Position numbers and translations under genes: made by a program. The notes below the pieces were generated by a model, which saw only the letters and a program-made list of their open reading frames with translations, did not search any database and was not told where the DNA came from. Shown here piece after piece: positions 1 to 62,969 of a stretch of 62,969 nt of DNA (position 1 is the stretch's first letter; every line of letters starts with the position of its first letter). This stretch comes from Nitrospirota bacterium. Lineage in GTDB: Bacteria > Nitrospirota > Thermodesulfovibrionia > Thermodesulfovibrionales > UBA6898. The stretch lies in the NCBI GenBank assembly GCA_021811105.1, contig JAJZPM010000014.1, positions 1-62,969 of the forward strand. Reading direction: 5' to 3'.

Positions 1-100
1 TGCTTTTCAAATTGCAGTTTCAAATCATTCAGCAGTTTCAACGCTTCCCCCAGGATTGATTTTCCTGTAATTGTACCATTTTCCCTTATGCCATGAGGGA
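1..100 (-). other. Open frame running off the left edge, unidentified
   Basis: On the minus strand one frame stays open from about position 98 to the window edge (roughly 32 codons), just downstream of the truncated recombinase and in a different frame from it. I do not recognise the product. It may be the start of another gene or the sequence that replaced the 3' end of the recombinase. Confidence 0.2.
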
Positions 101-688
101 TTAGACTTTATACACAGACTCTAAATAGGCCTCAAGATGGTCCGTGAGGCGAGGGCCGATAGGGACCAGGCGCGACTTAAAGAATTTACTATTGCGTACA
201 ATAATAAGGCTGTTCTCAATTTTCACATCGGCTATCGTTAGAGACAATGCTTCACTGATTCGAAGCCCCGTCCCAAAGAGGGTAAACACAATAGTACAAA
301 AGGTTGTTGCCTGAAGAGGACTTATTGGGGGCTCCAGCCGGTCAACGGCGGCAATGAGACGACACAGTTCCTCGGTGGTGTAAATGTAAGGCTTCATCGG
401 CTCGGGGCGCTTAGGTACTATTTTGGGAAGTGGACAGGAGTCGATATATCCCCTGCTCAGCGCAAATCGATAGAAATTATTGAGGATTATATACTTCTGA
501 TGTAAGAAACCTGTGATGTGGCCTGTTCTTGACAGGAAGGCTTCCACGGCACCCGGGATAACTTCTTCAATGTCGATATCCCCCATTGCTTTGCAAAATG
601 ATTTTAAGGCTATGGCCTCAGATTTATAACGCATTCCCATAGATTGCTTGAACGCCACATACCTCGTAACAAGCTCTACAAGCTTCAT
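101..688 (-). CDS. Truncated tyrosine recombinase (second recombinase of the element)
   Basis: A 195-residue protein with the N-terminal SAM-like core-binding domain (about residues 1-95) and the first part of the catalytic domain. The first catalytic arginine is visible (R143 in GTGLRISEAL), as is the beta-hairpin lysine region (SKFFKSRLVPIG, 167-178). The protein then ends at a TAA codon. Full-length relatives are about 300-330 residues and go on to the HxxR, His and Tyr nucleophile motifs, all missing here, so it should be inactive for strand transfer alone. Its start overlaps the end of the upstream recombinase by 4 bases, implying translational coupling. The loss could come from a frameshift or from replacement of the 3' end. 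Confidence 0.75.
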   Translation of the reverse strand: MKLVELVTRYVAFKQSMGMRYKSEAIALKSFCKAMGDIDIEEVIPGAVEAFLSRTGHITGFLHQKYIILNNFYRFALSRGYIDSCPLPKIVPKRPEPMKPYIYTTEELCRLIAAVDRLEPPISPLQATTFCTIVFTLFGTGLRISEALSLTIADVKIENSLIIVRNSKFFKSRLVPIGPRLTDHLEAYLESVYKV

Positions 689-1929
689 ATCAGGCCTCCT
701 ATATCAAAAGTGGCGACCTCACGGAGGCTTGGCAAATCTACTTTCGCGTAAATCCTGGTGGCGAGAGAACACCGGTGTCCCAAATGATCACCGATCTCTT
801 TGAGGGAGAAACCCTCAGCGACGAGGTGGGTGGCACACGCATGACGCAATGAGTGAGGTCCAAGATGGCGAACACGGATACCGAGACTCGCCATCCTTTT
901 ACTGGTCACGGGATAGAGCGTCCCTCCCGCAAGTGGCCGAAATGGGGGTACGAGAGTAAGGAATATCTCTCGATGCGAAGAAGGCGGACGTACTTCTTCT
1001 AAATAACGTATTATTGCGTTGCCGACTATGGTGATCAAAGGGTACGTCTGCCTTCCTCTTCTTTTAACGCGTGACACGGATATAAGGTTCTGTTCCCAGT
1101 CGAAATCCTCAAGTCTGAGTGCCAAGACCTCCCGGGCTCTGAAACCATAGATCGCAAGAAGCATCACCATGGCTCTGTCCCGTATATCAACGGCGCGATC
1201 TGTTTCCATGCTTGAGATCAAGCGCCTCACATCCTGCCAAGATGGTCCCGAAGGCAATTGCTCCTGGGTGAAGATGCGGGGGCCGTGTATCCCATGAGCG
1301 ATTGAGGACGAACACCAACCTTGAGAGCCTGCGTATTTAAAAAATGCCCTTAGTGCAGCCGCCATGTTTTTTACTGACTCGCGACAATTGCCGTTGGCGC
1401 CATAATATGCAAGAAAAGCATCGATGTCATTAAGACAAACAGCAGATATCTGACAACTCCGACTGCCATACCAGTGCAAAAAATGCGCAAGATGCCCGCA
1501 TCGCCGGTCGATGGTCAGCGAAGTGAATCCGCGTTCATCCTTCATCCATCCCCTGTAATTCTCAACCAGATTTGCAAATGGAATCGGTCTCTCGGGTTCG
1601 CGCCAATAGCCTAGAAAGCGAAGCCACGACCTCGCAACCCGGATAAATCTATAACGTGTATGGCGGAGAGTAAGCGCCTGCCCCCAGCAACGTTCCCGTT
1701 CCTCCCATCCGCGCGCAATAGTTTTGACTTGCTTGAGTGTTATTCCCTGTTCAAGAGAGGGGGGCAGCTTCCGTGCAACCCAAAAAAGTTCTCGTGCGAA
1801 CCACAATAAGGTAGACGGAGAGTACCCCTGTCTCTCACAATGCGTCAGATAGCGCTCTCGTTCTTCTTTGTAAGGGGCATTCTCGTGACGGGAGATAATT
1901 GAGGGATCTGCGTAAAGCTTTTCAAACAT
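685..1929 (-). CDS. Tyrosine recombinase/integrase, intact (first recombinase of the element)
   Basis: A 414-residue phage-integrase-family recombinase that cuts and rejoins DNA through a covalent 3'-phosphotyrosine. The C-terminal catalytic domain has the complete set: R264 (YGFRAREVLAL), a lysine at about 289-290, H359-S-L-R362, H385 (GHRC) and the nucleophile Y394 (RIYAKVD). The N-terminal 220 residues hold the SAM-like DNA-binding region. A strong ribosome site (AGGAGGT) lies 7 bases before the ATG at 1929. It is the first gene of a pair with the truncated recombinase. XerC/D host recombinases are shorter and not paired this way, so a mobile-element origin is preferred. Confidence 0.85.
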   Translation of the reverse strand: MFEKLYADPSIISRHENAPYKEERERYLTHCERQGYSPSTLLWFARELFWVARKLPPSLEQGITLKQVKTIARGWEERERCWGQALTLRHTRYRFIRVARSWLRFLGYWREPERPIPFANLVENYRGWMKDERGFTSLTIDRRCGHLAHFLHWYGSRSCQISAVCLNDIDAFLAYYGANGNCRESVKNMAAALRAFFKYAGSQGWCSSSIAHGIHGPRIFTQEQLPSGPSWQDVRRLISSMETDRAVDIRDRAMVMLLAIYGFRAREVLALRLEDFDWEQNLISVSRVKRRGRQTYPLITIVGNAIIRYLEEVRPPSSHREIFLTLVPPFRPLAGGTLYPVTSKRMASLGIRVRHLGPHSLRHACATHLVAEGFSLKEIGDHLGHRCSLATRIYAKVDLPSLREVATFDIGGLI

Positions 1930-2031
1930 GACTGGACCTCCTTTGATATTGGATATCCAGCATATAACAAGGATTACTTATGTGCTGTCAAACGCGGAAA
2001 AGCTATTGTATATTAGAGACGTTGAGTGCAG

Positions 2032-2568
2032 TCACAACATAAGTGAATCCGCAACATAAATCGCATAGGTGGCTTTCGCTTTCATGAGAGACGTATAGTC
2101 GACGATGCGATCCAGATATTGCGGCCTGTAATGAAACCACGGCGGGAACTGGAACACGACAACCCCAAGTTTCCCGGCATCTTTGAGCGGGGCGAGGGCA
2201 TCGACAAACCTCCGTCCGATCGCCATCAGCAGTTCCGTCTCCTTTATGTATACCTGCTTCCCATTTTTTTCCGGATCCGAAAGCGATCTGTAGACCTCAG
2301 GAGGAAGCGCACCGGGCGCGACCGCGTGGCCGGTCAGGGCAGCGAAGGCCTTCATGTGAAAGACAAAATCTCGGGGTGTCCGTTCCACCCAGAGCGAGGC
2401 ATTCCTCATGTCCGGGATGGCGTAGTAGCTTGAGTCGATTTCAACGGTATCGAAAAGAGTTGCATAGTATCTGAGCCGGTCCTCCGCCGACTTTGACTCG
2501 GTTGGGTAGAATTCACCGCTTTTCAGAAGGGGCTTCTCTGTCCATGAGCATGTGCCGACACGGATCAT
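2032..2568 (-). CDS. DUF72 (YecE-like) protein, 3'-truncated
   Basis: The N-terminus starting at the ATG of 2568 (RVGTCSW, then YYATLFDTVEIDSSYY) and the FQFPPWF block are typical of the DUF72 TIM-barrel family, whose biochemical role is unsettled. The protein stops at 178 residues, while the family is usually about 240-290. After about residue 160 (VDY) the sequence no longer resembles the family, and the last residues are probably encoded by the adjoining mobile element. The longer frame starting at 2661 is rejected because it would be translated through the palindromic repeat at 2592-2621. Probably a broken gene. Confidence 0.75.
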   Translation of the reverse strand: MIRVGTCSWTEKPLLKSGEFYPTESKSAEDRLRYYATLFDTVEIDSSYYAIPDMRNASLWVERTPRDFVFHMKAFAALTGHAVAPGALPPEVYRSLSDPEKNGKQVYIKETELLMAIGRRFVDALAPLKDAGKLGVVVFQFPPWFHYRPQYLDRIVDYTSLMKAKATYAIYVADSLML

Positions 2569-2574
2569 GAGGAC

Positions 2575-2580
2575 ATTATA
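2575..2580 (-). promoter_or_regulatory. -10 box of the DUF72 gene, nearly leaderless
   Basis: A perfect TATAAT on the minus strand ends 6 bases before the ATG at 2568. The place where a -35 box would sit is occupied by the palindromic repeat at 2592-2621. Confidence 0.45.
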
Positions 2581-2591
2581 ACGTACGGAGC

Positions 2592-2621
2592 GTAGGGGCG
2601 GCCCCCTGTGGCCGCCCCTAC
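2592..2621. repeat. Palindromic GTAGGGGC-type repeat
   Basis: Perfect 12-bp arms (GTAGGGGCGGCC and its complement) around a 6-base loop. The same GTAGGGGC-type end recurs in the palindrome inside carB at 47874-47901, so this is a dispersed family. It lies between two divergent genes. Confidence 0.85.
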
Positions 2622-2694
2622 CTAACACCTGACACCTAAAACTGAAGATATGTGATAGCATAAAAAAGTTTGGTTCTTTTTATCCGGACGCTTT

Positions 2695-3720
2695 ATGAAG
2701 GTCGCGAAGCTATATAGTTTCAACGATATCCGTATTGAGGACATTCCGCTTCCTGCGGTGGGGCCGCGCGATGCCCTGATCAGGACGCGCGCATGCGGGA
2801 TTTGTTCGGGAGATGTGATGCCATGGTACATAGAGAAGAAGGCCCCTCTTGTCCTCGGACATGAGCCGGCGGGAGAGGTCGCAGAGACCGGCGGCGAGGT
2901 GACCTCCGTCAAAAAAGGTGACCGGGTTTTCATCCACCATCATGCCCCCTGCTTTGCCTGCAGATACTGTAGGAGAGGGGATTACGTTCAGTGCGAAACA
3001 TGGAGGCATTCGCACATTGTACCCGGCGGTGTCTCGGAATACATACTCGTACCGGCGGTCAACCTTGAAAACGATACGATCCGCATCCCCGTTGGAATGG
3101 GCTTCGAAGACGCCAGCCTGATCGAACCCGTCGCGTGCGTGGTCAAGGGCCTCAAGCGCGCCCGCATCAGGCGGAACGACACTGTACTTGTCATCGGTCT
3201 CGGCGTGATGGGCCTCTTGAACGCTATGATAGCGCGACATTACGGCGCGAGCAGGATAATCGGCGCCGACAGGGTGAAGTTCAGGCTCGACAGTGCCCTC
3301 GAGTCAGGCGCGGACGAGGTTATCGACGTATCTGTAGGGGCGATCCATGAGGGGCTCGGGAGGGCCACCGGCGGGGAGATGGCGGAACTGGTGATCGTCG
3401 GCCCGAACAGCGCGGACGCGATGCTTGAAGGGTTGCGCTGCGTAAGGCCCGGGGGGCAAGTGCTCTTTTTCACTCCGGCCAAACCCGGCGAGATGCTCTC
3501 GATAGACCCGAACTATCTTTATTTCAATGACATAAACATCCTGACGAGTTATTCTTGCGGACCGGCTGACACCGCCGACGCCTGCGAACTGATAGAGCAA
3601 GGTGTTGTGACGGCCGAAGAGATAGTGACGCACCGTTTCCCGATCGAGAGGACGGAGGAGGCGTTCAGGTTGACCGCTGCCGCCGGCGACTCGCTGAAGG
3701 CGCTGGTGGTGTTTGATTGA
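2695..3720 (+). CDS. Zinc-dependent medium-chain alcohol dehydrogenase
   Basis: A 341-residue MDR-superfamily oxidoreductase that would oxidise an alcohol or polyol with NAD(P). It has the catalytic-zinc motif (CGICSGD near residue 36, GHEPAGEV near 62), four structural-zinc cysteines in the CFACRYCRRGDYVQC stretch (about 90-105), and a Rossmann nucleotide-binding turn (VIGLGVMGLL). The overall form resembles sorbitol or threonine dehydrogenases, but the substrate cannot be read from sequence. The cupin gene starts 21 bases downstream, so the two are probably co-transcribed. Confidence 0.85.
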   Translation: MKVAKLYSFNDIRIEDIPLPAVGPRDALIRTRACGICSGDVMPWYIEKKAPLVLGHEPAGEVAETGGEVTSVKKGDRVFIHHHAPCFACRYCRRGDYVQCETWRHSHIVPGGVSEYILVPAVNLENDTIRIPVGMGFEDASLIEPVACVVKGLKRARIRRNDTVLVIGLGVMGLLNAMIARHYGASRIIGADRVKFRLDSALESGADEVIDVSVGAIHEGLGRATGGEMAELVIVGPNSADAMLEGLRCVRPGGQVLFFTPAKPGEMLSIDPNYLYFNDINILTSYSCGPADTADACELIEQGVVTAEEIVTHRFPIERTEEAFRLTAAAGDSLKALVVFD

Positions 3721-3741
3721 ATTTTTTTGGGGGAGCCGTAC

Positions 3742-4209
3742 ATGACAAAGAAGCGTGAAGTGAAAGTCTCGGTATGCGAAATAGGAGGTGCGAAAAGGCC
3801 GGCCGGGAGGAAGTCGAACCGGAATGCCTTTTACCGCCACAAGGGCGACATGGCCTGGTGCGGGGTCAGGGACGAGCCGTACAAGACGGAGGAGGGGGCA
3901 TGGTCCGGCATCATCAGGCGGGTGTTGGTGGGCGGAAGGGGGGAATCCGCGAAGTTCCATGTGAGGTATTTCGAGATCGAGGCGGGCGGCAACAGCAGTC
4001 TTGAACGCCACCGGCATGAACATGTGGTGATATGCGTGAAAGGCGAGGGCATCGTCAGGACGGGGAAGACTAAGAAGAGGATGGCCTTCATGGATACCGT
4101 CTATATTGCACCGGACACGGTCCATCAACTGATGAATCCCTCTGAACGGCCGTTCGGCTTCCTCTGCATCGTCAACGCCAGGAGGGACAGGCCGAAAGTC
4201 CTGGGGTAG
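3742..4209 (+). CDS. Cupin-domain protein
   Basis: A 155-residue protein with one cupin beta-barrel: the HRHEHVVICVKGEG segment supplies metal-binding His and Glu residues and the later PDTVHQLMNPS segment supplies the last histidine. Such small cupins bind a metal and act as sensors, isomerases or dioxygenases. I chose the ATG at 3742 because GGGGGAG lies just before it, rather than the TTG at 3727. It follows the alcohol dehydrogenase closely, and a role on that enzyme's product is possible but unproven. Confidence 0.75.
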   Translation: MTKKREVKVSVCEIGGAKRPAGRKSNRNAFYRHKGDMAWCGVRDEPYKTEEGAWSGIIRRVLVGGRGESAKFHVRYFEIEAGGNSSLERHRHEHVVICVKGEGIVRTGKTKKRMAFMDTVYIAPDTVHQLMNPSERPFGFLCIVNARRDRPKVLG

Positions 4210-4234
4210 AGTGTTCCAGGACCCCGCGACTCGC

Positions 4235-4264
4235 TTGTTTTGGGCGAGACAGATAGTCTATTAT
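4235..4264 (+). promoter_or_regulatory. Promoter of the ccs operon with an overlapping palindrome
   Basis: TTGTTT (4235-4240) and TATTAT (4259-4264) are separated by 18 bases. The -10 box lies inside a perfect 13-base palindrome, GTCTAT-T-ATAGAC (4256-4268), which could be a repressor site. Confidence 0.45.
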
Positions 4265-4293
4265 AGACAATTACTGCTTAGGGAGTCATTTGA

Positions 4294-5730
4294 ATGGAAA
4301 AAGAGAAGAATAAGTCGTTCATAGACCGGGTTTGGGACCTTTTCGCGTCCGTAAAATTCGCGGTCGTCATTTTTTCGGTCATCGCACTGACGTCGATGGT
4401 CGGGACGGTCGTCGAGCAGAATGTGGAACCCGAAAAGAACCTTACGGTCCTCGCGAAACTGTTCGGAGAGTCCGCGGCGCCCACCCTGTATAGTATTTTG
4501 GACAAGCTCGGTTTTATGAATATGTATCACTCGTGGTGGTTCGTCACATTCCTTCTCCTCTTTGCTATGAATCTTATTGTATGCTCGCTCGACCGGCTTC
4601 CGAGAATATTGAAGCTCGTCAGGGAGCCGATCAGGCCACTATCCGAGGAGCATATAGAAAAGATGTCGATCAGAAGGAGCGTCCTCTTCAAAGGCAAGCC
4701 GTCTGCTCTCAAGGACGAAGTCGCGTCGGCGATCAGAAAAATAGGGTTTCGGCCGTCGGAGTCCGAAACCGAGAAGGGACTGCAGTTTTATGCCGAGAAG
4801 GGCAGCTTTACGAGGCTGGGCGTCTATATTACCCATCTCAGCATCCTGATCATTCTTGCGGGGGCGATCATCGGACTCTATTTCGGATTCAACGCCTATC
4901 TCAACCTGCCTGAGGGCCAGACCTCCACGGTCGCGTACAAAGACGGGGGGGCGGAAGTGCCGCTCGGTTTCGGGATCCGCTGCGACAATTTCGAGGTCGA
5001 CTATTATGGCGACAGCGACATGCCAAAGGCCTATAAGAGCTGGCTCACAGTCTTCAAGAACGGCAAAGAGGTAATGAATAAGGTGATTTCAGTGAATGAT
5101 CCGCTGACGTATGAAGGCATCACCTTCTACCAGTCCAGTTTCGGCACGGTGCCGGACAGCATGGACAGGGGAGTTGTGGTGCTCACTGTTGCGTCGAAGG
5201 ACGGCAAGAGCGAGCAGGTCAACACCAGGGTGGGCGGCGCCTTCACGATACCCGGAACTTCCGAAACCGGCAAGATCACGAACTTCAGTCCGGCCCTTTC
5301 GTTCGACCAGGCAGGCAGGCCGTACACATATGACCGGAATCTTTTGAATCCGGCGATTTTCGTCGAATTTTCGAGCCCGGCCGGAAAGCCTTTTTCGGGC
5401 TGGATCCTGCAGAGGTATCCCCAGACCTGGAATCTGCCTGACGGTGGCAGGGTGGAGTTTCGGAGCTTCTGGGGGGTGCAGTATACCGGGCTGCAGGTCA
5501 GGAAGGACCCCGGCGTGCTGATCGTGTATCTGGGTTGCATTATCATGGCCATCGGCCTGTATATAACATTTTTCATGAGCCACAGGAGGCTCTGGGTGAG
5601 CCTCGCAGAGGAAAAAGGTACTGCGAGGATCCTGATCGGCGCATCCGCCAACAGGAACAGGGCATCCTACGAAAAAGACATAGAAAAACTGGCGGGACTT
5701 CTCGGCGAGGCCCGCAAAGGGGGAAAGTAG
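4294..5730 (+). CDS. resB: Cytochrome c biogenesis protein ResB (Ccs1)
   Basis: A 478-residue membrane protein of System II cytochrome c maturation, which with CcsA carries haem across the membrane and attaches it to CxxCH motifs. Hydrophobic segments lie near residues 20-40, 75-95, 175-200 and 405-430, and the large region between the third and fourth is extracytoplasmic, as in the family. The N-terminal RVWDLFASVKFAVVIFSVIALTS stretch is typical. The next gene, ccsA, starts at the base after the stop codon, so the two are coupled. The operon continues to a sensor kinase that itself has a CxxCH motif. Confidence 0.9.
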   Translation: MEKEKNKSFIDRVWDLFASVKFAVVIFSVIALTSMVGTVVEQNVEPEKNLTVLAKLFGESAAPTLYSILDKLGFMNMYHSWWFVTFLLLFAMNLIVCSLDRLPRILKLVREPIRPLSEEHIEKMSIRRSVLFKGKPSALKDEVASAIRKIGFRPSESETEKGLQFYAEKGSFTRLGVYITHLSILIILAGAIIGLYFGFNAYLNLPEGQTSTVAYKDGGAEVPLGFGIRCDNFEVDYYGDSDMPKAYKSWLTVFKNGKEVMNKVISVNDPLTYEGITFYQSSFGTVPDSMDRGVVVLTVASKDGKSEQVNTRVGGAFTIPGTSETGKITNFSPALSFDQAGRPYTYDRNLLNPAIFVEFSSPAGKPFSGWILQRYPQTWNLPDGGRVEFRSFWGVQYTGLQVRKDPGVLIVYLGCIIMAIGLYITFFMSHRRLWVSLAEEKGTARILIGASANRNRASYEKDIEKLAGLLGEARKGGK

Positions 5731-6825
5731 ATGAGCGGTTCGGCTAGTTCGGTTTTCTTCGGCATATCAACCATCGCGTATGTGCTCGCAATGGTTCTGT
5801 ACATAGGATATCTTGCGTTCAGAAAAAAGACGATCGGCGTCGTCGCCACCACTGTGACGATCGCTGGATTTTTATCGCAGACGCTTGCGATTCTGTTGAG
5901 GTGGAAGGAGTTCTACGATATCGGCCAGATGGGATGGTTGAGGGCTGTACCGCTCACCAACCTTTATGAGTCGCTGATCTTTTTCGTGTGGTGCCTTATC
6001 CTCGCGTATCTTGTGATTGAGTTCAAATACAAGAACCGGACTTTCGGGGCCTTCATAACGCCGGTGGCGGCGCTTGTTCTCGCGTTCATCGACATATCCG
6101 GGATGTCGAAGAACATCCAGCCCCTCGTCCCCGCCCTTCAGAGTAACTGGCTGCTAGCCCACGTGATGATGAGTTTCATCTCCTATTCGATGTTCGCCGT
6201 CTCCTTCAGCACCGGCCTGATGTATCTGATCGTGAAGACCGAGAAGCGGAACGAACCGGCCTATATTTTCTGGACGGTCATGCTCAGCATCTTCATCATC
6301 GTCCTCTGTGCGATGGGGCTCGATTACCTGACGTTCAAGTTTTCGGTGAAGAGCCAGGAAGAGCTCATCAAGGGCTATCTCTTCAAGGCCACGTTCAGAA
6401 ACAGTTCATCTGCCATTTCGCTCCTGAGCTGGGCGGTCTCCGCAGCGCTCACCTTCGTCATCTGGCGGTTCGGCGGGGCCCTTAGAAAGATCATTACAGG
6501 GTTCAACATCTCAGCCGAGACCCTCGATGAGATCACGTATAAGAGCATCGCGATGGGGTTCCCGATCTTTACCCTCGGGGGGCTGATATTCGGGGCGATC
6601 TGGGCGGACCAGGCATGGGGAAAATACTGGACGTGGGACCCGAAGGAGACGTGGTCGCTCATCACCTGGTTTTTCTACGCCTTTTATCTCCACAGTCGCC
6701 TGATGAGGGGATGGAGGGGAAAAAAGGTCGCCATGGTGGCCGTGCTCGGGTTTGTGGCCGTGATCTTTACCTATCTCGGTGTCAATCTTCTGCTTTCGGG
6801 ATTGCACAGTTATGGGTCGCAGTAA
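5731..6825 (+). CDS. ccsA: Cytochrome c biogenesis protein CcsA (CcsB/ResC)
   Basis: A 364-residue polytopic membrane protein, the haem-handling partner of ResB. The diagnostic tryptophan-rich WWD motif is present (WGKYWTWDPKETW, near residue 296). The hydrophobic segments contain conserved histidines such as LLAHVMMSF and GLHSYG that are known in the family as haem ligands. It follows resB without a gap. A histidine kinase gene begins 69 bases downstream. Confidence 0.92.
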   Translation: MSGSASSVFFGISTIAYVLAMVLYIGYLAFRKKTIGVVATTVTIAGFLSQTLAILLRWKEFYDIGQMGWLRAVPLTNLYESLIFFVWCLILAYLVIEFKYKNRTFGAFITPVAALVLAFIDISGMSKNIQPLVPALQSNWLLAHVMMSFISYSMFAVSFSTGLMYLIVKTEKRNEPAYIFWTVMLSIFIIVLCAMGLDYLTFKFSVKSQEELIKGYLFKATFRNSSSAISLLSWAVSAALTFVIWRFGGALRKIITGFNISAETLDEITYKSIAMGFPIFTLGGLIFGAIWADQAWGKYWTWDPKETWSLITWFFYAFYLHSRLMRGWRGKKVAMVAVLGFVAVIFTYLGVNLLLSGLHSYGSQ

Positions 6826-6894
6826 TAGATTCTGACGTTGAACAGCCGGCGGCCGGGTGAAAACCGGCCGGGAAGAAGGCGGGCAGACTGACAG

Positions 6895-8340
6895 ATGGGG
6901 CTCCACAAAAAGTTTACGCTTTTTTCTGTTCTTTTTGTGACTGCGGCGGTTGCGCTTTTTTCATGGGAGGCCTTCGAGACCGTAAGGGGCAGGATTAAAA
7001 GCATCCAGAAGGAAAAGGTCGATCTCCTCTCCGAAGTCATTGCCAACGGGTTGAAAACGATCATGCTCGAAGGCAGGGGAAAGGAATTTCAGAAATTCCT
7101 CGACACCCTCATCGCCGAGGACATCGCGGCGGTCAGGATCTATACCAAAAACGGCGTGATCCTCAGCTCATCCATTCCGGGAGAAGTAGGCAAGCACGTG
7201 CCGACCGAAGGCGCGGTTTCTCTCCCCGACAGGGGAGCGTTGCTTTCGTTCGACGGCGACCATGAAAACAGGGAAGTCTATTCCAAAAGCGTCTTGATCA
7301 GAAACGACCAGCTTTGCAGAAGATGCCACGGCAGCAGGGAGGCCGTCAACGGCATCCTTGACGTGGTGCTGTACACCGACGAGACCGACCGCCTGATTGC
7401 CGCAAGTGCAAAAAAGATTGGACTGACCGGCCTTGCTGCGGTCGTGGCGTTTTCCGCGGCGATAGGGCTGCTCAGTTCGCGGAGGGTTAAGCGGCCGCTT
7501 GACGAGATGATAAGGTTTCTGAAAAAGGTTGAGGCGGGGGACCTCGGAACGAAGATCCCGGTAAAGGGCAATGACGAACTGGCACGGTTGGCGGAAAGCC
7601 TCAATGCGGTCATCTCCGATCTCGGTCGTTCCCGGCGGGAAATCGACAAATGCCTGACCGACAAGAGCATTTATGTCGAGAGAATGGCGTCTTTGGGCGA
7701 ACTCGCGGCCGCAGTGGCCCATGACATCAAAAACCCTCTTGCAGGAATCAGCGGTGCGCTGCAGGTGCTGGCTGAGGATTTTCCCGAGGATAGCCCCCGC
7801 AAGGAGATCGCCTGCGAAATTCTGAACGAGATAGGGCGTCTGGACGCGGCGGTGAAAGACCTGCTGATGTACGCCCGCCCCCCGGAGCCTAATTTGATCT
7901 TGACGGACATTAATGCTATTATCGAGGAGGTCATGAATCGGATCGAGGAGCAGGCCGCGGCGCTCGGCGTGAAAATTACCTCGACATCGGATAGTCTGTC
8001 CGAAACGCTTGCCGATCCCGAACAGTTGGAGAATGCAATCACTAACATGGCGCTGTATTGCCTCCAGGCGATGCAGGGAGGAGGAACGCTGAGTTTTTCG
8101 ACCCGTGACAATTACGGTTCAGGCGAAATCGAGATCGCCCTTTCGGACACGGGGGACGGAATACGCGACGAGGAGATTGCGGACGTCTTCAAACCTTCCT
8201 TCTCGACGAAGCACTCGGGCACGGGCCTCGGCCTGGCGATAAGCCGGAACGTCGTGGAAAGCCATAAAGGCCGGGTCGAGGTGGAGAGCATCCCCGGAGC
8301 GGGCAGTACATTCCATATTTTTCTGAGGCAGAAGAGGTAG
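6895..8340 (+). CDS. Sensor histidine kinase with a c-type haem motif
   Basis: A 481-residue membrane kinase. TM1 lies at about 8-26, an extracytoplasmic domain at 27-172, TM2 at about 175-195, HAMP at 196-248, the phospho-acceptor H276 in AHDIKNPLAGI, then the ATPase domain with DTGDGI (418-423) and GTGLGLAIS (442-450). The sensor domain contains C141-R-R-C144-H145, a covalent haem c attachment motif on the side where ResB/CcsA deliver haem. In the N-box, Tyr388 stands where the family has the Mg-binding Asn (N384-MAL-Y388), so ATP handling may be altered. The NtrC-type regulator follows at once and is the likely partner. Confidence 0.88.
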   Translation: MGLHKKFTLFSVLFVTAAVALFSWEAFETVRGRIKSIQKEKVDLLSEVIANGLKTIMLEGRGKEFQKFLDTLIAEDIAAVRIYTKNGVILSSSIPGEVGKHVPTEGAVSLPDRGALLSFDGDHENREVYSKSVLIRNDQLCRRCHGSREAVNGILDVVLYTDETDRLIAASAKKIGLTGLAAVVAFSAAIGLLSSRRVKRPLDEMIRFLKKVEAGDLGTKIPVKGNDELARLAESLNAVISDLGRSRREIDKCLTDKSIYVERMASLGELAAAVAHDIKNPLAGISGALQVLAEDFPEDSPRKEIACEILNEIGRLDAAVKDLLMYARPPEPNLILTDINAIIEEVMNRIEEQAAALGVKITSTSDSLSETLADPEQLENAITNMALYCLQAMQGGGTLSFSTRDNYGSGEIEIALSDTGDGIRDEEIADVFKPSFSTKHSGTGLGLAISRNVVESHKGRVEVESIPGAGSTFHIFLRQKR

Positions 8341-8341
8341 G

Positions 8342-9727
8342 GTGGAAAAGGCAAAGATACTCGTGGTCGACGACGAAAAACTCCTGAGATGGTCGTTGCA
8401 GCAGAACCTCTCAAAGGAGGGGTTTACCGTGATCACCGCGGAAAAGGGGATGCAGGGGCTTGAACTCTTTTCCGAGGAACAGCCCGATATCACTCTCCTT
8501 GATGTGCACCTGCCCGACATTTCGGGGATAAACGTTCTTGAGAATATCAAAAAGGAGAACCGGGACGCGATCATTATCATGGTGACCGCCTTTGGTGACA
8601 TCCAGACTGCAGTAAAGACGATAAAAATCGGAGCTTACGATTTTGTCGAGAAGCCCTTCAACATGGATAAGCTGAAGATCCTGATCGGGAAGGCGCTCGA
8701 GACCGTCTCCCTGAGAAAGGAGGTATCGCAGTTCCGGTCTCAGCTTTCGAGGAAATACGGTTTCACCAATATTATCGGTAAGTCCGACGAGATGCTCAAA
8801 ATAGGCGAGCTCGTGAAGAAAGTCGCAAAGAGCGATGCTACAACGATCCTTCTCCAGGGCGAAAGCGGGACCGGGAAAGACCTTGTCGCGAAAGTCATCC
8901 ACTACGAAAGCGGCAGGGCGGACAGGCCGTTCATGGACATCAACTGCACCGCGCTCCCCGAGACGCTCATTGAGAGCGAACTGTTCGGCTTCGAGAAAGG
9001 CGCCTTTACGGACGCCAAGCAGATGAAGAAGGGGCTCTTCGAACTCGCCGACGGGGGGACTGCCTTCCTCGATGAAATAGCGGACATGAAACTCAGCACG
9101 CAGGCGAAGCTGCTGAAGATCATCGAGAACAAGACCTTCAAGAGAATCGGCGGGGTCAAGGACATTTCGGTCGATCTGAGGATCGTCGCGGCCACCAACA
9201 AAAATCTGGCGGAGGAGGTGAAAAACGACAACTTCCGGGAGGACCTCTACTACCGGCTGAAGGTCATCCCGGTCGTGCTCCCCGCCTTGAGGGAGCGGCG
9301 CGACGATATTCTTCTGCTGGCAAAATATTTTGTCGAAGAGTTCAACAGGGAATTCAAGAAAAACGTCAAGGGGATATCGAAGGAAACTGCCAAGGCTTTC
9401 GTAAATTATCACTGGCCGGGAAATGTCAGGGAACTCCGGAATGTCATTGAGCGCGCGATGATACTCGAGAACGAAGACTACATTCTGCCTGAGCACCTTC
9501 CGGTAGAAATTTTATCGTTTGATGCGAAACACCTGGGCGCCGAGGCCGCGCCGGTTTCAATCCCGCCAGGGGGGCTCGACATCGAGGAGGTCGAGAGGGA
9601 GTTGATCAAGCAGGCCCTTGATCTCGCGAAGTGGAACCAGACAAGGGCGGCCAGACTGCTGAACCTCACGAGAGATGCACTGAGGTACCGGATGCAAAAA
9701 TTCGGCTTTCTGCCGGCAAAGACTTAA
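8342..9727 (+). CDS. NtrC-family sigma-54-dependent response regulator
   Basis: A 461-residue activator starting at GTG one base after the kinase stop codon. The receiver domain (1-120) has D54 as phosphorylation site and the VEKPF lysine. The AAA+ domain (about 140-380) has Walker A GESGTGKD and ESELFGFEKGAFTDA; the sigma-54 contact loop is GAFTDA rather than the usual GAFTGA. A Fis-type helix-turn-helix closes the protein (WNQTRAARLLNLTRDALRYR). It would activate sigma-54 promoters, plausibly in response to the neighbouring kinase. Targets are not evident in the window. Confidence 0.92.
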   Translation: MEKAKILVVDDEKLLRWSLQQNLSKEGFTVITAEKGMQGLELFSEEQPDITLLDVHLPDISGINVLENIKKENRDAIIIMVTAFGDIQTAVKTIKIGAYDFVEKPFNMDKLKILIGKALETVSLRKEVSQFRSQLSRKYGFTNIIGKSDEMLKIGELVKKVAKSDATTILLQGESGTGKDLVAKVIHYESGRADRPFMDINCTALPETLIESELFGFEKGAFTDAKQMKKGLFELADGGTAFLDEIADMKLSTQAKLLKIIENKTFKRIGGVKDISVDLRIVAATNKNLAEEVKNDNFREDLYYRLKVIPVVLPALRERRDDILLLAKYFVEEFNREFKKNVKGISKETAKAFVNYHWPGNVRELRNVIERAMILENEDYILPEHLPVEILSFDAKHLGAEAAPVSIPPGGLDIEEVERELIKQALDLAKWNQTRAARLLNLTRDALRYRMQKFGFLPAKT

Positions 9728-9737
9728 ATTGGCATCT

Positions 9738-9765
9738 TTGTTGCAAAACATTTCTGAGGTATAAT
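9738..9765 (+). promoter_or_regulatory. Promoter of the receiver-only gene, leaderless type
   Basis: TTGTTG (9738-9743) lies 16 bases upstream of a perfect TATAAT (9760-9765), and the ATG follows only 9 bases later at 9775. No ribosome site fits in between. Confidence 0.45.
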
Positions 9766-9774
9766 TGTATTACT

Positions 9775-10128
9775 ATGAAAATTTTGGTCGTAGATGACGA
9801 ACAGCTGGTACGATGGTTCATGGACAGGGCCCTCCGCAAGGGGGGCCATGAGGTAATTACTGCGTCCAACATTACCGAGGCGTCGGAGAGGCTGCAGTCC
9901 GAAGAGATAGATCTGCTGTTCATAGATCTCAGAATGCCTGAGGGAAATGGCACAGAACTGATCAAAAAAGTGGTTAATTTGCCCAACAGGCCCAAGGTGA
10001 TTGTCTGTTCCGCCTTTATCACCTCTGAACTCGAGGAGGAGTTCAGGGAGAAGGGCATCTGTATCCTCAAGAAGCCGTTCAAGCTTGACGAACTGAATTA
10101 TGCGCTGAAGAATTGCCTGGGGGGATGA
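9775..10128 (+). CDS. Stand-alone response regulator receiver protein
   Basis: A 117-residue CheY-like receiver with the acidic pair near residues 7-8 (VVDDEQ), phosphorylation site D51 (LLFIDLRMPEG) and the KKPF lysine near residue 100, but no output domain. Its opening resembles the receiver of the preceding NtrC-type regulator (KILVVDDE..L.RW), suggesting duplication or a shared phosphorelay. The ATG at 9775 fits the domain start, and the longer upstream frame is not domain-like. It has its own TATAAT box just upstream. Confidence 0.85.
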   Translation: MKILVVDDEQLVRWFMDRALRKGGHEVITASNITEASERLQSEEIDLLFIDLRMPEGNGTELIKKVVNLPNRPKVIVCSAFITSELEEEFREKGICILKKPFKLDELNYALKNCLGG

Positions 10129-10203
10129 CCTTCCGGGAGGCCTGCCCGCCGACGAAATCTTCTTGACTAAAATCCGCGATTTCAATAACAATACAATCAC
10201 CCT

Positions 10204-11163
10204 ATGAAAGCCTTGGTAACGGGAGCTCCGGGCTTTATCGGAAGCTATCTTGTCGAGACCTTGCTCAAAAGAGGCTATCAAGTCACCTGCCTCGTGAGAA
10301 AGACCTCGAATCTCAGATGGATAGAGCACCTGGATGTTAGGTATCTCACCTGCGATCTCGCAGACATCGAATCCTGCAGCGATGCGGTTAGGGATTTTCA
10401 GTACATCTTCCATCTGGCCGGGGCTACAAAGGCACTCTGCGAGAAGGACTTTCAACGCGCCAATGCGGAGTGTACGGAAAAGCTGGTCAGGGCGGCCGCC
10501 GGGGCAACCGGGCTCGAAAGGTTCGTCTATCTGAGCAGCCTTGCCGCAGTGGGTCCGGGTGAGCCGGGTCGGACAGTGAGCGAGGATTCCCCCCCGATGC
10601 CGGTCTCGGCGTATGGGAGAAGCAAGCTGTGCGGCGAAAGGGCTGTCCTCTCCTATAAGGACTCGATGCCGGTGACAATCCTGAGACCGCCTGCGGTCTA
10701 CGGCCCGAGAGACACCGATTTTTTTATGGTGTTCAAGATGATCAAAAAGGGTTTTTTCCCGTATTGGGGGAAATGCTATTACTCGCTCCTCTATGTCGAA
10801 GACCTCATCAGGGGGATGATATTGGCAGCCGAAAAGAAAGAGGCGGCCGGGGGGACTTTTTTTTTGTGCGACGGTAGCATCTATACTAACGAGCAGATAA
10901 CGGCCGAGATCGCCGCTGCGCTGGGCGCGAAGGCGGTCAAGGTCCGCCTGCCCCGCGCACTTTTGCCCATCGTCGGTTTTTTGGGCCAAAAAATTGATAA
11001 AAAAGGTATAATTAACGGTGACCGGGTCAATGATTTCCGCTATTCCAACTGGACGTGCGACGCGAGTAAGGCGAAAGACGAACTCGGCTATCATTCACAA
11101 ATAACACTGAGGGAAGGAATAAAATGGACGGCAGATTGGTACAGAATTCATCGATGGCTATAG
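10204..11163 (+). CDS. NAD-dependent epimerase/reductase (extended SDR), CerR-like candidate
   Basis: A 319-residue Rossmann-fold enzyme with the TGAPGFIG dinucleotide motif at residues 7-14, the catalytic YGRSK (Tyr and Lys four apart) and an upstream serine block (YLSSLAAVG). Extended SDRs epimerise or reduce sugars and lipids. It overlaps the serine-palmitoyltransferase-like gene by 40 bases and is followed by a GNAT-like gene. In known bacterial ceramide clusters an SDR of this class (CerR) reduces 3-ketosphinganine, so that role is inferred from context. The start has no clear ribosome site; a TACAAT box ends 6 bases before the ATG. Confidence 0.82.
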
Positions 11164-12353
11164 ATAAGTCGGTGGACCTCTTCGATAAATGTTACCGGTT
11201 CACAAAGGCGAAGGAGTTGATGACCGCCGGGATGTACCCCTATTTCAGGGTGATCGAGAGTGCACAGGACCCCGAAGTGGTGATCGACGGCCGGAAGATG
11301 ATCATGGTCGGCTCCAATAATTACCTCGGCCTTACCAACCATCCCAAGGTGAAAGAGGCGGCCCTGGAAGCAGTGAGAAAATACGGATCGGGCTGCGCAG
11401 GATCGCGGTTCTTGAACGGGACGCTGGATATCCACGTGAAGCTGGAAGAGAAGCTGGCGCGTTTTATCCGGAAGGAGACGGCGCTCGTCTTTTCGACCGG
11501 CTTCCAGGTGAACCTCGGGGTCATCTCGGCCCTTGCCGGGAAGGATGATGTGATCATTATAGATAAGATGGACCATGCAAGCATTATCGACGGCTGCAGG
11601 CTATCTTACGCCGAGGTGCGGAAATTCAGACATAACGACATGACGGACCTCGAAAGGATACTTGCGGAGAGCAAGGACCGGAGAAAACTGATCGTGGTCG
11701 ACGGCGTCTTCAGCATGGAAGGTGATGTCATCAACCTGCCGGAGGTGGTCGCCCTTGCAAAGAAGTACCACGCCCGCTTGATGGTCGACGACGCACATGG
11801 CATAGGCGTCCTCGGCAAGACCGGGCGCGGAACGGCCGAGCACTTCGGGCTCGAAAATGAGGTAGACCTTATCATGGGCACCTACAGTAAGTCACTTGCC
11901 TCTATCGGCGGCTTCATCGCCGGCGAAGAGCGGGTCGTACACTATATCAAGCACTTTGCCAGGGCGCTGATCTTCAGCGCAAGCCCCCCGCCCGCTTCGA
12001 TTGCAGCGGTGAGCGCGGCTGTCGATATCATTGAGAACGAACCTGAGAGGATCAAGAAACTGTGGGAGAACACCTGGAAGGTCCATAAAGGCTTCAAGTC
12101 TCTCGGGTTCGAGATCGGACCCACTGAGACGCCCATTATCCCGATCCTGGTCGGTGAAGACCTGAAGGCATTCACCATGGCGATGATGCTCCAGCAGGAG
12201 GGGGTCTTCGCCAACGTTGCAGTGAGCCCGGCGGTCGCAAGCGGAAAGGCCCTGATCAGGACGAGTTATATGGCCACGCATACCGAAGAACATATCGACA
12301 AAGTACTGAGCGCGTTTGAGAAGGTAGGCAGGGCCCTCGGCATTATAGGATGA
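11124..12353 (+). CDS. Alpha-oxoamine synthase, serine-palmitoyltransferase-like
   Basis: A 409-residue PLP enzyme of the family that condenses an amino acid with an acyl thioester (SPT, AONS, KBL). Key residues are H151 (DHAS, stacks on PLP), D222-x2-H225 (DDAHG) and Schiff-base K256 in [13 protein letters not shown]. That last motif has the SKS form of serine palmitoyltransferases rather than the LGKA form of KBL and AONS. The start at 11124 has GAAGGA just upstream; Met11 is an alternative. Flanked by an SDR and a GNAT-like protein, it probably makes 3-ketosphinganine from serine and a fatty acyl group. KBL or AONS activity is not excluded. Confidence 0.85.
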
Positions 12354-13444
12354 TCGAGGTCGTTGAGGTCCGGGAACCCCTCGATGACTTTATAAAACTT
12401 CCCTTCTCGCTGTACGCCGGTGATCCCCTTTTCGTTCCGCAGCTGAACGGCGAGATGCGTACGCATTTTTCCGCTGCCAACCCTTTTTTCAAGCATACGA
12501 GCGCGAAGTTTTTTCTCGCCCGGAAAGATGGGCGTCCCGCGGGCAGGATCATCTCTTTCGTGAACAGGGTACACAACGAGTTTCACCGTGAGAAGACCGG
12601 CTTTTTCGGTTTCTTCGAGTCGGTGCGGGAGAGGGACGTCGCGGCGGCGCTGTTCGGGAAGGCCGAATCCCACCTCAGAGCGGAAGGGATGGAAGCGATA
12701 AGAGGCCCGTTGAATTTCTCGACAAACGAGGAATGCGGTTTCCTGCTCGAAGGGTTCGATGAGTCCCCCATTATCATGATGCCGTATAACCCCCCGTATT
12801 ACAACGAGCTTGCCGAAGAATGCGGCTTCAGGAAGGTAAAAGACCTGTATGCGTATATTTACCATATCCGTGAAAGACTTCCGGAGAAGGTCCACAGGGT
12901 CGCCGCCATTGTCGAAAAGAGGGGCATATCGGTCAGGCAGATCAATATGAAGAATTTCAGATCGGACATGATGATCTTCAAGGAGGTCTATCATTCGGCG
13001 TGGGAGAAAAACTGGGGGTTCGTTCCAATGACCGACGAGGAACTCGAATACGCCTCCGGAAGACTTAAGCAGATCATCATCCCGGAAATGACGCTCATTG
13101 CGGAGGAGGACTCCAAGCCTATAGGGTTTATGGGACTCGTCCCGGATTTCAACTTCGTCCTGAAATATATGGGCGGCAAGATGAACCCGGTAAGCATCGT
13201 CAAGGCGGTCTATTACTCTCGGAAGATAAAAGATTTAAGGACGATGCTTCTTGGGGTAAAGAAGGAATTCCGCAATAAGGGGGTGGAGGCACTCCTCTTC
13301 AGAGAGGGCTTTGAACCGGTGAAAAAATACAGGAGGGTCGAGTTCTCCTGGATACTGGAAGACAACATCCCGGTACAGCGCACGATCGAAATGCTGGGCG
13401 GGGAGTTGTACAAAAAGTATCGGATTTATGAGAAGAAGCTGTAA
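12350..13444 (+). CDS. GNAT-fold acyltransferase-like protein, candidate bacterial ceramide synthase
   Basis: A 364-residue cytosolic protein whose start overlaps the previous stop (ATGA). It opens with [21 protein letters not shown] and carries the [15 protein letters not shown] block, features of a GNAT-like family usually annotated as hypothetical or N-acetyltransferase. The C-terminal half has GNAT-type strands ([19 protein letters not shown]). Known bacterial ceramide synthases (bCerS) are GNAT-fold proteins encoded near spt and cerR, so N-acylation of sphinganine is the inferred role. No membrane segments are visible. Confidence 0.7.
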
Positions 13445-13450
13445 CCGTAT

Positions 13451-14683
13451 CTATTCGCGAAAGCGTCTTATCGCAATCACAGCGTTCACCCCGCCGAAGC
13501 CGAATGCATTCGAGAGAGCGGCATGGGGGGCGATCTTCGCCGCTTCGGTGATCACATTGAGACTGCAATCGGGGTCTTTCTGGACTAGGTTAATTGTCGG
13601 AGGGACTGTGCCTTCCTTCACCGACATCGCGGTAAATGCCGTTTCAAGTGCCCCGGACGCTGCAAGCATATGGCCGGTCATTGATTTGAGCGCACTGATG
13701 GGAACTTCGGGGGTCCTTTTTCCCAATATCCCTTCCATCGCCTCAGTCTCGCTCCGGTCCCCGAGAGGCGTCGACGTCCCGTGGGCGCTTATATAATCGA
13801 CTTCTTCGGCCGAAAGTCCCGCCCCTTCCATGGCTGCCAGCATGGCCCGGATCTGTCCCCGGCTGTCAGGTTTCGTCTGATGGAACGCATCCGCCGTGTT
13901 CCCGTAGCCCACGATCTCGGCATAGATATTCGCCTTTCTCGCTAACGCGCTTCCGGCTTCCTCGAGAATCAGGACGCATGCCCCTTCGGAGAGCACGAAG
14001 CCGTCTCTCTTACGATCAAAAGGTCTGCTCGCCGAGACGTCTGTTATCCGCGACAGTGCCCCCGCTGCGCCATATCCGGCAACGCACAGACGGCATAAGG
14101 GCGCTTCTGTTCCTCCAGCGATGACAGGCGCCCGATAACCGGACTTTATCAGCCTGTACGCTTCTCCGATTGCGTTTGCGCCTGAGGCGCAAGCGTTCGA
14201 GACGCCGAGGCAGTATCCCTGGATACCGAGTTTCTGCGAGATATACGAGGGGGCCATGCTTACGGTTGTCGAAGGCATGAGATAGGAGGAAAGGCGCGAC
14301 TTGCGAACCAGACTCCCGCTTATCGCCTTTTCGATCGTTCTTACGCCACCGCGGCTTGAGCCGATGATCACGCCGCCGGCAGAGAGGGGTGACCGGAGGG
14401 ATTTATCGTGAATAGGCCAGCCTGCATCTTGCACGGCCATCATTGCGGCGGCAACCGCATAGTGCACGAACGGGTCTGTGCGCAGCACTTCCTTTTGTCC
14501 GAGAAACGCGCACGGATCGAACCCTTTGAGTTCGCCGGCAATCTTCCAGGGGATGTCTGTAGCATCGAATCGTGTGATGGGCGCTAGTCCCGAACGTCCT
14601 CCGATCGCCGCCTGCCAGGATTCCCTGAAAGTGTTTCCCAGCGGGGTGACCGCCCCTATGCCGGTGATGACTACCCTGTACAT
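13451..14683 (-). CDS. fabF: 3-oxoacyl-ACP synthase II (FabF-type KAS)
   Basis: About 410 residues with the full thiolase-fold triad: Cys in SNACASGA (about residue 165), His in SAHGTSTPLGD, and His in KSMTGHMLAASG. It extends acyl-ACP with malonyl-ACP. I chose the ATG giving MYRVVITG (14683) over the TTG two codons upstream. It is convergent with the GNAT-like gene, 6 bases apart, and no ACP gene is nearby. It may be the housekeeping FabF or a dedicated enzyme for the neighbouring lipid cluster. Confidence 0.88.
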   Translation of the reverse strand: MYRVVITGIGAVTPLGNTFRESWQAAIGGRSGLAPITRFDATDIPWKIAGELKGFDPCAFLGQKEVLRTDPFVHYAVAAAMMAVQDAGWPIHDKSLRSPLSAGGVIIGSSRGGVRTIEKAISGSLVRKSRLSSYLMPSTTVSMAPSYISQKLGIQGYCLGVSNACASGANAIGEAYRLIKSGYRAPVIAGGTEAPLCRLCVAGYGAAGALSRITDVSASRPFDRKRDGFVLSEGACVLILEEAGSALARKANIYAEIVGYGNTADAFHQTKPDSRGQIRAMLAAMEGAGLSAEEVDYISAHGTSTPLGDRSETEAMEGILGKRTPEVPISALKSMTGHMLAASGALETAFTAMSVKEGTVPPTINLVQKDPDCSLNVITEAAKIAPHAALSNAFGFGGVNAVIAIRRFRE

Positions 14684-14746
14684 TGCCAACTATATTACCA
14701 TGGCCGGGCAAGATCAGGAATTTCTCAAACGGGCGGCAGATTAGTT

Positions 14747-14775
14747 TTGAAAATTGGGAAAAGATGTGTTATGGT
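14747..14775 (+). promoter_or_regulatory. Promoter of the RodZ-like gene
   Basis: TTGAAA (14747-14752), a 17-base spacer and TATGGT (14770-14775), 20 bases before the ATG at 14796. Confidence 0.4.
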
Positions 14776-14795
14776 AAGAAAACTTTTCGCAAGGG

Positions 14796-15497
14796 ATGGA
14801 TTTGGCCGGAGAGATCCTAAAAAAAAGGCGCGAAGACTTAGGCCGGGATATCCAGGAAATCGCTGACCTTCTAAAGATCAGGGCGGATTATCTGATGGCG
14901 ATCGAGGAGGACGCATTTTCAAAACTTCCTGCACCGGTCTACACCAACGGCTATATCAGGTGCTACGCCCGCTATCTCGATATTGACGCGGATTCGGTTG
15001 TAGAGCATTATACGGAAAATATGTCCCAGCCCCAGCCTTCCACTATCTTTCCCGTCGCATCTTTCCGGAAGAAGAGTCACGGTATAATGTATGCAGTTCT
15101 CCTTCTTGCAGGCGCGGCAGCGATATTTCTTTATTTCAGGTACGCCCAGGAGAGTCCGTTAGGCAGGCCGGCTGTCACTACGGGGAAGCCTGAGACTTTC
15201 GGGGCGGCGCCGCCCATGCCGGCGGTAGATACAAAAGGGAGCAGAAAACCGGTGACGGAAAAACACTCTCTCGGCGTGTCAGCTGCCGAAACTACCTGGA
15301 TGTACTTAAAATTCGGCGAAGGCAGGACCGAGGAGGTGCTTTTGCGGCCTGGCCAGGCAAGGGACTGGAGCTTTTCCGATAGGGTATACCTTAAAGTCGG
15401 CAACGCCGGGGGGATACGGATCAACCTCGACGGTTCAGATCTGGGTGTGCCGGGAGGCCACGGACAGGTTGTCACCCTGACGCTCCCTACGCAGTAA
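14796..15497 (+). CDS. RodZ-like HTH / single-TM protein with C-terminal DUF4115
   Basis: A 233-residue protein: an N-terminal HTH_25 Cro/CI-like helix-turn-helix (about 4-70; LKKRREDLGRDIQEIADLLKI), one membrane helix at about 92-111, a variable Pro/Thr-rich stretch, and a C-terminal beta-rich DUF4115 domain (about 165-233). This is the architecture of RodZ, which links MreB filaments to the membrane and helps set cell shape. No mre genes are visible in the window. Membrane-bound regulators share the layout, so RodZ identity is probable rather than certain. Confidence 0.8.
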   Translation: MDLAGEILKKRREDLGRDIQEIADLLKIRADYLMAIEEDAFSKLPAPVYTNGYIRCYARYLDIDADSVVEHYTENMSQPQPSTIFPVASFRKKSHGIMYAVLLLAGAAAIFLYFRYAQESPLGRPAVTTGKPETFGAAPPMPAVDTKGSRKPVTEKHSLGVSAAETTWMYLKFGEGRTEEVLLRPGQARDWSFSDRVYLKVGNAGGIRINLDGSDLGVPGGHGQVVTLTLPTQ

Positions 15498-15507
15498 GAG
15501 GGGTCGT

Positions 15508-15681
15508 CTACTTTCCCTTAAAGCCGGGACAGCCTTCGAACCCGAAACATTTCGCCTTCTTCCTAAGCAGGCATCCGCCGTTCATGCAGATGGTCGTCTC
15601 ACCGCCGTATGCGTTCTCCTGGCGGCGAACCGGGGGTCCCCCGGTCTTTTTCTCCCCTGATAAAGATTTTTTTGCTTTCAT
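15508..15681 (-). CDS. Small Cys-rich protein, 57 residues
   Basis: An ORF from ATG at 15681 to TAG at 15508, preceded by AGGACGG. The N-terminal half is basic and polar. The C-terminal half has four cysteines spaced C-x4-C-x7-C-x5-C (C32, C37, C45, C51) with Gly and Phe around them, as in a small metal-binding fold. It is divergent from tilS and convergent with the RodZ-like gene, and it fills the gap between them. I do not recognise a named family; zinc or iron-sulfur binding is a guess from cysteine spacing. Confidence 0.6.
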   Translation of the reverse strand: MKAKKSLSGEKKTGGPPVRRQENAYGGETTICMNGGCLLRKKAKCFGFEGCPGFKGK

Positions 15682-15723
15682 CGTACCGTCCTGATGTACC
15701 CTGCTTAGGTTCCTGACTGCAGT

Positions 15724-15753
15724 TTGAATGTATTTACTCTATAATAATATAAT
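15724..15753 (+). promoter_or_regulatory. Promoter upstream of tilS
   Basis: TTGAAT (15724-15729), an 18-base spacer and TATAAT (15748-15753), 30 bases before the GTG start at 15784. Confidence 0.45.
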
Positions 15754-15783
15754 TACAATCTGGAACAACAGGGACAGGAAAGC

Positions 15784-17220
15784 GTGGCAAAACATAAAAC
15801 AGGAACAAAAACCGCTTTGTCGCCGCATAAGGGCGGAGCTGCCGGACTAGTCGGCAGAGTCGCCGACGCCATCGGCAGGGCCGCCTTGCTTGGAGGTGGT
15901 GAATCAATCCTGGTCGGTCTCTCAGGCGGTCCTGATTCGGTCTGTCTTCTTCACCTGCTCTACCGGCTGAAGGACAGATTTGCGCTTACGCTCCATGCGG
16001 TCTATGTCGACCATAACCTGAGACCTGAGGAGACCCCAGCCGAGAGGGATTTCTGCCGCGACCTCTGCGAAAGACTCTGCGTGAATTTCGCCGTGAAATC
16101 GATTGACGTGTCCGCCTTTGCCAAAGAAAAGGGACTCAACAAGCAGGAGGCGGCAAGGGAATTGAGGTATGCCGCATTCGAAGCGGCGGCCTTCGAACTA
16201 AAGGCCGGCAAAATCGCACTTGCCCACAACGCGGACGACCAGACAGAGACCGTACTGATGCGTTTTCTGCGAGGGGCAGGGCCGAGGGGGCTCTCCGGGA
16301 TGCCTGCGAAGCGCGGGAAGATCATCCGGCCCCTGATCGGGGTCGAGCGGGCCGAGATAGAGCGCTTTCTCTGCGAAGAAAACATCCCATTCGTCGTCGA
16401 CTCGTCGAACCTCAGGACCGACTATTTCAGAAACAGGATACGGGCGGAACTCGTACCGGTCATGCGGCAGCTGAACCCCTCCCTCGCCGACACAGTGGCT
16501 GATATGGTCTCTATCTTTCAGGAGGAAGAGCGGTACTTCGATCTGATTGTGACAAAGACGCTGATGAAGATGATCAGCAGAAAGACCGCGCAGCGTATCG
16601 AATTGTTTCTATCCCCGATGGATATAATGGACAAGGTGATACTGAGGAGGGTCCTCCGCCGGGCCATTGAGGAGACGGACAGCCTGCGCGGGATGAGTTT
16701 TACACATATTGAAGACATCATCTGTCTGGTGAAGCACGGTCCTTCGGGCGGCAGGCTCTCTCTCCCCAGGGACATACGGGTCATCAAGGAATATGCCCTT
16801 CTCATCATCACCTCCGAAAAGCCGGTCAGGATAGATGAGTATACGCTCTTTCCGGCGTGCGAAGTGGCAGTCAAAGGGGCCGGCCTGGTGATCAAAGCGG
16901 AGTTCCGGGAGGATGCCGGGGATGGCGGTGACGGCAGATCGTCGGTGCTTCTTGACGCCGGGGCGATGGAGTTCCCTCTTACGGTAAGACCGCGGGCGGC
17001 GGGCGACTTCTTTTTCCCGATGGGTTTCGGGAAGAGGAAGAAACTACAGGATTTCTTCGTAGACGCCAAGGTGCCTAGAGACGAACGCGACAGGATCCCT
17101 ATTATTGTTTCAGGGAGCGACATTGTCTGGATCGCGGGGCACCGGGCGGACGAGAGGTTCAGGGTGAGGGAAGATACGAAAAAGATTCTGCGGTTGATGA
17201 TTATGAAGGGCAAATGCTAA
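15784..17220 (+). CDS. tilS: tRNA(Ile)-lysidine synthase
   Basis: A 478-residue PP-loop ATPase that converts C34 of the CAU-anticodon tRNA-Ile to lysidine, so that the tRNA reads AUA as isoleucine. The ATP-binding SGGPDS motif is near residues 46-51 and is followed by the YVDHNLRPEE and AHNADDQTETVLMRFLRGAG blocks typical of TilS. The C-terminal part (about 400-478) matches the TilS tRNA-binding domain (RPRAAGDFFFPMGFGKRKKLQDFFVDAKVPRDERDRIP region). It starts at GTG with AGGA upstream. gltX follows after 12 bases, forming a tRNA-related gene block. Confidence 0.93.
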   Translation: MAKHKTGTKTALSPHKGGAAGLVGRVADAIGRAALLGGGESILVGLSGGPDSVCLLHLLYRLKDRFALTLHAVYVDHNLRPEETPAERDFCRDLCERLCVNFAVKSIDVSAFAKEKGLNKQEAARELRYAAFEAAAFELKAGKIALAHNADDQTETVLMRFLRGAGPRGLSGMPAKRGKIIRPLIGVERAEIERFLCEENIPFVVDSSNLRTDYFRNRIRAELVPVMRQLNPSLADTVADMVSIFQEEERYFDLIVTKTLMKMISRKTAQRIELFLSPMDIMDKVILRRVLRRAIEETDSLRGMSFTHIEDIICLVKHGPSGGRLSLPRDIRVIKEYALLIITSEKPVRIDEYTLFPACEVAVKGAGLVIKAEFREDAGDGGDGRSSVLLDAGAMEFPLTVRPRAAGDFFFPMGFGKRKKLQDFFVDAKVPRDERDRIPIIVSGSDIVWIAGHRADERFRVREDTKKILRLMIMKGKC

Positions 17221-17232
17221 AAGGAGGTCATC

Positions 17233-18666
17233 TTGACTGATACGGTGAGAGTGCGTTTTGCACCGAGCCCCACGGGCTTTCTGCATATCGGGGGCGCGAG
17301 GACTGCGCTGTTCAACTGGCTGTATGCTCGGCATCACAGCGGCACGTTCATATTGAGGATAGAAGACACGGACCGAAGCAGATCCACCGATGAATACATC
17401 GACGCGATCATCGGGGGGATGAAGTGGCTCGGCCTCGACTGGGACGAGGGTCCCTTCAGACAGACCGACCGGTTTGACGTCTACCGCGACTATGTGAAAA
17501 AACTTGTCGATGAAGGCAAGGCGTACTACTGTTACTGTTCGTCCGAAGAACTCGAGGCAAGACGGCAGGAGGCGCTCAACCAGGGCAAGACGCCGAAATA
17601 TGACGGCAGGTGCAGAAAACTCAGGGAGCCTGTCCCGGGCAGGACACCTGCAGTCAGATTCAGGATGCCCCAGGAAGGGTATACGGTGGTGGACGATATG
17701 ATCAAGGGGAAGGTGGAGTTCGAAAACGTCCAGCTGGACGACTTGATCATCCTCCGCTCCGACGGGACGCCGACCTATAATCTGACCGTGGTAGTGGACG
17801 ACGTCGACATGAAAATCACCCATGTCATCAGGGGCGACGACCACCTGAACAACACGCCGAAACAGATACAGCTTTATCAGGCCTTCGGATATCCCCTGCC
17901 GAGGTTCGCGCACCTGCCGATGATCCTCGGGGCCGACAAGACGAGGCTTTCGAAGCGGCATGGCGCAACCTCAGTGATGGCCTATTATGAGATGGGATAT
18001 CTCCCGGACGCCCTCATCAATTATCTAGTGCGTCTTGGATGGTCTTACGGGGACCAGGAAGTCTTTACGCGGGAGGAACTGGTTCGTTACTTCTCATTCG
18101 AAAATGTGGGCAAGGCGGCGGCTGTATTCAACCCTGAGAAACTCCTCTGGCTGAACCAGCAGTATATCATGGCGTCTGCCCCCGAAAGGCTTGCCGAACT
18201 GGTCGTTCCCTTTCTTCTGAGGGAGAATGTCATCGCCGAGGGGCAGCCGGTCGATATGGACTGGCTTGCCCGTGCGATCAAGACCCTGCAGGAACGGGCG
18301 AAGACGCTTGCAGACCTTGCCAGATCCCTGAGATATTATCTCGTCGAAGATGTGGGGTACGATGCCAAGGCAAAGGACAAATTCCTGAATGAAAAGAGCC
18401 TGCCGCTTCTGAAGGACCTGAAGGCGGACCTCGAAGCCCTTTCCGGGTTTACTCACCAGGAGCTCGAGCGGGTCTTCAGGGCTATAGTCGAAAAACACGG
18501 CGTTAAGCTTGGTGCCCTTGCCCAGCCGGTCCGGGTCGCCGTGACCGGAGGCACCGAGAGCCCCGGCATCTTCGAGGTTCTCGATGTTATGGGGAAAGAG
18601 AAGACGATGAAGCGGATCGGGAAGGCGATAGCGGCGATAGGTGAAAACCCGCCGGGGAAGGAGTAG
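17233..18666 (+). CDS. gltX: Glutamyl-tRNA synthetase
   Basis: A 477-residue class I aminoacyl-tRNA synthetase that charges tRNA-Glu. The start is TTG with a near-perfect AAGGAGGT at 17221-17228. The HIGH-type motif is HIGG ([19 protein letters not shown]) and the KMSKS-type motif is LSKRHG. The C-terminal anticodon-binding helical region is complete. glnS starts 5 bases downstream, so the genome encodes both synthetases and need not rely on mischarged Glu-tRNA-Gln. Confidence 0.95.
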
Positions 18667-18671
18667 TAGCC

Positions 18672-20366
18672 ATGGCTGCCAACGAGCCTCCAAAACCTGC
18701 CGATTTTATCCGCGAGATCATCACGGAAGACATTGAGACGAAAAAATACGAAAGCAGGGTCCATACGCGTTTCCCGCCCGAGCCGAACGGATACCTGCAT
18801 ATCGGGCATGCAAAGTCGATCTGCCTCAATTTCGGGATCGCGCGCGACTTCAACGGACAGTGCAATCTGCGGTTTGACGACACCAATCCGACCAAGGAAG
18901 AAGTCGAATACGTCGAGTCGATCAAAGAAGACGTGCGGTGGCTCGGGTTCGACTGGGACGATCGTCTTTTTTACGCGTCCGATTATTTCGAGCAGCTGTA
19001 TCAGTATGCCGTGCTGCTGATAAGAAAAGGGAAGGCCTATGTCTGCGACCTTACTCCGGATGAGATAAGGGAATACCGAGGTACGCTGACCGAACCCGGA
19101 AAGAACAGCCCTTACCGGGGCCGTTCCGTCGAGGAGAACCTCGACCTTCTCAGCCGGATGCGTGCCGGGGAGTTTGAAAACGGCTCCCGCACGCTGCGTG
19201 CGAAGATCGACATGTCCTCGGGCAATATCAACATGAGGGACCCGGTGATGTTTCGGGTGCTCAGGGCGGAGCACCACCGGACTGGTGACAAATGGTGCAT
19301 CTATCCTATGTACGACTATGCCCACTGCGTCTCGGACTCACTCGAAGGAATCACGCATTCGCTCTGCACCCTCGAATTCGAAGACCACCGTCCGTTGTAC
19401 GACTGGTTCCTCAATGAACTCGGGATCTACCATCCCCGGCAGATCGAATTTGCGCGGCTGAATCTCAGCAATACCGTGCTCAGCAAAAGGAAACTGATCC
19501 AGCTGGTGAGGGACGGCAGTGTTTCCGGCTGGGACGATCCGAGGATGCCGACGATCGCCGGCATCCGGAGGCGGGGGTATACTCCGGAGTCGGTTCGGAA
19601 CTTCTGCGACCGTATCGGAGTGGCAAAGAGGGACAGCACGGTCGACATCGCCCTCCTCGAATATTGCGTACGTGAAGATCTGAATAAGAGGGTCCCACGT
19701 GTCATGGCGGTGCTCAGGCCTCTCAAGGTGGTGATAGACAATTACCCCGAAGACCTGCTGGAGGAGCTCGATGCGGTGAACAACCCCGAGGACCCTTCCA
19801 TGGGGACGAGAAAGGTGCCTTTTTCGCGCGTTCTTTATATCGAAAAAGACGACTTCCGGGAAGACCCGCCTAAGCAGTTCTTCAGGCTTGCGCCGGGCAG
19901 GGAGGTCCGCCTCCGGTATGCATACTATATCACCTGCGTCGGGGTCATCAAGGACGAGAGGACGGCAGAGGTGACGGAGCTGCGCTGCACCTATGATCCG
20001 AAGACGAGGGGAGGTGATTCCCCGGACGGAAGGAAGGTAAAGGCTACGCTCCACTGGGTCTCGGCAGGACATTCGCGCGAGGCGGAAGTCCGCCTCTATG
20101 ATCATCTGATCCTGGAAGCTGGGCCGGGAGAGGAAAGGGAGGGCCGTGATTTCAAGGACCTCCTCAACCCGAACTCCCTCGAACTTCTTGAGTCGTGCCG
20201 CATTGAACCCGGTCTCGGAGCCGCATTGCCGGGGGGCCGCTATCAGTTCGAACGGCTCGGATATTTCTGCGTTGACCCGGATTCGACGCCTGAAAAACTC
20301 GTCTTCAACCGCACGGCGACCTTGCGGGACACCTGGGCGAAGATCGAGAAGGGAAAGAAGAAATGA
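18672..20366 (+). CDS. glnS: Glutaminyl-tRNA synthetase
   Basis: A 564-residue class I synthetase that charges tRNA-Gln directly. It shows [17 protein letters not shown] (HIGH motif), DDTNPTKEE, the KMSKS-type VLSKRKL, and the two C-terminal beta-barrels that bind the anticodon. GlnRS is widespread only in some bacterial groups and is thought to have been spread by horizontal transfer. The tandem arrangement after gltX suggests co-expression. The ATG at 18672 follows GGAAGGAG at 18656-18663. Confidence 0.94.
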
Positions 20367-20395
20367 GACGGTCTTCATTAATGCGCGAGGGACAT

Positions 20396-20473
20396 ATGAA
20401 AATTTCCGCGAGTTTTGTTATATTTTTCCATGAAGGTTTTTTGCCGGACAAGAAGATGAAGGACAAGCCATGA
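20396..20473 (+). CDS. Possible 25-codon leader ORF overlapping the gpsA start
   Basis: An ATG at 20396 preceded by GAGGGA opens a 25-codon frame whose TGA overlaps the ATG of gpsA (ATGA). The peptide is hydrophobic, then lysine-rich at its end. It could couple translation into gpsA or be chance. Confidence 0.25.
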   Translation: MKISASFVIFFHEGFLPDKKMKDKP

Positions 20474-21459
20474 GCTATATCGCGGTCATCGGCGCCGGGA
20501 GTTGGGGCACGACCCTCGCAAGCCTTCTCGCCGGAAAGGAATACGACGTCTCCCTGTGGTCGCACGAAAAGGAGGTCGCTGAGGAGATACAGGACAGCCG
20601 GACGAACAGTACATACCTGCCGGATGTGGTGCTGCCGGCCACGCTGAGGGCGACGCATGATATCGAAGAGGCGATGAGAAAGGCCCGTTATATCCTGAAC
20701 GTGGTCCCGACCCAGTTTACTCGGCCGGTATTCAGCGGGGCTGCGGGGTATATCCACGAAAAGGCGGTCATCGTCAGCGCTTCGAAAGGGATCGAGCACG
20801 GGTCGCTGCTGACCGTCTCTTCGGTCCTCAACGAAATTACGGGGAGGCAGATCGCGGTGCTTTCCGGGCCGAGCTTCGCCCGGGAGGTGATCAACAAACT
20901 TCCGACCGCCGTGACACTGGCGACCAATAACGACGAGACGGCACTCCTTCTGCAGGAGATTTTCAATACCGGCTATTTCAGGGTTTATACCCATACCGAT
21001 ATGCTTGGTGTAGAGCTGGGCGGCGCGCTGAAGAACGTCATCGCCATCGCCTCCGGAATATGCGACGGGCTCGGTCTCGGCCACAATGCCAGGGCCGCGC
21101 TCATTACACGGGGTATTGCGGAGATGACGAGGCTGGGCGAGCGCATGGGTGCGGACAAGAGGACTTTTTCAGGACTGAGCGGCATAGGAGATCTCGTGCT
21201 CACCTGTACCGGTCCGCTTTCGAGAAACTATTCCGTCGGCATTAAACTGGGACGGGGGATGAAGCTGTCCGAGATACTCTCTTCTACAAAGAGCGTTGCC
21301 GAAGGTGTGGCGACTGCGCTGTCGGCCTTCGAGCTCTCGCGGAAATTCGACGTCGAGATGCCGATTGTGGAGCAGGTCTATAAGGTCATCTACAAGGACA
21401 AGGGCACTGCCGAGGCGGTCGGCGTCCTGATGAACCGCGCCCTGCGCCCTGAATTCTGA
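20470..21459 (+). CDS. gpsA: Glycerol-3-phosphate dehydrogenase [NAD(P)+]
   Basis: A 329-residue enzyme that reduces dihydroxyacetone phosphate to sn-glycerol-3-phosphate for phospholipid synthesis. The N-terminal GAGSWGTTLA is the nucleotide-binding turn. The SKGIEHGSLLTVS and LSGPSFAREV blocks and the ELGGALKNVIAIASG helix with its catalytic lysine are diagnostic. GAAGGA lies before the ATG. larB follows after 7 bases. Confidence 0.95.
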   Translation: MSYIAVIGAGSWGTTLASLLAGKEYDVSLWSHEKEVAEEIQDSRTNSTYLPDVVLPATLRATHDIEEAMRKARYILNVVPTQFTRPVFSGAAGYIHEKAVIVSASKGIEHGSLLTVSSVLNEITGRQIAVLSGPSFAREVINKLPTAVTLATNNDETALLLQEIFNTGYFRVYTHTDMLGVELGGALKNVIAIASGICDGLGLGHNARAALITRGIAEMTRLGERMGADKRTFSGLSGIGDLVLTCTGPLSRNYSVGIKLGRGMKLSEILSSTKSVAEGVATALSAFELSRKFDVEMPIVEQVYKVIYKDKGTAEAVGVLMNRALRPEF

Positions 21460-21466
21460 TCCGGCC

Positions 21467-22201
21467 ATGGACAGCGAAACGATCAAAGGGATTCTCGATT
21501 CAGTCAGAAAAGGCACGCTCCCGGTCCGAGACGCGCTTGCACGCCTCAAGCACTTGCCGTACGAAGACATGCATTTCGCAAGGATCGATCATCACCGGCA
21601 CCTAAGACAGGGCGTCCCTGAGGTGGTCTTCGCTGCTGGAAAAAACGAGCGACAGGTTGTTGCCATTGCGAAGGCAATGTACAAAAAGAGCAAGGCCTTT
21701 CTCGTCACAAAGGCGACGCAAAGCGTCTATGATGCCCTTGGGATAAAGGGCGCGGTATTTTATCCCGCATCGGGAGTGATATCGGTGGGGGCAGCGAAGA
21801 AAAAAAAGGGCAGCGTCCTTGTGCTTAGCGCGGGCACATCGGATATCCCCGTTGCGGAGGAGGCTGCGGTCGCCGCTTCTTTTCTCGGCAGCAGAGTGGC
21901 CACTGTCTATGATGTGGGTGTCGCCGGCCTGCACAGGCTTCTCGACAGCGTCGAACGTGTCACGGAGGCGCGTGTGATTATCGTGGTGGCCGGGATGGAA
22001 GGGGCGTTGCCTTCCGTCGTAGGGGGGATGACAGACAAGCCGATAATTGCGGTGCCCACCTCGACCGGATATGGTACGAGCCTCGGCGGACTGACCGCCC
22101 TTTTTGCCATGCTGAACTCCTGCGTCCCCGGAATTGCGGTGATGAACGTTGATAACGGCTTCGGCGCGGGGTGCATTGCGCACAAGATCAATATACGCTA
22201 A
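21467..22201 (+). CDS. larB: Nickel-pincer cofactor biosynthesis protein LarB
   Basis: A 244-residue protein of the PurE-like LarB family, which carboxylates nicotinic acid adenine dinucleotide at the first step toward the nickel-pincer nucleotide of lactate racemase-type enzymes. The C-terminal half has the typical blocks (VLSAGTSDIPVAEEAA, VVAGMEGALPSVVGG, PTSTGYGTSLGGLTALFAMLNSC). larC and larE are not in the window. It is the last gene of the tilS-to-larB block, and an intrinsic terminator-like hairpin lies about 300 bases downstream. Confidence 0.93.
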   Translation: MDSETIKGILDSVRKGTLPVRDALARLKHLPYEDMHFARIDHHRHLRQGVPEVVFAAGKNERQVVAIAKAMYKKSKAFLVTKATQSVYDALGIKGAVFYPASGVISVGAAKKKKGSVLVLSAGTSDIPVAEEAAVAASFLGSRVATVYDVGVAGLHRLLDSVERVTEARVIIVVAGMEGALPSVVGGMTDKPIIAVPTSTGYGTSLGGLTALFAMLNSCVPGIAVMNVDNGFGAGCIAHKINIR

Positions 22202-22301
22202 ACTTGTTACTGCTTTCTTAAGATAGGGGCCGCCGCGCACGCTCAATTTTTAAAAAAAACCTAGCTCAAAGTGCATTTTCTTCAAAAGTGCTCCTCTCGC
22301 C

Positions 22302-22372
22302 GTCATTCCCGTGAAGACGGGAATCCAGTGTATTCGAGGAGTTCTGGATACCCGCCTCCGCGGGTATGACAA
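22302..22372. repeat. REP-like double-hairpin repeat
   Basis: It begins GCCGTCATTCCCGTGAAGAC and ends with a CCCGCCTCCGCGGG hairpin followed by TATGAC. The GTCATTCCCG...GGGAATCCAG form is a widespread bacterial intergenic repeat. Both halves can fold. Confidence 0.7.
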
Positions 22373-22516
22373 ACTTAGCAAAGGCAACTCGATTTTGAGA
22401 TAGATTCTAGTGACATTTGGACCATGTTGTTCCTTCCGCTGCCTGTTGCAGGATTTCTGCCTGATGGGTCGGCTTAGTTCCGTTCGGGAATAGCGATAAG
22501 AAGAGAAAAAATGAAG

Positions 22517-22541
22517 GACTTTTCCGTAAAGTCTTTTTTTT
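22517..22541 (+). terminator. Weak intrinsic terminator
   Basis: A 6-bp stem (GACTTT/AAAGTC) around TCCGT is followed by a run of eight T. It may end the larB transcript or a small RNA from 22380-22515. Confidence 0.45.
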
Positions 22542-22696
22542 ATTGTTTTTCTGCCGGATAAGTTCCGAAAATGGACCAATCCGGCATGTTGCTAAGTTGC
22601 GAAACCATGCGCCTAATCATATACTGAAATTGAAAGAGCGCGAAACCATGGGTTTTGCGAATGATGCAAAGAGTAAGAGGAGAGGAGGTGCAGACT

Positions 22697-23080
22697 ATGT
22701 TCGACAGAAGATTGATCAGAGAAAAAAGGTCGGCGAGTCTTCTCGGCGGTATACTGACGGGAGTTCTTGCAATGCTGTTTGTGATGGCGTTTGCATTTCC
22801 GGCGTTTGCTTTTTCGACCGGAGCTACCCCGTTTTCGTATAGCGGGAAGGTCGTTGCAATAGACAATGCAGACAGGATTGTTACCGTGCAGGCCGGACCG
22901 AACGATCAGCAGATATTCAGGATGAGCGACCATGCGACCGTTTCGAAATGTGGTAAACTCGAATCCTTCGGCAACCTGAAGATTGGAGACAACGTGACTA
23001 TAGCGTATTACGAAACCGGCGATAACAACTTTGTCGCAAATGACATGTCCCTGTCGCCGTCGATGGGACAACATTGCTAA
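22697..23080 (+). CDS. Exported protein of unknown function
   Basis: A 127-residue protein starting at ATG 22697 with AGGAGGTG just before it. Residues 1-39 form a signal peptide: a basic start (RRLIREKRS), a hydrophobic core, then FPAFAFS. The mature part, about 90 residues, looks like a small beta-barrel (FSYSGKVVAIDNADRIVTVQ, then LKIGDNVTIAYYETGDN), in the manner of OB-like periplasmic proteins, and ends in a cysteine. I do not recognise a named family. It is a single gene followed by a strong terminator. Confidence 0.7.
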   Translation: MFDRRLIREKRSASLLGGILTGVLAMLFVMAFAFPAFAFSTGATPFSYSGKVVAIDNADRIVTVQAGPNDQQIFRMSDHATVSKCGKLESFGNLKIGDNVTIAYYETGDNNFVANDMSLSPSMGQHC

Positions 23081-23104
23081 TGACTTGTCGTTTATGGTGA
23101 AAAG

Positions 23105-23132
23105 GCGCCGGATGTTTCCGGCGCTTTTTTTT
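23105..23132 (+). terminator. Intrinsic terminator
   Basis: An 8-bp stem (GCGCCGGA/TCCGGCGC) with a TGTT loop is followed by eight T. It ends the exported-protein gene. Confidence 0.9.
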
Positions 23133-23166
23133 CGCCGGCACGGTACCCTATCGCGCCAGGCTTTAT

Positions 23167-23196
23167 TTGACAACGAATCCTTTGCTGCTCTATACT
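23167..23196 (+). promoter_or_regulatory. Promoter of the thi operon
   Basis: A perfect TTGACA (23167-23172), an 18-base spacer and TATACT (23191-23196), placed so that transcription starts at the base of the TPP riboswitch. Confidence 0.75.
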
Positions 23197-23200
23197 TAAG

Positions 23201-23295
23201 AGACCCTTGGGGGAGGCTTGATGCCTGAGAGTTTCTCGTTTTGCGGGAGAGACCCCTTGAACCTGATACGGATAATTCCGGCGTAGGGAGTAGGG
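23201..23295 (+). ncRNA. TPP riboswitch (THI element)
   Basis: The conserved core is present in order: GCCTGAGA (23223-23230), CCTTGAACCTGAT (about 23254-23266), GGATAAT followed by GCGTAGGGA (23281-23289). It precedes thiS and would turn the operon off when thiamine pyrophosphate is bound. Confidence 0.95.
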
Positions 23296-23313
23296 AAGGA
23301 AAGCTGAAGGCGA

Positions 23314-23348
23314 CCGTATCCCGGGAGGGATGCGGTTTTTTGTTTTTT
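23314..23348 (+). terminator. Expression-platform terminator of the TPP riboswitch
   Basis: Arms CCGTATCCC and GGGATGCGG with a GGGA loop are followed by two T-runs. The T-tract ends at the base before the thiS ATG (23349). Confidence 0.85.
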
Positions 23349-23549
23349 ATGAGGCTGAAGATAAACGGCGAGACAATAGAAAATCTGAAGGCGGCCACGG
23401 TCGGTGAACTCCTCGACGCACTTCGGATCGAGAGAGGAAAAGTGGCGGTCGAAGTAAATATGTCCGTGATAAAAAAACAGGACTATGCACATTTCCTGCT
23501 AAGTGACGGCGACACTGTCGAAATCGTGAATTTCGTTGGAGGAGGATGA
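23349..23549 (+). CDS. thiS: Sulfur carrier protein ThiS
   Basis: A 66-residue ubiquitin-like protein ending in Gly-Gly-Gly (EIVNFVGGG). The C-terminal glycine is adenylated and thiocarboxylated to hand sulfur to thiazole synthase. It is the first gene behind the TPP riboswitch, and its stop codon directly precedes thiG. No ribosome site is visible because the terminator T-tract runs up to the ATG. A ThiF-type activating enzyme is not in the window. Confidence 0.93.
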   Translation: MRLKINGETIENLKAATVGELLDALRIERGKVAVEVNMSVIKKQDYAHFLLSDGDTVEIVNFVGGG

Positions 23550-24323
23550 ATGGAAGACAAGCTGGTGATCAAGGGCATAGAGTTCCGTTCGAGGCTCTGG
23601 GTGGGGACCGGCAAGTATAAGGACTTTGAAGAGACGAAAAAGGCGGTCGAGGCGTCCGGCGCGGATGTGGTTACTGTCTCCGTCAGGAGGGTGAACATAA
23701 CGGACAGAAAGTCCGAAAACCTCCTCGATTATATAGACCCTAAAAAATACAAGATCCTGCCGAATACGGCGGGATGCTATACAGTGGAAGACGCACTCCG
23801 ATATTCGAGGCTTGCCAGGGAAGCCGGGATTTCCGACCTGGTAAAACTCGAGGTGATCGGAGATGAAAGGACACTCTTTCCCGATACGATCGGACTTCTC
23901 AAGGCTACAGAAATTCTCGCAAAAGAAGGGTTTATCGTGCTGCCCTATACGAACGACGACCCTATTATGGCAAAGCGTCTCGAGGACGCCGGTGCGGCAG
24001 CGGTCATGCCTCTCGGCGCGCCGATTGGATCGGGACTCGGCATTCGCAACCCCTACAACATACGGATCATAATCGAGACTGCGGTGAAAGTGCCGGTCGT
24101 TGTCGACGCCGGGGTGGGAACGGCATCCGACGCCGCGTTCGCGATGGAACTCGGCTGCGATGCGGTCCTGATCAACACCGGGATCGCCGGCGCGAAGGAC
24201 CCGATTGCAATGGCCTCCGCGATGAAGCATGCTGTAATCGCGGGACGGCTTGCATACCGCGCTGGAAGGATAGGGAAAAAGTTGTACGCGACCGCGAGCA
24301 GCCCGATTGAAGGGATGCTGTAG
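23550..24323 (+). CDS. thiG: Thiazole synthase ThiG
   Basis: A 257-residue TIM-barrel enzyme that builds thiazole phosphate from deoxyxylulose phosphate, dehydroglycine and ThiS thiocarboxylate. Family blocks include [61 protein letters not shown] and [32 protein letters not shown]. It starts at the base after the thiS stop and is coupled to thiE downstream. Confidence 0.95.
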
Positions 24324-24330
24324 CCCGGCG

Positions 24331-24960
24331 GTGCTAAGAGAGATAGATTTTCAGTTGTATCTGATAACGGACAGGAGCCTTCTGGGTCCCGGTGCGACGC
24401 TGCCGGCGGCGGTCGGGAGCGCCCTGAAGGGTGGGGTGAGGGCGGTGCAGCTTCGGGAAAAAGACCTGGGGACGCGGGAACTGCTCGATATGGCATACGC
24501 GCTTCGTGCGATAACAAGGGAATACAGCGCCAGGCTTTTCGTCAACGGCAGGGTCGACGTGGCCCTCGCGGCAGGTGCGGACGGCGTGCACCTTGGAAGT
24601 ACGGACATGCCCTTGCCGGCAGCGAGAAGGGCAGCAGGTGGATCGATGCTGATAGGCGTTTCGACACACAGCATCCAGGAGGCCCGAAGGGCCGAAGAGG
24701 AAGGCGCCGATTTTATCACTCTCGGGCCGGTTTACGAGACGCCTTCCAAAATGCGTTATGGAAAGCCGATCGGGATTAGGCCTCTCCGGGAGGTGCGGAA
24801 GGAGGTGGCGATACCGGTATTTGCGATCGGCGGCATCACAAGGGAGAGGGTTGAGGAGGTCGTGGAGGCTGGCGCTTCCGGCGTGGCCCTTATATCGGCT
24901 ATCCTCGCGTCTGGCGACATTAAATCAAGTGCGGAAGAGTTTATGAGGCTATTGAAATGA
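24331..24960 (+). CDS. thiE: Thiamine-phosphate synthase ThiE
   Basis: About 209 residues. It joins HMP pyrophosphate and thiazole phosphate to give thiamine phosphate. It shows LITDR, VRAVQLREKDL (pyrophosphate site), LFVNGRVDVALAAGADGVHLG, LGPVYETPSK and FAIGGITRERVEEV. The start is uncertain: GTG at 24331 (used here) follows the thiG stop, while a TTG at 24307 would overlap it. Its stop overlaps the thiC ATG (ATGA). Confidence 0.9.
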   Translation: MLREIDFQLYLITDRSLLGPGATLPAAVGSALKGGVRAVQLREKDLGTRELLDMAYALRAITREYSARLFVNGRVDVALAAGADGVHLGSTDMPLPAARRAAGGSMLIGVSTHSIQEARRAEEEGADFITLGPVYETPSKMRYGKPIGIRPLREVRKEVAIPVFAIGGITRERVEEVVEAGASGVALISAILASGDIKSSAEEFMRLLK

Positions 24961-26243
24961 CGAGAATCGAACTCGCAAGAAAAGGCATTATTACCGAAGA
25001 GGTGAAAGAGGCAGCGGCAGCGGAAGGCTTTTCCGCCGAGGCGCTTTCAGCGGATATCGCCTCGGGGGTGAGCGTCATCCCCCTGAACAGGAACCGCAGG
25101 ATAAAGCCGATCGCTATCGGCAGAGGCCTGCGGACCAAGATCAACGCCAATATCGGCACGTCGAAGGACAGGGTTTCGATAGAGGAAGAGATGGAAAAAC
25201 TCGATGCCCTCGTCAAGTACGGGGCCGATGCGGTGATGGACCTTTCGACCGGGGGACCGATAAGGGAATTGCGGGCTATGATGCTCAGGCAGTCCCCGAT
25301 CGCGATCGGCACGGTGCCTATCTATGAGGCGGCGGTCAGGGCCGCTGAAGAAAAAGGCGCGATCTCGCGGATGACGGCCGACGACCTTTTCCGTGTGATC
25401 GAGGAGCATGCCTCCTCCGGTGTGGATTTCGTCACGGTGCATTGCGGTCTGACGATGAAGGCGGTCGACCGCCTGAGGGCCGAAGGCAGGATACTCGATA
25501 TCGTGAGCAGGGGAGGTTCGTTCCTGTTGGAATGGATGATCTATAACGGGAAGGATAATCCCCTCTATGAGCAGTATGACAGGCTCCTTGAAATCGCACG
25601 GGAACATGACATGACCCTGAGCCTCGGCGACGGCATGCGCCCGGGGTGTCTTGCCGACGCGACGGACCGCACGCAGATCGAAGAACTTCTGACACTCGGG
25701 GAGTTGCGCGACAAGGCGGTCGAAAGCGGCGTGCAGGTGATCATCGAGGGGCCGGGACATGTGCCCCTGAACCAGGTAGAGCTGAACGTCCGGCTCGAAA
25801 AAGAGATATGCAAAGGGGCGCCGTTCTACGTGCTTGGTCCCCTCGTTACGGACATCGGCATGGGGTATGACCATATCACGGCCGCGATCGGCGGAGCGGT
25901 TGCAGGCGCTGCAGGCGCGGATTTCCTCTGTTACGTGACTCCTTCGGAGCATATCCGCCTGCCGACCATAGAAGACGTGAAGGATGGCGTAATCGTGTCC
26001 AAACTCGCGGCCCATGCGGCGGACATCGCCAAGGGCATAAAGGGTGCGATGGATGCGGATATAAAGATGGCACGATGCAGAAAGGCGCTCGACTGGAACG
26101 GCCAGATCGCACTCAGTCTTAATCCCGACAAGGTGAGGGAGTGGCGTGCCGAGGTCCCGCCGACGGAATCGGAAGTCTGCAGTATGTGCGGGGAGTTCTG
26201 CGCGATCAGGACGGTCGAAAGGGCGCTGAAAAAAAGGGCTTAG
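24957..26243 (+). CDS. thiC: Phosphomethylpyrimidine synthase ThiC
   Basis: A 428-residue radical-SAM enzyme that rearranges aminoimidazole ribotide to HMP phosphate. The 4Fe-4S cysteines are in the C-terminal C-x2-C-x4-C motif (CSMCGEFC), as expected for ThiC, whose cluster is C-terminal. Other family blocks are RTKINANIGTS, VTVHCGLT, SLGDGMRPG and EGPGHVPL. It is the last gene of thiS-G-E-C. The 428-residue length matches the short (non-enterobacterial) form. Confidence 0.96.
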   Translation: MTRIELARKGIITEEVKEAAAAEGFSAEALSADIASGVSVIPLNRNRRIKPIAIGRGLRTKINANIGTSKDRVSIEEEMEKLDALVKYGADAVMDLSTGGPIRELRAMMLRQSPIAIGTVPIYEAAVRAAEEKGAISRMTADDLFRVIEEHASSGVDFVTVHCGLTMKAVDRLRAEGRILDIVSRGGSFLLEWMIYNGKDNPLYEQYDRLLEIAREHDMTLSLGDGMRPGCLADATDRTQIEELLTLGELRDKAVESGVQVIIEGPGHVPLNQVELNVRLEKEICKGAPFYVLGPLVTDIGMGYDHITAAIGGAVAGAAGADFLCYVTPSEHIRLPTIEDVKDGVIVSKLAAHAADIAKGIKGAMDADIKMARCRKALDWNGQIALSLNPDKVREWRAEVPPTESEVCSMCGEFCAIRTVERALKKRA

Positions 26244-26323
26244 GTGAAGGGGCGCGTTTTTGCTCTATTTATTTGCGACGCGAAGGATACAAGTTTTCGC
26301 CGAAGATAAGGGTCTGAAAGCTA

Positions 26324-26992
26324 ATGATCAAGACGAATAATGAAATGAACGTCCGGGCCATGCTTTTGATCGGTCCCACAGGTGTCGGCAAGACTCCTTT
26401 CGGCTGGTATCTCGAAACGCGCGGCCTGGGAGGGGGCCGCCGCTGCCTGCATTTCGATTTCGGCCATCAGCTCCGTGCGATTTCAGGGCATGGAACGACG
26501 CCCGACGGCTTTTTGCGGGAGGAACTCTCCTTCATCAGGGACGTGCTCGAAAAGGGGCTTCTTCTCGAAAACGAGCATTTTCCTATAGCCGAAAAGATAA
26601 TCGAGATGTTCCTGCGTGACAGGGACTTCAGCAAGACTGACATATTGGTCCTCAACGGGCTGCCACGGCATACGGACCAGGCAAGGGACATGGACAGAAC
26701 GGTGAAGACCGAGGCGGTCATCGTACTGGACTGCGAGGCGGAGGAGGTCTTCCGGCGGATTGCGGAGAACACCGGCGGCGACCGCTCGGGAAGGACGGAC
26801 GACAACATCGAAATGGTCAGAAGGAAATTGGATATATTCCATGAACGTACCGCTCCCCTGATAGGGCATTATGCTGCTGCTGGATGTGACGTATTCAGGT
26901 TGAAGGTCACCGCTTCCTCAACGGTGGAGGATGTCTATTCAGATTTTATTTCAATGACTAACCGGCTGCGGCTCCGGTCCCCTGATCTTTGA
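26324..26992 (+). CDS. Adenylate-kinase-like P-loop kinase
   Basis: A 222-residue protein with a Walker A loop at about residues 17-24 (GPTGVGKT), a hydrophobic strand ending in NGLPRHTDQ where adenylate kinases have GFPR-TxxQ, and a lid-like segment (NTGGDRSGRTDDNIEMVRRKL). It should phosphorylate a nucleotide or similar small molecule. It is too divergent to be the housekeeping Adk. The gene follows thiC by 80 bases, but a thiamine-related role is only a positional guess. Confidence 0.65.
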   Translation: MIKTNNEMNVRAMLLIGPTGVGKTPFGWYLETRGLGGGRRCLHFDFGHQLRAISGHGTTPDGFLREELSFIRDVLEKGLLLENEHFPIAEKIIEMFLRDRDFSKTDILVLNGLPRHTDQARDMDRTVKTEAVIVLDCEAEEVFRRIAENTGGDRSGRTDDNIEMVRRKLDIFHERTAPLIGHYAAAGCDVFRLKVTASSTVEDVYSDFISMTNRLRLRSPDL

Positions 26993-27094
26993 GGGCCTCT
27001 TTTCCTCCGAAAGCTCACAAGTCAGCCTTTTTTGTGATAGACTTTATTGCATGTTGCAGAATAATTACACGGTAAAATTCATTCAGGTGCTGAG

Positions 27095-28231
27095 ATGAAG
27101 GTCAATATCGCGGATGTGCCAACTCTTGCGCGGCTGCTCAACAGGAAAAAGCGGCACGGAGGCGCCGGCTATGCCGTGGACCTTGGTGTCATCCTGAGAG
27201 AGATACTCACATGGGCAAACAGGCTGGTGCCTTCCGAATCCGGCTCCATTTTGCTCGATGATCCCCTGCTGAAATGGGATCCTCTGGGCAGAGGACAGCT
27301 TTTTTTTGCCGCCTGCTTCGGCAGGGGTTCACGCACCCTCGTCGGGACTTCTCTCGGAGAGGAGTGCGGGATCGCCGGGGTCACTTACCGCAGGGGGAGG
27401 CCTTACATAAGCAAGGATGTGCAAAAGGACGCCAGGTCTTATCCCGTGATTGACGGGAAAACCGGCTTTCAGACCAGGTCTATCATCTGCGCCCCGATCG
27501 TGATCGGCGGGGCCAAGATAGGGGTCATAGAGCTGATTAACAGAAAAGGTAAGGCGAACTATGACGAGCATGATCTTGCGCTCCTCGAAATCTTCGCCGG
27601 CTATACCGCTACGCTGGTGCACAACGCGCTGATCGGACGAATGTTCGAAGAACTCTCGAAGAAGGACTCCCTGACCGATCTGCATAACGACCGGTTTTTC
27701 TTCCACAGCCTCGAGCAGGAGGCGATGAAGGTCGTAAGGCAGGGCGGCGAGCTCTCGCTCATATTCTTCGATCTCGACAGGTTCAAGGAGGTGAACGATA
27801 CTCACGGGCACCTTGCCGGGAGCCGCGTACTGAAGGAAGTGGCCGATATCCTGAGAAGACTATTTATCGGTGTCAAGGCCGTGCTCGCACGCTACGGGGG
27901 AGACGAGTATGTGGTGGTACTCCCGGGGATGGATATCCGTGAGGCCGCGCGTTATGCGGAGAGGATACGCCACGACATCGCGGCGAATGTTTTTTTGAAG
28001 ACCGGGGACGGCGTGCGCGTACCGCGTCTTAACATACGGGGGGTAATTACCTGCAGCATCGGGGTCGCTTCTATGTCGCAGAGTATCAAGACGAGCGGGA
28101 GCGGCAGGGCGGTGGCCGAGTCTCTGATAAAGGCGGCCGACAGCGCTATGTATGCTGCAAAGGAACAGGGAAAAAACAGGGTCTTCCTGTCACAGGGCGG
28201 TCGTGTTCCGGCCAGGAAAAGAAGGAGATGA
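27095..28231 (+). CDS. GAF-GGDEF protein, probable diguanylate cyclase
   Basis: A 378-residue cytosolic signalling protein. An N-terminal GAF domain (about 30-180, with RSIICAPIVIGGAKIGVIELINR) would bind a small ligand. The C-terminal GGDEF domain (about 190-370) has YGGDEYVVV as active site, GGDEY being an accepted active variant, plus FFDLDRFKEVNDTHGH. It should make cyclic di-GMP. I see no RxxD inhibitory site immediately upstream of the signature. The stop codon directly precedes the next gene. Confidence 0.85.
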   Translation: MKVNIADVPTLARLLNRKKRHGGAGYAVDLGVILREILTWANRLVPSESGSILLDDPLLKWDPLGRGQLFFAACFGRGSRTLVGTSLGEECGIAGVTYRRGRPYISKDVQKDARSYPVIDGKTGFQTRSIICAPIVIGGAKIGVIELINRKGKANYDEHDLALLEIFAGYTATLVHNALIGRMFEELSKKDSLTDLHNDRFFFHSLEQEAMKVVRQGGELSLIFFDLDRFKEVNDTHGHLAGSRVLKEVADILRRLFIGVKAVLARYGGDEYVVVLPGMDIREAARYAERIRHDIAANVFLKTGDGVRVPRLNIRGVITCSIGVASMSQSIKTSGSGRAVAESLIKAADSAMYAAKEQGKNRVFLSQGGRVPARKRRR

Positions 28232-28232
28232 T

Positions 28233-31232
28233 ATGCGCGGGTTTATGAGGGGTTTGTTCGTGACTTTTTTTTTATTCCTGCCGGTGGTCTCGTACGGGAT
28301 GGAAAGCCTGCCGGCCAATAGTATTACCGTTCGTTTCGATCTCGAGCGGCATTTGCTGAGGGGGGTTTCGAAAATTGTCCTTCCGGCCGGCGGCGAGGCT
28401 GCAGTCGACCTGTCGGGACTCAGGGTCCTCTCCGCAACCGTCGACGGCGTTGCGCTTGAGACAGGGCCGAAGACTTCGGTGGTCACCTTCGGTCCGAGCA
28501 GGTCTGCGGAGACCGTGGTGATAGAATATGAAATGGAGGCCGCTGCTGTCCCTGCCGCCGAAATGGAAAAGAACCCGGGAGTTGTTCAAGGCAATCTGAT
28601 CGAGCCTTCCGGCATCGTGCTCATGGGCGGCTGGTATCCTTCGGTAAGGGGCCTGTCGGTCTATAGCCTCACCGCGGTCCTTCCCTCCGGGTTCGAAGGG
28701 ATTTCGGAGGCCGACCAGGTTACCGTGCGGGAGACTGCTGACGGGAAAAAGGAGTTTGTCTTCTCTTTCCCGCATCCGGTCGGCGGGATCACCCTTGTCG
28801 GGGGAAGCTATAAAGTGCAAAGAGAGGATTTCAAGGGCACGGAAATAGCAACCTATTTCCTTCCCGAGGATGCCGGACTCGCGAATAAATACATCGAGTA
28901 CGCCAAGAAATACCTCGGAATGTATAATGACCTGATCGGGCCATACCGCTATAAAAGGTTTTCGATTGTCGAGAACGTGCTGCCGACGGGTTATTCTTTT
29001 CCGACGTATACGCTCCTCGGCCGTGAGGTGGTGAGACTGCCGTTTATCTTGGAGACCTCGCTCGGACATGAGATACTTCACCAGTGGTTCGGCAATATGG
29101 TGTATGTCGACTATAAGGGCGGAAACTGGTCCGAGGGCCTGACCACTTACCTCGCAGACCAGAGGTACGAAGAGATAAAAGGCGAAGGATGGGACTACCG
29201 GAAGCAGATCCTGATATCTTTTGGCAGTTACGTGAATGCCGACAACGACTTTCCGCTGGACGCCTTTACGGGCCGGATGGATTACGCCTCCAGGGCGATC
29301 GGGTACGGGAAATGCGCTATGGTCTTCCATATGCTCAGGATGCGCGTCGGGGACCAGAAGTTTTTCGATGGGATCAGGGCCTTTGTCGAAAAGAACAGTT
29401 TCCGGCGTGCTTCGTGGACGGACATCGAGGCCGCCTTCGAGACCGTCACGGGCAAGGACCTTTCATGGTACTTCAAGCAGTGGCTGGAAGAAAAGGGCGG
29501 GCCGCAGATCGAGGTGAAGAATGCGGAATTGTCGTATAGGGGGTCGACAGCGGTCGTCTCTTTCGAACTGGAACAGAAGGGGAAGGATTTTAGGTTCCTC
29601 CTGCCGGTTGCGGTAAAAACTAAGGGGGGAGAAACAACGAAGACTTTCGAGATAGAGAAGAAAAAGACTCGGCTTGAGATCGAAACGAAAGGGTCACCCA
29701 CGGAACTGGTCATCGACGGCAATTACGACCTGTTCAGAGCGCTGTCGGAAAAAGAATTTCCACCGGTGATATCGCGGCTTCTGGGCGATCCCAAGAAGAT
29801 CTTCGTAATGCAGGAAGGGAAGAAGGGGGACGGGTCTTCGGCGGTTGCCGAGTACCTGAAAAATGAGGGATTTGCGCAGAAGAAGGAGCATGAGGTTTCC
29901 TACGACGACTTTAAGACTTCGTCCTTATTGATCTTCGGCTCCGACAGCCCCCTGGCGGAAAGCCTCTACGGTAAGGGCGGCAAGAACGATCAGGATTTTG
30001 TGCTCGTTATGCGGGAAAATCCGTATAACCCGAAAGGGGTGATCGCGGTCGTCGACGGTCCTGCCTCAGAGGACATGATAGGGTATCTCCGGAGGATGAC
30101 GCACTACGGTAAATACAGCGGGATATCATTCATGGGAGGGAAAAACACCTTGAAAGACATAGACGCGAGCGCCAGGGGGATGACCCGGAAAGTCGCGGGC
30201 GAAGTTCCCGGGGTCGAGATAGCCCGCCTGATCGATATGCCCGTCGCGATCGACAAGGCTGCCGGAAAGAAGATCGTGTACGTGGGAGAACAGCATGATA
30301 ATTTCGCACACCACCGGGTTGAGTATGAGGTAATCCGCAAACTGCACGAGAGGGGCAATAAGATCGCAATCGGGATGGAGATGTTCCAGAAGCCGTTCCA
30401 AAAGGCACTCGACGATTACATCTCGGGCACCATCGATGAGCGGGAGTTCCTGAAAAAATCGGAATATTTTAAACAGTGGGGGTTCGACTATACACTCTAT
30501 CGCGAGATCCTGCTCTATGCGAGACAGTTCAAGATACCGGTCATCGCCCTGAATATCAGGAAGGCAATTGTATCGAAGGTCTTCAAGGAGGGGCTTTATG
30601 CTCTTACACCGGAAGAGAGAAAAGAGATCCCGCAGGATATGGATCTTTCCGATATGGCGTATAAGGCGAGGCTGAAACAGTTCTTCGAAATGCACAAAGG
30701 CGCAGAGAGCAGCAACTTCGATTTTTTCTACCAGGCGCAGGTCCTCTGGGACGAATCGATGGCGCACAATCTGGCGGCGTTCATGAAAAAGGACCCTGGC
30801 TATCAGGTCGTGGTCGTGGCGGGGATGGGCCATCTCGCCTTTGGTTCGGGCATCCCCAAGCGGGCGTACAGACTTAACGGCCAGGAATATTCAATCATTC
30901 TGAACGATAGCGATATCGAAAAAAATATCTCTGATTTTGTCCTTTTCCCCTCTCCGATCAAGCCGCCCGAGACGCCGAAACTCGGCGTGATTCTGAAAGA
31001 GGAAAAAGGCATGGTTGCGATTGAGTCGCTCATGCCAGGTGGCGTGGCTGATAAGGCCGGCCTCAAAAAAGGGGACGTGATTTTGGCGATGGACAATACG
31101 AAGATAGAAAGCGCAGACGACGTTAGGATATTTCTGCTGTACAAAAAAGCCGGGGATACGGTCACGGTCAGGGTGCGGCGGCAGAGGTTTCTCTTCGGAC
31201 CGGTGGAGAAGGAGATTCGGGTAACCTTGTGA
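28233..31232 (+). CDS. M1-type metallopeptidase / ChaN-like / PDZ fusion, exported
   Basis: A 999-residue protein starting at ATG 28233 with GAAGGAGA before it. A signal peptide (about 1-22, ending SYG) leads into an M1-like peptidase: H279-E-I-L-H283 and E301 (GNWSEGLTTYLA) bind zinc. Residues of about 665-905 match the ChaN family of haem-binding iron-regulated lipoproteins (VYVGEQHDN, IGMEMFQ, VVVAGMGHLAFG). A PDZ domain closes the protein (about 915-999; VAIESLMPGGVADKAGLKKGDVIL). No lipobox is visible, so it is probably periplasmic. The three-part fusion is unusual and suggests peptide or haem-peptide processing, which is an inference. Confidence 0.82.
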   Translation: MRGFMRGLFVTFFLFLPVVSYGMESLPANSITVRFDLERHLLRGVSKIVLPAGGEAAVDLSGLRVLSATVDGVALETGPKTSVVTFGPSRSAETVVIEYEMEAAAVPAAEMEKNPGVVQGNLIEPSGIVLMGGWYPSVRGLSVYSLTAVLPSGFEGISEADQVTVRETADGKKEFVFSFPHPVGGITLVGGSYKVQREDFKGTEIATYFLPEDAGLANKYIEYAKKYLGMYNDLIGPYRYKRFSIVENVLPTGYSFPTYTLLGREVVRLPFILETSLGHEILHQWFGNMVYVDYKGGNWSEGLTTYLADQRYEEIKGEGWDYRKQILISFGSYVNADNDFPLDAFTGRMDYASRAIGYGKCAMVFHMLRMRVGDQKFFDGIRAFVEKNSFRRASWTDIEAAFETVTGKDLSWYFKQWLEEKGGPQIEVKNAELSYRGSTAVVSFELEQKGKDFRFLLPVAVKTKGGETTKTFEIEKKKTRLEIETKGSPTELVIDGNYDLFRALSEKEFPPVISRLLGDPKKIFVMQEGKKGDGSSAVAEYLKNEGFAQKKEHEVSYDDFKTSSLLIFGSDSPLAESLYGKGGKNDQDFVLVMRENPYNPKGVIAVVDGPASEDMIGYLRRMTHYGKYSGISFMGGKNTLKDIDASARGMTRKVAGEVPGVEIARLIDMPVAIDKAAGKKIVYVGEQHDNFAHHRVEYEVIRKLHERGNKIAIGMEMFQKPFQKALDDYISGTIDEREFLKKSEYFKQWGFDYTLYREILLYARQFKIPVIALNIRKAIVSKVFKEGLYALTPEERKEIPQDMDLSDMAYKARLKQFFEMHKGAESSNFDFFYQAQVLWDESMAHNLAAFMKKDPGYQVVVVAGMGHLAFGSGIPKRAYRLNGQEYSIILNDSDIEKNISDFVLFPSPIKPPETPKLGVILKEEKGMVAIESLMPGGVADKAGLKKGDVILAMDNTKIESADDVRIFLLYKKAGDTVTVRVRRQRFLFGPVEKEIRVTL

Positions 31233-31254
31233 GTCGGAGATGCAAGAGATCAAT

Positions 31255-31283
31255 AAAAAAGGGCTCTTAACGAGCCCTTTTTT
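31255..31283. terminator. Bidirectional intrinsic terminator
   Basis: A-run, GGGCTC/GAGCCC stem and T-run. It serves the fusion gene on the plus strand and the small lipoprotein gene on the minus strand. Confidence 0.88.
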
Positions 31284-31304
31284 GTGTCAATAACCGGCGT
31301 TAAA

Positions 31305-31511
31305 TTATTTGCCGGCCGGAGCAGGAGCCGGAGCGGGAGCTTCCGCAGGCTTCTCGCCGCCCGGAGCCGGAGCAGGTGCCTGTTCAGGCGCAGGAGCCGT
31401 AGCGGGCGCGGGGGCCGGCGCAGGGGCTTCCTCCTTCTTCTGGCATCCTATCGTCAGCGCCAAAGAAAGAACCATTATCAGTGTAAGCATTATCGCCAAG
31501 AGTTTCTTCAT
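31305..31511 (-). CDS. Small Ala/Pro-rich lipoprotein
   Basis: A 68-residue protein. A short signal peptide ends in the lipobox LTIGC (Cys at about 23) and is followed by KKEE and then a low-complexity Ala-Pro tail with repeated PAPAPA units and a final K. It is probably a membrane-anchored spacer or surface lipoprotein of unknown function. I chose the ATG at 31511, 10 bases after AAGGAGG; a GTG four codons upstream is too close to that site. The tail repeat may vary between strains. Confidence 0.75.
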   Translation of the reverse strand: MKKLLAIMLTLIMVLSLALTIGCQKKEEAPAPAPAPATAPAPEQAPAPAPGGEKPAEAPAPAPAPAGK

Positions 31512-31842
31512 CGTTCTACACACCTCCTTTCATACGTAAGATAAAGTCAATTCGCTGAACTGGAATCTTGCATATTATATATTATAAAGAAAAATACTGC
31601 TTGTCTATTTTCTCGGCCGGAAAAAATCCAGCCCGCAAGCGATACATCGGAAATAATTCAAATGCACATCCCATGCCACAGAAATTCAGTCCAATTTACC
31701 GCGCACCGCCCCCCAATACATTCCCTTTTGAGAAACCCGTTTCCTAATAAGGGAAAAAAGTTCCCGTCGCTCCTCCTGATTTTGTCTGCGCTGTCCGGCC
31801 CATTTTCTTGTCTATCCTCCAGCCCGCAGGGTATAATGCGTA
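31512..31842. other. Divergent intergenic region
   Basis: It holds the promoter of the small lipoprotein (minus strand, TAGACA with TAATAT 17 bases on, near 31572-31600) and the thiD promoter at its right end. No gene is seen in between. Confidence 0.4.
31808..31837 (+). promoter_or_regulatory. thiD promoter, leaderless type
   Basis: TTGTCT (31808-31813), an 18-base spacer and TATAAT (31832-31837), with the ATG starting 6 bases after the box at 31843. Confidence 0.6.
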
Positions 31843-32604
31843 ATGATTGCGGTATTGACTATCGCAGGGTCTGATCCATCGGGTGGAGCGGGTATTCAAC
31901 AGGACCTTAAGGTCTTCCGGTCCTTTGGGACATATGGTCTGTCCGTCGTTTCTTCGCTGACCGCGCAGAGCTCCGCCGGTGTGGCAGGCGTCATGGCAGT
32001 GCCGGGAAAGTTTGTGACGAAGCAACTCGCAGTCGTTGTCGCCGATATCATGCCCGATGCGATTAAGACAGGCATGCTTTACAGTGAGGAGAACGTGAAT
32101 GCCGTTGCCGCGGCCATCAGGAGGTTTTCTCTTCCGAACGTTGTGGTCGACCCGGTGATTCGTTCTTCAACGGGCAGAAGCCTCTGCATGGGAAACGTCC
32201 CCGGTGCGATGAAAAAGAGATTGCTGCCGCTCTGCACGGTGGTGACGCCGAATATCCACGAGGCGTCTATACTGAGCGGCATGCGGATCAGGACACTGAG
32301 GGACATGGAAAAGGCGGCGGTGAAGCTGGCGCATCTCGGCGCTGGAAGTGTGATCATCACCGGCGGACATCTCGAAGCAGCGGCAACCGATCTCGTCTAT
32401 GACGGCCGGTTCCATTACCTGAAGGGCAGAAAGATTTCCGGTGAATATCACGGAACGGGCTGCACCTTTTCGGCTGCGCTCGCCTCGCTGCTGGCGAAAG
32501 GGGAGAGCGTTCCAAGTGCGGCGTTAAAGGCAAAAAAATTTATGGGCAGTGCTTTCAGGAAAACCTTTAGCCCGGGAACGGGCATGAGACTTTTCGATAT
32601 ATAA
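31843..32604 (+). CDS. thiD: Hydroxymethylpyrimidine (phosphate) kinase ThiD
   Basis: A 253-residue ribokinase-fold enzyme that phosphorylates HMP and HMP-P for thiamine synthesis. Blocks: TIAGSDPSGGAGIQQDLK, the VVDPVIRSSTG region and the anion-hole/catalytic GTGCTFSAALAS. It is separate from the thiSGEC operon and has no TPP riboswitch; the -10 box sits 5 bases before the ATG. It is not fused to ThiE or ThiN. Confidence 0.92.
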   Translation: MIAVLTIAGSDPSGGAGIQQDLKVFRSFGTYGLSVVSSLTAQSSAGVAGVMAVPGKFVTKQLAVVVADIMPDAIKTGMLYSEENVNAVAAAIRRFSLPNVVVDPVIRSSTGRSLCMGNVPGAMKKRLLPLCTVVTPNIHEASILSGMRIRTLRDMEKAAVKLAHLGAGSVIITGGHLEAAATDLVYDGRFHYLKGRKISGEYHGTGCTFSAALASLLAKGESVPSAALKAKKFMGSAFRKTFSPGTGMRLFDI

Positions 32605-32704
32605 TGCGACAGTGGGAGTGAGTGAAGGCAGAAATGCTATGGTCCTGCGGGTTTTTTCTCAGAATAGAGTAGACTTCCCGGCCGCGGGTAATTAATAATA
32701 AAAG

Positions 32705-34069
32705 ATGTCCAAAACAAAGACTTATTATCAGTGCCAGTCATGCGGCCACGCGAGCCCGAAGTGGCTGGGCAAATGCCCCGACTGCGGGAGCTGGAACAGT
32801 TTTGTCGAGGAAAAGTCTGTCCCCCCGGGGCGACGTACCTCCGGCATCGATACGTTGGGCAAGACGGCGCCTGTTGCACTTGGCGCCATCGACACTGTCT
32901 CTGAAAGCAGGACGCCTACAGGTCTTCAGGAATTCGACCGGGTCCTCGGCGGTGGGGTAGTGCCGGGGTCCGTGGTCTTGGTCGGCGGGGACCCCGGCAT
33001 AGGGAAATCAACACTCCTCCTTCAGACCTTCTCCGGCCTCTCAAAAAAATCCGGGAAATTGCTCTATGTCTCTGGTGAAGAGTCCCCAAGGCAGATCAAG
33101 ATGAGGGCCGACAGGCTTACTGTAAACGCCGACAACATCATCCTGCTGCCCGAGACGTCGTTGGAAGGAATTCTCGACACGGCGGCAAAGCTTTCTCCCG
33201 AGGCGATGGTTGTGGACTCGATCCAGACGGTCTATACCCAGGAGATGCTCTCAGCGCCGGGATCGGTCGGCCAGGTCCGGGAATGCTCTGCGAAGCTTAT
33301 GCTCTTTGCGAAGCGCTCGGGCATCCCGGTCTTTATCGTGGGGCATGTCACGAAAGAAGGTACGATCGCGGGGCCTCGCGTGCTCGAACACATTGTCGAC
33401 ACCGTGTTATATTTCGAAGGCGACAGGGGACATTCCTATCGCATACTCCGGACGATGAAAAACAGGTTCGGCTCCACGAATGAGATAGGAGTGTTCGAAA
33501 TGTCCGATGCGGGGCTGAGGGAGGTCGACAACCCGTCGGAGTTGTTCCTTTCAGAACGGCCTCGGAACGTCTCGGGTTCTGCCGTAGTGGCGAGCCTCGA
33601 AGGCACAAGGCCTCTGATGGTCGAGGTGCAGGCGCTCGTGTCGCAGACGAACTTCGGCATGCCGAGAAGGACTTCCATCGGGGTCGACTTCAACAGGGTC
33701 AACCTTCTCGTCGCGGTGCTCGAAAAGAGGGCGGGGCTCCACCTGGGCGGCATGGACATCTTCGTAAACGTCGTCGGCGGGCTGAAGATAATGGAACCCG
33801 CAGTGGACCTCGGTATTGTCGCCACGGTATCCTCATCTGTGAGAGAGGTGCCGGTGGACCCGAGGACATGTGTCTTCGGCGAAGTGGGACTTTCGGGCGA
33901 GGTGCGCGCTGTGGCGCAGGCCGAAGCGAGGCTGCGGGAGGCGGCGAAGATCGGCTTCAAAAAGGCGATAGTCCCCGCGGGCAATGCGGAGAAGATCAAA
34001 AACGATCAGGGACTCGAAATAATGGGGGTGAGAGATGTCGAGGCATGCATCGAAGCTGTTCTTTCTTAG
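32705..34069 (+). CDS. radA: DNA repair protein RadA
   Basis: A 454-residue RecA-like ATPase that promotes branch migration in recombinational repair. A four-cysteine zinc finger is at residues 9-26 (CQSCGHASPKWLGKCPDC), Walker A is GGDPGIGKST, the RadA-specific KNRFG motif is present, and a Lon-protease-like C-terminal domain occupies about 280-450. It overlaps the next lipoprotein gene by 35 bases. A TAATAA-like box shortly before the ATG and the lack of a ribosome site suggest another near-leaderless start. Confidence 0.95.
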   Translation: MSKTKTYYQCQSCGHASPKWLGKCPDCGSWNSFVEEKSVPPGRRTSGIDTLGKTAPVALGAIDTVSESRTPTGLQEFDRVLGGGVVPGSVVLVGGDPGIGKSTLLLQTFSGLSKKSGKLLYVSGEESPRQIKMRADRLTVNADNIILLPETSLEGILDTAAKLSPEAMVVDSIQTVYTQEMLSAPGSVGQVRECSAKLMLFAKRSGIPVFIVGHVTKEGTIAGPRVLEHIVDTVLYFEGDRGHSYRILRTMKNRFGSTNEIGVFEMSDAGLREVDNPSELFLSERPRNVSGSAVVASLEGTRPLMVEVQALVSQTNFGMPRRTSIGVDFNRVNLLVAVLEKRAGLHLGGMDIFVNVVGGLKIMEPAVDLGIVATVSSSVREVPVDPRTCVFGEVGLSGEVRAVAQAEARLREAAKIGFKKAIVPAGNAEKIKNDQGLEIMGVRDVEACIEAVLS

Positions 34070-34658
34070 TCTTGTATTTTTCTTAGCTGCCTGCGCGCCG
34101 AAAAAAATAGCGATGCCCTCCTATGAGGGAAGGGCCTTCAGCGACGTCCTCGCGGAAAGGAGCGGTATTTCAGGGATCGACGCTAAGCTTGCGATCCTCT
34201 TCGAAAGAAACGGTTCCGAAATCAGTGGAGACGCCGCCCTCGACATATCAAGGTCAGGCGACCTGAGCCTCCGGGTCTACTCACTCGGGTTTCTTGCGAT
34301 GGAACTGACCTCGCGGGACGGGCGCGTGAAGAGCTATCCTCCCCTTGACAGCGGAAAGAAACTCATACTTACCGAGGGATTAAGGGACTGCCTCTTCTGG
34401 TGGGACATGAAGGACTATGTCTTTAGTGAGGAAAACGGCTGCTATCTGCTGAAGAGTCCCGACCGTGAACTGTGGATCGATAAGAAAACGTTTCTCCCCA
34501 ACAGGCAGACGATGCGTTTCGAGGACGGTAAGGTGCTGAATATCTACTACAGCGAGCCGGCGAATGACGACGACATATGGTATCAGTCGAAGATCCGGAT
34601 CGAGCTGTCGAGATATGCCGTTACCCTCACGATCAAGAAGATGACCTTCAAGTCGTAG
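34035..34658 (+). CDS. Lipoprotein, LolB/DUF4292-like
   Basis: A 207-residue protein with a signal peptide and lipobox LAAC (Cys at about 20), followed by a beta-rich domain (FERNGSEISGDAALDISRSGDLSLRVYSLGFLAMEL). This pattern resembles the LolA/LolB-like beta-fold lipoproteins that carry lipids or lipoproteins to the outer membrane. It overlaps the radA 3' end, so the two are probably co-translated. The specific function is unknown. Confidence 0.7.
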   Translation: MSRHASKLFFLSLVFFLAACAPKKIAMPSYEGRAFSDVLAERSGISGIDAKLAILFERNGSEISGDAALDISRSGDLSLRVYSLGFLAMELTSRDGRVKSYPPLDSGKKLILTEGLRDCLFWWDMKDYVFSEENGCYLLKSPDRELWIDKKTFLPNRQTMRFEDGKVLNIYYSEPANDDDIWYQSKIRIELSRYAVTLTIKKMTFKS

Positions 34659-34905
34659 AGGTTTCTTCCTCTGCTGCCTTCACCGATATTTTTCTTCGCA
34701 TCTTACCTTGACAGCGGCTCCTCACCATGATACCTATCAAATAACTATCTAGAAGTGGGCCTGGGCCTCTGCAAAATTTATTGACTAACGGAGACGCGGG
34801 GGCTTATTTTTTTGTCCTATGCGAGGACATCCCAGGGGTGGGCGAAATCCGCGGTTGCGGATTTCTAAAAGAGAAAGGTCTTTTTTGTGAGAGAGGAGGA
34901 AGAAT
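34659..34905. other. Structured leader region ahead of the Slp-like gene
   Basis: A possible promoter TTGACT is at about 34781. It is followed by successive hairpins: GTCCTATGCGAGGAC (about 34816), CCCAGGGGTGGG, and GAAATCCGC-GGTT-GCGGATTTC (about 34845-34866), then the GAGGAGGAAG ribosome site. No gene is seen. Confidence 0.4.
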
Positions 34906-35553
34906 ATGGCACGTTACAGGATTCACCGAACGCTGTTGATGAGTCTATTGCTCTTCATTTTTGCGTCTTCGTGCGCTTCGCCGATTTCTCAGCGTTACCG
35001 TCAGGAGGCGGCGCCCGGTCTGACATTCCCGACGGTGCTTGGAAATCCGTCAAAGTATAAGGGACAGACAGTAATCTGGGGCGGCACGATCATCAGGTCC
35101 GTCAACCATAAAGAGGGTTCCGAACTCTTCATCCTGGAACTGCCGTTAGGCGCGAGGGACAGACCGGAAGCCGGTGAGAATGCCCGCGGCAGGTTTATCG
35201 CCGAGAGCAAGAGCTATCTCGACCCTCTGATTTATCGCAGGGGAAGAAAGGTCACAGTGGCAGGCACAATAACAGGGGAAAAGGAAGTAGTAAGCGGGAA
35301 GAGCAAACTTCCCTACATCTATCCTCTGGTCGCAATAGAGGAGATTCACCTCTGGAAAAAAGTAACACGCGGGTATCCTTATTACCCATACGGATGGGGG
35401 TGGGGAGGTCCTTACTACGGGACCCCATGGCCTTATGGCGGCGGATTTTTCGGCGATGATTTTTACGGGGACGAATTTGGGGGTGAAGACGAGTTCGAAG
35501 GCGGGCATGATTTCGATGAGGGCGGTGGACGAGGGGAGGAGGGAGGACGCTGA
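34906..35553 (+). CDS. Slp-family outer-membrane lipoprotein
   Basis: A 215-residue protein. A signal peptide ends in SSC (lipobox Cys at about 23), then the Slp domain (about 35-150): LGNPSKYKGQTVIWGGTIIR, RFIAESKSYLDPLIYRRGRKVTVAG and a K-L-PYIYPLVAIEEIHLW close. The last 60 residues are Tyr/Pro/Gly-rich and then Asp/Glu/Gly-rich, a likely disordered or surface tail not typical of E. coli Slp. The ribosome site is strong. Slp proteins are linked to stationary-phase and acid stress in enterics; the role here is unknown. Confidence 0.85.
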   Translation: MARYRIHRTLLMSLLLFIFASSCASPISQRYRQEAAPGLTFPTVLGNPSKYKGQTVIWGGTIIRSVNHKEGSELFILELPLGARDRPEAGENARGRFIAESKSYLDPLIYRRGRKVTVAGTITGEKEVVSGKSKLPYIYPLVAIEEIHLWKKVTRGYPYYPYGWGWGGPYYGTPWPYGGGFFGDDFYGDEFGGEDEFEGGHDFDEGGGRGEEGGR

Positions 35554-36205
35554 CCGCGCCTCTCTATACTGACGCGCATTTGATCACTGTCCTGGTTCCA
35601 TTGCTGAGACAGTTCAATCTTCTTCAATAAGGGCTCTAATTGCTTTGCGTCGGAAAAAGTATCAGAAAGACGTAGTGGAACGGTTTAAACCTGGAATATG
35701 CATATCGCGAGTCTCCTGCGCCGGGCGCTGAGGGAGCCGGAGCCGCTCCAGAGGCTCTCAGGCAGGCATGAGTACCCGGGGAGGGTGGTCGAGGCATTCG
35801 TATAGCGCTCGCGGTGTTGATCGTCGCGTCGGTCCTCGCGGGCATTCTTTTCCTGCGGCATCACAGACCGCCGGACAAAATCCCTTAGAAGAGACACAAA
35901 AAGAAAAAATTTTGCCCTCCGTCAGACCACACACCACGACGGCAGTTTACAACTATTAAAGGTCTCATAATTGAATGCACATTTCCGGAAAATCTACCCT
36001 CGCCCATCCAGGATCATAACTCCCCTTTTACCCCCTCTTATCTTTTCTCCTCGGCGAATCCGCCTGAGTGCGGAAAGAGGGGGAGAGGCGGAGCCTGGGG
36101 GCGTTACTCCTAAGGCAAAATTCCTCCCTTTGGAAAAGGGAGGTTAGGAGGGATTTTATGATAATTATGTGCATGCTATTTCGAGACTGTTAATAACTTC
36201 CCCGG
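35554..36205. other. Gene-free stretch with degraded coding sequence and a repeat
   Basis: No intact gene. One short frame near 35805-35885 encodes a membrane-helix-like run (IALAVLIVASVLAGILFL) but has no start codon, while a short neighbouring frame ends just before it, so a frameshifted remnant is possible. A dispersed repeat fills 36020-36165. Confidence 0.4.
36020..36165. repeat. Dispersed intergenic repeat, copy A
   Basis: It contains a 27-base core (36047-36073) that matches, as reverse complement with one mismatch, the core of copy C at 54956-54982. It ends with a CCTCCCTTT/AAAGGGAGG hairpin and GGAGGGATTTT. Confidence 0.75.
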
Positions 36206-37252
36206 TTACTCCAGTGAAGGCAATAAGGGAACCGTCATTACGTCTTCTGGGATCTTCCCCGTCAGAGCATGCAGAAATGCAACGATGTCCTGGACCTGCT
36301 CTTTTGGAAGGTCCTTCCCCAACTGGATCTTACCCATGATCCAGACGGCTTCCTCCAGTTTGTCTACCGAGCCGTCATGGAAATAAGGGCGAGTCATCGC
36401 CACGTTCCTGAGCACCGGCACCTTGAAGACATACTTGTCGTTCTCGCTTTTCGTGACCGCAAATCTTCCCTCATCCACCTTCTTGCTCTTTGTGTATTCC
36501 CAGTACGGTGCGAAAAGGCCGAACTTCTGGTACATCTGCCCTCCGACAAAGGGGCTGAAATGACACCCTACGCACCCCTGGTCCATGAACGCCGCCAGTC
36601 CTTTTTTTTGTTGAGCCGTAATTGCATCCTTATTGCCTTTGAGAAATGCGTCCAAGGGAGCATGGGTCACCAGTGTCCTCTCGAAGGCGCCGACAGCCTT
36701 TGCGAAATTATCGACCGTCACCGGCTCCTTGTCTGAAGGGAAGGCGGCTTTAAACAGGGCTTGGTACTGCGCATATGACCGAAGTACTTTCTCGACCGAC
36801 TCATAAGACGGCATACCGAAGGCCGGCGGCCCTATGACAGACTGCTTTGCCTGGTCTTCGACGCTGGTCCTGTTCCCAATCCAGTGCTCGGATATCTGGC
36901 TCGCCGCATTAAAGACAGTGGGGTCGTTTCTCGGGTTTTCCGTGCAGTTGTGCCCAATCGACTTTCTCAGCCCGTCGGCCGCGTACAGGGGGATGGGATG
37001 GCATTTGGAACAACTTACCGTTCCGTCGACAGAAATCCTCGGCTCGTAAAAGAGGATCTTCCCGAGAGTCACCTTTTCCGGGGTTATCGGATTCTCGGCT
37101 GACGGCATGGATGCCGGCAAAGGACCGAGGACCTGTGATGCCCTCGTGATCAGGGCTTCATCGTCGGCAGTGAATGCGGTGACCGGCACGGCGAACAAAA
37201 GTATGAATAGCAAAAACCACGATTTTTTCTCTCTGAGTAACGGTGCTCTCAT
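36206..37252 (-). CDS. Dihaem cytochrome c peroxidase (CcpA/MauG family)
   Basis: A 348-residue periplasmic enzyme that reduces hydrogen peroxide with electrons from small cytochromes. The signal peptide spans about 1-30 (WFLLFILLFAVPVTAFT). Two haem c motifs are present, CSKCH (about residue 80) and CVGCH (about 226). The start has AGGAGGAAG just upstream. It depends on the cytochrome c assembly genes at 4.3-6.8 kb. The peroxidase assignment is by family; MauG-like oxidation of another protein is the alternative. Confidence 0.92.
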   Translation of the reverse strand: MRAPLLREKKSWFLLFILLFAVPVTAFTADDEALITRASQVLGPLPASMPSAENPITPEKVTLGKILFYEPRISVDGTVSCSKCHPIPLYAADGLRKSIGHNCTENPRNDPTVFNAASQISEHWIGNRTSVEDQAKQSVIGPPAFGMPSYESVEKVLRSYAQYQALFKAAFPSDKEPVTVDNFAKAVGAFERTLVTHAPLDAFLKGNKDAITAQQKKGLAAFMDQGCVGCHFSPFVGGQMYQKFGLFAPYWEYTKSKKVDEGRFAVTKSENDKYVFKVPVLRNVAMTRPYFHDGSVDKLEEAVWIMGKIQLGKDLPKEQVQDIVAFLHALTGKIPEDVMTVPLLPSLE

Positions 37253-37548
37253 GACTTCCTCCTTGCAACATCCGGACGTGTTGGTTTTTATTTACGTTTA
37301 TCACAAAAAGGACCCATCTGCAAGCGGCCTTTAGTTGCGTCCGGACGCGAGGACGCGACCGGGAAGGAAACTTTACCCTAAGGGTGCATAAAGTAGAGGC
37401 GGACATGCCGAAAAAAGCCACAGAAGCACTCCAAACAGATCGGCAGGTAAACGGCAGGATTTGACTGTTATTCACGTAAACTCAGAAATAACCATCAGTG
37501 ACTTTCGGAAGAAGGTTGGCCGGCCCCCGGAGGACTCGGAGACCTTTG

Positions 37549-38364
37549 CTAACTCTCCAGGCCCAGATCCATCGCGACCGCCTTGATGGTAGAATCGTCG
37601 ATAACCGGGTTCTTGAAGAGGAACCCTTCGAGGAGCGCATTGTCGCAGATGGTATTGATAAGCCTCGGACTGCCATTAGAGTATTTACAGATCAACTTTA
37701 TGGCGGACTCCGTGAAAATATTGTCGCTGCAGCAGGCGATCTTCAGCCGGTGGCCTATATACTCCCTGGTATTCTCCTCAGAGAATGCCTGCAGCCTTAT
37801 CCTGATTGCCACCCTCTGTTTGAGCGGTTCGTCGAGGGAAAGCACCTGGTCGAGTTCCGGAAGGCCGAAGAAGATGAAGTTCACCATCTTGCCCTGGGAG
37901 CTTTCCATGTTTAGAAGGCCCCTGAACTCCTCCATGATCTCCCGCGAGTTCAGCATCTGTACCTCGTCCATGAGGACAACGGCCTTTTTGCCTTCCTCGC
38001 CGATCTCATGCAGTCTCCTATAGATGCTGCCGAGGAGTTCGATCTTGTCGTCGGACATGTCCTTGACGCCGAGCTGGATTGCGAACTTTTTGAATAACCA
38101 TTCGGAACTGACCGATGAGTGGATGATCACAAGAAGGGCGGCCTCATAATTCTCTTCATCGAGTTCTTCCAGCAGCTTCCGCGCAAGGGTCGTTTTGCCG
38201 GCGCCGATATTGCCGATGACCACCGCGAGCCCTTTCTTCGTATCTATGGCATACTTCAGTTTTGCGATCGCCTCGGACTGCTGCGGGCTGTTATAGTAGA
38301 ACCTGCTGTCCACGACGTTCGAAAAAGGGTGTTCGCTGAGCTTGTAGTACTCTAAATAATCCAC
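37549..38364 (-). CDS. ExeA-like AAA ATPase
   Basis: A 271-residue cytosolic ATPase. Walker A is GNIGAGKTT (about 51-59) and Walker B is VVLMDEVQ (about 129-136). The opening YYKLSEHPFSNVVDSRFYY is the typical start of the ExeA/GspA group, but no C-terminal membrane or peptidoglycan-binding part is present. It starts at GTG with GGAG upstream. It lies 88 bases downstream of the TPR gene on the same strand, so the two are probably an operon. A role in secretion, pilus or polysaccharide assembly is possible. Confidence 0.82.
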   Translation of the reverse strand: MDYLEYYKLSEHPFSNVVDSRFYYNSPQQSEAIAKLKYAIDTKKGLAVVIGNIGAGKTTLARKLLEELDEENYEAALLVIIHSSVSSEWLFKKFAIQLGVKDMSDDKIELLGSIYRRLHEIGEEGKKAVVLMDEVQMLNSREIMEEFRGLLNMESSQGKMVNFIFFGLPELDQVLSLDEPLKQRVAIRIRLQAFSEENTREYIGHRLKIACCSDNIFTESAIKLICKYSNGSPRLINTICDNALLEGFLFKNPVIDDSTIKAVAMDLGLES

Positions 38365-38452
38365 TTTTGCTCCGTTTTATTCATCGGCCAGGAGTAGACG
38401 ACTGATTTCCCGAGTTCTATCTTAACAGATCCGCAAAAAATACGCAGCAGGA

Positions 38453-40954
38453 CTACAGGTAGGACACCCGGTCTTTTTTCGGCTTCGGTTTTTCGCCTGC
38501 GCCGCTCTTTCCGAGCTGCGCCCCGATCTGGCTTACCTTCTCTGAAACCCCCCTGAATCTGGCGTTCCAGCCGAATACCTCGGTGTACAGGTCGAGGGCC
38601 TCCCTCAGGTTTTTGTTTTTTTCATGCGCCTCCGCAAGGTCGTACTTCACCGACCAGTATGAATCGTCCCTGTCACTTATCTGGGTGAGCACCTTGCCGA
38701 GGACGTCAATAGCGAGAGAATACATGCCCTTTTCCATGTAACAGACGGCCAGCATCGTGGAGGACTGCAGAAACCGTTTTGGATCGTTCCTTGAAGTCTG
38801 AAACTCCTTAATCGCGTCATCGATCAGCCCCATTTCCTTGTACGCTATCCCAAGATTGTAACGGGTTTCGGAGTCTTCATCCCCGAGCTCCTTTTCGAGT
38901 CCCTTCTTGAATTCCTGAAAGATCTCGAGGACATCGTTGTCGAGTTCGGGTTCGGGCATTTCCTGGGCATCGACAAGGTCTTGTTCCGAAAAAGTGAAGT
39001 CTTCGAAATCCTCATCAGGAGGTTGTTTTTCCGGGAGTTCCCCTTCCGGCCGGGGCTCTTCTCGCATCTCAATTTCTGCGCCGGCTGTTGTGAAGGTCTC
39101 TTCGGTCCCGCCGGCCGACTCGACGGGGATTCCCCCCTCCTGTTCTTCCCGAAGGTCGACAGGCGGCGGCATCTCCGGTGTTTCCTCTACCTCGGAGAGT
39201 TGCCCGAGGTTCGTCAGCCTCTCGGCCACTTCCTTGTTTTCCGGAAAGAGAGTATGGAGCCTTTCAAGTATCTTCGCCGCCTCCTGCGTGAGCCCCTGCC
39301 GTAAGTAGAAATCGGCTTCGGCGATCTCTTCCTCGTAATCCTCGATATCGGACGCCCCTGTCCCGGCTTCGCTGAACGGGGTAGGCTCGGCACCGTACGA
39401 TGTGGGTTCCAGTTGCGGGATGACCCCCCTTTCTGCTAGTCTCGGGTCATCGGGATATATTCCGGCGGCTTCCTGCAGCTCTTTTTCGGCGCGATCGAGA
39501 TCTCCCTGGCGTTTGTACAGTTCGCTCAGGATAAGGCATTCGGTTACGGCCGATTCTTTATCCGATGTATCTGCATACAGGGACTTGAGCCGCACATGCA
39601 CCTCGGCATTCTGGGGGTTCCTCAATTTCAACCCCTCCAAAAGTTTGACCGCTTCACTGAGGAGACCGTATCTGGAGAATATGTCCGCCTCTGTCAGGAG
39701 CTCTTCAACCGTCTTTCCACCCTCAGATACCCCGGTGTCGGTTGTCTCTTCCGCCGCCTCCGGCTCGATCCGTGCCTCAAGTTCTTTCTCTTCGGCCGGC
39801 CTTTCCTCTAGTTCACCGATCAGTTCGCGCACCCGGGCATCATCAGGATCGGCCTCGAGGGCTTCCCGGTAACAACCAAGCGCATCATCGGTCAACCCTT
39901 TTTCTTTCAGGGCGTCGCCCAGGGAGACAAGCTCGGCGCCGAGCATTCGCTTTTCCCCTTTTTCCCTGTACAGCGAGACGAGCCGCCTGCCGGTCTCTAG
40001 AGGGTCGATGTCTCTGAATGATCCGAGAAGTCGTATCGGATCATCGTAATTATTCTGGAGAATCATATCGTCGATAACCGGCAGATAGAATTCCCACGCC
40101 CTTGCCTTCGGGCCTTTCTTGAGGAACACGTCTCCGAGCAGTCTCCTGGCCCTCATGTTGTCCGGCTCGATCTGCGAGACCCTGCGGAGACAATCTTCCG
40201 CGGTTTCATAGTTTCCGGCATCCAGCGAAAGCTCCGCATACCGCAAGAGTATGTCAGTGTCGTCAGGGAAGAGGCCGGCCATCTCCTTCATGGCGGCCAC
40301 TGCGTTGCCGATCTCTCCCGATTTCTCGTAAAGCCGGGCAATCCCGATTGCCGCCTCCTTGTTCATCGGGTTTAACTCGGTGACTTTTTGATAATATTCC
40401 CTGGCCTTGGGAATGTCGCCTTTCCCCTCGTACGACCTGGCGATGGAAAGGTATTCTTTTACCGCATCCGATTTCAGGCCTTCCTTGAGGAATATCTCGG
40501 CGACCTTGTTCCTCAGCGGGACATTGGAAGGAGAAAGCGAAAGTATCTTCTGGTAGATGTCCAGCAGCCTGTCCTTCTTTCCTTCCTTCGAAAGGCTGTC
40601 GGCCGCTGCGAGGTAATACTTTGTCGCGTCGGTGGTCAGGCCCTTTTCTTCGCTAAGTTCGCCGAGCGCGTACAGGGCATCCGCATCAGCCTGGCTGAAG
40701 TTAAGGACTTTCTTGTATAGGGCGAGCGCCTTAAGAGAAAACCCCTCCCGGCGGAAATAACCGGCCGCCTGATGGTAGGATTCTATCGCACTTTTCCTGT
40801 CGCCCTTCCTCAGATAGAGGTCTCCGACCGTATTGTACGTGTTGCCGTCCGGAGATTCCTTGATAAGCTTGTCCCATTCGGCAATGGCCTTATCCAGCTG
40901 CCCCCTGGCAAGGTACTTCTGAGCCTCTCTAATTATTGCGGTCTTGTCAGCCAT
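38453..40954 (-). CDS. Large TPR-repeat protein
   Basis: An 833-residue protein made almost wholly of tetratricopeptide repeats: about 12 in residues 1-390, an acidic linker, more repeats at about 410-590, a long acidic Glu/Pro-rich disordered segment (about 600-690) and a final TPR group (about 700-800). There is no signal peptide or membrane segment. TPRs are protein-binding scaffolds, and the tail with paired repeats resembles gliding or pilus assembly scaffolds. The partner is unknown; the ExeA-like ATPase downstream is the best candidate by position. Confidence 0.85.
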   Translation of the reverse strand: MADKTAIIREAQKYLARGQLDKAIAEWDKLIKESPDGNTYNTVGDLYLRKGDRKSAIESYHQAAGYFRREGFSLKALALYKKVLNFSQADADALYALGELSEEKGLTTDATKYYLAAADSLSKEGKKDRLLDIYQKILSLSPSNVPLRNKVAEIFLKEGLKSDAVKEYLSIARSYEGKGDIPKAREYYQKVTELNPMNKEAAIGIARLYEKSGEIGNAVAAMKEMAGLFPDDTDILLRYAELSLDAGNYETAEDCLRRVSQIEPDNMRARRLLGDVFLKKGPKARAWEFYLPVIDDMILQNNYDDPIRLLGSFRDIDPLETGRRLVSLYREKGEKRMLGAELVSLGDALKEKGLTDDALGCYREALEADPDDARVRELIGELEERPAEEKELEARIEPEAAEETTDTGVSEGGKTVEELLTEADIFSRYGLLSEAVKLLEGLKLRNPQNAEVHVRLKSLYADTSDKESAVTECLILSELYKRQGDLDRAEKELQEAAGIYPDDPRLAERGVIPQLEPTSYGAEPTPFSEAGTGASDIEDYEEEIAEADFYLRQGLTQEAAKILERLHTLFPENKEVAERLTNLGQLSEVEETPEMPPPVDLREEQEGGIPVESAGGTEETFTTAGAEIEMREEPRPEGELPEKQPPDEDFEDFTFSEQDLVDAQEMPEPELDNDVLEIFQEFKKGLEKELGDEDSETRYNLGIAYKEMGLIDDAIKEFQTSRNDPKRFLQSSTMLAVCYMEKGMYSLAIDVLGKVLTQISDRDDSYWSVKYDLAEAHEKNKNLREALDLYTEVFGWNARFRGVSEKVSQIGAQLGKSGAGEKPKPKKDRVSYL

Positions 40955-41111
40955 GTGGTTACCTTCAATATTATCTCAGTATGGTGAAAAGAGTCAATGT
41001 TACGGACACTTAGAATAGGCTATCCCGTTTCCCCGGACCGGTAAAAAGCACCGACTTTTTCACCACATTCTCCTCATATGTTGCGCGTGTTCATGCAACT
41101 ACAAGGTCAAT

Positions 41112-41141
41112 TTGACAGGTTTTTCCCTTTTGTGGTTTAAT
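41112..41141 (+). promoter_or_regulatory. Promoter of the pyr operon
   Basis: A perfect TTGACA (41112-41117), an 18-base spacer and TTTAAT (41136-41141), giving a leader of about 120 bases before pyrR. Confidence 0.75.
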
Positions 41142-41158
41142 AAAGTCGCCTTTAAAAT

Positions 41159-42751
<1,593 letters not shown>

Positions 42752-42755
<4 letters not shown>

Positions 42756-44053
42756 AGATAGTGATCAAAAACGGACGCGTCATCGACCCTTCCCAGGGCA
42801 TCGACGGTGTCTGCGATCTGGTGATAGAAGACGGAAAGATCAAAGAAGTGAAAAGCGAAAAGTCAAAGGGTAAAAGTCAAGGGCATGAAAACAGCAGGGG
42901 GACAAAAGAGATCGATGCGTCAGGTAAACTCGTTTTTCCGGGCCTCGTCGATCTCCATGTGCATCTCCGGGAGCCGGGATACGAGTATAAAGAGACGATC
43001 CGGACCGGGACTGCGGCCGCAGTCAAAGGCGGTATTACCTCGGTCTGCTGCATGCCTAATACGAACCCTGTCAATGACAATTCGAGTGTGACTGAGTTTA
43101 TCCTCAAGAAGGCGGCATCTGAAGGGGCATGCCGGGTATTTCCGATAGGCGCCATTACCAAGGGGCAAAAGGGCGAGGAACTCGCCGAGATGTCGATCAT
43201 GCATGAGGCGGGATGCATAGCCTTTTCGGACGACGGCAGGCCGGTCGTGGACAGTCTGATGATGCGGCGGGCGATGGAGTATTCGAGGATACTGAAAGTG
43301 CCCCTTATTTCGCACTGCGAAGATCTCGCATTGTCCGCGGGCGGGGTGATGCACGAGGGGCTGTTGTCTGTGACGCTCGGACTCAAGGGCATCCCGTCGC
43401 AGGCGGAAGAGGTCATGGTGGCAAGGGACATCGCACTGGCTGAACTCACAGGCGGCAGGCTGCATATCGCCCACGTTTCGACCGGGGGATCGGTGGCGCT
43501 TATCCGGTCCGCGAAGAAGCGCGGCATAGCCGACATTACGGCAGAGACCTGCCCCCATTATTTCAGTATCACCGAGGAGGCTGTCGGCAACTATGACGCC
43601 AACGCGAAGGTGAACCCACCGCTGAGGAGCAGGAAGGATGTCGAGGCGATAAAGCGGGGGCTCAGTGACGGCACGATAGATGTGATCGCCACTGACCACG
43701 CACCCCACCACAGAGACGAAAAGCTCGGAGAATTCGACTTTGCGCCGTCCGGGATTTCGGGACTCGAAACGTCGCTGGGTCTGAGCATGAGACTCGTGGA
43801 TGAAGGCGTGCTCACGTACTCCGGCCTTGTCGAAAAGATGGCCTTGAGGCCCTCCGGGATCATCGGGATCGACCGTGGCACCCTGAGGCCGGGTGCCGAG
43901 GCAGACGTTGTGGTCGTCGACTGCGCCGGGGAATGCAAGGTCGACGCCGGGGAGTTTCTCTCGAAAGGAAAAAATACCCCCTTTGACGGATGGACGCTCT
44001 CCGCGAAAGCGGTGCTCACAATCTCTCTTGGAAGGATACACGAATGGGAATGA
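42752..44053 (+). CDS. pyrC: Dihydroorotase
   Basis: A 433-residue amidohydrolase (class I type) that closes carbamoyl aspartate to dihydroorotate. Metal ligands appear in [10 protein letters not shown] and later in [15 protein letters not shown] and [10 protein letters not shown]. Residues of about 34-50 ([17 protein letters not shown]) are an extra, lysine-rich loop, encoded by a short tandem duplication (42858-42883), absent from typical relatives. The gene overlaps carA at its 3' end. Confidence 0.94.
42858..42883 (+). repeat. Short tandem duplication inside pyrC
   Basis: AAAAGTCAAAGGG (42858-42870) is followed by a near copy, AAAAGTCAAGGG (42872-42883). It codes for the additional loop of the dihydroorotase. 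Confidence 0.6.
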
Positions 44054-45255
44054 AGGCGTTGTTGGTCCTTGCCGACGGAATGGTCTTCGAAGGCAGGGGG
44101 TTCGGAGCGGAAGGAGAGACGATAGGGGAGGTGGTCTTCAATACCTCGATGACGGGTTATCAGGAGATACTGACCGATCCGTCCTACAAAGGGCAGATCG
44201 TGACGATGACCTACACGCAGATAGGCAACTACGGGATAAACGAAGAGGACATCGAATCCGCGGGCGGAATAAAGTCGGAGGGGTTTGTCGTGAAAGAGGG
44301 GTGCGATTTCCCGAGCAGCTGGCGATCCTCCGGTATCCTGCCGGAATACATGAAAAAGAGCGGGGTCGTGGGCATCCGGGGGATAGACACGAGGGCGCTG
44401 ACGAGACACCTGAGGAACCACGGTGCCCAGATGGGCATTATCTCGACCGCGGATGCCGATCCATCGCGTCTCCTAGAGAAAGTTAGGGCCCATCCCGGGA
44501 TATCTGCCTTCGATCTCGTAAAAGACGTTACGACGAAGGAAAAGTACCGGTGGACCGAAGGCTGCTGGAAATGGTGCGCGGAAGAAGTGAAGAGCCTGAA
44601 GAGAGAAGTTGGGGGTAAGGAGTCAGGGGTCAGGATCAAGAAAAGCACTGAATCGGACCGTTCACGCCTCACGCCCCACTCCTCACTCTCTGTCGTCGTC
44701 TACGATTTCGGGATCAAGTTGAATATACTGAGGAACCTCGTCGAGGCCGGTTTTGACGTGACAGTCGTCCCTGCACAGACGCCGGCGGAGAAGGTGCTCG
44801 AAACGGACCCCGACGGCATAATTTTGAGCAACGGCCCGGGCGACCCCGAGACGGTCACCTATGCGATAGAGGCGGCGAAGAAGCTGATCGGGGAAAAACC
44901 GATATTCGGGATATGCCTCGGCCACCAGATCCTCGGGTTGGCGATGGGCGGCAGGACGTACAAACTTAAATTCGGCCACCACGGCGGCAACCATCCTGTG
45001 AAGGACCTGGCCACTGACAGGGTCGAGATCACCTCGCAGAACCATAACTACTGCGTCGACATCAGGAGTCTCGGCGGCAAGGCAAAACTGACCCATACGA
45101 ACCTTTACGATGGGACCGAAGAGGGGATGAGTCATCTGGAGTTTCCTGTCTTTTCGGTGCAGCACCATCCCGAGGCAGGGCCCGGACCGAATGATTCGGC
45201 CCACCTCTTCAGAAGGTTCAGGGAGATGATAGAAAAAGGCGGGACATGGCAATAA
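44044..45255 (+). CDS. carA: Carbamoyl-phosphate synthase small subunit
   Basis: About 403 residues. It hydrolyses glutamine and passes ammonia to CarB. The glutamine amidotransferase triad is visible: Cys in [12 protein letters not shown] and His/Glu in [10 protein letters not shown]. Between the N-terminal domain (ending KYRWTEG) and the amidotransferase domain (starting [12 protein letters not shown]) lies about 40 extra residues rich in Lys/Ser/Arg, encoded by an imperfect inverted repeat (44615-44686). I start at ATG 44044 because GGAAGGA lies 6 bases upstream; the ATG at 44050 is the alternative. Confidence 0.94.
44615..44686 (+). repeat. Imperfect inverted repeat inside carA
   Basis: The left arm 44615-44634 and right arm 44667-44686 match at 15 of 20 positions as inverted repeats. 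It codes for the extra interdomain linker of CarA and keeps the frame open. Confidence 0.65.
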
Positions 45256-45905
45256 CGAAAGAGAAAGGCTACGCGCTCACCAGAAAGAATGACACCGTTG
45301 TTTTCAGGACGTCACTTTTTTTTGCCGAAAGAGAGAGCGTGCTGCACAAGGGGATTTACAGCAAGGACTTTGCGTCGGCACTTTCTTCCCTTTCGATCGC
45401 CGGCCTCGTCTATGCCGTCCTGGCCCTTAATTATAAACGAACGATTTTTTTTCACCTTGTATTTGCGGTCATCTTTATGGGCGGGTATCCCCTCTTCAGG
45501 ACGTTCGTCTTTAAAGACAGGTTTCTTGAGGCGCTCTTCGATCGCGCCAGGGGGCTTGCCGAGATATCGGTTACGGGCCTGATACAGAGGAAAACCGAGA
45601 GCCTTCCCCTTTCGGCGGTGAAGAACATCCTGATAGAAAGTAAGAAGATCGGGGTCGAAAACCCCGATGCGGTCGAGTTTGTCGAAAAGATCTCTGCACA
45701 GCACGGGACGGTCATCCCGGGTTTCGGCGAGGAGAAGACTTTTTTCATGCTGAAGCTGAAGCTTGCCGACGGCACCGACAGAATGATCTATGCGGACACG
45801 GAGATGCAGGACGTGATCGATGCGCATGAGGAGATTAAGAATTTTCTGGAGGCTGGTCCGGGTGAACGGCAGCACGACAGAGGCACGACGCTGAAAAATT
45901 CTTGA
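45246..45905 (+). CDS. Membrane protein of unknown function between carA and carB
   Basis: A 219-residue protein overlapping carA by 10 bases. Two hydrophobic helices lie near residues 48-65 and 68-85 ([16 protein letters not shown], then [19 protein letters not shown]), with a cytosolic C-terminal part (about 90-219) rich in charged helices. I do not recognise the family. Its position suggests co-transcription with the pyr genes, but carB has its own 219-base upstream gap. Confidence 0.65.
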
Positions 45906-46124
45906 ATGACGACGGGATTAAATTATATTCACATGGATGCAGGCATGAGTTTGGGTTTCTCTTGAAAAACGGCTGGCTGGCCTCACTGAAGATATTCAAG
46001 GTGTCGCAGACAAGCCTTTTTCATCGCCCTGCCTCTGTGCGCTGTGGGTTCTTTTTAGGTCCATAGGATGTCATGTATAAAAATGCGATGCGGTCAATAA
46101 ATAATTCACGGATGAGAGGTTAAC

Positions 46125-49490
<3,366 letters not shown>

Positions 49491-49504
49491 GGGATTACTT
49501 TGGT

Positions 49505-49689
49505 AAGCTGAGTCTGTTGTTGTGAGCCACTTCGGGAATTCTGTGGTGCTAAGACATTTCGGCAGTGGGTCGGTTAACTGACCCGCTACAGATATTTTCA
49601 CCCCCTTGCAAATCCCCACCTGCCGTGGTATTTTTTCTGGTATCATTACAGAAAGCCCTGAATCGCCGACCCTTATCCGGAGGTAGCAT
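49505..49689 (+). promoter_or_regulatory. Leader of the PGK-like gene
   Basis: It holds a hairpin (GTGGGTC...GACCCGC, about 49566-49587) without a T-run and the ribosome site GGAGG at 49679-49683. No gene is seen. Confidence 0.35.
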
Positions 49690-51000
49690 ATGTCCAAAAT
49701 AGACGAAAGGCTCCCCCTGCTTCAGAACGCCCCGATAGACGGCAAGGTCGTCCTCGTGAGGTTCGACCATAACGTCGTCAAAAACGGCGTCATCAGGGAC
49801 CCGTACCGGATCGACCGCACTCTCGGCACGCTTTACAACATCGTCGAGCGGGGCGGCAGGCCGGTCCTCATGACCCACATAGGGAGGCCGAAGGACAAGA
49901 AGACCGGCGAGATCAAGTGCAGGGAAGAGGAGTCGGTCAGGCCGATCGTCGATTACCTTGAACGCAAGCTCCATATAAAATTCCACATCCCCGAATTTGC
50001 CTCAGGCCCCGGCTGCGGCATCGCCGGCATCGACACGTCGATCAACCACGCCATCAGGGTCCTGAGGGAAAGGCGGATCGGCGGCATCTATCTTCCGAAT
50101 ACGCGCTGGTTTCAGGCGGAAGAGACGGCAGACGGGGAGGCGCGCGACAAACTGGCCCACCAACTAGCGGGACTCGCGGACATCTTCGTCAACGACGCCT
50201 TCGGGTCCTGGCAGCCGCATGTCTCAACGTACGACATCACCAAATACCTCCCGTCTTTCGCAGGCTTTCTCATGCAGGAAGAGATCGTGAACCTCGATTA
50301 CGTGCTCAAGCCTGCAAGGCCGTTCACCGCGGTCGTCGCCGGCTCGAAATACGACACCAAGATAGGGCCCCTCTATGCGATTTATAAGAAGGCGGACAGG
50401 CTTATCCTCGGCGGGGTCATCTATAACACCTTCCTCTGCGCCAAATACGGTGTCAGGATCGCGGGCGTCACCGAAAAAGACATCGAGGCCGCCAGGGAGC
50501 TTGTGACTATGGACGAAAAAGACGGCAAGATCGTTGAACTTCCCTATATCGTCGAGTCGGACATTCTCGAGGGCAAGGTCGCGGGCAGATTCAGGACCCT
50601 CTCGCTGAAGGATTTCAAAAAGGGAAACAGCTACGGATACATCCTGGACATCGACAGGGAATCTTTTTCGGACAAGGCGGTCCTCGACTCGATCCTCCAC
50701 TCGAGCACAATCTTCGTCAATGCGGTGATGGGGTTGACCCCTCACTTTTACGATGGGTCTCAGGCGCTCGACGAAACGATCGACAGGAACACCCACGCCA
50801 AGAAACTCTACGGCGGCGGCGATACGCTCCAGGAGTTCAAGGACCTCTGTCCGGGGCTTTACCTTTCGGTCCTCGATAATGCACAATATTATTTTTTCAC
50901 GGGCGGCGGGACCGTGCTTACGGCGATCGAACAGGGCACGCCATACGGGCTGAAGCCTGTCCTGGCGCTTATCGAAAACGGGGGCATGACGCCGCAGTGA
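49690..51000 (+). CDS. Divergent phosphoglycerate kinase
   Basis: A 436-residue PGK-family protein. Landmarks are altered but recognisable: VLVRFDHNVV for the usual VRVDFNVP, THIGRP, NDAFGSWQPHVSTYD for NDAFGxxHRAHAST, GSKYDTKIG for GGAKVSxKI, and the C-terminal nucleotide site GGGDT. It should convert 1,3-bisphosphoglycerate and ADP to 3-phosphoglycerate and ATP, but the changes could signal another substrate. The next gene is a phosphofructokinase. Confidence 0.8.
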   Translation: MSKIDERLPLLQNAPIDGKVVLVRFDHNVVKNGVIRDPYRIDRTLGTLYNIVERGGRPVLMTHIGRPKDKKTGEIKCREEESVRPIVDYLERKLHIKFHIPEFASGPGCGIAGIDTSINHAIRVLRERRIGGIYLPNTRWFQAEETADGEARDKLAHQLAGLADIFVNDAFGSWQPHVSTYDITKYLPSFAGFLMQEEIVNLDYVLKPARPFTAVVAGSKYDTKIGPLYAIYKKADRLILGGVIYNTFLCAKYGVRIAGVTEKDIEAARELVTMDEKDGKIVELPYIVESDILEGKVAGRFRTLSLKDFKKGNSYGYILDIDRESFSDKAVLDSILHSSTIFVNAVMGLTPHFYDGSQALDETIDRNTHAKKLYGGGDTLQEFKDLCPGLYLSVLDNAQYYFFTGGGTVLTAIEQGTPYGLKPVLALIENGGMTPQ

Positions 51001-51076
51001 CGACGCCTTACTAATGGACGTATTAAAATAGTAGGACGCTTATTTAGGATTCAGTCATCTTATAGAAGGAGGTCTT

Positions 51077-52291
51077 ATGGCACCCATCAAAAGAATCGGA
51101 GTAATTACAAGCGGTGGGGACTGCGGCGGCCTGAACGCCGTGATCAAGGGGGTTGCGCGACAGGCCTTTTCTGAGGGCATCGAGTCGGTTGTCATTCCAA
51201 ACGGATATGCCGGTCTGTATAACCTGGTCGACTTCGACGAGGTCGTTCTGCTCAGTGCCGAGAGGATAAGCAAGATCGAGGCTTCGCTTGCAGGGTCCGA
51301 GGCCGGTCATTCCAGGGTCAAGATAAGCAAGATAGACGACCCGCAAAAGTATGAGCGGATAAAGAAGGGGCTCAAGAAGTTCGGGATAGAGGCCCTGATC
51401 ATAAGCGGCGGCGACGACACCGGCAGCGTTGTGGTAGACCTTTCCGCCCAGGACATACCCTGCGTACACGTCCCCAAGACGATGGACCTGGACCTGCAGC
51501 CCTACAGCGTGGGAGGGGATTCGGCGATCAACAGGATTGCGACTTTCACAAGGGACCTCAAGACCACAGGTATGAGCCATAATCGGGTAGTCGTGATAGA
51601 GGTCTTCGGCCGGTACGTGGGACACACTGCATTCCGGGGAGGCGTCGGCGCAGAGGCCGACTGCATATTGATACCTGAAATCCCCGTGGACTTCGACGTA
51701 GTCTATGAAAATATGAAAAGCACTTACTTCAACAGGATATTGAGGAGCGACGTGAAGGCCGGCACCTATATCATCGTAGTTGCCGAAGGGCTTAAAAACG
51801 CAAGCGGGGAGATGCTCTACGACGAATCGGCAGGGGTAGACGCCTTCGGCCATAAGAAACTCGCCGGGGCCGGCAAATACGTGAGACAGCAACTCGAAAA
51901 GAGGCTGAAGTCCGATCCGGACGTCCCGAAATTCATGAAAGAGACTGGAATGTTAGTCCCCGGCATCTATGTCATACCCGAGGTGAGAGAGGTCACGCCG
52001 GGCCACCTCGTGCGCTCCGGCGGTTCCTATGCATATGACGTGAACTTCGGCTACCGTGCGGGTGCTGCTGCGGTGCTCCTGCTTGTTGCCGGGAAGACCG
52101 GTAATACAGTAGTGGATCTCATAGGGAAGAAGATCGAATACGTCTCCACGGCGGAGGCGATCAAGAGAAGGGAAGTGGACCTCACCGAAATAGCCCTTTT
52201 TGAGGGCCTCGGCATCTGCTTCGGAAGAAAGCCGGAAAAGTTCGCATGCGAATTGTCAGAGGTGAAGGGGCGGATTGCCCGGCGCCTGTAG
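51077..52291 (+). CDS. Phosphofructokinase, PPi-type residues
   Basis: A 404-residue PFKA-family enzyme (AAGGAGGT before the ATG). The phosphate-donor site reads GGDDT, with Asp where ATP-PFKs have Gly, and the catalytic segment reads PKTMDLD, with Lys where ATP-PFKs have Gly. Both changes mark PPi-dependent enzymes, which act reversibly in glycolysis. The residue after the catalytic Asp is Leu rather than the usual Asn (TMDLD against TIDND). It follows the PGK-like gene. An ATP enzyme or another sugar phosphate substrate is not excluded. Confidence 0.85.
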   Translation: MAPIKRIGVITSGGDCGGLNAVIKGVARQAFSEGIESVVIPNGYAGLYNLVDFDEVVLLSAERISKIEASLAGSEAGHSRVKISKIDDPQKYERIKKGLKKFGIEALIISGGDDTGSVVVDLSAQDIPCVHVPKTMDLDLQPYSVGGDSAINRIATFTRDLKTTGMSHNRVVVIEVFGRYVGHTAFRGGVGAEADCILIPEIPVDFDVVYENMKSTYFNRILRSDVKAGTYIIVVAEGLKNASGEMLYDESAGVDAFGHKKLAGAGKYVRQQLEKRLKSDPDVPKFMKETGMLVPGIYVIPEVREVTPGHLVRSGGSYAYDVNFGYRAGAAAVLLLVAGKTGNTVVDLIGKKIEYVSTAEAIKRREVDLTEIALFEGLGICFGRKPEKFACELSEVKGRIARRL

Positions 52292-52324
52292 GAAGAAGTT
52301 CTTACGTACGAAGACACTCGATTA

Positions 52325-52416
52325 GAAAATCCCTCCTAACTCCCTTTGCTAAATCCCGAATGCTTTCGGGACTCTTTGGCAAAGAGGGGGAAGGGGAGAT
52401 TTTTAAATGTATTATC
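52325..52416. repeat. Dispersed intergenic repeat, copy B
   Basis: It starts AAAATCCCTCCTAACTCCCTTTG and ends AAGGGGAGATTTT, with a central CCCGAA...TTCGGG hairpin. It has the same ends as copies A and C and lies between two convergent genes. Confidence 0.7.
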
Positions 52417-52427
52417 TTACCGATACC

Positions 52428-53198
52428 CTATTTCTTGCCGATCAGCGCCTCCAGCGTTTTTGCGTCCCGGTATCCCGAAAGGACCCTGCCGTCCGGGAGG
52501 ATAAGGGCCGGGGTGCCTGAAATACCGAGCTTCTTGCCGAGTTTGATATTGTCGTCGACGACCGAGGTCTTGCATTTGGCTTTTGGGATCGGCTTTTTCT
52601 CGAATGCCGCATCGAGGAGCGCGAGGGATTTCTCGCAGACTATCGCCTTCGCCTTCTCGGCCGCGTCCTTGTGGATCGGCAGGGGGAACATCTTAATATA
52701 GAACGCGATGTCTTTCCTCTCCGCCACGACCTTTTTCATCTCCTGATGGATCTTCGCACAGAACGGGCATTCCGGATCGGTGAAGACGATGATCTTCTTT
52801 TTTGCGTTTCTGTCCCCCATTACGAGCGCGTCGCCGAGAGGTATCTGGGAGACATTGACCCTGTTGAGGCCCTCCTCGCTTTCCCTCGTGAGGTTCTTTT
52901 TTGCCTTGATATCGACGATCTGACCGGAGATCAGATATCTTTTGGTGAAGTCGAGGTAGACCGGCCCTTTTCTTCCGTTTGATTCGATATCGATTTCCCA
53001 CATTGTCTTGAGAGGTGTCATTTTGATGTCGAGCACTTTTGCCGCCGGGGCTATCTGTTTCAGCAGGGCGGCCGCCTCTTCTTTTTTCAGGGTGTGGCAT
53101 TTTGCACAGTTTTCACCCCTGCTGCTGAAGCCGTAGGAGTGTGAAGTGGAGAACAAAAGTAGTACCAATACGGAAACGAGCATACGATAGTTGCGCAT
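52428..53198 (-). CDS. DsbC-like thiol:disulfide protein with a haem c motif
   Basis: A 256-residue exported protein. A signal peptide (about 1-23) is followed by C31-A-K-C34-H35, a haem c attachment motif, then a DsbC dimerisation-like region (about 45-115) and a thioredoxin fold with active site C144-P-F-C147 and cis-proline T229-P230. DsbC isomerises wrong disulfides and can reduce apocytochromes before haem attachment. The CxxCH motif would make this a haem-bearing redox protein. It has two more cysteines (C188, C209). Convergent with the phosphofructokinase. Confidence 0.85.
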   Translation of the reverse strand: MRNYRMLVSVLVLLLFSTSHSYGFSSRGENCAKCHTLKKEEAAALLKQIAPAAKVLDIKMTPLKTMWEIDIESNGRKGPVYLDFTKRYLISGQIVDIKAKKNLTRESEEGLNRVNVSQIPLGDALVMGDRNAKKKIIVFTDPECPFCAKIHQEMKKVVAERKDIAFYIKMFPLPIHKDAAEKAKAIVCEKSLALLDAAFEKKPIPKAKCKTSVVDDNIKLGKKLGISGTPALILPDGRVLSGYRDAKTLEALIGKK

Positions 53199-53246
53199 TA
53201 AAACATACCTCCAGGAATAATTCTGTGAATAATAAAAGACTTTCGG

Positions 53247-53954
53247 CTATCTGACATTCAGAAAGGGCTTTACGTCCCTCTGAAAATCGAGGGCCGAAAA
53301 GTAGTGCCCTATCGCGGTCCTGTACTCGCCTATCGATTTCATCGCCGCGGCCGCCAGGGTAAACCGCTGTTCCAGTCCGATCATCCCCCTGTTCGCCTTC
53401 AGCGAAGCGATAAAATCACCGTACTGCGCCGTGGAAGTGAGGACGGCGATGCTGTGCCAGTTCTTTGCCGCGGCCATCGTCATCGCAGGGCCTCCTATGT
53501 CGATATTCACCCTTGCCGTCTCCGATGTTGTTCCCTCTTTCGCGATCACTGAGGTGAAGGGATAGAGGTTGCCGACAAATATGTCGAAGTACACTCCCGG
53601 ACTACCGCCCATTGAAGCGAGCGTCTTGTAGAGATATTCCTCATGTGCCGGGTTCCCTCTTTCCGCGAGCAGACCGGCGTGTATCTTCGGGTGGAGCGTT
53701 TTTACGAGTCCCCCCTCCATTTCCGGAGCGCCGGTGAAGTCCTCGACAGATGTGTAGTTTTTTGCCGCGTTCGGGCCGAGTATTTCTGCGATCTTCTTTC
53801 CGGTCCCCCCGGTCGAGTAGAACTTCACGCCGGGATTGAGATCGAGTATGCCCTTTACGAGGACGTCGAGCCCGTTCTTATCGAAGACACTCACCAGCAC
53901 ATGGGAGGGCTTTATCAGGTCCACCACCTGGTAGATATTCTCTCTGATGCTCAT
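53247..53954 (-). CDS. Stand-alone IMP cyclohydrolase domain (PurH N-terminal)
   Basis: A 235-residue protein that matches only the MGS-like IMP cyclohydrolase half of PurH (STGGTGKKI, VKTLHPKIHAGLLAER, FVGNLYPF, NIDIGGPAM). The AICAR transformylase half, normally fused behind it, is absent. It should close FAICAR to IMP, the last step of purine synthesis. The ATG at 53954 is preceded by GAGGGGGAA. The missing half may be encoded elsewhere, or a PurP-type enzyme may replace it. Confidence 0.88.
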   Translation of the reverse strand: MSIRENIYQVVDLIKPSHVLVSVFDKNGLDVLVKGILDLNPGVKFYSTGGTGKKIAEILGPNAAKNYTSVEDFTGAPEMEGGLVKTLHPKIHAGLLAERGNPAHEEYLYKTLASMGGSPGVYFDIFVGNLYPFTSVIAKEGTTSETARVNIDIGGPAMTMAAAKNWHSIAVLTSTAQYGDFIASLKANRGMIGLEQRFTLAAAAMKSIGEYRTAIGHYFSALDFQRDVKPFLNVR

Positions 53955-54012
53955 CAATTCCCCCTCTTTTCCATTATTTGCCGCCGTTTATATTAAAACA
54001 CCCCGATTGGAT

Positions 54013-54621
54013 TTATCCATCCCGTGCGAGACCATCTACGACCATCTCGGCCACGGTCTTTTTATAGCGGCCACCGAAGCCGGTCAACCTCCTCAATTCG
54101 ATTTCGATGGCGGCCATTCCGTAATAAAATCCGGTCCTGTCCAGTTCCGGTGCGGTCAGCTTATCTACGGGTTCTTCTGCAAATCTATGGCAGCCCGGAC
54201 CGGCCTGCACGATCCCCTGCTTTCTCACAATATGCGGAATGCCGTGAAGCCTGCAGATCATCGGACGGTATGCGTAGACCGCGCAGAGTCCTCCGGAACA
54301 GAGCGGACACATGGCACGGCCCCCGGTGCGCTGCAGGTCCTGCAGGCGGTGCAGACGAACAGTCTCCCTGGCTTTATCAAGCATTTTTGCGGCGGTCTCC
54401 CGGTCGAGCTTGCGCAGGCCATCAAGGAGAAAGAAATGCTCTGCGAGAGTATAATGATAAAACCGCTCCTCGCAGCAACTCTCGGAACACCCGCGGCATT
54501 CGAAACCGGCGCGTTCGGCGGCACGCGCGTATGCCTCATCCATCGAAGCGTAGAGGCTCCTGATTTTTTCTATGAACGGGAGGAGGGTCGTGTCTCGAAG
54601 GTCAGGCAGCTGAGGGGCCAA
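54013..54621 (-). CDS. YkgJ-family cysteine-cluster protein (first)
   Basis: A 202-residue protein with the YkgJ-like cysteine pattern: CRGCSESCC (about 42-50), CPLCSGGLCAVYAYRPMICRLHG (about 105-127) and a later CHRF. The family is thought to bind iron or zinc; the function is unknown. It starts at TTG, 2 bases after the stop of the dual-CxxC gene, so the two are one operon. A similar but distinct protein is encoded at 55767-56288. Confidence 0.82.
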   Translation of the reverse strand: MAPQLPDLRDTTLLPFIEKIRSLYASMDEAYARAAERAGFECRGCSESCCEERFYHYTLAEHFFLLDGLRKLDRETAAKMLDKARETVRLHRLQDLQRTGGRAMCPLCSGGLCAVYAYRPMICRLHGIPHIVRKQGIVQAGPGCHRFAEEPVDKLTAPELDRTGFYYGMAAIEIELRRLTGFGGRYKKTVAEMVVDGLARDG

Positions 54622-54623
54622 AC

Positions 54624-54818
54624 TCAGACCCTGTTACATGAGCGGTTCGATATCTTTTCCCAGGTCTTTTCGTCGATCTCCTCGATATATTCGGCCACAC
54701 CGAATCTTCTGCCGCATTCCATGCAGCGCAGAGAGACGCTTCGTCAGCCGAAGGAGAGGTGCAGCGCACCCTCGCAGTGGCGGCACTTCAGACCGAGTCC
54801 ATTGTCCTGGTCAGACAT
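54624..54818 (-). CDS. Dual-CxxC small protein with in-frame TGA, probable selenoprotein
   Basis: On the minus strand, ATG at 54818 opens 64 codons that include one TGA (codon 25, 54744-54746) and end at TGA 54624-54626. Read through, the product has two CxxC knuckles flanking the TGA (CRHC at 12-15, CMEC at 32-35). The frame stays protein-like on both sides, with a charged C-terminal helix (YIEEIDEKTWEKI). A hairpin with a GGA loop begins 23 bases after the TGA, in the range of bacterial SECIS elements. It fits a family I recall as a dual CXXC motif small (seleno)protein. A nonsense mutation is the alternative. Confidence 0.6.
54696..54746 (-). promoter_or_regulatory. Candidate bacterial SECIS element
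   Basis: It spans from the in-frame TGA (54744-54746) through a 7-bp stem, read on the minus strand as GCTGCAT-GGA-ATGCGGC with one G-U, reached 23 bases after the TGA. The apical loop starts with G, as SelB recognition needs. Confidence 0.45.
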
Positions 54819-54824
54819 GCCGTT

Positions 54825-54853
54825 ATTTTAGCGCATTTGCATCGCTTTTGTGA
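54825..54853 (-). promoter_or_regulatory. Promoter of the dual-CxxC gene, leaderless type
   Basis: On the minus strand TTCACA lies 18 bases before TAAAAT, which ends 6 bases before the ATG. No ribosome site is seen. Confidence 0.4.
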
Positions 54854-54924
54854 ACAGGGGCGGACAGGCATCCAGTTGCAGTATAATTAGTGCTATGGCG
54901 TTCGCAGAGGATATAGAAGCATAT

Positions 54925-55045
54925 CTCACAAAATCCCTCCTGACCTCCCTTTGCCCCGCACTCAGGCGGGTTCGCCGAGGAGAAAAAGGGAGGAAGTGTT
55001 CCCCTCTTTAGCAAAGAGGGGAAAGGGGAGATTTTATGATTTGTT
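54925..55045. repeat. Dispersed intergenic repeat, copy C
   Basis: It has the AAAATCCCTCCTGACC start and the GGGGAGATTTTATG end shared with the other copies, with the 27-base core at 54956-54982 in inverse orientation to copy A, and a CCCCTCTTT/AAAGAGGGG hairpin. Confidence 0.75.
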
Positions 55046-55094
55046 ATCACACCTATGTACGTATAAGTGACTAGATTCAGAAAGGGCATAAGAT

Positions 55095-55736
55095 ATGCGC
55101 ATCGAAAATATCGTAGTCGGTCAGCTGGACGTGAACTGTTATATCGTTGCAGGAGAATCTTCGTCCGATGCGGTCGTCATCGATCCGGGGGATGAGTTTG
55201 AAAGGATTGCCGGTCTGCTCGACGGCAAGGGGCTGAGGCCCGGATATATTGTATTCACACATGCCCATTACGACCACGTCTGTGCAGCAGGGGAACTGAT
55301 AGCCAGGTACGGTGCGCATATCGTGATGCACGAGGACGAAAGGGACACTTACAGGATGACGAAGGAGCTCTGCATGTCCTGGGGCTTCGGCGAAGAGGAT
55401 TTCCCTCCTGCCGGCATGGCTGTGAAAGACGGCGGCGAGATCGGTCTTGGCAGTCTCGTCTTCAGGGTTATCCATACTCCGGGCCATACGCCGGGCAGTA
55501 TCTGCCTTTACGCGGAAAAGGCCCTTTTCACGGGGGACACGCTTTTTAAAGGATCAGTCGGAAGGACCGACCTCCCGGGAGGGAGCACGGATATGCTGAT
55601 GGCATCTCTCAGGAAGATCTCGTCGCTGCCGCCGGAAACGAGGGTCTTTAGCGGCCATGGCGAAGAAACAACCATCGGCGAAGAGTTGAAGAACAATCCG
55701 TTCCTGGGAGGCAGAAGGTTAAGGATGTTCCCATGA
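55095..55736 (+). CDS. Metallo-beta-lactamase-fold hydrolase (glyoxalase II-like)
   Basis: A 213-residue cytosolic hydrolase with the zinc motif HAHYDH (about 56-61), a further metal His in IHTPGHTPGSICLY, the bridging Asp in LFTGDTLF, and the closing His in FSGHGEETTIGEE. The length and layout match short glyoxalase II-like thioesterases. It precedes the second YkgJ-like gene by 30 bases. Persulfide dioxygenase is a less likely alternative. Confidence 0.88.
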   Translation: MRIENIVVGQLDVNCYIVAGESSSDAVVIDPGDEFERIAGLLDGKGLRPGYIVFTHAHYDHVCAAGELIARYGAHIVMHEDERDTYRMTKELCMSWGFGEEDFPPAGMAVKDGGEIGLGSLVFRVIHTPGHTPGSICLYAEKALFTGDTLFKGSVGRTDLPGGSTDMLMASLRKISSLPPETRVFSGHGEETTIGEELKNNPFLGGRRLRMFP

Positions 55737-55766
55737 GCCGTATAGCCCGGATCTTTTTTGGGAAAG

Positions 55767-56288
55767 ATGGATTTTCATAAACGACATGTCATCCTTGAAA
55801 GCATCGGGCATCAGGTGGAGCAGGCGCTCCTCGCCTCCGGCAGTGAAATGGCCGGATTGAGAGAACTCGCCAAGGAGGCTGCCGATGCGGTCGAGACGCT
55901 GAGTCCCTTCATAGAACAACATACGTCGGCCGTCTGTCCGGACTGTATGCGGGTTTGTTGCGTGAACCGGCATTCTTACCATGATCAGGGTGACATCGTC
56001 AATCTTTACTCGCTGGGGGAAAGACCGCCTGACTACAGGAAAGACATCCTGGACACCGAGCCCTGCCAGTTCCTCGGGGAACAGGGCTGCAGACTGAGGC
56101 GCTCCCTGAGACCGCACCGCTGCAACTGGTTTTTCTGTGCGCCCCTTCTCGATCGTATCCAATCCCTTCCGGCCCGTGAGTACCGGGCATTTATCGCAGG
56201 GCTGGAGGAGATTAACCGGAAAAGGGAACGCCTCATTACCGCATTCAGAGACATTATGCGCAAAGGCCCTGCGATCCCGGGCGTCTGA
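55767..56288 (+). CDS. YkgJ-like cysteine-cluster protein (second)
   Basis: About 173 residues from ATG 55767 (a TTG three codons upstream is possible). Cysteines are grouped as CPDCMRVCC (about 57-65) and CQFLGEQGCRLRRSLRPHRCNWFFC (about 99-123), the pattern of YkgJ-type metal-binding proteins. Helical arms flank the cysteine region. It is not a close copy of the first YkgJ-like protein. Co-transcription with the hydrolase is likely. Confidence 0.75.
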   Translation: MDFHKRHVILESIGHQVEQALLASGSEMAGLRELAKEAADAVETLSPFIEQHTSAVCPDCMRVCCVNRHSYHDQGDIVNLYSLGERPPDYRKDILDTEPCQFLGEQGCRLRRSLRPHRCNWFFCAPLLDRIQSLPAREYRAFIAGLEEINRKRERLITAFRDIMRKGPAIPGV

Positions 56289-56398
56289 AGGGCGCCTCAG
56301 ATGAAATTTTTTTCACATAAGAATATTTGACGGACAAATTTGCTATACTTTGATGCGTACATGGTGCGACGGTAATTAACTTCCACCGGAGGTGGGTA

Positions 56399-57235
56399 AT
56401 GAAAGATATTGTCATCATCGCTTTCGTATTCAGCATCTTTTTTGTGACGCTGCCGGCTGTGGCCGAAGCGGACACCGCGGGAGTTGTTAAGATAGACGAC
56501 TCCGTCGAGGTGCTGCAACAGATCATGTCGATCCCGGAGAAAGGAATTCCGCCTGCGCTTCTGAGCAACGCAAGCGGCATAGCGATCATCCCGGGTGTGA
56601 TCAAGGCCGGTTTTATCCTCGGCGGCCGCTACGGCAGGGGGATCCTCGTAATCCGCGAGAAAGACGGCAGCTGGTCAAACCCCGTCTTCATCTCGGTCAC
56701 CGGCGGGAGCATCGGGTGGCAGGTCGGTATCGAGTCGATCGACATAGTCCTGGTCTTCAAGAGCAGCAGGAGTGTAGAGGGGATACTGAAGGGCAAATTT
56801 ACGCTCGGCGCGGACGCAAGTATCGCTGCCGGACCGGTCGGCAGGCAGGCATCCGCATCGACCGATATACTCTTGAAGTCCGAGATATACTCGTATTCGA
56901 GGAGCAGGGGGCTCTTTGCCGGCCTTGCACTGGAGGGTGCCTCGCTCCAGATCAACTACGATGCGGACGAGGCATTTTACGGGAAGGAGCATGCCCTCCC
57001 TAGCGACATTGTCGGAAACAAGACACTCAGCGTGCCTCCTGTGGTGGATAGACTGAAAAAGTTGCTGGACGAGTATGCGTCCGGAAGTGCGTCACAACCT
57101 GAAAAGGCCGGGAAGCTCGAAAAGTCTTCGGAGCAGGAAGGCACGGAAAAATCAGTGAGTCCGGCGGAGCCGGAGAAGAGCGGAAAGACGGAAGATCAGG
57201 AAAGACCGCTGAAGATGGAGGAACCTAAGGAATGA
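56399..57235 (+). CDS. SYLF-domain (Ysc84-like) exported lipid-binding protein
   Basis: A 278-residue protein with a signal peptide (about 1-24) and a SYLF domain (about 35-225): GIAIIPGVIKAGFILGGRYGRGILVIR, IGWQVGIESIDIVLVFKS and FTLGADASIAAGPVGR are diagnostic. SYLF domains bind phosphoinositides in eukaryotes; bacterial forms are periplasmic and of unclear role. The last 50 residues are a Lys/Glu/Pro/Ser-rich disordered tail. AGGTGG lies before the ATG. Confidence 0.9.
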   Translation: MKDIVIIAFVFSIFFVTLPAVAEADTAGVVKIDDSVEVLQQIMSIPEKGIPPALLSNASGIAIIPGVIKAGFILGGRYGRGILVIREKDGSWSNPVFISVTGGSIGWQVGIESIDIVLVFKSSRSVEGILKGKFTLGADASIAAGPVGRQASASTDILLKSEIYSYSRSRGLFAGLALEGASLQINYDADEAFYGKEHALPSDIVGNKTLSVPPVVDRLKKLLDEYASGSASQPEKAGKLEKSSEQEGTEKSVSPAEPEKSGKTEDQERPLKMEEPKE

Positions 57236-57254
57236 ATGAAGTGATTCGTCTCCG

Positions 57255-58298
57255 CTAATCAACCCGCTGGCCGGAAGATGCAGGCCCGCCGAACGAGGTG
57301 GGATGGCTCATTTTACCGGCCGCGGGAATGAGCCGCTGATATTCCCGGTAATTCAGGTCAGAATTCCATTTTCCTGCCAGCATGCCCGCGCCGATTATCA
57401 GATAGAAGACCACGATGAGGAGCAGGGGATATAGATACGGACTGAACACTTTTCGCTTCGAGAAGGAACCGACGGTGACATCAAGTGCTCCTTTGGCCCG
57501 GCAGCGGCTGACGCAGGTGAGACAGCCGAAACATTCGGCAGATGTCACTGCGCCCTGTTTCTCGACGTCGATCAGCGCGGGACAATGTCTCGAACAGGCA
57601 TGGCAGTGGCTGCAGTTGTTTTCGATGCGTCTTACCTTGACCGGGCTCAGGCGGCTGAGGAGGCCGAGAAGCGCGCCGTATGGACAGAGGTAGCGGCACC
57701 AGAAGTTCTTGTAGACTAGGGAGAGCCCTCCCGCAGCGATCAAAAACCAGAATGTGAAGTCCGACATCTCCGTGAAAAACTGCATCGTCTTGACGTCCGC
57801 CACCTTGAAATAGTCGGAGCGCAGAAAGGCGGCGGTCGCTTCCCGCGACATCATGGCCCCGATGAACACCAGAAAGAACGCCATCAGGATGTACTTGATA
57901 GACCGTATTGCAATGTCCGCATACTTCCAGATCCTGAAATTCCCCGGGAAGACCTTCTCCCCCGCCATCCAGAAGTACTGCGAGACCGTGCCTACCGGGC
58001 ATATCCATCCGCAGAAGCCTTTTTTAAGCAGGAGAGAGACTGCGATGATAGCGACGAACATGACGAACGCGGCCGGGTGGCCCGGGTCAATACTCCCGGT
58101 GGAGAGGAAATGTTTGAAAGAGATGAGGCCGGCGATCGGGAGGAACGCGTCGACCGAAGGCGGTCTCTGCACAAAAGGGTTCCCGGGGCTTTCGAAATGC
58201 AGGACGAAATGATAGAACTGATAGCCGGCAATCAGCGTGAGCATGAGGAACGCCGCCTGCACCGCATAGCGAAGATATCTGAGAGAAGTCCTGTTCAT
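57255..58298 (-). CDS. NapH/RdxA-type membrane polyferredoxin
   Basis: A 347-residue membrane protein with five or six hydrophobic helices and cysteine motifs FCGWICPVG and WCRYLCPYG in its cytoplasmic turns, followed by two 4Fe-4S ferredoxin clusters (CSHCHACSRHCP and CFGCLTCVSRC). It belongs to the NapH/CcoG/NosR-like group that passes electrons across or along the membrane, usually from quinol to periplasmic partners. No nap, cco or nos genes are nearby, so the partner is unknown. Confidence 0.85.
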   Translation of the reverse strand: MNRTSLRYLRYAVQAAFLMLTLIAGYQFYHFVLHFESPGNPFVQRPPSVDAFLPIAGLISFKHFLSTGSIDPGHPAAFVMFVAIIAVSLLLKKGFCGWICPVGTVSQYFWMAGEKVFPGNFRIWKYADIAIRSIKYILMAFFLVFIGAMMSREATAAFLRSDYFKVADVKTMQFFTEMSDFTFWFLIAAGGLSLVYKNFWCRYLCPYGALLGLLSRLSPVKVRRIENNCSHCHACSRHCPALIDVEKQGAVTSAECFGCLTCVSRCRAKGALDVTVGSFSKRKVFSPYLYPLLLIVVFYLIIGAGMLAGKWNSDLNYREYQRLIPAAGKMSHPTSFGGPASSGQRVD

Positions 58299-58499
58299 GT
58301 AAGTCGGTTTCCTTGCAACATCTTAGGGGCCGATGCCCTCTTTTGGATATGTTTTATATCGACTGTATAGTTTATCTTAACTCTCCGCTATGCCGGATAG
58401 GTATGATATGCGTCATGGTCGGCCAGTCTTCTTGCTATTTCACCGTTGTTCTGTTACCTTCAAAAAAGGCATGTAAAACTAACGACAAAAAAGGATGAA

Positions 58500-59207
58500 A
58501 TGAAAGCAATCACAGGCAGATGGACGGAAAAGGAGCTTGACGACCTCATATTGGAATCGGCCAGGATTGTAGATATCGGTGAAAGGATAGCTTTCCTCTC
58601 CAGCCTGTTGCTCGGAACAGGATATAAAGAATCGACTCTTGAGGGAAGCACTGAAAGACCTGAGGAACTCGTGATCAACCTCGCGGCAGTGGACTGTTTC
58701 ACCTTCATCGATTACGTTGAGGCGATGAGGCTGTCCCGGTCGTTTACCGGTTTTATCGAAAAACTGAAAAAAGTAAGATACCGGAATGCTCGTGTTTCGT
58801 TCGAAGACAGGAACCATTTCTTCACCGACTGGCGGGACTCCAACGGTGACTTTGTCGAGGACATGACCGGGAAGGCCGGGGGGGGACATGCCGTAAGGGT
58901 GGAAAAGATGCTGAATGAGAAAGAGGACGGCGGCAACTGGGTCCCCGGAATCGCGGTCGTGAGAAGAGAGATCGATTATATCCCTTCGCTCCTGTCTGAA
59001 GATGTTCTCGCAAGGCTCATGACGGGAGATTATGCCGGCGTGTATTCGGAAGCGGCCGGGCTGGATGTCTCTCATGTCGGCATCGTGGTGCGAGACAACG
59101 ATCTCACTTTCCGGCACGCCTCATCTAAGCATAGGAAGGTTATGGATGAAGATTTGAGGGAATATTTCTCGAGCAGGCCCGGAGCAGTAGTACTTCGCCC
59201 GAAATGA
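58500..59207 (+). CDS. DUF1460 protein (N-acetylmuramoyl-L-alanine amidase-like)
   Basis: A 235-residue protein of the DUF1460 family (NlpC/P60-like fold). The conserved block AAVDCFTFIDYVEAMR near residue 63 supplies the catalytic Cys and SHVGIVVRDND near 195 supplies the His. Family members cleave cell-wall amide bonds. No clear signal peptide is visible, so the site of action is unsettled. The start at 58500 is preceded by AAAGGATG. The AmpG gene follows about 50 bases later, which fits peptidoglycan turnover. Confidence 0.82.
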   Translation: MKAITGRWTEKELDDLILESARIVDIGERIAFLSSLLLGTGYKESTLEGSTERPEELVINLAAVDCFTFIDYVEAMRLSRSFTGFIEKLKKVRYRNARVSFEDRNHFFTDWRDSNGDFVEDMTGKAGGGHAVRVEKMLNEKEDGGNWVPGIAVVRREIDYIPSLLSEDVLARLMTGDYAGVYSEAAGLDVSHVGIVVRDNDLTFRHASSKHRKVMDEDLREYFSSRPGAVVLRPK

Positions 59208-59259
59208 CAGGGGGGATGTGCTATAGTTAACCGTGTTATTCAAGAGGAAAGGGCCCGGC

Positions 59260-60534
59260 GTGCCGAAAAACTCCCATAACATGAACTCCGGTAGACGTAA
59301 CGCCATTTATAAAGTGCTCTTTAGCGGCCGCATGTTGGTTGCCTTTTTCATGGGGTTTTCGAGCGGCTTGCCGCTCCTTCTCACGATGGGCGTGCTTCAG
59401 GCATGGATGAAAGAATCCGGTGTCGATCTGACCACTATCGGATTGATCACGCTGGTGCAGATCCCCTACACCTGGAAATTCCTCTGGGCGCCCTTCATGG
59501 ACCGCTTCATCCCGCCTTTCTTCGGCCGTAGAAGGGGTTGGCTTCTGATCACGCAGGCGGCTTTGGTCCTCGCGATCGCCGGCCTCGGCATGACCGACCC
59601 GGTGAAGCATTTCGGCATGATGGTCGTTGCCGCAGTGCTCGTCGCATTTTTCAGCGCATCGCAGGACATTGTGGTTGACGCTTACCGGAGGGAAGACTTG
59701 CCCGATGAAGAACTCGGATTCGGCTCTTCCATGTATATCAACGGGTACAGGGTGGGCATGCTCCTGGCATCGGGAGGCGGGCTGATACTTGCAGACCTCG
59801 TGCCTTTTTCTACGGTCTACCTGATAATGGCGTTTTGCATGCTGCCGGGTATTATCACGACATTGTTGTGCCCCGAGCCGAAGATCACTACGGGGACTCC
59901 CAGAACGCTGACGGAGGCGGTGGTCAAACCCCTGGCCGAGTATTTCAGCCGGGACGGCGCCTTTTGGATGCTCGGATTCATCCTGCTTTACAAGATCGGC
60001 GATACGATGGCCTCGGCGATGACTACGCCCTTTTTTCTGGATATAGGTTTCACGAAGACGGAAATCGGCACGGTCGTAAAGCTTTTCGGTTTTTGGGCCA
60101 CCGTCGCCGGGACGCTCCTGGGCGGCGGCTTGATGATCAGGATAGGGATCAACCGGTCCCTCTGGATCTTCGGTCTCCTTCAGGGGGTATCCACCGCAGG
60201 CTTTGCCCTCCTTGCCCGGATAGGCCACAGCATACCGGCCTTGTCCGGCGCCGTCGTCCTCGAAAATCTCTGCACCGGCATGGCCACGTCTGCCTTCGTC
60301 GCATTTATGGCAAGCATCACGAACAAGAAATTTACGGCGACGCAGTACGCCCTTCTCAGCAGTTTGATGGGGGTCCCGCGGGTGCTGGCGTCCGCGCCGA
60401 CCGGGTATTTCGCCAAACAACTCGGATGGGAGGCATTCTTCATCTCATGCGTGATCGTTGCTATTCCGGGGCTGCTCCTTCTGCTGAAATTCGCGCCCTG
60501 GACCCCGAAGGTCGCCGGGACGGTCGCAGAGTAG
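59260..60534 (+). CDS. ampG: AmpG-like muropeptide permease (MFS)
   Basis: About 424 residues with 12 predicted membrane helices. It has the AmpG-type opening (LVAFFMGFSSGLPLLLTMGVLQAWMKESG) and the FLWAPFMDRFIPPFFGRRRGWL loop. AmpG imports anhydromuropeptides for recycling. I start at GTG 59260 because GAGGAAAGGG lies just before it; a GTG at 59233 and an ATG at 59281 are alternatives. The pair with DUF1460 suggests a small cell-wall recycling operon. Confidence 0.88.
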   Translation: MPKNSHNMNSGRRNAIYKVLFSGRMLVAFFMGFSSGLPLLLTMGVLQAWMKESGVDLTTIGLITLVQIPYTWKFLWAPFMDRFIPPFFGRRRGWLLITQAALVLAIAGLGMTDPVKHFGMMVVAAVLVAFFSASQDIVVDAYRREDLPDEELGFGSSMYINGYRVGMLLASGGGLILADLVPFSTVYLIMAFCMLPGIITTLLCPEPKITTGTPRTLTEAVVKPLAEYFSRDGAFWMLGFILLYKIGDTMASAMTTPFFLDIGFTKTEIGTVVKLFGFWATVAGTLLGGGLMIRIGINRSLWIFGLLQGVSTAGFALLARIGHSIPALSGAVVLENLCTGMATSAFVAFMASITNKKFTATQYALLSSLMGVPRVLASAPTGYFAKQLGWEAFFISCVIVAIPGLLLLLKFAPWTPKVAGTVAE

Positions 60535-61187
60535 AGACGGCTTTTTCCCTCCGGACTTTGTCGAGAAACCCATTCATCAATCGCTGCTTTTTTCCTTTAC
60601 ATCTGCCGTCTTTTTTTATAAACTTGTCCGAAGGATCGGGACGCGGGGATTCACATTCATGCCCATCCGAACTTCGTTTTTTTCTTATTTTGCGTGGTGC
60701 GACAATCAGTGATTTTCATCCAGGTTCTGCAGCTTCGCGCTGCATGAAAACGGCGGCAGCCTGTCCTCCGTCTGTCTGGAGGGCCTTCCTGCTGGCAGGC
60801 AAACCTGCGGAAAAAGGGAATCAACGTCCTTCACTCTCAATCGAAGACACTCCATGAGTCTGAGTCCGCTTCCGTAGAGAGTGTGTGTGTTTTCAAGGCA
60901 TCCGACGCCTGTGCTGCCTGCCATTGCTGCAAGTTCGGCCGCTCGGCTATACCTTGCAGGAAGGCCTTTATTTGATCTGCTGTCCTGCTCCTTAATGGGC
61001 CGGGGGCTGAGAGGGCGAACCTTTACGCCCACTTCACATACCATCCAGCCCTCAATTCAGGGACAGAATGTTTTAAAACAGCTCGAGATATTTCTTCCAA
61101 AAGTCATCGATTTGAAAGGACTTTTCCATGACCGATCCCCCTTGACTATGATATTAATATTCAAGTGACTGCAAATAGAGGAGATAA
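60535..61187. other. Decayed region with recombinase fragment and inverted repeat
   Basis: No intact gene. It holds an integron-integrase-like fragment (minus strand) and a perfect 11-base inverted repeat, GGCCTTCCTGC (60782-60792) and its complement (60956-60966), flanking it. It marks the change to the AT-richer right end. Confidence 0.5.
60706..61044 (-). pseudogene. Fragment of an integron-integrase-like tyrosine recombinase
   Basis: The open frame contains LYGSGLRLMECLRLRVKDVD, the block around the first catalytic Arg of IntI/XerC-type integrases, but nothing else of the family before or after, and no HxxR or Tyr motif. The flanking codons look like non-coding sequence read through, including the inverted-repeat region. 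It is a relic. Confidence 0.65.
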
Positions 61188-61190
61188 ATG

Positions 61191-62099
61191 ATGGCAGTTC
61201 CTGATTTTCAGTCCTTCTTCAAACCATTGCTGGAAATGGCAGCAGATGGTAAAGAACATTCCATGAAAGAGGCAAGAGAATTAATTGCACGAGCTATGAA
61301 TTTATCTGAAGAAGACATGAAAGAATTGCTGCCCAGCGGTGCGCAAACAAAATATGACAATCGTGTCGCTTGGGCAAAGAGTTATTTTGTTCAGGCCAAA
61401 GTTCTTGAAGCGCCCCGCCGAGCATATTTTCGGATCACGGAGCGCGGCCTCGACCTTCTTAAAAAAGGCCATGATCGAATTGACGTAAAAATCCTAAATC
61501 AATATCCTGAGTTTGTCGAATTTCACACCATGAAAACTGCTGCTTCAACTGAAAACAGTGAACAAGAGACATTACAGCTTGAAACTCCTGAAGAGACACT
61601 GCAAAAAGCGTATCAGAACATAAGAGGCGATTTAGCCGCAGAAATACTTGATAAAATTAAGGGCAATTCGCCGCAGTTTTTTGAAAGACTCGTCGTAGAC
61701 ATAATGGTGTCACTTGGCTATGGCGGCTCACGCGTCGATGCGGGTAAATCAATTGGACAAAGCGGCGATGAAGGTATTGACGGAATAATAAAAGAAGACA
61801 GGCTTGGACTAGACGTAATATATCTGCAAGCAAAAAGATGGGACGGCACAGTCGGGCGTCCAGAAATCCAGAAATTTGTCGGAGCCCTTCACGGCAAAAG
61901 AGCAAAGAAAGGGGTATTCATCACAACCGGCCGCTTTTCCGACGATGCTATTAGGTATGTCGAAAGTATTGACCCAAAGGTCATCCTTATCGACGGTCGC
62001 ACTCTCTGTGAGCTAATGATAGACTACAATCTCGGAACAGCTACAACGGCTAAATACGAAATAAAGAGAGTTGATTCTGATTATTTTACAGAAGAGTGA
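61191..62099 (+). CDS. Mrr-type restriction endonuclease
   Basis: A 302-residue type IV restriction enzyme. An N-terminal winged-helix domain (about 1-90; Mrr_N) is followed by a PD-(D/E)xK nuclease domain (about 155-280) with GDEGIDGIIKED and VIYLQAKRWDG as the catalytic Asp and QxK residues. Mrr cuts DNA with foreign methylation. Codon use is AT-richer than in the rest of the window, suggesting transfer. It is followed by the DUF4160/DUF2442 pair. Confidence 0.92.
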   Translation: MAVPDFQSFFKPLLEMAADGKEHSMKEARELIARAMNLSEEDMKELLPSGAQTKYDNRVAWAKSYFVQAKVLEAPRRAYFRITERGLDLLKKGHDRIDVKILNQYPEFVEFHTMKTAASTENSEQETLQLETPEETLQKAYQNIRGDLAAEILDKIKGNSPQFFERLVVDIMVSLGYGGSRVDAGKSIGQSGDEGIDGIIKEDRLGLDVIYLQAKRWDGTVGRPEIQKFVGALHGKRAKKGVFITTGRFSDDAIRYVESIDPKVILIDGRTLCELMIDYNLGTATTAKYEIKRVDSDYFTEE

Positions 62100-62149
62100 C
62101 GCGCGTAGCAGGTGAAGGCAATTTTTTGTTTGTTTATATATAATTAGAT

Positions 62150-62407
62150 ATGCCGACTATCAAGGAAATCTCGGGACCCTATCGATTTTTCTTTTATAGC
62201 TTTGATTGTAATGAGCAAATGCATGTGCATGTTCAAAGAGAGAATATGCTTTGCAAATTCTGGCTGAACCCTGTTGCATTGACTAAAAATAGGGGTTTCG
62301 CGCCGAAAGAACTCAATACGATAAGGGAAAAGATTAAAAACAACAGAGACAAAATAATGGAGGCATGGCATGAGCACTGCGGCGAAACTACAAGAAGTCA
62401 GAATTAA
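62150..62407 (+). CDS. DUF4160 protein
   Basis: An 85-residue protein with the DUF4160 pattern (ISGPYRFFFYSFDCNEQMHVHV, then ENMLCKFWL and LNTIREKIKNNRDKIMEAW). DUF4160 genes usually lie beside DUF2442 genes, as here, with an overlap of 38 bases. The pair is often seen in mobile or defence neighbourhoods and has been treated as toxin-antitoxin-like. Function is not established. Confidence 0.85.
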   Translation: MPTIKEISGPYRFFFYSFDCNEQMHVHVQRENMLCKFWLNPVALTKNRGFAPKELNTIREKIKNNRDKIMEAWHEHCGETTRSQN

Positions 62408-62693
62408 AGAAATAAAAGTTACTGAGGACACAATTACGGCCCAGCTTGTTGACGGTCGCATAATCAGTGTTCCGCTTGCATGGTCATGGCGGTTGTCCGA
62501 GGCCACTCCTAAACAGCGTGCAAATTACAGAATAATAGGTGACGGCGACGGTGTGCATTGGCCGGACATTGATGAAGACATTAGTGCAGAGGGGATGCTT
62601 TATGGAATGCCTGCTCCACGACCTCACAGACATAGTCAAAATCAAAGTATTACGAAAAGGCCAACAAAGGCATCGAGAGGGACGCGGGGATAG
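62370..62693 (+). CDS. DUF2442 protein
   Basis: A 107-residue protein with the DUF2442 signature (DGRIISVPLAWSWRLSEATPKQRANYRI, then DGDGVHWPDIDEDISAEGML). A GGAGG site lies 7 bases before the ATG. It partners DUF4160, possibly as the antitoxin or DNA-binding member. The last 20 residues are low in family similarity. Confidence 0.85.
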   Translation: MSTAAKLQEVRIKEIKVTEDTITAQLVDGRIISVPLAWSWRLSEATPKQRANYRIIGDGDGVHWPDIDEDISAEGMLYGMPAPRPHRHSQNQSITKRPTKASRGTRG

Positions 62694-62882
62694 CCGTCTT
62701 TCTTTTTTTGTTTCCTGTTTTTGTGCCCCCGCGCCCCTCATGCCCGGCGTGTGTGCCGGACATGGCACAGAACTTACGGGGTGTACTCCTCAGCGGATCC
62801 GCCGTGGCGGAGAAGTCCCCGTGCCAGGTAGAAGCAGAGCCGAACTTTTTTTACCACTTTTTAGCACGCACCCACATTTCTA

Positions 62883-62911
62883 TTGACTGGTGCGCTTTTT
62901 TTATTTAAAAT
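62883..62911 (+). promoter_or_regulatory. Promoter of the right-edge gene
   Basis: TTGACT (62883-62888), an ideal 17-base spacer and TAAAAT (62906-62911). Confidence 0.7.
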
Positions 62912-62916
62912 AGTAG

Positions 62917-62930
62917 GAGTATTAATACTC
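62917..62930. promoter_or_regulatory. Palindromic operator candidate
   Basis: GAGTATTAATACTC is a perfect 14-base palindrome placed where transcription should begin. A dimeric repressor bound there would block the promoter. Confidence 0.5.
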
Positions 62931-62952
62931 ACCTTAGAAGGGAGGAGCCAAA

Positions 62953-62969
62953 ATGAGTCGAAGGGATAT
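62953..62969 (+). CDS. Start of a gene cut by the right edge
   Basis: An ATG at 62953 with GGGAGGAG about 8 bases upstream and codons Met-Ser-Arg-Arg-Asp following. Only five codons are visible, so no function can be given. The promoter and palindromic operator directly upstream support a real, regulated gene. Confidence 0.55.

Follow-up and report, generated by a model that had tools for sequence, protein, structure and literature searches.

Does one chain really join an M1 peptidase to a ChaN domain and a PDZ domain, and if so, does it handle haem or cut proteins? The question is raised by an open reading frame on the forward strand of a 62,969-nucleotide stretch of Nitrospirota DNA, hereafter the window. 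A sequence-only reading had described an exported three-part fusion with a complete M1 zinc site, and had proposed that it processes haem peptides or turns over cytochromes.

Gene, domains and fold

Translation of the frame gives 999 residues with no internal stops. The GAF-GGDEF gene upstream stops 1 nt before the ATG, and a Shine-Dalgarno-like hexamer lies 5 nt ahead of it. The features, with approximate residue limits for the domains, are as follows.

28222..28227, + strand, Shine-Dalgarno-like AAGGAG, from the sequence
28233..31232, + strand, coding sequence of 999 aa (signal peptide, M1 region, MID, ChaN, PDZ), from translation, Pfam, an alignment of 58 sequences and the structure model
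28233..28298, + strand, predicted N-terminal signal peptide without a lipobox, residues ~1-22, from the sequence pattern and a low-confidence model helix at 2-20
28305..29717, + strand, M1-type region, residues ~25-495, from VIA-align to tricorn-interacting factor F3 and Pfam at 278-417
28968..29021, + strand, conserved motif at the GxMEN position, residues 246-263, VENVLPTGYSFPTYTLLG, from alignments, with a gap opposite 'amen' of F3
29067..29135, + strand, zinc site H279-E280-x-x-H283 ... E301
29730..30212, + strand, MID, an alpha/beta domain at residues ~500-660 between M1 and ChaN, with no Pfam family
30213..30947, + strand, ChaN/Tiki domain, residues ~661-905, with 2His/2Glu residues E686, H688, E716 and H867, from PF04187 and the 2G5G fold
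30969..31184, + strand, PDZ domain, residues ~913-984, from Pfam PDZ_2, PDZ and PDZ_6, all three above gathering score

Pfam matches above the gathering score were obtained for Peptidase_M1 (residues 278-417, E 3.9e-14), Cofac_haem_bdg/ChaN (PF04187; residues 673-877, E 1.9e-66) and PDZ_2 (residues 915-984, E 1.1e-11). The three named domains, ChaN included, were thus all recovered by the domain search; MID had been overlooked, so the protein has at least four parts. The signal peptide agrees with the predicted export.

An AlphaFold2 model of the fusion, built on the 58-sequence alignment, had a pLDDT of 89.6 and a pTM of 0.82. As modelled, the N-terminal part has the fold of peptidase family M1, and VIA-align superposed it on tricorn-interacting factor F3 with Z 30.4 and rmsd 3.1 over 457 aligned residues. 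For MID, a profile search of the PDB gave no credible match; its structural likeness to BcsB is weak (Z 8.9, rmsd 4.2) and near noise level. The ChaN segment found nothing credible in the PDB as a single sequence, and its profile matched Campylobacter jejuni ChaN (2G5G) at E 7.1e-16. Structural alignment to 2G5G gave Z 23.4 over 227 residues at 18% identity, followed by HopBA1 (Z 16.1), BcR135/136 (Z ~14.5-15) and EreC (Z 13-14).

The layout is common to 58 aligned fused homologues from several phyla. Single-ORF homologues in the same genus are 94% and 76% identical, and the single-ORF four-domain layout is kept across bins of Nitrospirota, Desulfobacterota, Aquificota and Campylobacterota. 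The survey of the architecture across genomes thus bore it out, in the same genus and in many other genera, and an artefactual join of two adjacent genes by assembly error is ruled out by conservation throughout the 58, near relatives included. In a sample of 245 Nitrospirota genomes, where a fused call was defined as a ChaN match inside an ORF of at least 780 aa, 50 were fused.

The two putative active sites

The M1 zinc site proved complete, as had been read from the sequence. Its ligands H279, H283 and E301, together with E280 and the catalytic-type tyrosine Y358, are kept in 56 of the 58 fused and in all 38 split sequences (forms encoded by separate genes, see below). Note that the distal glutamate is spaced at 17 rather than the usual 18. 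The region resembles the M1 aminopeptidases (F3, PepN) in fold (Z 30), in the HExxH...E zinc site and in the catalytic-type Tyr; it differs from them in having no GxMEN and in the added MID, ChaN and PDZ domains. The GxMEN aminopeptidase motif is absent from the M1 part, where a conserved VENxxPTGYSMPTFTLLG stands in the fused family and VENxWESGYGMPSFTLLG in most split forms. Because this segment replaces GxMEN, the usual anchor for the substrate amino terminus is missing, and the specificity of the M1 part is therefore not predictable from its family.

In at least one fused homologue (L032) the zinc residues of M1 are gone and those of ChaN are intact, so M1 activity would be dispensable in that protein. 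The genome of L032 also encodes an M1-M28-PDZ protein. A second homologue (L066) was left out as evidence of zinc-site loss, its M1 region being poorly aligned.

In the ChaN module, the four residues E686, H688, E716 and H867 are invariant across all 58 fused and all 35 split sequences. They correspond to the 2His/2Glu catalytic residues of Tiki/Ere hydrolases, whose importance has been demonstrated in a Tiki-family enzyme (PMC6254334), and by sequence the module has the residues that mark this superfamily. Its likeness to the Tiki/Ere superfamily (EreC, BcR135/136, RRSP) lies in fold (Z 12-15) and in this site; the sequences are remote, at 13-17% identity.

PF04187 owes its haem label to C. 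jejuni ChaN, a stand-alone protein, where the domain here is a fused module. Both share the ChaN fold and 2His/2Glu (E49, H51, E83 and H223 in 2G5G). Since this ChaN, reported to bind haem, also keeps the four residues, the motif is compatible with haem binding. Several residues invariant in the fused family are replaced in 2G5G, namely H694 (K57), W839 (K200), E841 (R202), Y756 (F126) and R877 (H233). Among seven aligned 2G5G tyrosines, taken as candidate haem ligands, only Y123, equivalent to Y753 in the window, falls in a nearly invariant tyrosine column. ChaN plus PDZ also occurs in the PDZ-DUF399 'EreA-ChaN-like' family (DVU_3254; PMC6411480). In the part of that account available to us, PDZ-DUF399 and PDZ-M28 proteins are listed as classes, both uncharacterised there, with no mention of an M1 partner or fusion.

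Split, paired and swapped forms

Sedimenticola and related Gammaproteobacteria carry M1+MID and ChaN-PDZ as separate, divergent genes, the former with a signal peptide and the latter often with a lipobox-like motif; MID travels with M1. The gammaproteobacterial order that includes genome G261 was sampled at 147 genomes: M1+MID was found in 128, each of which also had ChaN-PDZ; ChaN-PDZ stood alone in 3 more, for a total of 131, M1 alone in none, and 16 lacked both. Divergent neighbours make up 109 of the 128 pairs, with the matched stretches a median 223 nt apart, and copy number is low, usually one pair per genome. On the Azoarcus plasmid pAZKH, ChaN precedes M1 on the same strand, and the two genes share 4 nt. 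Outside the 50 fused-ORF genomes of the Nitrospirota sample, 90 had both modules, 10 ChaN only and 15 M1 only, and 80 lacked both. PDZ is missing from at least some ChaN proteins of these genomes.

Fisher tests of co-occurrence gave P values of 1e-18 and 1e-27, with shared ancestry ignored. The tree of the M1 part parallels that of ChaN-PDZ (r 0.88; best shuffle 0.12), an agreement also expected from shared species history, and the split forms make one clade in each tree. The protein is thus a Rosetta-stone fusion of modules that in other bacteria are separate, co-inherited and usually neighbouring genes. The functional tie between peptidase and ChaN modules drawn by the sequence-only reading has strong support from the fusion, the divergent pairing, the operon and the co-occurrence.

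In some Thermodesulfovibrionia, paralogues (L113, L114 and L115) consist of M1+MID, then an M28 peptidase, then PDZ. A module of a known peptidase family can therefore fill the ChaN position on the M1+MID chassis, which favours a hydrolytic role for ChaN without proving it. An M1+MID-only paralogue (L117:9729-11924) lies 3.7 kb from a fusion gene. Of the 12 split loci sampled, four (L142, L143, L150 and L151) have another gene just downstream of ChaN-PDZ on the same strand; Pfam identified it as a U32 peptidase in the three of these that were scanned.

Proposed function and gene neighbourhood

It is very probable that the two modules work together in the cell envelope, because they are fused here and elsewhere are co-inherited and usually neighbouring genes. 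What they do is more likely to be the cutting of proteins than the handling of haem. We rather favour an exported envelope peptidase/hydrolase with two active sites in one chain and the PDZ domain as substrate recruiter, an activity predicted from sequence features. The N-terminal part would be an M1-type zinc peptidase with an intact zinc site and no aminopeptidase anchor, and the ChaN domain a Tiki/Ere-type hydrolase module using the 2His/2Glu site. Both modules would cut, each site being active on peptides, while MID would hold them together and PDZ would bring in envelope proteins or their C-termini. Haem would play no part.

A wider proposal, offered tentatively, is that these proteins form a widespread, undescribed system of envelope proteolysis, in which a protease of the Tiki type and a zinc peptidase of the M1 type, the latter lacking the aminopeptidase motif, are obligate partners, encoded as a fusion, a divergent pair or an operon, and that the 'haem-binding' annotation is misleading. 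If so, many Gram-negatives would carry one hydrolase system in two halves, one now annotated 'ChaN family lipoprotein, haem-binding' and the other its M1 neighbour; an uncharacterised domain would gain a testable function, and Tiki-type enzymes a bacterial setting. A literature search, mostly of open-access journals, turned up no description of either the M1-ChaN pair or the triple fusion.

The favoured hydrolase has to be weighed against haem or iron handling, in which ChaN would bind haem and the peptidase would free or process cytochrome haem peptides. The name of PF04187 refers to haem binding, the top structural match is haem-bound ChaN and the Y123/Y753 column is nearly invariant; yet most 2G5G tyrosines are unconserved in the fused family, family-invariant residues are replaced in 2G5G, an M28-PDZ module can occupy the place of ChaN-PDZ, and no conserved haem or cytochrome-maturation neighbours of the fusion were found in the sampled loci, its neighbours here being thiamine genes. 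We regard this role, and with it the earlier proposal of haem-peptide processing or cytochrome turnover, as unlikely.

It is slightly less likely again that only ChaN is essential for catalysis, the M1 region being mainly a binding scaffold. The loss of GxMEN would fit such a scaffold, as would the contrast between 58/58 ChaN residues and the zinc residues missing from L032, but a pure scaffold would not retain the zinc site as widely as was seen in both fused and split forms. Least probable, in our judgement, is that the protein is no general protease and instead serves to process or mature a single conserved substrate in the envelope. Tight co-inheritance and the usual single pair per genome are what such a role would predict; against it, apart from the two modules themselves, the sampled loci hold no conserved neighbouring gene that could encode a candidate substrate.

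Gene neighbourhood was dropped as a clue to function, since the Nitrospirota loci give only thiamine genes and these are not carried over to other phyla. In the window, ThiC (24957-26243) and ThiD (31843-32604) flank the fusion, and upstream ORFs at 23550 and 24307 resemble ThiG and ThiE. An adenylate-kinase-like protein that also flanks the fusion (26324-26992) is kept in 9 sampled loci, and a 207-aa protein without Pfam or NCBIfam matches (34035-34658) is conserved in 7. A MauG/MbnH-like di-haem protein is encoded on the minus strand ~5 kb downstream (36206-37252). The same genome (L002, G000:C88) also encodes a second, stand-alone ChaN of 287 aa without PDZ.
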